Source of the DNA: Bdellovibrionota bacterium
GTDB lineage: Bacteria > Bdellovibrionota > Bdellovibrionia > Bdellovibrionales > JAEYZS01
NCBI GenBank assembly: GCA_963169515.1
Contig: CAUJEF010000031.1
Span: forward strand, 1 to 32,083
Length of the DNA: 32,083 nt
Reading direction: 5' to 3'
Position numbers and translations under genes: made by a program. The notes beneath the pieces are model-generated. The model was given only the letters and a program-made list of their open reading frames with translations. It did not search any database and had not been told where the DNA came from. This document shows, one piece after another, positions 1-32,083 of the stretch (within the stretch, counting starts at the first letter, position 1; each line of letters begins with the position of its first letter).

Positions 1-463
1 GAGGGGCGCAGTTTAGTTTAAAAGATTTTATTTCAAACAACTGTCCAAAAGGCTCTGACTTTATAACGCAGCCTTTCGTCTCCATGAGATGGTTGAATGT
101 CCGTATTTCGGACGTAGCATTCTCGAGATAAATTTAAAAACCGTTTGAATGGCATCAGTAAACTGCAACGGCCATAGTGTCGAGGCTCAGATTGGCTTCG
201 GACTATGGTAGGTCCTCCTTGGAGATAGGGGGCGGTATGAAACGTAGGAAGGCTGGCAAGCTTTGTTATGTTAATTATCGGAAGGTTCTCCATAAACTTA
301 ACGACCTTTGGGGTTTTGTACGTTTGTTCGTTCTCCTTGGGAAGTTGGTTTATTTTCTTTATGAAATACTGAGGTAGTCCTGGGGCGGGCTTGGAACTCT
401 AAATTCTTTAGTTAAAACCCAGGGGGTTGATCGAGGTCTCGGCGCTTTAAAAAACTCTTCCGT
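1..463. other. Gene-poor stretch with hairpins
   Basis: No convincing protein gene or known RNA gene was recognised in this 463-base stretch. It contains visible secondary structure. A 5-bp stem with a 5-nt loop (GTCCG/CGGAC) lies at 99-113. A stronger two-part hairpin lies at 172-208, with CCATAGT pairing with ACTATGG and an inner CGAGGC/GCTTCG stem. Distant CCTGGG/CCCAGG arms lie at 379-384 and 418-423. None is followed by a T-run, so they do not look like terminators. I compared it by eye with tmRNA, RNase P RNA, SRP RNA and tRNA hallmarks and found no match. It may be a non-coding RNA, a decayed gene or simply a long spacer. Confidence 0.5.
237..377 (+). CDS. Doubtful 46-residue basic/hydrophobic peptide
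   Basis: This is a small reading frame starting with MKRRKAGK and ending in a hydrophobic, membrane-like stretch (residues about 25-43, rich in L, V, F and Y). A G-rich segment (GGAGATAGGGGG) lies just upstream of the ATG, and the hairpin at 172-208 precedes it. A positively charged N-terminus followed by one hydrophobic helix is typical of small membrane peptides, including type I toxins, but nothing else supports that role. It lies alone in a gene-poor stretch with no partner gene recognised. It may well be non-coding. Confidence 0.15.
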   Translation: MKRRKAGKLCYVNYRKVLHKLNDLWGFVRLFVLLGKLVYFLYEILR

Positions 464-835
464 CTAACTCAGTAATGAGCGTGATCCAAAATAACCGACG
501 GCAACAGCGATAAACCCCAAAACTGGATTTAGGATAAGGTTGATCACAGCCGCGGATATATTTCCTTTTTCGAAAAGAACCAGGGACTGCAATGCATAAG
601 CAGAAAATGTTGTAAAGCCACCACAAAATCCAACCAGCATTGCTACGTGGACGGGTGGAGATAGAAGACTTTTATTTCCAGCGACTGCGATAATTCCGGC
701 AATAAGACAGCCAAGAATGTTTACTAATAATGTAGCCAATGGGAAGTTTTGAAAACGAGCAGCCAAGAATGTATCGGCTCCATAACGAGTGAGGACCCCC
801 GCAGCTCCTAGAATTGCAATTAATAATACATTCAT
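464..835 (-). CDS. crcB: Fluoride ion exporter CrcB/Fluc
   Basis: A 123-residue inner-membrane protein of the CrcB/Fluc family, which forms dual-topology dimers that let fluoride leave the cytoplasm. Length and four hydrophobic segments fit the family. Visible family signatures are GAAGVLTRYG near residue 10, LVNILGCLIAG near residue 37, and GFCGGFTTFSAYALQSL near residue 69, which includes the pore-lining TTFS stretch. A purine-rich GGAAG lies almost against the ATG, closer than usual. The gene starts only 25 bases after the terminator that closes rpsI, so it needs its own promoter or read-through, and there is no room for a fluoride riboswitch in front of it. Family assignment is secure. 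Confidence 0.95.
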   Translation of the reverse strand: MNVLLIAILGAAGVLTRYGADTFLAARFQNFPLATLLVNILGCLIAGIIAVAGNKSLLSPPVHVAMLVGFCGGFTTFSAYALQSLVLFEKGNISAAVINLILNPVLGFIAVAVGYFGSRSLLS

Positions 836-859
836 ACTTCCATCTCAGCATGAAAAATA

Positions 860-888
860 AAAAAACCGAAGCGAAACTTCGGTTTTTT
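860..888 (-). terminator. Intrinsic terminator after rpsI
   Basis: A 6-bp GC-rich stem (CCGAAG/CTTCGG) with a 5-nt loop is flanked by A-runs and T-runs. Read on the minus strand it ends in a long T-rich tract, 22 bases after the rpsI stop. It should end the rplM-rpsI transcript and separate it from crcB. The symmetric flanks mean it could also act on the opposite strand. Confidence 0.88.
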
Positions 889-910
889 GAAATCCAAATG
901 AATAAAAATT

Positions 911-1309
911 TTAGCGTTTAGAATACTGGTAACGCTTGCGTGCCCCGGCTTGGCCATATTTTTTTCTTTCGACCATTCGCGAATCACGAGTGAGGAACCC
1001 AGCCTTTTTTAACACCGGACGAAGTTCTGCGTCCAAAATAGTAAGCGCTCGAGAGACAGCATGACGAAGTGCCCCTGCTTGGCCTGATTTACCGCCACCC
1101 GCAACGTAAGCTTTTAAATCTAGCTTTGCCTTCATATTTGTTTCAATAAGCGGTTGATTGACGATCGCTTGGTGGGTTCCTAGAGGGAAGTTGTCCTTAA
1201 GATCTAGCCCGTTAACCACGAACTTTCCAGACCCAGGTTTTACATAGACTCGAGCAGAACTCGTTTTGCGTCTTCCGGTGGCATAAAAGAATTTTTCTTG
1301 TGCTGCCAT
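911..1309 (-). CDS. rpsI: 30S ribosomal protein S9
   Basis: A 132-residue S9 protein of the small ribosomal subunit. The N-terminal [15 protein letters not shown] segment and the basic C-terminal tail ending QYSKR are characteristic; in the family this tail reaches the P-site tRNA. It follows rplM by three bases, the classic L13-S9 gene pair, so the two are co-transcribed and probably translationally coupled. An intrinsic terminator follows directly. Nothing unusual was seen. Confidence 0.98.
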
Positions 1310-1312
1310 GTC

Positions 1313-1786
1313 TTAGTTACCTTTCTTTGCTGTTTGTTCTTTTGTCTTTTTCTTTTTTGGGATTTCTAAAAGGGATGGATTTTGAGCTGCATGAGGATGC
1401 TCAGAGCCTTTGTAAACTTTCAATTTTGTCATTAAAGCAAAGGACAATTTATTTTCAGGCAACATTCCTTTTACAGCCAGTTGGATCATTCGTTCTGGAT
1501 CCGATTCTTGTAACTTTTGAGCAGTTTTACTTTTCAGAGATCCAAAAAAGCGTGAGTGCGTGAAATACATTTTTTGGTTTATTTTATTGCCAGAAAGTCT
1601 TACTTTATCGGCGTTGATCACAATAATAAAATCACCAGTATCAACATTTGGAGTAAATTGAACTTTGTTTTTTCCGCGGAGATGTTCTGCAATGGTCGTA
1701 GCCATACGACCCAAGGTTTGGTCCTTTGCATCGATTAACCACCACTTTCTTTCTACTTCGAGCGGTTTGGCGTTCCAGGTTCTCAT
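1313..1786 (-). CDS. rplM: 50S ribosomal protein L13
   Basis: A 157-residue L13, an early-assembly protein of the large ribosomal subunit. The N-terminus ([19 protein letters not shown]) and the [15 protein letters not shown] and [14 protein letters not shown] segments are typical of the family. The C-terminus carries a lysine-rich extension (residues about 140-157) that is a little longer than in Escherichia coli. An AAGGAA ribosome-binding site precedes the ATG. It is the first gene of the rplM-rpsI unit. The 72-base gap to truA holds a palindrome at 1809-1823, close enough to the start codon to be a leader element. Confidence 0.98.
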
Positions 1787-1808
1787 GAATGTTCCTTTTT
1801 CAAAATGG

Positions 1809-1823
1809 ATTCCCTAAGGGAAT
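1809..1823 (-). promoter_or_regulatory. Palindrome in rplM leader
   Basis: ATTCCCTAAGGGAAT is a perfect odd-length palindrome, 23-37 bases upstream of the rplM start codon. As RNA it could form a 6-bp hairpin with a 3-nt loop in front of the ribosome-binding site. Ribosomal protein operons are often autoregulated through leader structures, so this is a candidate; no specific L13 leader family was recognised. As DNA it could instead be an operator or promoter-associated element. Confidence 0.35.
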
Positions 1824-1858
1824 TCATACGCTAACTGATTTAAACGTAAGGGTTATTT

Positions 1859-2632
1859 CTAGATTTCACGGCACTTAATGTCAAGCTCGGCGGGGTAAAA
1901 AACTTTGACCAGGTAGAGCCCCTCTGGTGGGGCTGTTTTTGCTGCGACTTGTCTATTCCGAGCAGAGAGAATTTCAATAAGCCTTGAGGTGGGTAACCTA
2001 TCGTTTTCCATAGCTAAAAGTGTGCCGACAATGTTTCGAACCATTTGCTTGAGGAAACCGTTTCCAGTGATTGTGAACTCTATCCACCCTGGGGCCGTGA
2101 GGGCCCATTTTATTTCATATATTTTTCGGTCTGTCGTTTCAACATCAGTGCCTGAATTTTGAAAGCTCTTAAAGTCGTGGTGACCAACTAAAACTTGCGA
2201 AATGCTATTTAGGTAGTTCAAATCCAAAGGCCTTCGAATAAAAAGGGATTGGTTCCATTTGAGGGCATCTCGAGTATCTGAGTTTCTAATGACATATTTA
2301 TAGGTTTTTTTAATTGCATCCCTATTTGCGTGGAAATCCTGTGGCGCTAGGAAAGCTTTTTTTACTACGATCGAGGGTGGCAAGTGCCCCTGTATAGCGT
2401 GAACCATTTCAAAAGATAATGGATCTCTTTTAACGTCAAAGTGGACAACTTGGTCCAAGGCATGAACGCCTGTGTCCGTGCGGCTTGAACTTACGACTTT
2501 GATGTCATCATCAAAGATTTTACAAAGAGCTCGGGTGAGCTCTCCCTGAACGGTTTTTTGTCCCTGATTCTGGATTTGCCAACCACTGTAGGGACTACCA
2601 TCATATTCAATGTGCAAGCGAACTCGAAACAT
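1859..2632 (-). CDS. truA: tRNA pseudouridine(38-40) synthase TruA
   Basis: A 257-residue TruA-family enzyme that isomerises uridines 38-40 in the tRNA anticodon arm. The catalytic aspartate is D53, within SSRTDTGVHAL, and the EYDGSPYSGWQ N-terminal motif is present. FLKQMVRNIVGTL near residue 195 is the conserved RNA-binding and dimer-region signature. Length is normal. The gene lies between an outer-membrane barrel gene and rplM on the same strand, 38 bases after the barrel gene stop. It is an ordinary housekeeping gene. Confidence 0.97.
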   Translation of the reverse strand: MFRVRLHIEYDGSPYSGWQIQNQGQKTVQGELTRALCKIFDDDIKVVSSSRTDTGVHALDQVVHFDVKRDPLSFEMVHAIQGHLPPSIVVKKAFLAPQDFHANRDAIKKTYKYVIRNSDTRDALKWNQSLFIRRPLDLNYLNSISQVLVGHHDFKSFQNSGTDVETTDRKIYEIKWALTAPGWIEFTITGNGFLKQMVRNIVGTLLAMENDRLPTSRLIEILSARNRQVAAKTAPPEGLYLVKVFYPAELDIKCREI

Positions 2633-2670
2633 GGCATGGGCCTACCATGGATGACGGGCGTCTGGCATCC

Positions 2671-3606
2671 TTAATATTCGATAAGGAATCCACCGTTTAT
2701 TACATTGTCTGAGAAATCGAATTTTTTGTTGAGGCCTGTAATAATTCGGTATTCGGCTACAAAATACATATGATTAATACCCTCTTCGCGATCAAGAACG
2801 ATCATTGTTTGCGGATTAATCCAATCCAATAGTAAAGCTAAACCTCCAGCTATGTGCCACGCCAAAGCTCCGCCATACTTGAAGTCTCCGTCATCACGAA
2901 GTTCGCCAAAGGTAAAATAGTCTATTCCACCTTCTCCATAAGGAACAATGATTTGATTATGAAAATAATCCGCCCGATAAGTGATCGCCACGTTGTTTGG
3001 TAAAATGTAAAAACTGTATTTTTCTAAGGGCTGTTTATCTGGAGTATCATTTGGAGATCCTTGCTCCCACCGGCCATTGCCCTGGGCATAGGATAGACCG
3101 CTTCCGACTTTGAGAGCTAATTTCCCAGCGCTTTTAAAAAATTGCCATTCCCAATCTCCAAATAAGGTAATTGCGGAACCGCCGCCATAAATATCCTCGT
3201 ACGAATACCCAGCAGCACTGTTGTAGAGATTAGAGAGTGTCAGGCTGCCAAATCGAAATGAAAAGGCGTTGTGCTGCGGCGATCGTTTTACCTGGTATTG
3301 ATACTCATTTTTTTTTGTGATCCTAAAAAGTCCCTTTTCTTTATTAAGCTGCTTAACTCGAGATTCTTCGGGCAGCCGGCGCTTCTGCTGTTTCCAGCGG
3401 GGAACAAAGGGCTTAGACTCTGGATATTCATCAGTCAGTAGTCGTTCGTCATCAAGGGTCGCTTCAGCTTCGCGAGCTGTGTTAAAGGGAGGTTCGTTGG
3501 GGGCTTCTTCGTACTGATCAAGGGAGCGTGCCATGTTTAAGTCCGCCGAAGTAATTTCTGCTAAAACAGGCTGTGCGATAAGTACAATCAAAAATGCTGC
3601 AATCAT
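2671..3606 (-). CDS. Putative outer-membrane beta-barrel protein
   Basis: A 311-residue exported protein. Residues 1-16 form a signal peptide with probable cleavage after VLA. A charged, proline-rich linker (about 17-110) follows, with many E, R and K residues. From about residue 112 onward, alternating hydrophobic/polar strands with many Y, G and F end in an aromatic terminal residue (Y), as in outer-membrane barrels. It resembles the lipid-embedded barrel families annotated in Myxococcus and Bdellovibrio, but I cannot name one with certainty. Its ATG overlaps the stop of the upstream CFI-box gene by four bases (ATGA), so the two proteins are probably made together and may act together on the surface. 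Exact function unknown. Confidence 0.75.
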   Translation of the reverse strand: MIAAFLIVLIAQPVLAEITSADLNMARSLDQYEEAPNEPPFNTAREAEATLDDERLLTDEYPESKPFVPRWKQQKRRLPEESRVKQLNKEKGLFRITKKNEYQYQVKRSPQHNAFSFRFGSLTLSNLYNSAAGYSYEDIYGGGSAITLFGDWEWQFFKSAGKLALKVGSGLSYAQGNGRWEQGSPNDTPDKQPLEKYSFYILPNNVAITYRADYFHNQIIVPYGEGGIDYFTFGELRDDGDFKYGGALAWHIAGGLALLLDWINPQTMIVLDREEGINHMYFVAEYRIITGLNKKFDFSDNVINGGFLIEY

Positions 3607-4892
3607 ATTGCTGCCTTGTTATCTTTATGAATTTTTAGGGCGATCAGAATAGCGCTGAATAAAGAAATCAAAACCAAATTTGCAGCAACAGTTCCCATAT
3701 TGAGATACATCCAAGCAAGTCCCCAGAGCGGAAAGAGAATCATTCTTGCGCCAGCTCGTAAGTAGTCATTTTCGGCAATCACCTTTGCCAAAGGGGGTGA
3801 GTTTTCATAATAAAATTTTACAAACTTTTTCCCGATAAATGATGTTCTTAGGAATTGATCTCGGAAATCCCGAAATGTTTGGACGTGTGGGTCTAATATG
3901 GATCCGAATGCTGCGGTTGCAATAAAACAATTTTGCTTGTCCTCTAGAATTCCAAAAACGTCGTCCGGCATTGCTGTGTGCGTGCCGGCGACACAGGCAG
4001 TTGTGAAAAGCCCAATATTTTCGGCGTCATCTTTTGCGGCCATCCGAAAAACATAAGTAATATCGTTGGTCAGGTGTCTGATTCGATTATCCGTTAATTC
4101 ACCATTGGCATTTACATCAGTAAAATATGGAGAACTTTCAGCCGTGGTATTATTCACAACTGATGCAAAATTGCTGCAATCCCCAGGGTCTTGTGCATAA
4201 AAGGCTCCGATCTGCTGGATGTCAGCGGCCCCGTGTTCGGGCGAATAGCCTGCGGTTACAGAATAGCTTTCGATGGATTTTAAATAGACCTTTTCATCTC
4301 CAGGATAAGCGACAAAAGATTCAATACTTGCCGTGATGGCCGCACCTGCAAGATCATCAAGCCCTGCGACAACAACATAAAATTGTTTTTTGTCGTCCAA
4401 GGTTCCGCAGGTCCCGCTTTTGGCAACACCAGCTTCCAATGTAAATTGCTGAGAAAGCGTGTATGCATCCCCACAGCTCGTAAGCGCCGGCGAACCCACT
4501 TTGTTACAGAGCTCCTGCCAAGGCACTTGTATCGTAACAGTGTTACCCGCAACGTAGCCGTTGACGGGAGTGCCAACGGGTGTAGAGGTAGTTCCGGAAA
4601 CGACAACACAGGCGGCTCCGCTTTCAGTAGATTTAAAAGTAACAGATAATAAAAGCCCGTCTGTAACCCGCCGATTATTACACGCGGTAAGCCCGCCAGC
4701 ACAGTTGTTGCAGACGCTAGTAGAGCTTGGGCAGGAGCCACCAGTTTGAGAACCGGCAATACCGCCGTAGACAGTGACATTGCCGCCTGTGTCTGTAACA
4801 CGGGAAGCTGTGCGTGTGTCTACCGAGAAATCTGAAATAGTCGCAAAACTAGAGATTGAATAAAAAAGCACAACAAAGACTACTGATTTCAT
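3603..4892 (-). CDS. Exported protein with CFI-box C-terminal signal
   Basis: A 429-residue exported protein of unknown function. A signal peptide spans about residues 1-17. The mature part has a cysteine-rich patch (C54, C61, C64, C71) and beta-rich sequence up to about 315, resembling tandem Ig/fibronectin-like modules. The C-terminus carries the CFI-box: NCFIATAAFGS from residue 321, then a conserved RDFRDQFL and YYENSPPLA stretch, and a hydrophobic helix (about 383-419) with a lysine-containing tail. This arrangement matches the CFI-box-CTERM sorting or anchoring region known from Bdellovibrio and other delta-proteobacteria. GGAGG lies 6 bases before the ATG. It is translationally coupled to the downstream barrel gene. 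Confidence 0.82.
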   Translation of the reverse strand: MKSVVFVVLFYSISSFATISDFSVDTRTASRVTDTGGNVTVYGGIAGSQTGGSCPSSTSVCNNCAGGLTACNNRRVTDGLLLSVTFKSTESGAACVVVSGTTSTPVGTPVNGYVAGNTVTIQVPWQELCNKVGSPALTSCGDAYTLSQQFTLEAGVAKSGTCGTLDDKKQFYVVVAGLDDLAGAAITASIESFVAYPGDEKVYLKSIESYSVTAGYSPEHGAADIQQIGAFYAQDPGDCSNFASVVNNTTAESSPYFTDVNANGELTDNRIRHLTNDITYVFRMAAKDDAENIGLFTTACVAGTHTAMPDDVFGILEDKQNCFIATAAFGSILDPHVQTFRDFRDQFLRTSFIGKKFVKFYYENSPPLAKVIAENDYLRAGARMILFPLWGLAWMYLNMGTVAANLVLISLFSAILIALKIHKDNKAAI

Positions 4893-4957
4893 CTCGGCCT
4901 CCGGTAGGTAAAATCAGATCATGGCAAGAGGATATTGTCAAAAAATTATCAGGTAAA

Positions 4958-5986
4958 TTATTGATCTATTTTGTAAATATATTCTGCAATTTGAATACCG
5001 TTTAAAGCCGCGCCTTTACGTAAATTGTCTGCAACAACCCACAGTAACCATGTGTGGGGGTCGTTTAGATCTCTGTGAATTCGTCCCACATAAACCGGGT
5101 CTGTGCCATTTGCGTGAAAAGCAGTTGGATACTTGTTTTCGGCCAAGCTGTCGATGACTTGGATGCCTGGCGATTTATTTAATAAACTAATAATTTGTTC
5201 GCGATGAGCTTTTTGTTTTAGCGTTACCCAGACTGCTTCGCTGTGTGAATTTAGCGATGGAACCCGGACTGTAAATGCCGAAATCTTTAAATCAGGAAGA
5301 TCCATAATCTTTCGGGTTTCGTTCATTACCTTGATTTCTTCAGAGCAAAAACCAGTTTCATCAAAAGTCCCAATTTGTGGAATATTGTTGAATGCAATCT
5401 GGTGTGGGAAAACTGATGGAGTTACAGAGTTGTTATTCAAAATCGCCAAACACTGGCTTTTTAGTTCTTCAATTGCTTCACGACCAGCCCCACTGACAGA
5501 TTGATAGCTTGCCACCTGAACACGTTCAATTCCAAAAGATTTTTTAAGTGGCTCCAATGCAACAACCAATTGAACAGTAGAGCAATTTGGGTTCGCGATG
5601 ATTTGTGGTTTGGGTGTGTCTGTTTTTAAAACAGTGCCATTTACTTCAGGCACGACCAAGGGGACTTCGGGGTTCATTCGGAACGCCGAAGAATTATCGA
5701 TCACGATACAGCCTTCAGTCACAGCCCGTGGCGCCCAATCTAAACTGATCTGTTCGCCGGCAGAAAAAAATACAACATCAAGTCCTTTGAAACAGCCGTC
5801 TTCGAGGGCTCGAACGGGAATGTCTTGCTTCCTAAAGCGAACATGTTGGTTTTGTGAATTTAAACTTGCGAAAGGTCGCAGCTCTTCTATTGGAAATTTT
5901 CTTTGTTCAAAAATTTTTATAAATTCTTGACCGACAAGGCCTGTTGCTCCGACAACGCCTACTTTTAGCATTCTAATGGGACTCAT
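4958..5986 (-). CDS. asd: Aspartate-semialdehyde dehydrogenase
   Basis: A 342-residue NADPH-dependent enzyme that makes aspartate semialdehyde from aspartyl phosphate, feeding lysine, diaminopimelate (peptidoglycan), methionine and threonine synthesis. It has a Rossmann motif GATGLVG (residues 13-19), the catalytic cysteine C135 in NPNCST, and the R241/H248 region RVPSLNSHSE. Length fits the family. A perfect GGAGG sits 5 bases before the chosen ATG, which decides it over an internal methionine at residue 6. It lies 27 bases after pssA and is probably in the same operon. Confidence 0.97.
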   Translation of the reverse strand: MSPIRMLKVGVVGATGLVGQEFIKIFEQRKFPIEELRPFASLNSQNQHVRFRKQDIPVRALEDGCFKGLDVVFFSAGEQISLDWAPRAVTEGCIVIDNSSAFRMNPEVPLVVPEVNGTVLKTDTPKPQIIANPNCSTVQLVVALEPLKKSFGIERVQVASYQSVSGAGREAIEELKSQCLAILNNNSVTPSVFPHQIAFNNIPQIGTFDETGFCSEEIKVMNETRKIMDLPDLKISAFTVRVPSLNSHSEAVWVTLKQKAHREQIISLLNKSPGIQVIDSLAENKYPTAFHANGTDPVYVGRIHRDLNDPHTWLLWVVADNLRKGAALNGIQIAEYIYKIDQ

Positions 5987-6013
5987 TTAACCTCCGGCGG
6001 TGAAATAACTAGG

Positions 6014-6826
6014 TCACCTGTCGAAATTTTCGGATTCAGAATAACGCATTTTTTCCATTTTTCGAATTTTTCTTTTTAAACGCGTGTCGCGTCCGAAATT
6101 AAACACGCCAAAGATCGCTCCCAAGCCACCATAGGTTAAAAACAAGAGGAATAACATTAGTTCGGGACGAGACGCGACCAGAACCAAAAGCAAAACACCC
6201 AAAACTAAATACCGAAAAGGAACTTGCCTTCGAAAATCAAGGTCCTTAAAGCTTCTATATTTGAAGTTAGAAACCATTACAAATGCGACAAGGAAACAAA
6301 GAGTGAGCAGACCCCAGTGCCGTTCCGCTTCCCAGCCCAATTCTTGGAACGCAAGGACCGCACTTGCGACGATCCCTGCCCCCATCGGGGAAGGGAGGCC
6401 TTGAAAGTCTTTGCGTTCTACATTGACAGCTTGAACATTGAAGCGTGCAAGCCTGAGAGCTGCGCAAGCAACGTAAATGAAGCTCGCAAGCCATCCAATA
6501 CGTTCAAAAGGTTGTAGTGCCCAAAGGTAAAGCAATAAGCCTGGTGCTGCACCAAAACTGATCAGGTCGGACAAAGAATCGTATTGAGCGCCAAAATTGC
6601 TGGTTGATCCCGTGATCCTTGCAACTCGCCCGTCCAACTGGTCAAAGATTGCAGCGGTCACGATGGCGTAAGCGGCAAGAGAAAAATTCCCATTAATCGA
6701 ATTAACGATGCTGAAGTATCCAAAAAACATACTGGTGGTGGTCAATAAGTTCGGAAGAATGTAGAGGTGAACGCCCGGCTTGCGAGGCTCGCCATTATCG
6801 AAATCAGGATTGCGTCGTCGAAACAT
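6014..6826 (-). CDS. pssA: CDP-diacylglycerol-serine O-phosphatidyltransferase
   Basis: A 270-residue integral membrane enzyme that joins CDP-diacylglycerol to serine, giving phosphatidylserine, the precursor of phosphatidylethanolamine. The CDP-alcohol phosphotransferase signature is complete: D62, D65-G66, A69-R70, G79, D83 and D87, with the expected spacing. About eight hydrophobic helices are visible. This is the membrane-embedded (Bacillus-like) PssA type, not the soluble E. coli type. Its start codon overlaps the stop of the upstream lipid-kinase-like gene (TAATG). The C-terminus is a basic tail. Confidence 0.95.
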   Translation of the reverse strand: MFRRRNPDFDNGEPRKPGVHLYILPNLLTTTSMFFGYFSIVNSINGNFSLAAYAIVTAAIFDQLDGRVARITGSTSNFGAQYDSLSDLISFGAAPGLLLYLWALQPFERIGWLASFIYVACAALRLARFNVQAVNVERKDFQGLPSPMGAGIVASAVLAFQELGWEAERHWGLLTLCFLVAFVMVSNFKYRSFKDLDFRRQVPFRYLVLGVLLLVLVASRPELMLFLLFLTYGGLGAIFGVFNFGRDTRLKRKIRKMEKMRYSESENFDR

Positions 6827-7455
6827 TAAAAACCGCCAAATGTATTAAATAAAACCCACAGTAAACTAGCACTGATGACAGGAAAAGTAAAATTATCGTC
6901 AATGCGACCGATGGGAATTAACTCTGAAACGGCACCAATAAAGCCGGCGATGATGCTAACAAGGATCCATCGGTCGTGTAGGATTTCCATTGCATTAAAG
7001 TAAACCATAGTCACAATCACACAGGTGAAAAATGCGGCGAGGGCCCCCTGAAGGGATTTATTGCCGATGATTTTGTCTTTGCCGAATAGGATGCCAACAA
7101 TACTTGCGATCGGATCCCCAAAGGCCAAAAATAAAAGTGCAAGAGTTGCAACCGGCTTGGGAAAAATAACTACGATAACTAAAACCCCAAGAATCAAATA
7201 GGTCATTCCGCTGAAGCTGCGCAGCTCAGTTCGCCGCAAAACTGAGGCAAGAAAAAATTTAACTAAAATGCGGTTGATGGGCGGATATTTAAAACGCAAA
7301 AATTCCAAAATTAAAGTGAGCACAGAAAAAAAAGCGGTGACCTCGACTGCCAGAGTATGGGGCATAATTTGGTACAGGTAAACTACTGTGCACACGCCCA
7401 AGACATGGTACAGCCTTCGCACTAAATGAAGATCATTCCGAACTTTTAAAGACAT
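6826..7455 (-). CDS. Sec59/Dgk1/Vte5-like CTP-dependent lipid kinase
   Basis: A 209-residue polytopic membrane protein resembling the dolichol kinase/CTP-dependent diacylglycerol kinase/phytol kinase superfamily. The diagnostic segment is around residues 110-140: FGDPIASIVGILFG, then NKSLQGALAAFF. It has five to seven hydrophobic helices and an N-terminal R-R-x-x-H motif (RRLYHVLG) also seen in the family. These enzymes phosphorylate polyprenols, phytol or diacylglycerol using CTP. Tight coupling to pssA suggests a role in phospholipid precursor supply, possibly recycling diacylglycerol to phosphatidic acid; the true substrate cannot be read from sequence. Confidence 0.78.
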   Translation of the reverse strand: MSLKVRNDLHLVRRLYHVLGVCTVVYLYQIMPHTLAVEVTAFFSVLTLILEFLRFKYPPINRILVKFFLASVLRRTELRSFSGMTYLILGVLVIVVIFPKPVATLALLFLAFGDPIASIVGILFGKDKIIGNKSLQGALAAFFTCVIVTMVYFNAMEILHDRWILVSIIAGFIGAVSELIPIGRIDDNFTFPVISASLLWVLFNTFGGF

Positions 7456-7718
7456 AATGTGGGGACAGACTCGCCTATGCAGAGCAATCTGTAAAATGAT
7501 TTTTAAGGGGGTTTTGGTTAAAACCGTGAACCTTTTTTGTCAGTCAGTGATTAGTTTTTAGGTCATCATAACATATGAAAATAATTGAACTTTTTGTCGG
7601 CTATAAAGTTTCTGTTGAAAATCGAAATAGGGGGTCTTTTTGGCGCTATCTAAAACATCAGTAAATTCAATGAGTTACCGCGAATAAAAACGTCTTCTTA
7701 TTGCAAAATAAGTGGCAT

Positions 7719-8531
7719 ATGTACAAGCGCTTGACCTACTTTTTTTTGGCCTTTTTCCTGGGGCTACTTTTAGCTCCAATGGCCATTGCTACGCCTTCAG
7801 AATTTTCGTGGAGAGAGCAGGACAGCCGCCGCGGCTATGTGAGCGTCATTGATCAAGCAGATGATACCACAGGAACCCCACTTGTTTTTATCGATAATCC
7901 TGACGCGAATGAGCGCACGTTGCGGGAAAAAATTTTCGATGAGCGACTGACGAAAGAATTCACGTTGAAGTATCAGGAAAAATTTGGCCGCACTGAGGCT
8001 GAAACATTTTATACGCGCAGTAATGTTTTTGAATACCTGAATGTTCAAGGAAGAGAATATTCTCAAGAACAATACTACGATGAACAGAAATCGTTCGGAA
8101 CCTATATGGTTCGTCGAACCGTAGAATACCATATCGATTCGAAGGGACGAGATATCGCCCCAGCGGTGATTGAAACAAAGGAAAAATTGCAAAATGTGAA
8201 TGTCGGTATTGGGAAGAATATCAAGATCAAAGCAAAATATTCCATTGCAGCCAATGATTTTGGCGTTCGGATCGAAAACCCAATAATTGATTACCGGATG
8301 ACCATACCGAGCCATTTATCTGGCACGATAGTGAGCGTCGGTAAAGGAATCGGGCACCTGTATTATATGGAATCGTATTATTACTGTAGTACTGGTGCTA
8401 TTTCTTTAATCGGGCGGCGCAAATTGACTGAACTGGCCTCTGTGAGTATTACGTTGACTCCAAACTACTGGCGTCCAGAAGAAAGGGTTCGAGAGAAATT
8501 TGGTTTGGCGGGACTGACATGGGGATTTTAA
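7719..8531 (+). CDS. Exported protein of unknown function
   Basis: A 270-residue exported protein not recognised as any family. Residues 1-25 form a strong signal peptide (MYKRL, then a long hydrophobic run, probable cleavage after AIA). The middle (about 60-130) is highly charged and tyrosine/glutamate-rich; the C-terminal half looks beta-rich. The ATG at 7719 is preferred over an in-frame TTG at 7701, which would put six extra residues before the signal peptide. The stop overlaps the start of the next gene by 13 bases, so it is co-translated with the exported kinase and is the obvious candidate for its partner, substrate or regulator. Confidence 0.75.
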   Translation: MYKRLTYFFLAFFLGLLLAPMAIATPSEFSWREQDSRRGYVSVIDQADDTTGTPLVFIDNPDANERTLREKIFDERLTKEFTLKYQEKFGRTEAETFYTRSNVFEYLNVQGREYSQEQYYDEQKSFGTYMVRRTVEYHIDSKGRDIAPAVIETKEKLQNVNVGIGKNIKIKAKYSIAANDFGVRIENPIIDYRMTIPSHLSGTIVSVGKGIGHLYYMESYYYCSTGAISLIGRRKLTELASVSITLTPNYWRPEERVREKFGLAGLTWGF

Positions 8532-9460
8532 AAAATCTTCTTTTTTTGGGAGTTTTATTTTGTGCTGCTGATCTTTATGCATTTCCCGAAGTGGGAGATG
8601 TAGTCAGAGTCTCCGATGGGCTAAATTACAAGATTGTTTCAGAGTTGGGATCTGGTGCTTACGGGCGCGTTTTTAAAGCCCAAATGAATACACGCCAAGA
8701 CAGCGAAATTGCAATTAAAATTTTTTTTTCAAACAAAGACATTGAATCTATTTTTTCTAATTATGAATTCGTTAGGGACAAGGCGCATGATGCCCCCTAT
8801 TTTGTGAAAATTTATTCCACTTATCGGGCGGTGAACGTAAATGGCCAAACATTTCCAATAATTGCCATGGAAAAGTTGGATAAGGATCTTTGGCAGCTAT
8901 CTAAAGACTTAAATTTAGAACAGCGGATCGAAATTGCTCCAAAAATTATTGAGGACATTTTGCGTGCGATTGCATTTTTAGCAAAACACAAACGGGCGCA
9001 CTCGGATATACGCATGGAAAACATTATGTGTCGTGGATCGGGACAGTTCCTGTTGAATGACTTTGATCTTTCCGGTCCTTCAGAACCTACGATTTTAGAT
9101 TATTTTTTGGACCCAGAACTTGTGGATGAGCGGCCGGGAATCGAACGAGATGTATATAACCTGGGTCAGGCGATGTTGGGTTTTCTTTTTGGCGAGGCTT
9201 ATTTGGATCGCGATCTTGAACACGCAGTTCAGGCATTTGAACGTACTCGCTCAAAATTGGAATCACGCTATCTTTTGAGGTTTGACTTGTTAAGGGCTTA
9301 CATAACAGGGTTTCTTCACGCAGTTCCGCAGGTAAGAATCAGTTCCGCGTTGGAAGAATTTGATCCGCGAAATGCAAACAAGGGGATAGGCAGACTTATC
9401 GATTATACTTACCTTTTTAGAATGACAAATTTAACCTGTCCGGACCTTTTCCCGCTCTAA
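8519..9460 (+). CDS. Protein kinase-like protein with signal peptide
   Basis: A 313-residue protein combining an export signal (residues about 1-21, MGILKN plus a hydrophobic run) with a Ser/Thr-type protein kinase domain. Landmarks in order: glycine loop GSGAYGRVFKA (44-54); ATP-anchoring K67 in AIK; likely helix-C glutamate E83; catalytic loop H161-S-D163 with N168; metal-binding D181-F-D (DFG replaced by DFD); a PE motif (199-200); and the helix-F stretch RDVYNLG with D211. The usual catalytic-loop lysine is arginine R165. All core catalytic residues remain, so activity is plausible. A kinase routed out of the cytoplasm would meet little ATP in the periplasm, which suggests secretion into another cell, retention, or a non-kinase role. 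It is overlapped by the gene in front. Confidence 0.82.
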   Translation: MGILKNLLFLGVLFCAADLYAFPEVGDVVRVSDGLNYKIVSELGSGAYGRVFKAQMNTRQDSEIAIKIFFSNKDIESIFSNYEFVRDKAHDAPYFVKIYSTYRAVNVNGQTFPIIAMEKLDKDLWQLSKDLNLEQRIEIAPKIIEDILRAIAFLAKHKRAHSDIRMENIMCRGSGQFLLNDFDLSGPSEPTILDYFLDPELVDERPGIERDVYNLGQAMLGFLFGEAYLDRDLEHAVQAFERTRSKLESRYLLRFDLLRAYITGFLHAVPQVRISSALEEFDPRNANKGIGRLIDYTYLFRMTNLTCPDLFPL

Positions 9461-9473
9461 TGAGTGCCACAGC

Positions 9474-9503
9474 TTGACAGGATACGTAAAAATCGTTTCT
9501 ATT
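9474..9503 (+). promoter_or_regulatory. Candidate sigma-70-like promoter
   Basis: A perfect TTGACA (9474-9479) is followed after 18 bases by TCTATT (9498-9503), matching four of six -10 positions. Transcription from here would begin just before the GGGAGG and ATG of the gene at 9533, giving it a promoter separate from the kinase pair. The -10 box is weak. Confidence 0.4.
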
Positions 9504-9532
9504 GGTAGGTGAAGCGCTATGCGGGAGGTTGC

Positions 9533-10039
9533 ATGAGGGATTTAGATTGGATTAAGGATCTAGTCGAAGCCGAGCAGAAGATGGAAGAAAGCGGTATGGT
9601 GGATTTCTCCACAGGCTATAGCCCCGATGAGTCGCTTAAAAATGAAACCATTAAATTTCTAACTCAAATAAAAGAATTATTTATTGATTTTTCAACTGTG
9701 TTCAATAAATACCGCGGCCTTGCTGTTGGTGGTGTTAAAATTTACGGCATTTCCAAAACCCAAGCGGACTTTATGTTGTTTCGCAATGGGTTTAAATTAT
9801 TTTTTATTATGGAAAAACCTGGGGCTATAACTATTCGCACCCAGTTTCATGGTGCGGACTATACTCCCGGCGCAACAATGACAGCGCCACAAATTGATAG
9901 CCTGGGACCAGACGACCATATCGAAGCCCGCTGGGGTGCATTTGGTGCCATTATATGGACCCATCAAGAGCTCGAAGTTCGTCCTGAAAATTTAGTGAAG
10001 TTTCATTTTACTAAATTTGTTCGAGAAAGTTCTAAGTAA
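9533..10039 (+). CDS. Conserved-looking cytoplasmic protein, unknown
   Basis: A 168-residue soluble protein with no signal peptide or membrane helix and no family that I recognise. The N-terminal third is acidic and helical (residues 1-60); the rest mixes beta-like strands with glycines (around GLAVGGVKIYG) and ends in a basic tail. The ATG at 9533 is chosen because GGGAGG lies 5 bases upstream; a GTG at 9509 would read through that site. It follows the exported kinase gene by 72 bases and ends four bases from the convergent gene. Codon use looks native. Confidence 0.72.
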   Translation: MRDLDWIKDLVEAEQKMEESGMVDFSTGYSPDESLKNETIKFLTQIKELFIDFSTVFNKYRGLAVGGVKIYGISKTQADFMLFRNGFKLFFIMEKPGAITIRTQFHGADYTPGATMTAPQIDSLGPDDHIEARWGAFGAIIWTHQELEVRPENLVKFHFTKFVRESSK

Positions 10040-10043
10040 ATAA

Positions 10044-10481
10044 TTATCTTACAACGACGATTTCGTAGCTTTTATTTGCCTGTGTGAGGGAGATATGATT
10101 TTCCCCCTTTTCTAAATGAATAAAATCCGTCGTAAATTGATTGTGATCCATTTTGAAGACAGAGATCGAGTCGCCTGTATCATTGTTCTTTACGATAGTT
10201 TCTTTAAGATCATTCAAGGCCAGACCATTGCAAAGGACTCCTTTAAGACGAATTTGCAGAGCCCCTGATTTGAACACATTTTGGCCGCAATTCATTTCAA
10301 TCACATCTGTAAATTTTTGATTTTCTGCAATAGAAATACTCGCAGGTGCTCGGGCGAATTCTTTTATTTTTTCAACTGGATCATGATTTACAAGGGACGA
10401 AACAGAGGTCGTTCCAATCAGAACCGCAATCACGAGAACTGACATAAAATAAACTTTGTGGAAGGCTTTTCTAAGATTCAT
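10044..10481 (-). CDS. Small exported or membrane-anchored protein
   Basis: A 145-residue protein with a hydrophobic N-terminal segment (about residues 10-30) that acts as an uncleaved anchor or signal peptide. Two cysteines in the mature part (in MNCGQNV and GVLCNGL) could form a disulfide. The remainder looks like a small beta-sandwich, with a carbohydrate-binding or Ig-like feel, but no family was recognised. An AAAGGG lies directly against an ATG at 10490 and 9 bases from the second in-frame ATG at 10481, so the latter is taken as the start. It lies 89 bases after the large metallopeptidase gene and may share its transcript. Confidence 0.68.
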   Translation of the reverse strand: MNLRKAFHKVYFMSVLVIAVLIGTTSVSSLVNHDPVEKIKEFARAPASISIAENQKFTDVIEMNCGQNVFKSGALQIRLKGVLCNGLALNDLKETIVKNNDTGDSISVFKMDHNQFTTDFIHLEKGENHISLTQANKSYEIVVVR

Positions 10482-10579
10482 GCTCAACATCCCTTTACGT
10501 ACTATAGTCTAGCTACCTATGTCTTTTCGGTGTTGGGCGTTCAGGACTTTAGTATTATAGGGTGTCTCGGATTGAGATT

Positions 10580-13417
10580 TTACAAACCCAGTGTGGAATA
10601 AATGACAGAGCTGCCGTTTGCGCCTGGGTGCGTCCCTTGCGCAAATCCTAGCTTGAATTGCATTGGAGCGTGGTAAAAACCCGTAATGTCGAAAACAATT
10701 TCTGTCCCATAACTGGAAAATACATTGCGCCCACGGTTCCGAATAGCGTCGTTGTGTTCATTGAAATAAAAGCCATTGAAATGCAGGAAATCCCCAAACA
10801 AGCTCATGCTGATTTTTTGTAAAAACAGGGGTGCAGTTCCGAAGCCTTTGTATGGATAGGCGAGTGGGAATCGATATTCCGCTGTAGCTTCGTATGTCTG
10901 CCAGCCAACAAACTCGCCACTTGGAAATCCGCGCATAACGAATGGGGAATCCCCCACCTGAATGACTGGTGTGGCTGTGACGGTCGATGATCCAAGCAAA
11001 ACGCTTCGATTCACTTTTGTGTAGTAAGCTTGTCCACGAAGCATAAATACGTTATTAGGTGGAAGCCATTTTGTGTGATAGTAAGTTCCATCAAAAATCC
11101 CTTTGCCATGTTCAGTGCGGGTGGCGTTTTGAAGAAATTGTGTGTAATTCAAAAAAAACTTTTTTCCAACCGGAGAGATTTGATATCCTTTTTTCGAAGT
11201 GTCATCGTAGCTGATTCCCACGGTTGGGCCGTAATAATCAAAATCTCTGTGCAGAGTTGGGTTATTGCTGCTCTTTAAAATCGGATCGTCGATTAATTCG
11301 TAAGATATACCCAGTAATGCGCGCCACTTGTTATTGAGACCCCAAATATAATTACTATATGTGATAGATCCACCACGGTTCCCAGCAGTGCTACCGTATG
11401 CCGGAGAGTAAACATTGAGATCGTATGCAAGAAATGTCAGCGTTCCATATCCTGTGTTTTGCAAATACAACGCAGAAAAACTAGGTTCTTGGGATCGACT
11501 GTCGTATTCTGCGCTTAGAGAAAGCGCTTGTAATCCAAGCGGATCCATTGCCTCAACATTTGCGCCCACAATAAACCCGTCAGTTAAAATCAAAAACCCG
11601 GGCAGCCAATATTGCGGCATCAAATAACTTGTTGAGGAGTAAGGATAAGTTTTTGATTTAACCTTAACCGCTTTTGAATTAATTTCTGCTGGGAAATCTT
11701 TGGCAAGATCGCTTTCCACCTTTGGTGTTCCAACGACGACAGAAGGAACCTTCACGCGCTCTAACCCGAATCCTCGAGAAGATAGGTGGCTAATGTAAAG
11801 ATTATTTGTTCTTGAGTCTAATTCGCCATTTAAAACTTTTGTTTTTGTATTCGTGAGAGCCTTTACATTGGAAAATGTTCTGTCCGTAAGGAATAGATTA
11901 TCGACACCGGACTTATTATTTGTAAAAATAATTCCCTGCTTTGTTACGACAGGAAAGCGTGATCCTGAATATTGAGGCAGCACAGTATTAACAGCTTGGT
12001 TTTCGATATCCAAAACTTTCAAATATTCGTTTCCATCCAGGGCGCGTTCGGAAAAAACTATTTTATTGTCATTCAAAAAGGATGGTTGGCTGACTCGGAC
12101 TTGGAATTCAGGCTTATACAGAACCTTTAGGTTGGCTCCTTTTGCAGATACTGTGGAAATAGTTGTGGAGCCTGGGCCAGATTGAATAAACACGATGGTA
12201 TTTCCGTCAGGTGATACAGAGGGCTCTTGGGCCCGCAAACCCTTAGTAATTCTGTCTTTCTTTTTATTTTTTAAATTGTAAACGTATAAATCGTAAAATG
12301 TATGGTAACGGTCAAAATCATCAGTTTGATCAAATACAATTTTTTCTGAATCAGGGAACCAACCAACGCGAGTCGTGTCTGTCGTAATTAACAGTTGTTT
12401 TGGCCTTCCGCCAAAGTAATTTTCTTTTCTTTCGATCAATTGAAGTGTTGTGTCCCCAGTGTCAATGGCAGTTACGAACGCCAGTTTGGATTGATCTGGA
12501 CTGAGCGTTGGGCTGAAGCTCATAACCCCAGACTTTACAGGAATTTCTGTCCCACGAGTTACGACTCCCCCTTTTTCAATTTCATCAAGCTGTTGTTTTG
12601 CCATACTCGCGTAGCGTCCATAGGCATCTGTTAAGATACTTTGAAAATTTGCTTTGAAGTCGTCTTTGGCCGGACCTTCGATGAACCAGGGCATTCGATG
12701 TGAATAGCGTTGGTTCCAGCGTCCTATGATATCAATATCCTTTTCTTGAACAATATGGTGCCACAAAAGTGCGCCATAGTAGTAAGGTCGCTGTCCGCGA
12801 GGCCAGGTGGGAATAGATACCTCGTTGATGCGCGAAATATCCTCGCTCCCCCATGTTCCATCGACGACTTCCGATCGAATCATTGCGGCATAGTCAGCAG
12901 ATCGCAGGCGTCCATGGGTTGTCAGTCGGCTTTCAATTTCAACGGCCAGTCCCTCCAAATACCAACGAGGCAAAAACATATTTGGTTTTATTATGGAACC
13001 AAATATCCAACGCATGGGGGTCCAAAACCCTCCGGCGGGCTGCATATTCAAGATGTGGGTGTACTCATGAACAATCAATTCTTGTGACCAGACACTGTAG
13101 TTATCAATCGTCGATAGCCCGGACGGGAGCACAGGGAATCCGTAAATTAGTGGTCGTGGGACGCTTGTTGCGGCACCGTTTGCTAAGTCCGTTGTGCTAT
13201 CTATGACGATCACCGTTTTCGCCGGAGCTTCCCCAAATATTTTTTCTAACACGTTGTAGGAATATTCAGCTTGAGTTGCATATTCTATCGCCACAAATTT
13301 TTGTCTTGCGTCATATATGACTTCAAAGTGATCCGTTTCAATGACTTGATAATCGATCCTAGGGTCGATTGCCCATAGATGCACAGAGAACAGAGATAAT
13401 AAAAATGTTAAAAACAT
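10580..13417 (-). CDS. Metallopeptidase/TolB-propeller/outer-membrane barrel fusion
   Basis: A 945-residue three-part envelope protein. A signal peptide spans residues 1-16. Residues about 20-270 form a gluzincin-type (peptidase MA-like) zinc protease: HEYTH at 117-121 and the third ligand E155 in WYLEG. Residues about 280-580 are a TolB-like beta-propeller with repeated SPDG/SPDQ and W/F-P-D-S-E motifs. Residues about 600-945 look like an outer-membrane beta-barrel of the surface-antigen type, with strands ending in an aromatic/leucine terminus. GGAG lies 7 bases before the ATG. It is divergent from pal, whose usual neighbour is tolB, so the propeller may work near Pal. It is likely anchored in the outer membrane with the protease facing the periplasm or surface. 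Confidence 0.85.
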   Translation of the reverse strand: MFLTFLLSLFSVHLWAIDPRIDYQVIETDHFEVIYDARQKFVAIEYATQAEYSYNVLEKIFGEAPAKTVIVIDSTTDLANGAATSVPRPLIYGFPVLPSGLSTIDNYSVWSQELIVHEYTHILNMQPAGGFWTPMRWIFGSIIKPNMFLPRWYLEGLAVEIESRLTTHGRLRSADYAAMIRSEVVDGTWGSEDISRINEVSIPTWPRGQRPYYYGALLWHHIVQEKDIDIIGRWNQRYSHRMPWFIEGPAKDDFKANFQSILTDAYGRYASMAKQQLDEIEKGGVVTRGTEIPVKSGVMSFSPTLSPDQSKLAFVTAIDTGDTTLQLIERKENYFGGRPKQLLITTDTTRVGWFPDSEKIVFDQTDDFDRYHTFYDLYVYNLKNKKKDRITKGLRAQEPSVSPDGNTIVFIQSGPGSTTISTVSAKGANLKVLYKPEFQVRVSQPSFLNDNKIVFSERALDGNEYLKVLDIENQAVNTVLPQYSGSRFPVVTKQGIIFTNNKSGVDNLFLTDRTFSNVKALTNTKTKVLNGELDSRTNNLYISHLSSRGFGLERVKVPSVVVGTPKVESDLAKDFPAEINSKAVKVKSKTYPYSSTSYLMPQYWLPGFLILTDGFIVGANVEAMDPLGLQALSLSAEYDSRSQEPSFSALYLQNTGYGTLTFLAYDLNVYSPAYGSTAGNRGGSITYSNYIWGLNNKWRALLGISYELIDDPILKSSNNPTLHRDFDYYGPTVGISYDDTSKKGYQISPVGKKFFLNYTQFLQNATRTEHGKGIFDGTYYHTKWLPPNNVFMLRGQAYYTKVNRSVLLGSSTVTATPVIQVGDSPFVMRGFPSGEFVGWQTYEATAEYRFPLAYPYKGFGTAPLFLQKISMSLFGDFLHFNGFYFNEHNDAIRNRGRNVFSSYGTEIVFDITGFYHAPMQFKLGFAQGTHPGANGSSVIYSTLGL

Positions 13418-13495
13418 TGACGTCTCCGGCGCAGATTCTGCTAAGTCTAGACAAACAAGCCCACCATGTTTTTGAATTCAAAACAATCAAAAGTT

Positions 13496-13525
13496 TTGAC
13501 TCTGAATAACCTAAGGCTCTAAGAT
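13496..13525 (+). promoter_or_regulatory. Candidate promoter of the pal operon
   Basis: TTGACT (13496-13501), an 18-base spacer and TAAGAT (13520-13525) form a good housekeeping-type promoter, about 35 bases before the pal start. It lies in the 143-base divergent region shared with the metallopeptidase fusion gene. Confidence 0.55.
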
Positions 13526-13560
13526 AATTTAATATTTTAAAACAGTGGAGGCCACAGCTT

Positions 13561-14079
13561 ATGTATAAAAACCTAACAAAACTAATCGTTATTTCAACAA
13601 TGGCTGTTTTGGTTGCGTCGTGTTCGAAAAAGACAAAACCTGATGAAACCGTTGGCGCCGAGGCCGGTGTAGGCGCGGGTGCTCCAGTGATTGAATCAAA
13701 AGCGATGGCTTTTAATCCGCAAGGGAGTGATACGGGTACAATTTCTGGCCTGTATACAATTCATTTTGAATACGATGATTCTTCAATCACTCCGGAAGGC
13801 AAAAAACAGCTCGAGCAAAATGTGGACTGGATTAAGAAAAACCCAAATCTCGATATGCAGGTTGAGGGTCATTGTGACGAACGAGGATCTGTCGAGTACA
13901 ATTTGGCGCTAGGCGAGCGTCGTGCGCGATCTGTAAAAGCGTACCTTGTAAGCATGGGAATTCCGGCAAGCCGTGTTCGCACAGTGAGCTATGGTAAAGA
14001 GAAAAAAATAGATAATGGCGATTCCGATGAAGCTCATGCAAAAAATCGCCGAGCAAACTTTGTCCCGCTCCCTAAGTAA
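13561..14079 (+). CDS. pal: Peptidoglycan-associated lipoprotein Pal
   Basis: A 172-residue outer-membrane lipoprotein that ties the outer membrane to peptidoglycan. The lipobox LVASC places the lipidated cysteine at C21. A flexible, glycine/alanine-rich linker (22-60) leads to an OmpA-like domain (about 63-172) with VEGHCDERGSVEYN, ALGERRARSV and RVRTVSYGKE, the expected diaminopimelate-binding signature. GGAG lies 10 bases before the ATG. It is the first gene of a lipoprotein trio followed by tsaD, rsmA and smpB. No tolQ, tolR or tolA is in the window. Confidence 0.96.
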   Translation: MYKNLTKLIVISTMAVLVASCSKKTKPDETVGAEAGVGAGAPVIESKAMAFNPQGSDTGTISGLYTIHFEYDDSSITPEGKKQLEQNVDWIKKNPNLDMQVEGHCDERGSVEYNLALGERRARSVKAYLVSMGIPASRVRTVSYGKEKKIDNGDSDEAHAKNRRANFVPLPK

Positions 14080-14088
14080 TTCGTAAAT

Positions 14089-14379
14089 ATGAAGTGGATT
14101 GGATCAGTTGTTTTAGCCAGTGCATTGCTGGTGGGATGTGCGATCAATCCACCTCTTGAAGAATACACTATCGCGCGTACGGCAATCGATGCGGCAAAAC
14201 AGTACGAGTCGGATCGGTATTCGCCAAGCCTTTGGTATCAAGCTGAAGAAAACTATCGGCGTGGTCAGCTTGCGTTTCGGCAAGAAGATTTTAAAGTAGC
14301 AAAAAGTTTTTTTCTGAAAGCAAAGCAGTTTGCAGAGCGTGCTGAAAATAAAGCTCGGAAGGAAAAGAGTACAAAATGA
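14089..14379 (+). CDS. Small DUF4398-like lipoprotein
   Basis: A 96-residue lipoprotein. The lipobox LLVGC places the lipidated cysteine at C17. The mature part is two helices with an alanine-rich repeat pattern (A-x-x-A-x-x-Y and YRRGQLAFRQEDFKVAKSFF), typical of the DUF4398 domain, which is common near pal and ompA genes in delta-proteobacteria. It ends in a basic tail. It lies nine bases after pal and overlaps the next gene by four bases. Probably a periplasm-facing accessory of the Pal/YbgF system; its biochemical role is unknown. Confidence 0.8.
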   Translation: MKWIGSVVLASALLVGCAINPPLEEYTIARTAIDAAKQYESDRYSPSLWYQAEENYRRGQLAFRQEDFKVAKSFFLKAKQFAERAENKARKEKSTK

Positions 14380-15008
14380 AAAAATTAATGCTGGTAATCG
14401 TGTTTATTGGACTTACGGGGTGTTTGCGGACTCGTGATGAAATTTCAGCCCAAGATGAACAAAAAGTAATTCAAAATCAAATTTCGGAAATTCGTCAATC
14501 TAAAGCGGATCAGGAATTGAAGTCACAATCCGTAGAAAATGAAATGCGAAATCTAATTGGTCGTACCGAAGTTCTGGAACGTAAATTTAACGATCTTATT
14601 CAAAACGAAAGTTTTCAAAGACAGGATTCGGCAAAGCAAATGAAAGATCTAGTTGATCAAATGAAAATATTTGAAGAGTCTGTTGCCAACATGGCTGTTC
14701 GGTTGGAGCGTTTAGAAAAGACACCCAAGGCTGAAAATACAGAGGCTAAAAAAAGAAGTACTTGGGACAAAGCTGATGATCTGTTTGTGAAAAAGGATTG
14801 GAAAAATGCGGCCCTTGGATTTCAAGATTATATCGAACAAAATCCAAAGGGGACCAATGTTTCTATGGCCATGTATAAGATTGGCGTCTGTTTTCAAGAG
14901 TTAAAAATGAAGAGTGAGGCCAAGGGGTTCTTTGAAGATACGATTAAACAACACCCCAACTCGTCTGCAGCCCGAAAAGCCAAATATAGGTTGAACCAAA
15001 TTAAATAA
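14376..15008 (+). CDS. YbgF/CpoB-like lipoprotein with coiled coil and TPR
   Basis: A 210-residue protein with the domain order of CpoB (YbgF), which in E. coli coordinates the Tol-Pal system with peptidoglycan synthesis during constriction. Residues 1-16 are a signal peptide ending in the lipobox LTGC, so unlike E. coli CpoB this copy is lipidated. Residues about 28-115 are a coiled coil. Residues about 127-210 carry tetratricopeptide repeats (WDKADDLFVKKDWKNAALGF; Y-K-I-G; FFEDTIKQHPNSSAARKAKY). It overlaps the DUF4398 gene (ATGA), confirming one operon with pal. Confidence 0.88.
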   Translation: MKKLMLVIVFIGLTGCLRTRDEISAQDEQKVIQNQISEIRQSKADQELKSQSVENEMRNLIGRTEVLERKFNDLIQNESFQRQDSAKQMKDLVDQMKIFEESVANMAVRLERLEKTPKAENTEAKKRSTWDKADDLFVKKDWKNAALGFQDYIEQNPKGTNVSMAMYKIGVCFQELKMKSEAKGFFEDTIKQHPNSSAARKAKYRLNQIK

Positions 15009-15010
15009 AA

Positions 15011-15100
15011 AGGTACGCCGTTCCCTTTCAGGAGACAATGCATTATAATCAGGGTTTTGGAGAGATGTTGCAGTGTCTCCTGAAAGGGAACGGCGTACCT
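15011..15100. repeat. Perfect 27-bp inverted repeat before tsaD
   Basis: The left arm (15011-15037) and right arm (15074-15100) are exact reverse complements, separated by 36 bases. TGCA at both inner ends could extend the stem after one mismatch. The right arm ends immediately before the tsaD ATG at 15101 and contains the only purine-rich site (GAAAGGGAA) for it. The left arm contains AGGAG, just before an alternative in-frame ATG at 15038. A folded transcript would therefore hide both ribosome-binding sites. No T-run follows on the plus strand, so it is not a plus-strand intrinsic terminator. It could be a regulatory hairpin or a REP/MITE-like repeat. Confidence 0.95.
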
Positions 15101-16123
15101 ATGATTTTAGGGATAGAGACAAGTTGTGATGATACTTCTGCGGCTATTGTTCGCACGGATGGCTATGTTATTGGCAATCTCCTTATTAATCAGGACGAAG
15201 TTCATCGACCTTTTGGCGGAATCGTCCCTGAAATTGCTAGTCGAAATCATACCTTTTATTTGTTGAATCTTATCGAGCGCCTATTGGAGGAATCCCGCCT
15301 GGGGTGGAAGGACATTGGGGGCATTGCAGTGACCAATCGACCGGGATTGTTGGGATCTCTTTTGGTTGGAGTGATAACTGCTAAAACTTTGTCGTTAGCA
15401 AAAAATAAACCATTTGTTGGAGTTCACCACCTAGAAGGTCATATCATGGCTCCGTTTTTGAGCGATGAAAAACATAAAGCGCCCCTCTTTTTCAAAGATC
15501 CGTTTTTGGCGTTGGTCGTAAGTGGTGGTCACACAGCACTGTATCGCGTGAACAAATTTGGAAATTATAATGTTTTGGGTGAAACAATTGACGATGCCGC
15601 GGGTGAAGCTTTTGATAAATTTGCAAAGATGCTGAACCTAGGCTATCCGGGTGGAGCAGTGATTGACCGGAAGGCACAATCGGGCAATATTTCGCGCTAT
15701 AATTTCCCACGGGGTTTGGGCAAAGAAGACAATTTGAACTTTAGCTTTTCAGGATTAAAGACATCTGCATTATTGCAACTAGAAAAAATGTCTGACGACG
15801 AAAAGTCAAAAAATATTTCTGATCTCTGCGCAAGTTATCAAGAAGCCATAGTTGATTCGCTTATGATCAAGGTTCGAAAGGCATTGAAACTCTATTCATT
15901 GAACAAAGTAATTGTAACGGGTGGGGTTAGCGCAAATTCTCGGTTACGTTTTTGCATAGAAAAATTGGCAGAAGAGTCCATCGAAGTTGTTATCCCACCA
16001 CTCAAGTTTTGTACAGATAATGCAGCGATGATTGCTTACGCTGGATTAAAACGGATGGAAGCAAACGAATTCTCTGATCTTAGCCTAACCGTTTCGGCAC
16101 GAAGCGAGCTCGGTCATGTATGA
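15101..16123 (+). CDS. tsaD: tRNA t6A threonylcarbamoyltransferase TsaD
   Basis: A 340-residue catalytic subunit of the complex that adds threonylcarbamoyl to adenosine 37 of ANN-decoding tRNAs, acting with TsaB, TsaC and TsaE (none in the window). It belongs to the ASKHA fold family. MILGIETSCDD at the N-terminus, metal-binding H110 and H114 (HHLEGH), VSGGHTALYRV, and VIVTGGVSANSRLR are all present. The start at 15101 matches the family N-terminus; an ATG at 15038 with its own AGGAG would add 21 residues encoded by the inverted repeat loop and arm. It overlaps rsmA by eight bases. Confidence 0.96.
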   Translation: MILGIETSCDDTSAAIVRTDGYVIGNLLINQDEVHRPFGGIVPEIASRNHTFYLLNLIERLLEESRLGWKDIGGIAVTNRPGLLGSLLVGVITAKTLSLAKNKPFVGVHHLEGHIMAPFLSDEKHKAPLFFKDPFLALVVSGGHTALYRVNKFGNYNVLGETIDDAAGEAFDKFAKMLNLGYPGGAVIDRKAQSGNISRYNFPRGLGKEDNLNFSFSGLKTSALLQLEKMSDDEKSKNISDLCASYQEAIVDSLMIKVRKALKLYSLNKVIVTGGVSANSRLRFCIEKLAEESIEVVIPPLKFCTDNAAMIAYAGLKRMEANEFSDLSLTVSARSELGHV

Positions 16124-16916
16124 CATTCAAGGTCTAAAAGATAGACTGCAGGAGCTGGGTTCAAGACCAAACAAAAAGCTGGGCCAGAATTTCCTAATTA
16201 ATTTGGAAATTTCTGAGCGGATCGTAAACGAAGTGTTGAAACATCAGCATGCCCAAATTGTTGAGGTGGGGCCAGGTGTGGGCGCATTAACTGAATTTAT
16301 TTTGAGATCTGAGCACAAGCCAACAGTCATCGAATTGGATCAAACATTTGCTGATTTTTGGGAAAAGCGCGGACTGCGTGTGGTGCGGGCCGATGCTTTA
16401 AGGCTCAGCTGGGCAGATTTAAATTTGCGTGATGCAATTTTAGTGAGTAATTTGCCCTATCAGATCTCATCGAGTTTGCTCATCGATCGAAGCGTCGAGC
16501 CCCATGGAATTGAACGAATGGTCTTAATGTTCCAAAAGGAAGTAGGCCAAAGAATTACAGCCGATTATGACACAAGTGAATACGGTTTATTGAGTGTAAT
16601 TGCCCAAGTGTTTTGGGATTGTGACAAATTATTTGATGTCGGACCAAAAGATTTTTATCCTCCACCGAAAGTTGCAAGCCGCGTGATTAAATTTAAAAGG
16701 TGTGCCGTTGATTTACAAAGGCCTGAAAAGTTTTTGGTTTTCGTAAAAGCAGCCTTTGCGCAACGGAGAAAATTTTTAATTAAAAACTTATCGGCTGTTT
16801 TGAGTATTGAAAATCTTAAAATAGCATTTGATGAAATGGGCATTGATCATAAAGTTCGTGCGGAAAATTTGAGCCCACGTCAGTTTGTGACCTTATATAA
16901 AAAGGTGTTTTCATGA
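16116..16916 (+). CDS. rsmA: 16S rRNA dimethyladenosine transferase RsmA/KsgA
   Basis: A 266-residue S-adenosylmethionine-dependent enzyme that dimethylates two adjacent adenosines near the 3' end of 16S rRNA, a late 30S assembly checkpoint. Motifs: KKLGQNFL (20-27), SAM-binding EVGPGVGALTE (50-60), catalytic NLPY (112-115) and FYPPPKVASRV (around 185). Length is normal. It overlaps the tsaD stop by eight bases and the smpB start by four, so all three are translationally coupled. Confidence 0.97.
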   Translation: MYDIQGLKDRLQELGSRPNKKLGQNFLINLEISERIVNEVLKHQHAQIVEVGPGVGALTEFILRSEHKPTVIELDQTFADFWEKRGLRVVRADALRLSWADLNLRDAILVSNLPYQISSSLLIDRSVEPHGIERMVLMFQKEVGQRITADYDTSEYGLLSVIAQVFWDCDKLFDVGPKDFYPPPKVASRVIKFKRCAVDLQRPEKFLVFVKAAFAQRRKFLIKNLSAVLSIENLKIAFDEMGIDHKVRAENLSPRQFVTLYKKVFS

Positions 16917-17377
16917 GCGATAATGGCGGGATTAAAATCATAACTCAAAATAAAAAGGCAGGTTTTGACTATAGCATTTTAGAATCATTTGAAGCGGGTA
17001 TCGTTTTGCGTGGAACGGAACTAAAACCGCTTCGGAGTGGGCAAGTGCAGCTTAAAGACTCGTTCGTTGATTTTCATAATGGAGAGATGTATTTGGTGGG
17101 GGTTCATATAAATATATATGACCCGAGCAGCTACAATAATCACGAGCCTGAGCGTCGCCGTAAGTTGCTTATGAACCGGCACGAAATTGATAAAATAGGG
17201 GCCCGAGTACAAGAAAAGGGCTTGGCCTTAATCCCCCTCAAAATGTATTTCAAAAAGGGGCGAGTCAAAGTTCAAATAGCGCTAGCCAAAGGCAAAAAGA
17301 AATATGATAAGCGCGAATCAATTAAGAAGCGCGACGTGAATCGAAGTCTTGCTCAGAAGCTGAAGAAGAATCGTTAA
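16913..17377 (+). CDS. smpB: SsrA-binding protein SmpB
   Basis: A 154-residue partner of tmRNA in trans-translation, which frees stalled ribosomes. Typical segments: NKKAGFDYSILESFEAGIVL, GTELKPLRSGQVQLKDSF, PERRRKLLMNRHEI and the basic C-terminal tail (KGKKKYDKRESIKKRD onward), which in the family inserts into the mRNA channel. The start overlaps rsmA by four bases. Its last 56 bases overlap the 3' end of the convergent HAMP-like gene. The tmRNA gene (ssrA) was not found in the window. Confidence 0.97.
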   Translation: MSDNGGIKIITQNKKAGFDYSILESFEAGIVLRGTELKPLRSGQVQLKDSFVDFHNGEMYLVGVHINIYDPSSYNNHEPERRRKLLMNRHEIDKIGARVQEKGLALIPLKMYFKKGRVKVQIALAKGKKKYDKRESIKKRDVNRSLAQKLKKNR

Positions 17378-17918
17378 TTTGTGCCCTTTTTTCTTCGATC
17401 ATCTGATCGATATAGGAGAGACATTCTTTGTCTGTAATGCCAGATTTTATTTTGCTTAGTTTTTTAATATCATAGGTCGCTTGTGATTGGAGTGTTTTGT
17501 ATAAATAATTGTAGTTTTCAACGACGTCGTGGAATTCATCGCTACCGCGAACTTTGAGAGGTTTGTGCGCGAGCATACCCTTTGTTGTCTGTTGGATGTG
17601 CCGCTTGAGCGCCAGAAGTGGCCCCACCATGCGGAATGTAAGTTTAAGTCCAAAATAAATTTGAAATGTCATAAGACTGACGAACGAAGCGACTAGAAAT
17701 CCGTTCACCCAGGATTGCTCGGTTTGTAAGTGTTGAATTAGCTCTGGACTGTGGGCATATGCAAGTTCAATAAAAATATCATAGTTTTGATTTAGAAAAT
17801 AGTACGATGGACCACCGATGATTATGGCGCTGATTAGAGCAGAGAACACCAGATAACTTGTGTATTTTACCTGGAAAGTTTTCTGCTGTAAAAAAGTAGA
17901 TCGTGTAAATCGAAACAC
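17322..17918 (-). CDS. Two-helix membrane protein with HAMP-like module
   Basis: A 198-residue inner-membrane protein. Two transmembrane helices (about 21-41 and 71-94) flank a short periplasmic loop. They are followed by a cytoplasmic HAMP-like stretch with R96-x-x-G99-P100 and PLKVRGSDEF (120-129), then a helical, polar tail. There is no kinase, cyclase or methyl-accepting domain, so it is a sensor-like front end without an output. The same motifs occur in the extra C-terminal part of LspA at 26713-27684, so the two are paralogous modules. It overlaps smpB antisense by 56 bases. Function unknown. Confidence 0.75.
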   Translation of the reverse strand: MFRFTRSTFLQQKTFQVKYTSYLVFSALISAIIIGGPSYYFLNQNYDIFIELAYAHSPELIQHLQTEQSWVNGFLVASFVSLMTFQIYFGLKLTFRMVGPLLALKRHIQQTTKGMLAHKPLKVRGSDEFHDVVENYNYLYKTLQSQATYDIKKLSKIKSGITDKECLSYIDQMIEEKRAQINDSSSASEQDFDSRRAS

Positions 17919-17955
17919 TTTGATCCTTTATTGTCTTCGTTATATTATCGACATT

Positions 17956-18738
17956 ATGGCGACCAAAAATAAGATTCTCCAGACTATGGTCTTGGCTTTT
18001 GCTTCGATGTTTTTTTCAAGCTGTGTGACCACAAGGACTGTTCCCGACGAAAAGCCGGTTAGCTTACCGACCGCTGAAGAAATTAGTCTAAAAAAAGATC
18101 GCTCGGACCTTGATCAAATAAGGGCAGATATCCCAGAGGAAGTTCGTCAGCAAAATGACGAATGGGCGCTTATTTTGAAAGACATGGATGGGGTTAAGTC
18201 GCCATATGAAGCGCGCAGCAGATACTATGATAAGGTTCGACGACATCGTGAGCGTTTCAACGAGGATATGCGAAGGGTGCGTGAGGATTTCAATAAGTCT
18301 GAGCAAAGGCAAAGGAAAGCGTTTTTGGATATTTTAGAGGCAGAACGAAAAACGTACGAAAAATCAAAACATAATTCAGATGATCGAAAAGCATTTTTTG
18401 ATGATCACAGCGACCGAAGAAAAATCTTTTTTGAAAATCAACAAGACAAGCGGAAAGACTTTGAATCTAGCGTTACTGAGAAGCGAAAAGATTTTGAAGA
18501 CTACATGAAAGACAAACAGAAACAATTTGATGATGCAATTAGAGAGTACACAAAGAATTTCGACGCCCGTGCGCGCGAAAGGCGCCAGTTGGAAAATGCA
18601 AAAATAGAAGCTCAACGAAAGCTTCCCAAGATGAGCCCCGCTCCGACAGCCGTTCAATATGATGGGCAGGAAAAGGACTTACAAGACATTAGAAATATCC
18701 CACAAGGGGGTCAGCCTTTGGCCCCAGAAGATGAATAA
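17956..18738 (+). CDS. Lipoprotein with 11-residue (hendecad) repeats
   Basis: A 260-residue predicted lipoprotein. A signal peptide ends in FSSC, giving the lipidated cysteine C23. A long charged helix follows, built on an 11-residue repeat: aromatic residues fall at 101, 112, 123 and 134, then after a two-residue shift at 147, 158, 169, 180, 191 and 202, most preceded by R-K-x. This periodicity predicts a long, nearly straight coiled coil or amphipathic helix. The C-terminus is proline-rich and acidic. The ATG at 17956 is preferred because upstream in-frame starts would put cysteine-rich sequence before a good lipoprotein signal. It ends 28 bases inside the convergent pseudouridine synthase gene. 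No family recognised. Confidence 0.72.
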   Translation: MATKNKILQTMVLAFASMFFSSCVTTRTVPDEKPVSLPTAEEISLKKDRSDLDQIRADIPEEVRQQNDEWALILKDMDGVKSPYEARSRYYDKVRRHRERFNEDMRRVREDFNKSEQRQRKAFLDILEAERKTYEKSKHNSDDRKAFFDDHSDRRKIFFENQQDKRKDFESSVTEKRKDFEDYMKDKQKQFDDAIREYTKNFDARARERRQLENAKIEAQRKLPKMSPAPTAVQYDGQEKDLQDIRNIPQGGQPLAPEDE

Positions 18739-19505
18739 CGTTTAAATGACTTGTGTCGGGGTGTTTTTTTCTCTGGTAATGGCTCCGTTGCAAAAACTTT
18801 TTTGAGCTCTTTCGGGCCCAGAAATTTGTAGTCGCCTTTTTCAAGGCTTCCCAGGAAGAGCATCCCAATACCCACACGTTGAATTTTCAAAGCATCTAGC
18901 CCAATGTTACTGAACATATGACGAATCTGCCTATTCTTTCCTTCGGTAATGACGATTTTATACCATGAGTGATTTGTTTTGGTTGGACGTTGGATTTTTG
19001 AAATCATTTTTGCACGAACTTTTCCACCGGGGATGGAAACACCGTCGAGTAGTTTTTTAATATCTTCTGCTGCAGGCTTGCCCTCGACCTTTACAAGGTA
19101 GGTTTTTGGAATTTCGAGCCGCGGGTGCATGATTTTATTCGCAAAATTCCCGTCGTTTGTCATTATGATCAAGCCTTCAGAATCCCAATCCAGACGCCCG
19201 ACAGGGTACACTCGCACAGGTAGGTCTGCAAAATAATCCGCTAAGCTCTCGCGCATTTCAGGATCGCTCATAGTGCTGACGGTGGCTTTGGGCTTATTGA
19301 ACATGATGTAAATTTTTTCAGTCGAAGAGCTAAGCTCCTTCCCATTCACGATAACTTTGTCCGATGGGCGAACTTTGACCCCAAAATCATGGATCACCTT
19401 GCCATTAACAGAGACTTTACCCGTTTCGATAAGACGATCGGCTTTACGCCGACTTACGGTTCCATTCTGAGCGATAAATTTGTTGAGACGGATGAGTTTT
19501 TCCAT
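18711..19505 (-). CDS. rluB: RsuA/RluB-family rRNA pseudouridine synthase
   Basis: A 264-residue pseudouridine synthase. An N-terminal S4 RNA-binding domain (residues about 4-60: RLNKFIAQNGTVSRRKADRL) is followed by the catalytic domain with D106 in GRLDWDSEGL, then NRQIRHMF near residue 193, and a basic C-terminal tail. This matches the RluB/RsuA group; RluB modifies U2605 of 23S rRNA, but RluE/F/RsuA-type specificity cannot be excluded from sequence alone. The start overlaps the upstream gene by 52 bases; because the S4 domain begins at residue 5 the overlap appears real. Confidence 0.88.
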   Translation of the reverse strand: MEKLIRLNKFIAQNGTVSRRKADRLIETGKVSVNGKVIHDFGVKVRPSDKVIVNGKELSSSTEKIYIMFNKPKATVSTMSDPEMRESLADYFADLPVRVYPVGRLDWDSEGLIIMTNDGNFANKIMHPRLEIPKTYLVKVEGKPAAEDIKKLLDGVSIPGGKVRAKMISKIQRPTKTNHSWYKIVITEGKNRQIRHMFSNIGLDALKIQRVGIGMLFLGSLEKGDYKFLGPKELKKVFATEPLPEKKTPRHKSFKRYSSSGAKG

Positions 19506-20425
19506 AGCCCTTTTTTTGCCAACAAAAGCTTCAAGTCTTCTAGCAAATGGGGGATCATCTTGTCATCCGGAAAGGCATGGGAATAAAAATTTTCACCTAA
19601 CTCAAGGGCTTGTATTGCGAAATCTTTAGCTTTTATGCCTTGGGACTCTACCCGATAGAGGGCATCTTCGAGCTTAGAAACTACGTCAAGATAGAGTGGA
19701 TCAGTAGTTCGGTCTACGAAGTGGCGCTCGACTTTTTTAACTGCAAAATAAATGTGCTTATCTTCGTGGAGTTTTGAAATTCGGTGAGCTTTGATTTTCT
19801 TGAAGGTCATGCCGTGAATGCAGCTAACTTCAATTCCTTCCATGCCTACCTTAAACTGGGCCAAGGTCTGAGGCGCAACCTCTATGCTTTGCCGCATCTC
19901 AAGGGCTGGTTCCAATCGTGAATCGTAATACAGGAATTGATCTATGTGTAAGGGTTCGAGTAGGCCGTCACGGATCACAAACCAGTGGTCTAAAATTGCA
20001 ACTTGCACGCCGCTTTCGGGCAGCACAGTAACAAGATATGAAGCTTTTGTATCATGAATAATCGAAGTTGTTTTATCGAGCTTGTGAGAGATCAAGAAAT
20101 TCTTCAAAATCTCTGCGCGATCTTCTTTGTTATCTATGAAAATGGGTTGCATTCGATCTGCGGGCCGCCAAATGGGAAGTTCGATGCCCACATTTTCTGA
20201 AAACTTTTTTACAAAGTACTGGACCTCGCGAGAAAGTTCTCGAACTTCTTTTCGCCAGTATTCGAATTGCAACACTTTTCGATTAAATTGATCGATGCAC
20301 TTAATTTGAAAGTCAGAGTCTAACACAGTGAAATTCTTAATATAATTATACAGTGCTAAGCGGGCGGCATTGTTCTGCGGATTAAACTTTAATATAAACT
20401 TAGCAAATTCCTCATGTGTTCCCAT
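19454..20425 (-). CDS. Unknown 323-residue soluble protein
   Basis: A 323-residue protein with no signal peptide or membrane helix and no family recognised. Residues 1-90 are helical and charged (several F/Y/W in a coiled-coil-like pattern). Residues about 100-220 alternate strand-like segments (SYLVTVLPESGVQVAILDHW; IEVSCIHGMTFKKI). Residues about 245-300 are helical, with TPR-like spacing. The C-terminal 17 residues are encoded in the 52-base overlap with the pseudouridine synthase gene. Tandem overlap suggests co-expression with that gene, so a link to ribosome or RNA processing is possible but unproven. Confidence 0.7.
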   Translation of the reverse strand: MGTHEEFAKFILKFNPQNNAARLALYNYIKNFTVLDSDFQIKCIDQFNRKVLQFEYWRKEVRELSREVQYFVKKFSENVGIELPIWRPADRMQPIFIDNKEDRAEILKNFLISHKLDKTTSIIHDTKASYLVTVLPESGVQVAILDHWFVIRDGLLEPLHIDQFLYYDSRLEPALEMRQSIEVAPQTLAQFKVGMEGIEVSCIHGMTFKKIKAHRISKLHEDKHIYFAVKKVERHFVDRTTDPLYLDVVSKLEDALYRVESQGIKAKDFAIQALELGENFYSHAFPDDKMIPHLLEDLKLLLAKKGLWKNSSVSTNLSLRMEP

Positions 20426-20529
20426 AATTTAATGATATCGCGGTCAAAAAGAACTAGTCTAGTGGATTGGCCGAAAATATGGTCTAGTAATAGCACGATA
20501 AAACCCTTGGCTGGTTAGTTACGGATACC

Positions 20530-20544
20530 GCCGCCAGTAGCGGC
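20530..20544 (+). promoter_or_regulatory. GC-rich hairpin before coiled-coil gene
   Basis: GCCGC-cagta-GCGGC forms a 5-bp GC stem that ends three bases before the AGGA ribosome-binding site of the GTG-initiated gene at 20558. Its placement suggests an mRNA leader structure that could tune translation. No known riboswitch class was recognised. Confidence 0.35.
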
Positions 20545-20557
20545 TGAAAGGACAACA

Positions 20558-20941
20558 GTGGAAAAGCGTTTAAATCCCAATCTTTTAGATCAATTAAACT
20601 CAAAAGAGCTTTTCACAGACTTGACTGAGAATACAAAAGAGACCCGGTTCAAGCTAGACCGTTTGGCTCAAAAAACGAATCTTCTTGAAGCGCGAATAGA
20701 AAATACGACCCATGAAATGCGTGAGGTGTTTACAAAACTGTCCAATAAAATTTCTCAATCAAGTTTAAATAGTTCTAAAATTGATGCCCTTGTAGACAGA
20801 CACAACCAAATTATTCATACATTCGAAGTGCGAATGACTCAGATGCAGAAAATTATTGGTGAGCAAGAAATTCAACTTACTAATTCCCTTGCGGAATTGC
20901 AGCTGGCCCGAGCTGAAATTGCAAGACTTAAAAAGCTGTAA
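20558..20941 (+). CDS. Small coiled-coil protein
   Basis: A 127-residue, soluble, nearly all-helical protein with heptad-like spacing of L, I and M across residues about 25-127 (LFTDLTENT; RLAQKTNLLEARIENT; LVDRHNQIIHTFEVRM; LAELQLARAEIARLKKL). No signal peptide. The start is GTG with AGGA five bases upstream. No family recognised; it could be a scaffold or cell-division or motility accessory, but nothing in the sequence shows this. It is convergent with dsbD, with stops six bases apart. Confidence 0.7.
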   Translation: MEKRLNPNLLDQLNSKELFTDLTENTKETRFKLDRLAQKTNLLEARIENTTHEMREVFTKLSNKISQSSLNSSKIDALVDRHNQIIHTFEVRMTQMQKIIGEQEIQLTNSLAELQLARAEIARLKKL

Positions 20942-20947
20942 GGAACC

Positions 20948-22651
20948 TCACAGCTTTTCTAGACGCTTTAAGAAGTCTTCGGCGGATTCGAACCCCGTTA
21001 AGGTGAGTTCTTTTCTCCACACGCCCTTGGAATCATAAAAAATAACGGTCGGTAAACCGACAACTCTAAATTTGGTTAGAATTTGGGAAATTTCATCATT
21101 TTCAGCCGTGGCATCGACCTTCAACAGCAGGTATTTTTGCAACTGGGCCTTAACAGTTGGGTCAGAAAATGTAAACTTGTCGAGCTCGTGGCAAGCGGCA
21201 CACCAATCTGCAAAGAAATCTATGACGACAGGTTGTCCCCGAGCCAATGCTTTTTCCAATTCTACTTCAGAAAATTTACGAAACAACATGTACTGGTCAC
21301 TGTCCGTTTTTTTGTCATTCCATTGTGTAAATAAAACTTTAGATCCCAAGGCAAAACCCAGGACGAAGAAAGAAGCCATAAACCATTTTCGAAGTTTTAA
21401 ACGCGGTGAAAGCGTTTTTATGTCGTCAAGCGCACCATGAAGAGAGGAAATTAAAATGAGAGAAAAGGCAACAAAGCCCCAGAATACGCGTTGCGGGAAT
21501 GCGCCATGAATGTAGTAGAGGGCAACCGAAATTAGACTCACGCCAAAGATAAATTTGACAGTTTCCATCCATGGCCCAGATTTGGGGATCTTATTGAGAA
21601 CATGGGTAAAGGTTCCCAGAACAATAAACAACATACCCATTCCGAAGGCATAGGTAAAAAGAAGCAGCATCCCAAGAGCAGGGTTTCCGGATTGGGCAAC
21701 ATATGCCAATATGCTAACAAGCACTGGGCCGACGCATGGACTTGCGACTAACCCGGCAACAAGTCCGTAGAAGAACGCCCCAACAAAACCCTGATTAAAT
21801 TTAAATTTGTTTAATCGATTTTGAAGAACTAACGGGATCTGAACTTCGAATACTCCGAAAAAACTCAATGCCATTGTATAAAAAATAAATGCAATTCCCA
21901 AAACAACAGATGGTTTGTTGAGTGTCGAACCAAATAGAGTTCCTGTTTTAGCGGCTAAATACCCGAGCGTAGAATATGTCACGGAAATACCGAAAACATA
22001 GACTAAGCTAATCAGAAAACTTTTTTTCTTTGTTCTGCCGGACGCTCGCGCTCCTAAAATTGAAAGAGTTATGGGAATCATCGGGAAAATGCAGGGGGTT
22101 AAGCTTGTAAGCAGCCCGCCCACAAAAACAATTAAGAAAATAAGGAAAGTATTTTTGTTTTTGAAATCGAAAATGCTGGCGCGGTTTTCGACATCAACGC
22201 TTAACGAAGCATACGGCACAACAAATGTTTTCGTTTGCGGAAGTAGGCAGAATTCATCGGTGCAGGCCTGGTACTTTAGCTCAAATTCCAAAGTGCCCTT
22301 AGCCATTTTAGGAATTGGACTAAAAACAACATCAAACTTTAATTCGGATTTTCCGACAAATCCGGTTCGTTCTTTTTTAGAAAACTTATCGTAAAACTGA
22401 ATGACGGGTGAAATGCTAAGGTTATTTACTTTGGATTCTGGCATGTTAAGTGGGCGAACAGTCACTGTGTCCAGATAGCCATGATATTTCGGTGGCAATT
22501 CCGTGTATAAAATAACACGAACAGGTTGATCCACTTTTGCGAGAATTGTTTGATGAACTTGTTCTATTTTTAATGGATTTTTCTCTACGTCTATGGCAAA
22601 CGCAAATTGAAAAGAAATGTTAATCAACAGCCAAATGCATAGAGTTCTCAT
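20948..22651 (-). CDS. dsbD: Thiol:disulfide interchange protein DsbD
   Basis: A 567-residue membrane protein that carries electrons from cytoplasmic thioredoxin to periplasmic DsbC, DsbG and cytochrome c partners. All three parts are present: a signal peptide (1-19) and N-terminal alpha domain with C130 and C135 (YQACTDEFC); a beta membrane domain of about eight helices with C187 (TPCIFP) and C306 (SPCVGP); and a C-terminal thioredoxin-like gamma domain with W483-C484-A-A-C487. All six redox cysteines are intact. It is divergent from motA across a 123-base gap. Confidence 0.96.
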   Translation of the reverse strand: MRTLCIWLLINISFQFAFAIDVEKNPLKIEQVHQTILAKVDQPVRVILYTELPPKYHGYLDTVTVRPLNMPESKVNNLSISPVIQFYDKFSKKERTGFVGKSELKFDVVFSPIPKMAKGTLEFELKYQACTDEFCLLPQTKTFVVPYASLSVDVENRASIFDFKNKNTFLIFLIVFVGGLLTSLTPCIFPMIPITLSILGARASGRTKKKSFLISLVYVFGISVTYSTLGYLAAKTGTLFGSTLNKPSVVLGIAFIFYTMALSFFGVFEVQIPLVLQNRLNKFKFNQGFVGAFFYGLVAGLVASPCVGPVLVSILAYVAQSGNPALGMLLLFTYAFGMGMLFIVLGTFTHVLNKIPKSGPWMETVKFIFGVSLISVALYYIHGAFPQRVFWGFVAFSLILISSLHGALDDIKTLSPRLKLRKWFMASFFVLGFALGSKVLFTQWNDKKTDSDQYMLFRKFSEVELEKALARGQPVVIDFFADWCAACHELDKFTFSDPTVKAQLQKYLLLKVDATAENDEISQILTKFRVVGLPTVIFYDSKGVWRKELTLTGFESAEDFLKRLEKL

Positions 22652-22759
22652 AGGTAGTAGAATACGCTATTTTTGAGCTATTGGTCGAGGATTTATATCT
22701 GACCAAAAGGCGAGAAAAAATGTATTTAAATGTCACCGTATTATCTCGGACTTTGAATA

Positions 22760-22767
22760 GCCGATAA
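22760..22767 (+). promoter_or_regulatory. Possible sigma-28-type -10 element before motA
   Basis: GCCGATAA is an exact match to the flagellar sigma factor FliA -10 octamer and lies seven bases before the motA ATG. No convincing TAAAGTTT -35 box is found at the usual 10-12 base distance, and the position would give an almost leaderless motA mRNA. The match may be chance. Confidence 0.28.
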
Positions 22768-22774
22768 AAAGAAC

Positions 22775-23635
22775 ATGGGATTAGTCGGCGTAATTGTAAT
22801 GTTAGGTATGGTGCTCGGCGGTTACGTGTTGCACGAAGGAAAATTGCATATTTTATTCCAACCTACAGAGATCATGGTCATTTTCGGAACAGCGGTGGGT
22901 GCAATGCTAATCATGGCGCCAATGTCCACGGTTAAAGCCATGTTTAGAATGGTGATGAAAGCATTCTTTGGAAAGGGTCCACAAAAACAGGACTACTTGG
23001 ATCTGCTGCAAATGCTTTTCCGACTGTTCCAAGTTTTCAGAAAAGACGGACCGCAAGCCATTGAGAAGCACATCGAAGACCCAGAAAATAGCGATATTTT
23101 TAAAGCATATCCCGTATTCTTAAAAAACCACCATGCAGTAGATTTTCTTTGTGACACAATGAAAATCACCCTTTCTGCGGATCTCACACAATATGATGTC
23201 GAAGATTTATTGGATCAAGACATTAAGACTATTCATGAGGAAGAACATAAAGCCCAACACATTGTTGCTTTTACAGGGGATGCGATGCCAGGTCTGGGTA
23301 TCGTAGCAGCAGTTCAGGGTGTGATTTTGACAATGGGTAAGCTAACTGAAGGCACCGAAGTAATCGGTCACTCTGTCGCGGCCGCCCTTGTTGGTACATT
23401 CATGGGGGTCTTGGCTGCGTATGGTTTTTTTGGTCCGCTGGCTACAAAAATAGCCTCTGATTTAGACGCCGAAGCCCGCTATTTAAAAGTTATCAAAGCC
23501 GCGCTTGTTGCACTTCAAAGGGGAGCGCCACCGCTTGTTTGTGTGGAGTACGCTCGCCGCACGGCTTATCCAGATGTTCGCCCGACATTCGACGAGATGG
23601 ATACCTCTACTCGCGAAAGTAAAAAGGCGGCCTAG
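22775..23635 (+). CDS. motA: Flagellar stator protein MotA
   Basis: A 286-residue inner-membrane stator subunit that, with MotB, couples ion flow to flagellar rotation. It has four hydrophobic segments, a large cytoplasmic loop between the second and third, and the conserved prolines P172 ([13 protein letters not shown]) and P221 ([10 protein letters not shown]), equivalent to E. coli P173 and P222. The sequence favours a proton-type MotA over a sodium PomA, but the ion cannot be assigned with certainty. Two bases separate its stop from the GTG of motB. Confidence 0.96.
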
Positions 23636-23637
23636 CC

Positions 23638-24531
23638 GTGGCTGAAGAAAAAAAGAAAATAACCGTAATTAAAAAGGTTTACGTCGAGGCCCCGAGCCAC
23701 CATGGTGGCGCGTGGAAAGTGGCATTTGCTGACTTTATGACCGCAATGATGTGTTTCTTTCTTGTAATGTGGCTGTTAAATCAATCGGAAGAAGTGAAGG
23801 CACAGGTGGCATCATACTTTACAGGTCCAAGTATGTTGGAGCATGAGTTTACATCTTACGGTGCCGAACTTACACTTGAAAAATTGTTTTTGGACCTCGT
23901 AAATGAACCGCTTAAGGCCTTTCAAGATTTTATGCAGCCAGCGGACTTCACGCCGAATCTGTTGGGTATGGGGTCCAAAAGAATTATTTTAGCGCAGATT
24001 GCAGAAGAATTGGGGCCGATGGCTAAAGGTATAAAAATTGAATCGGACAAAATCACATTTGAAATTAATGACAAATATTTATTTAAGCAAGGGACCGCAG
24101 AACCATCTGTTCAGTTCGTAAATGTGATGACTCGAATTGAGGCGCTCACAAAGGGTCTCGACAATGGAACAATTGACGTTACATCAACATTGTTTCTAGA
24201 GAGTGTCGCGAATAACGACCCAAGCCTTGCAAAATCTGTTTCTGAAAATCGTCTGGATCTTGTCAAAAATAAAATAAAAGCAACTCTTGAACATGGCACG
24301 GTCGATGTCGTTGGAAATTCGCAGCTAAAAAAACTGACCCGCAGGGTGGACGGCGGGCCGACAGGTTCAATACAGTTTGAAATCAGCCAGAAAGAAGTTC
24401 CTGGCAAGCGGAAACCCCGCGCTATCGAGCAAGCCTTCGGTGAAAAAATTGAAGGAGCCGATGTGTATGATGATTTTGTAAAGCGCCTTAGCCAAGATCA
24501 AAACAAAAATAAGAAATCTCGTAAGAAATAA
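23638..24531 (+). CDS. motB: Flagellar stator protein MotB, divergent C-terminus
   Basis: A 297-residue stator subunit. A basic cytoplasmic N-terminus ([10 protein letters not shown]) is followed by one membrane helix beginning [18 protein letters not shown], with the ion-carrying aspartate D32 at the usual place. A plug-like segment (about 50-75) comes next. The C-terminal peptidoglycan-binding region is recognisable by pattern ([25 protein letters not shown] with R205) but VTSTLF replaces the usual VEGHTD, so the aspartate that binds diaminopimelate is missing. A lysine-rich tail ends the protein. The start is GTG. Confidence 0.93.
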
Positions 24532-24628
24532 TGTTTCAATCTGGTAAGATCAAAGCTTTCCCATATTGAGACATTTATATTAAACGCGGCTTTAGTCCAT
24601 ATAAGAAAATGCCGAAAAGTTAAGTGAT

Positions 24629-25222
24629 ATGGAACGTATAAGGGGCAGACATTTAATCATCTTATTGGCGCTCGCGTTTTTGACTGCGTGTATGCCAAAG
24701 ATTCAAAATGAGGACCCCGTAGCAAGCCCTGAATTGCTTAGCCATGAAATTTTGAGATACAGCGGAACATTGGCAAAAGTTCTGCTCCATGGCACATGCC
24801 CTATTACGACCAAAGAGTTTCGCATCTCTGCTGAAGATATTAGCCACACCGTTGCGTCGACCTCAGCTAGTTTATTAGATTCTTCTGGGGTGCCAGTTGC
24901 TAAGTGTACAAATGGAGTTTTGCTGATTGAATATCCAGTCCCAAACCCAACAGCAGCGCGAGTAATTCCATTCAAGGTTAAGGTGAAAACTAACGACGGC
25001 CGACTGAGTATGTATTGGTCGAAGCTGAATGTAAATTACGCGATGCCATTACCCAACATTTCTGGTTTTGCGGTGACGTCTGGAGGTGCTGACGTGACCG
25101 GAGGAACAAAAAGGGTACTTGGTAGTGCGGGTGAACCAGCCGGCGTACCATTGGAAATCAATGGCGGGGCGATCAAACTTCGTTCGGGTCTTCATGGCGT
25201 ACTCTTTGACGAGGGCATATAA
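24629..25222 (+). CDS. Predicted lipoprotein, unknown
   Basis: A 197-residue lipoprotein. The signal peptide ends in the lipobox FLTAC, placing the lipidated cysteine at C21. The mature part is beta-rich with small residues, like a single Ig-like or fibronectin-like module (around 40-140), then a glycine-rich C-terminus (about 150-197). Two cysteines (in HGTCPI and AKCTNG) may form a disulfide. It stands 97 bases after motB, and ends 21 bases before the signal-peptidase-like gene. No family recognised; not obviously part of the flagellar system. Confidence 0.7.
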   Translation: MERIRGRHLIILLALAFLTACMPKIQNEDPVASPELLSHEILRYSGTLAKVLLHGTCPITTKEFRISAEDISHTVASTSASLLDSSGVPVAKCTNGVLLIEYPVPNPTAARVIPFKVKVKTNDGRLSMYWSKLNVNYAMPLPNISGFAVTSGGADVTGGTKRVLGSAGEPAGVPLEINGGAIKLRSGLHGVLFDEGI

Positions 25223-25243
25223 TCTGAGTTAGCCTTAATTTCT

Positions 25244-25858
25244 ATGAGCGACAAACCCGAGGACTCAATCAGACTTTTTCCAATTATTTTAGGTGGTCTC
25301 TTAATTATTTTGGGCGCCTATTATATGCTTTTTATGCGCGATGAAGGGCTGCATACACTGAAGCCCAAAAGTCTTCAAACTGAACCAGCTACCGCTGGGG
25401 TTTCGTGTAATACGACCATGGATTCGGTAATCATGAATGAAGATGTTATGGAGGGCGTGATAAAATCCGCACAAAAGGTCAGCGTAGAAATTGGATATTA
25501 TAATTGCAAAGAACCTGTGGCGGGGGATGTCGTTCTTGTAAAAACATCGGGACGCCCAGATCCAATCATTCGATTCGTAAGGGTGCTTCCAAAGGACTCA
25601 TTCAAACTTGAACGAAAGCAAGATCGGTTTCATTTGAAGGTTAATGGTTCTGTTGTATCAAATGCAGATGGAAAGCCCTATGCGTTTGACGAAAATAAAT
25701 CTCGATTGCTGCAACTCTATGAAAGAAGCTTAAAGGGCAAAATGGAAGATGGAATCTATTTCATTTTCTCAAATAGGACCGATGGCGGTTATGATTCTAC
25801 TCGCTTCGGGCCTGTGGAAAAATCAAAACTTATTGGCAAAGTAATTTTGTCACACTAA
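25244..25858 (+). CDS. Signal peptidase I-like protein lacking catalytic dyad
   Basis: A 204-residue inner-membrane protein with one helix (about 11-31), a cytoplasmic N-terminus, and a periplasmic domain that follows signal peptidase I boxes: a box-B-like NEDVMEGVIKSAQKVSV (65-81), GDVVLVK (94-100), IIRFVRVLPKD (108-118) and YDSTRFGPVEKSKLIGK (183-199). By alignment with SGSMxPT, the catalytic serine is V68; with the K-R-V-x-G-L-P-G-D box the catalytic lysine is R110. It therefore appears inactive as a protease and may be a regulator, chaperone or substrate-binding relative. Streptococcus pyogenes SipA is a known precedent for a dyad-less homologue. It is followed two bases later by the exonuclease gene. 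Confidence 0.76.
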   Translation: MSDKPEDSIRLFPIILGGLLIILGAYYMLFMRDEGLHTLKPKSLQTEPATAGVSCNTTMDSVIMNEDVMEGVIKSAQKVSVEIGYYNCKEPVAGDVVLVKTSGRPDPIIRFVRVLPKDSFKLERKQDRFHLKVNGSVVSNADGKPYAFDENKSRLLQLYERSLKGKMEDGIYFIFSNRTDGGYDSTRFGPVEKSKLIGKVILSH

Positions 25859-25860
25859 CC

Positions 25861-26706
25861 ATGTTTTATACTGATAAGCTAAAAGATATTATATTGACTG
25901 CGTTCGATACTGAAACGTCAGGTGGTTATCCGGTTTACTCGGATATTTGTGAATTTGCAGCAGTGAAGTGGCGTGGTGGAAAGATTCTCGAAACCTACCA
26001 AACATTATTGAAACCGCGTGAGCTGATGACGGATTTCATAATTGGTATTCATGGTATCTCAAACGAAATGGTAAAAGATGCTCCGGTTATTTCCGACAAA
26101 ATTCAAGAGATTCATAAGTTTTTGAGCGATGGATTTTTAGTTGCTCACCATGCACCATTTGATCTTGGTTTTATCTCTTACGAGTTTGAAAAAGCGGCGC
26201 TGAACTTACCAATTCGCCCTGTTTTTTGTACATCATTATTGTCACGCGCCCTTTTCCCTGAGCCATTAAATCATAAACTTCAAACGCTAATAGAATTTTT
26301 TAATATTCCGAAAGGAACTGCTCATCGAGCATTGGACGATGCAAAGGCTTGCTTGGAAGTGGCACTGAGATGCATAGAAAAAAAGGGATGGGATGAAAGC
26401 GTTCAGAGTCTTTTGGCGGTTCAGGGCAAAGAAATCATTTGGAATAATTTTTCATTAAATCAGCTACGGGAAAGCGAAATGGGGCGAAATTTGATTGCAG
26501 CAATGGAAAAAAAATCTGAGGTTATGATTGTTTACGGAACCGACGCGAAGGCTGAAAATTTTCGTCCTATCCGACCAAAAGGTATCGTGCGAAGTCCGAA
26601 CGGAGACTTCATATTTGCATTTTGTGAAATCGACAAAATTGATAAGCGATTTTATATGAGGCGTATTCAGAGGGTGAAGTTGGTAGATCAAACGGAATTG
26701 TTTTAA
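25861..26706 (+). CDS. DEDDh 3'-5' exonuclease with WYL-like C-terminus
   Basis: A 281-residue protein. Residues about 8-170 form a DnaQ-type exonuclease with the full catalytic set D16, E18, D101, H155 and D160 (FDTETSG; HHAPFDLGFI; HRALDDAK). Residues about 205-275 resemble a WYL domain (VMIVYGTD; RPIRPKGIV; GDFIFAFCEIDKIDKRFYMR), a module that in other proteins binds nucleotide or nucleic-acid ligands. It is not the polymerase III epsilon subunit, since its fused domain is different. Likely a nucleic-acid repair or ligand-controlled nuclease. It ends six bases from the convergent lspA stop. Confidence 0.82.
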   Translation: MFYTDKLKDIILTAFDTETSGGYPVYSDICEFAAVKWRGGKILETYQTLLKPRELMTDFIIGIHGISNEMVKDAPVISDKIQEIHKFLSDGFLVAHHAPFDLGFISYEFEKAALNLPIRPVFCTSLLSRALFPEPLNHKLQTLIEFFNIPKGTAHRALDDAKACLEVALRCIEKKGWDESVQSLLAVQGKEIIWNNFSLNQLRESEMGRNLIAAMEKKSEVMIVYGTDAKAENFRPIRPKGIVRSPNGDFIFAFCEIDKIDKRFYMRRIQRVKLVDQTELF

Positions 26707-26712
26707 GGCATC

Positions 26713-27684
26713 TTATTCTTTTATTTTTCCAATAGGTAGGTCTGGAATGTCGGTCTCAGCAGAGGCTTCGCTTTGTGATTGTTGTGCTTGGGGGAGATAA
26801 GCGGACAACTTTTTCGTCAGGCTTTCAGCAACTTCTTCGAGGTGGGTAAAGTCATCACCACCGCGAAGCTTAAGCGGGCGCATTTTCCCTTGAGTCAGGT
26901 CTTCTAAAAATTTTTCAAATGCGTAAATCGGTCCTGCCGCACGATGAGAGAAAATCAGGCCAATAAAAAACAAAAATATAATAAAAATTCCACTGACGAT
27001 CAAAAATGTTAAAATAAATGGAATTAAAAATCGATTCTCAATTTCTGCCTGATGGCCTGCGAGTTCCATAATTGTAATTCGCATATACGTGTATGAATAG
27101 GTTCCTGCTACTATGGCAAATGCTAATCCAAACAGGAGTAACAGTCGTACGTATTTCAGTTGATATTGAGAATTGATAAAAAAAGATTTCCTATTGTTAT
27201 TTTCAGGCCAAATATTTTTTCCGTCTTTGACTAACCCATACATGATAAATCCGTACCCAACCCACTGCAAAGCGTCTGCCAAATTAAAAGCAGGAGACGT
27301 CATTTGCAAGTTTCCAAATACAATAAAGTCAACAACATAACCATAGATAATGCGGTCGAATACATTCCCTAAAATCCCACCCAATAGAATTGCGAGCCCG
27401 GCTCGCAGTGGGAATGATTTCGATGGCAGTAGGTACTGGATCGAAAAAAAGATTAAAACGAGAAATGCGCCCCCCGTGGAAAGAGAAACAACCCGTAATA
27501 CGGGCGGTAGGTTTGAAAATAATCCCAACATTATCCCAGAATTGTGATGCATCAAAAATCCGATCGGACCAAAAAACTTAACCCCAGAGATTATTTCTTC
27601 GGCTGCCATTTTTGATATGCGATCCACAAACCAGGTGATAAATAATGGAGCATAAACAAAAAATAGCCAGTGTCGTTTGGTCAT
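26713..27684 (-). CDS. lspA: Lipoprotein signal peptidase fused to HAMP-like module
   Basis: A 323-residue LspA, about twice the normal length. Residues about 5-160 are a complete signal peptidase II: D21 in FVDRISK, N48-S-G, GGILGNVFDR, catalytic D119 in YVVDF and D137 in FNLAD. It removes lipoprotein signal peptides after diacylglyceryl transfer. Residues about 178-295 add two further transmembrane helices and a cytoplasmic HAMP-like stretch (HRAAGPIYAFEK, 247-258; PLKLRGGDDF, 270-279) followed by a polar tail. The same module stands alone at 17322-17918. No lgt or lnt is near. Its start lies two bases after the oligopeptide-binding lipoprotein gene. Confidence 0.93.
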   Translation of the reverse strand: MTKRHWLFFVYAPLFITWFVDRISKMAAEEIISGVKFFGPIGFLMHHNSGIMLGLFSNLPPVLRVVSLSTGGAFLVLIFFSIQYLLPSKSFPLRAGLAILLGGILGNVFDRIIYGYVVDFIVFGNLQMTSPAFNLADALQWVGYGFIMYGLVKDGKNIWPENNNRKSFFINSQYQLKYVRLLLLFGLAFAIVAGTYSYTYMRITIMELAGHQAEIENRFLIPFILTFLIVSGIFIIFLFFIGLIFSHRAAGPIYAFEKFLEDLTQGKMRPLKLRGGDDFTHLEEVAESLTKKLSAYLPQAQQSQSEASAETDIPDLPIGKIKE

Positions 27685-27685
27685 T

Positions 27686-29194
27686 TCATTCCTTTTCTAC
27701 ATACAGCGCCGGCGTGAAGTCCCCATTCAAAGCCGGAGAATAGTTTTTCACCCTCTTATTTACGATAGATATCTGTGTGTTGTACCACAGTGGGATGATT
27801 GCAAGATCTTTGTACACGATGTCTTGAATCATTTTGTAATGCTGTATTCTTTTTTGCGTATCAGAAATTCCGATGCCATTGACAAGTAAGCGGTCCAGCG
27901 TCTTGTTCACATAACTTCCGCGGTTCCGTTTCCGTGGAGGAAGCTCTTCAGAATGAAAAGCAACACGGTAGATATCTGGATCTGTAATTCCCACCCACCG
28001 CATCATGGAAACTTGAAAGTTTCCCTTGTTGATATCATCAAAAAAAGTTCCCCACTCATAGCTTTGCAATTTAACTTTAAACCCCACTTTTTCTAATTGC
28101 GCAGCAATTACTTTTGCGATTTCAACTGTCTCTTGGTTGTTCGACGTTTTGAAAAGAAGTGGAAGACCATATAAATTTTCTTTTTTCAAAATGCGCTCAG
28201 ATTCTGTGGGATTGTATGCGGCGGGTTTCAAATCAGGATTAAAAAATGGACTGTTGGGCGGCATAATTGAGGTCGCGCTCAGACCAAAGCCTTCGAGTTT
28301 GTACTTAATGATTTCGTCACGGTTTATGGCTAAGTTAAGCGCTTCCCTAAGGGCTTTGTGCTTGATAAGATCGTCTTTGAAGTTAAGCAACATATAGTTC
28401 ATTGATGGGCCAATATATTTATACACCATGAAGTTTGATGATTTTTCCTCGAGATACTTTACTTTCGAAAGAGGAATACCTGTCTGAACTATGTCGATGT
28501 TTCCTTTAACTGTTTGCATAAAGCGGGTATTGTCGTCTTGAATAATTTTAAAAATTAGATTTTTAACTTTGGGTTGCAGGCGAGGGTGGTTTTCACGGGC
28601 TCTCAAAACGATTTCATTTGCGGATTGGGAAACAAATGTAAACGATCCTGTGCCCACGAGGCTGCGGTTAAAATCATCTTTCAGTTTTTCAACAATTTTT
28701 TTAGGCAATATTTTGACTAGGGTTAAATCTGTTAGCAAGGGTGCCGCAAATTTATCCACTTTCAGTGTTACGGTTGGCTCAAGTTTATCAAAATCCACCG
28801 TCACGGATTTAATAGAGGATAAAGTAGATTTAAATGGGCTTTTCTCGCCCTGATAAACTTGGAATGTGTACAAAATATCTTCTGCTGTAACAGGTGATCC
28901 ATCCGAGAAGGAAAGGTTTGAGTACAAAATAAATGTATATGTATTATTTTTGTATTCCCAGGTCTTTGCGAGATCGCCTGTCAACTGAAGATCAGGGCCA
29001 ACGCGAACTAATCCGTTGAATATCAAGCCATTTATTCGCTGGCCATTGGCATCGAGAGAAAATCGCGGATCAAGCGTTTTCGGTGAGTCTGAAATTGCAA
29101 ATACCAGGGTATCGGGGCTGGACTGGGGCTTTCGTGTGCAGCCGAAGGCGCATACAACGATCAAAATCAAAGATGTTAAAATTCTGCCTTGCAT
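27686..29194 (-). CDS. Oligopeptide-binding lipoprotein (OppA/DppA family)
   Basis: A 502-residue substrate-binding lipoprotein of the family-5 ABC transporter group. The signal peptide ends in the lipobox AFGC (C19). The body carries the family hallmarks: a first lobe with LDPRFSLDANGQRINGLIFN, PxSxxDGSPVTAEDILYTF and TGSFTF, and a second lobe with LLNFKDDLIKHKALREALN, NNQETVEIAKVIAAQLEKVG and IPLWYNT near the end. It probably binds peptides or another oligomer in the periplasm; the ligand cannot be read from sequence. The membrane permease and ATPase genes are not next to it. It is co-transcribed with lspA. Confidence 0.9.
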   Translation of the reverse strand: MQGRILTSLILIVVCAFGCTRKPQSSPDTLVFAISDSPKTLDPRFSLDANGQRINGLIFNGLVRVGPDLQLTGDLAKTWEYKNNTYTFILYSNLSFSDGSPVTAEDILYTFQVYQGEKSPFKSTLSSIKSVTVDFDKLEPTVTLKVDKFAAPLLTDLTLVKILPKKIVEKLKDDFNRSLVGTGSFTFVSQSANEIVLRARENHPRLQPKVKNLIFKIIQDDNTRFMQTVKGNIDIVQTGIPLSKVKYLEEKSSNFMVYKYIGPSMNYMLLNFKDDLIKHKALREALNLAINRDEIIKYKLEGFGLSATSIMPPNSPFFNPDLKPAAYNPTESERILKKENLYGLPLLFKTSNNQETVEIAKVIAAQLEKVGFKVKLQSYEWGTFFDDINKGNFQVSMMRWVGITDPDIYRVAFHSEELPPRKRNRGSYVNKTLDRLLVNGIGISDTQKRIQHYKMIQDIVYKDLAIIPLWYNTQISIVNKRVKNYSPALNGDFTPALYVEKE

Positions 29195-29292
29195 AACTTC
29201 TCAATTAAAAGTGGAAGCACCCGACAGGTACCATTAAGATAGTATATGTATTCTATATTGATTGGTATAGATTTTTTCAAGGTGGGGTTTGC

Positions 29293-30666
29293 TTGATTAG
29301 AGGTCTATTTTTACTACTTTTAGTGCCGCAGCTTTCCTTTGGTCACGATTTAGATAAAATCATTAAGAAGAGCGGAGTTCCCAAATCAGACTTGGGGATC
29401 TGTATTGGGGCGGCGACAAGTCCAATTTATGAAGTAAATTCGAAACAAAAACTTATTCCAGCATCTTTATCAAAAATTTTGACAGGAATTGCGGCGCTAA
29501 AAACATTTGGTTCTGGGTATCGTTTCAAGACGCAACTCTACGTTGACGGAGAGGTCACTGATCAGACTCTCAAGGGTAAATTATACATCAAGGGGGGCGG
29601 TGATCCTTCTCTTGTTTCAGAAAATATGTGGGTTCTCGTAAATAATTTTTTACGGAATGACATTCGAAAAATCGATGGCTCTGTTGTTGTTGATAATTCA
29701 GCTTATGACAATGCTTTTATAGACTCAAGTCGGGAAGATTCGCGTGTAGATAGGGCCTATGATTCGCCAGTGTCAGCGGCACCTTTCAATTGGAATTCTA
29801 TCGGGGTCTATGTGCGCCCGGGCAAAAAAAAGGGCGACGCGGTAAAGGTTTTTATGGATCCTTGGAATTCTTATTTCAAAGTTACAGATAAGGCGACAAC
29901 CACTTCTGGGAGTGGACAAGACGTTTGGGTTACGAGGACTGGTAAGGAAATCATCGTGACTGGAAAAATGGGTATTGGGCACAGCGAAAAGGTCTTTTAT
30001 AAAAATATTGATGATCCGGTCCAGTGGGTAGGAACGGGTTTACTTGATTTTCTCGGCCAACGTGGGATTGAGGTCGTAAACAAAAAGGTGCAAGAGGGTA
30101 AGGTTCCGTCAGGCGCACGCCTAGTTGCCGAAGCCCCGGGCTGGAGTATCGACGAGCTAGTTAATGGGATGCTTCGATTCTCAAATAATTTTATTGCTGA
30201 AATGTTGACAAAAAATTTGGCGCTTTCAAATGGAGCTTCACAAGGTACAATTGCGACCGGAGTCCATACAATAAAAAAAATGATCTCAACCTATGGAGTT
30301 AAGGAGTCAGAATACGAATTTATAAATCCATCGGGTTTGAGTCGTGAAAATAAACTTACCGCACAGCAACTTTCAACAATTTTAGAGAATGCTCGAAAAG
30401 ATTTTTGGGTGAGTGGCGGATTTATGAATGCACTGCCTTTTCCAAGTGGTGAAGGGTCTTTGTCAAAACGCATGGTCAAGTTGGACGAAAAGCGCTGGAT
30501 TCGAGCAAAAACAGGACTCTTGACGGGGGTCGTTGGGCTGGCCGGGTACATAGGGCAGAAAAACAGTGAACCAATCACATTCGTTTTCATTTATAATGGT
30601 AATGGTAAAGAAGAAAAGGCTCGGGAACTCTTTGATCGTTTAGCCGTGGAGATGGTCAATAAATGA
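29293..30666 (+). CDS. dacB: D-alanyl-D-alanine carboxypeptidase/endopeptidase (PBP4)
   Basis: A 457-residue periplasmic penicillin-binding protein of peptidase family S13, which trims or cuts peptidoglycan cross-links. It has a signal peptide (about 1-17). The three active-site motifs are intact: S58-L-S-K61, S297-N298-N299 and K406-T407-G408. The inserted domain expected of PBP4 lies between the first two. The start is TTG with a G-rich AAGGTGGGG upstream. It overlaps the lytic transglycosylase gene by four bases (ATGA), pairing a cross-link cutter with a glycan-strand cutter. Confidence 0.94.
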   Translation: MIRGLFLLLLVPQLSFGHDLDKIIKKSGVPKSDLGICIGAATSPIYEVNSKQKLIPASLSKILTGIAALKTFGSGYRFKTQLYVDGEVTDQTLKGKLYIKGGGDPSLVSENMWVLVNNFLRNDIRKIDGSVVVDNSAYDNAFIDSSREDSRVDRAYDSPVSAAPFNWNSIGVYVRPGKKKGDAVKVFMDPWNSYFKVTDKATTTSGSGQDVWVTRTGKEIIVTGKMGIGHSEKVFYKNIDDPVQWVGTGLLDFLGQRGIEVVNKKVQEGKVPSGARLVAEAPGWSIDELVNGMLRFSNNFIAEMLTKNLALSNGASQGTIATGVHTIKKMISTYGVKESEYEFINPSGLSRENKLTAQQLSTILENARKDFWVSGGFMNALPFPSGEGSLSKRMVKLDEKRWIRAKTGLLTGVVGLAGYIGQKNSEPITFVFIYNGNGKEEKARELFDRLAVEMVNK

Positions 30667-32045
30667 AATTTATGTTGTGCCTGTTATTGCCAATGTTGGC
30701 GCTCAGTTCGGCGACTGAGCCTCGAAAATGGCGCGCTCCAAATTATGAGTCTCAGACCGATGTTCTCGGTTATGATAAGAAAACATTTTCAGTTCCAGAA
30801 AATTTGAAAGATCGTGTTCAGTTTTGGGTTGATATTTACACAAAATATACTACGTCACAGGGAATCTTGCATGACAGTAAACATTTGGATTTAATTTACG
30901 AAACTATCGATTTCACATCAATAGATAAAAATGAAACACTAACTTCTAGCGAGAAAAGCAAGCAAAAGCGTAAGCTCGAAAAGGAACGAAAAAAGTACCT
31001 TTCCGATCTTTTTGTGAAATTTAGAAATTTGAAATCTCCGGATGAGCTGACAGAGCCTGAGCGGAAGCTTTGGGAAAAGTTTGAAAAAATAAATGAAAAG
31101 GATAAGTTCGCCGAGGTGGGGCGCCGAGGGCGCCTTCGTTTGCAAATGGGGCTGCGAGACCGATTTATTCAGGCAATTTTTGATTCTGGACGCTATCTTG
31201 AATTGATGGAACAAATTTTTCGTGAAAAAAACTTACCTATTGAGCTGACACGGCTTCCATTTGTCGAAAGCTCATTCAATCTTAATGCACGTTCTAAATC
31301 TGGGGCGAGTGGCATTTGGCAAATTATGCCCTATACTGGCCGGCGCATGATGAAGGTGAATTATATCGTAGACGAACGGAATGAACCCTTGAGGGCTACG
31401 CAAGCGGCAGCAAAACTTTTAAAGTTCAACTTTGATGAATTGCAAGACTGGTCCCTGGCTGTGACGGCATATAATTTTGGAGTTACAGGGATGAAACGTC
31501 TTGTAAACAAAATGAAGACTGGTGATCTAAATAATTTTATTGGAAAAAATCCTTCTCGCCGCTTCGGATTTGCATCCAGCAGTTTTTACGCTAGCTTTCT
31601 TGCAGCACTTATTGTTGAAAGGGAAGCCAATAAATACTTTGGCGATGTTTTGTGGGATAAGCAAATTGAATACGAAGAAGTTGTAAGTGACAAACAGCTT
31701 TATTTTAAAGATCTCGTGGCACTTTATGATAACGATGATCAATACGCTTGGCAGATGAATCCGCATCTTACGAAGCGTGCTGTAAAAAGTATGTTCTTGA
31801 TTCCCAAGGGAACACTGTTGCGATTGCCATTGAATAAAAAGCAAGAGTACGTGGCATTGATTTCAAAACAGCCCGATAGCAACATGATGGCTGCAAATGA
31901 TCCACAATCCTATCGCGTGGTTCCTGGGGATACTCTATCAGACATTGCAAAAATGTTTCGTGTGCGTTTGGATAAAATTATTGACGCCAATGACAACCTA
32001 AATCCTCGACAGCTACGTCCTGGACAGGTAATTACGATTCCTTAA
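30663..32045 (+). CDS. mltD: MltD-like membrane-bound lytic murein transglycosylase
   Basis: A 460-residue exported enzyme that cleaves peptidoglycan glycan strands, leaving anhydro-muramic ends. A signal peptide spans about 1-17; no lipobox cysteine is visible, so despite the name it may not be lipidated. Residues 90-160 are highly charged and helical. The family-1 SLT domain (about 165-330) has the catalytic E202 in LPFVESSFN and SGASGIWQIMPYTGR. The C-terminus carries one LysM motif (about 416-460, YRVVPGDTLSDIA...NPRQLRPGQVITIP). E. coli MltD has two LysM repeats. It overlaps dacB by four bases. Confidence 0.93.
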   Translation: MKFMLCLLLPMLALSSATEPRKWRAPNYESQTDVLGYDKKTFSVPENLKDRVQFWVDIYTKYTTSQGILHDSKHLDLIYETIDFTSIDKNETLTSSEKSKQKRKLEKERKKYLSDLFVKFRNLKSPDELTEPERKLWEKFEKINEKDKFAEVGRRGRLRLQMGLRDRFIQAIFDSGRYLELMEQIFREKNLPIELTRLPFVESSFNLNARSKSGASGIWQIMPYTGRRMMKVNYIVDERNEPLRATQAAAKLLKFNFDELQDWSLAVTAYNFGVTGMKRLVNKMKTGDLNNFIGKNPSRRFGFASSSFYASFLAALIVEREANKYFGDVLWDKQIEYEEVVSDKQLYFKDLVALYDNDDQYAWQMNPHLTKRAVKSMFLIPKGTLLRLPLNKKQEYVALISKQPDSNMMAANDPQSYRVVPGDTLSDIAKMFRVRLDKIIDANDNLNPRQLRPGQVITIP

Positions 32046-32083
32046 GGTTCCAGGTTCTTTTTCCATCCGGTATTCGGACAAAC

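Follow-up and report, generated by a model that had tools for sequence, protein, structure and literature searches.

The window analysed here, a 32,083-nt stretch of DNA from a Bdellovibrionota bacterium, carries two overlapping genes whose products both start with predicted signal peptides, and one of these products is a eukaryotic-like protein kinase (Table 1). ATP is scarce in the periplasm, which counts against the activity of an exported kinase there, and the protein kinases of bacteria are expected in compartments that contain ATP. The locus raises two questions, namely, whether the kinase could be a working enzyme outside its own cytoplasm, and whether it forms a functional pair with the protein encoded upstream, as the original prediction held. 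The coordinates and lengths given there (270 and 313 residues, 13-base overlap) proved to be exact. The reading frame of the kinase contains no start earlier than ATG 8519, and, because this start overlaps the stop of the upstream gene, translation of the two genes is probably coupled. The overlap does not by itself demonstrate a functional pair.

Table 1. Positions of the two overlapping genes, their predicted features and the following gene in the window
Feature	Position	Strand	Remark
Upstream exported protein gene	7719..8531	+	ATG 7719 to stop 8531, 270 aa
Exported eukaryotic-like protein kinase gene	8519..9460	+	ATG 8519 to stop 9460, 313 aa
Overlap of both reading frames, 13 bases	8519..8531	+	would couple their translation
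Signal peptide of the upstream protein, predicted	7719..7790	+	cleavage between AIA and TPS; from sequence features
Signal peptide of the kinase, predicted	8519..8581	+	cleavage between LYA and FP; same layout in the UBA2316/UBA2351 kinases (between SVYA and VK)
Kinase domain, about residues 36-280	8624..9358	+	Pfam, AlphaFold2, Foldseek
Glycine loop G44-S-G46-A-Y-G49	8648..8665	+	G46 invariant in the kinase alignment
K67, ATP-binding lysine of strand 3	8717..8719	+	invariant in 34 kinases
Catalytic loop H161-S-D163-I-R165-M-E-N168	8999..9022	+	H161, D163 and N168 invariant
D181-F182-D183, DFD replacing DFG	9059..9067	+	D181 invariant; DFD common to the UBA2316/UBA2351 kinases
Next gene	9509..10039	+	homology favours ATG at 9533; neighbours the upstream gene in relatives too

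The kinase matches the Pfam family Pkinase (PF00069) with an E-value of 1.4e-16 and 61.2 bits, compared with a curated cut-off of 31.7. An AlphaFold2 model based on an alignment of 34 sequences (pLDDT 81.2, pTM 0.80) retained the kinase fold, and the best 50 Foldseek matches of this model were all protein kinases, with the solved structure of PknB at the top (E 2.4e-11). All eight residues that are invariant in the 34 aligned kinases (G46, K67, H161, D163, N168, D181, D211, and R273) are kept. Among them, D163 and N168 are the catalytic Asp and Asn, D181 is the metal Asp, D211 the αF Asp, and R273 the Arg of the C-lobe. Further motif residues are G44-x-G46-x-x-G49 and P199-E200. As had been predicted, the glycine loop, K67, D163, N168, and D181 are present, with the DFG motif changed to DFD and the lysine of the catalytic loop changed to arginine. 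A decayed kinase gene was ruled out, as there is no frameshift and the key residues are all present.

Several features would nevertheless fit an exported pseudokinase, that is, a protein whose fold serves as a periplasmic or surface domain that binds ligands or proteins without catalysis. The periplasm is expected to be devoid of ATP, and the motifs DFD, HSD, and R165 differ from those of usual kinases. In HSD, the arginine of the HRD motif is absent, so that control by phosphorylation of the activation loop appears unlikely, and the APE motif reads DPE (P199, E200). The αC glutamate is uncertain: E83 is a candidate, with the spacing found in PKA and within a predicted helix (75-87), but in the multiple alignment the glutamate column falls on residues other than E83, and the glutamate is absent from its usual place in two distant homologs from the metagenome-assembled genomes (MAGs) UBA2316 and UBA2351. 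However, the main ATP- and metal-binding residues are kept both in the window kinase and in these homologs, which are only about 29% identical to it. The catalytic loop, D-I-R-x-x-N, has the Src-type arginine R165 where lysine is usual; Src-type kinases have D-L-R-x-x-N as their catalytic loop, and an arginine at +2 is normal in such loops. The glycine of DFG is usual but not strictly defining, and DFD is the natural motif of the active human kinases MNK1/2 and an accepted variant (PMC3326643, PMC1821047). In crystal structures of MNK1/2, a DFD-out conformation is seen, in which the phenylalanine occupies the ATP site (PMC3326643, PMC1821047). Judged from the motifs, the DFD and Lys-to-Arg changes are mild and not marks of decay. 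We give the pseudokinase reading some weight but consider it rather unlikely.

Signal peptides were called with our own feature score, which evaluates a positive n-region, a hydrophobic core, and a small residue at −1. The N-terminus of the kinase, MGILKNLLFLGVLFCAADLYA followed by FPE, contains all three, with a Leu at −3 that is acceptable although not the best residue, and its most hydrophobic 11-residue window scores 2.79. The N-terminus of the upstream protein, MYKRLTYFFLAFFLGLLLAPMAIA followed by TPS, scores 2.87, and members of its protein family generally have a hydrophobic N-terminus. Both proteins thus begin with signal-peptide-like N-termini, in agreement with the prediction. The value for the kinase is equal in strength to those of the clear signal peptides among the window genes (2.2-3.1), whereas the maximum among 26 ordinary kinases of related genomes is 1.61, and, when N-termini of identical composition were randomised, 0.9% attained the kinase score. 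The charges around the hydrophobic core, with K5 before it and D18, E24, and D27 after it, correspond to an N-in/C-out orientation and would place the kinase domain outside. There is no transmembrane anchor after the kinase domain.

Alternatively, the kinase might be cytoplasmic, its N-terminus being no export signal, either because translation starts at an inner GTG (8591) or because the hydrophobic segment is a reverse anchor. ATP is located in the cytoplasm, the other kinases of the source genome are of the cytoplasmic type, and the GTG (V25) does lie after the signal and ahead of the kinase domain. Against this, no ribosome-binding sequence is visible 5′ of the GTG, whereas ATG 8519 is positioned for coupling; the charges are N-in/C-out and the core is short; and the signal peptide is kept at the same place in the distant homologs. 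Altogether, we regard a cytoplasmic location as improbable.

These homologs, the two best matches of the kinase in the phylum, are proteins of 782-784 aa from the Bdellovibrionaceae MAGs UBA2316 and UBA2351, encoded at a different locus from that of the window kinase (L077, 5974-8340, and L078, 3641-6007). Although they were retrieved by the kinase domain alone, both start with a signal peptide (MIRFFWNV...SVYA, followed by VK) and both carry DFD. They resemble the window kinase in the signal peptide located just before the kinase domain, in the motifs HxDI[KR]xENI and DFD, and in an identity of about 29% over the shared part, but differ from it in a long C-terminal region, in their locus, and in that the upstream gene is not nearby. 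In a phylogenetic tree, the three exported DFD kinases form one clade with a support of 96/97; long branches join at this point. The recurrence of export and DFD in two distant homologs makes a chance origin of the N-terminus less likely, and the same N-terminus and motif in such divergent proteins are the strongest evidence for real export. Neither the 369 genomes of the phylum nor a collection of 85,000 genomes yielded another exported member with a profile of the three kinases. A degenerate-pattern scan of the 85,000 genomes yielded nothing with the single sequence and, with the profile, the UBA2316/UBA2351 kinases together with kinases that lack the shared features; the pattern scan of viral contigs yielded nothing. 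Taken together, the sequences point to exported DFD kinases as a lineage that is rare, with three known members from one draft genome each. In the two longer proteins, the C-terminal ~450 residues have no Pfam match, and a gene for a 429-residue protein precedes the kinase gene in both genomes.

The upstream gene shows a very different distribution. It is present in 64 of the 141 genomes of the order, including the source genome, but no copy was detected in g7, a large genus. The protein has no Pfam match, and no convincing match was obtained for 29 family members. Its structural model (pLDDT 74.8, pTM 0.44) contains the signal peptide, a helical domain (68-158), and nine antiparallel strands (159-268), and the protein ends in a terminal Phe. 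Foldseek matches to the barrels of VDAC, OMPLA, and Tom40 were weak, with a best E-value of 0.07, so that an outer-membrane-barrel-like envelope protein is a suggestion made with low confidence. Across the family (window 7719-8531; relatives L007-L035), Y40, F89, G90, E136, H138, K154, Y174, N187, P188, and G265 are invariant.

Wherever it was inspected, the upstream gene is found at a single conserved locus, beside phospholipid-synthesis-like and Tol-Pal genes. Nine longer stretches show, on one side and divergent from the upstream gene, truA, genes for an outer-membrane protein and a CFI-box protein, asd, and pssA-like and CTP-transferase-like genes, and, on the other side, a gene of the 9509 type (in several of the stretches), a gene of the 10044 type, a TolB-like gene, pal, tsaD, and ksgA. 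In the genome G069, which belongs to the same family, the gene order is identical to that of the window except that the kinase is missing. A spacer of 72 nt separates the kinase stop from the next gene here and the upstream-gene stop from the next gene in G069; the two spacers share no sequence likeness, and their equal length is probably due to chance. Within the window, the CFI-box-CTERM protein gene (3603-4892) adjoins a Bd0486-type outer-membrane barrel gene (2671-3606), and the two are conserved together in relatives. A gene for a 945-residue protein with TolB-like propeller repeats (10580-13417) adjoins an OmpA/Pal gene and a gene for a CpoB-like "predatory vesicle lipoprotein" of the Bd0635 type, in a variant Tol-Pal cluster.

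A conserved two-gene system is rejected by these comparisons, since the upstream gene lacks an adjacent kinase in all 29 relatives inspected and since, conversely, exported homologs of the kinase occur without the partner in the UBA2316/UBA2351 genomes, whose genus gave no match to the upstream gene. A kinase gene lacking the partner is what the original prediction had itself named as refuting it. The claimed partnership with the upstream protein thus did not hold, whereas the other part of the proposal, an exported kinase-fold protein with intact ATP-binding residues in a Bdellovibrionota genome, stands. A recent, lineage-specific pairing, in which the kinase would modify, or be gated by, the outer-membrane-like protein, fits the 13-base overlap and the two export signals but, with 63 other genomes having the upstream gene, is very improbable. 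No close ortholog of the kinase was found in the order or among the 369 genomes of the phylum, and its gene may be an addition in one lineage or a remnant that was lost elsewhere.

An origin from a phage, a plasmid, or another mobile element was rejected: there were no phage matches, plasmids contributed only generic kinases, and flanking repeats were not convincing. The G + C content of the kinase gene (0.408; GC3, 0.379) is inside the range of the window genes, which also argues against a mobile origin. A kinase of a defence system was likewise rejected, as the PADLOC matches (mad6 and PD-T4-6), both of low score, covered the kinase domain only and the scanned adjacent genes were not defence-like. 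Promoter-like sites occurred at chance level. On the Ewingella americana plasmid pB61a (L070, 3007-4511), a kinase gene and a gene for a PP2C-type phosphatase overlap next to phage lysis genes.

The reading that we prefer, although we see its chances as evenly balanced, is that of a eukaryotic-like Ser/Thr kinase which is exported via Sec, is probably competent in catalysis, and works outside the cytoplasm of the producing cell, perhaps in prey. The gene would have been inserted at a conserved envelope-gene locus, or would have survived there in this lineage only; the signal peptide would be cleaved upon export via Sec, and sequence and fold suggest that the enzyme would be active in phosphotransfer. 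The source genome encodes the type II secretin GspD (554 bits), the sole secretion component that was searched for. In Bdellovibrio bacteriovorus, NanoLuc with a Sec signal peptide was released into the medium, and entry of Bd0468-mCherry into the bdelloplast was reported (PMC12622784). The secretin and the release of this reporter are consistent with passage of the kinase across the outer membrane. Dxr, IspH, and HMG-CoA reductase had no match at E 1e-5 in the source genome (G000), which is 96% complete; both routes to isoprenoid precursors may be absent, which suggests dependence on other cells. We infer that the organism is a predator. Together, the secretin, the reporter release, and the suggested dependence on other cells imply that an exported kinase could meet ATP in damaged prey, and it would use the ATP of such a prey or host cell. 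DFD perhaps keeps the enzyme off until its target is met, as in the MNK kinases. The wider proposal, that a small Bdellovibrionota lineage possesses active, Sec-exported DFD kinases that are released into prey, phosphorylate targets there at the expense of the prey's ATP, and are held in a DFD-out off-state until they are in place, is more speculative, and we consider it doubtful as a whole.

Three divergent proteins from relatives of Bdellovibrio combine an export signal with a kinase domain whose ATP site is intact. Such a kinase would, if active in prey, be a concrete candidate for the action of a predator on prey proteins. No Sec-exported eukaryotic-like kinase of Bdellovibrionota was found in the literature, which is weak evidence, since subscription journals lay mostly outside the search. 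What appears to be new is a small DFD lineage whose eukaryotic-like kinases are exported, the kinase family itself being already known. With the Hanks-type bacterial Ser/Thr kinases (PknB/PrkC, PF00069), the window kinase shares the fold and the catalytic residues, PknB being its best solved-structure match, but their own kinase domain is cytoplasmic, whereas the window kinase has an N-terminal export signal, no later anchor, and DFD. MNK1 and MNK2 are eukaryotic and lack an export signal. These human kinases likewise have DFD in place of DFG (PMC3326643, PMC1821047), but are not among the best sequence matches of the window kinase. Translocated effector kinases, such as Legionella LegK, and the FIKK kinases of Plasmodium have a kinase domain that acts in another cell (PMC9950578, PMC7116245). 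The homology seen between them and the window kinase is confined to the kinase domain, and delivery of the known bacterial effector kinases has been described via type III/IV secretion and not via Sec (PMC9950578). If the preferred reading is true, the window kinase would be a Sec-routed counterpart to these type III/IV effector kinases.
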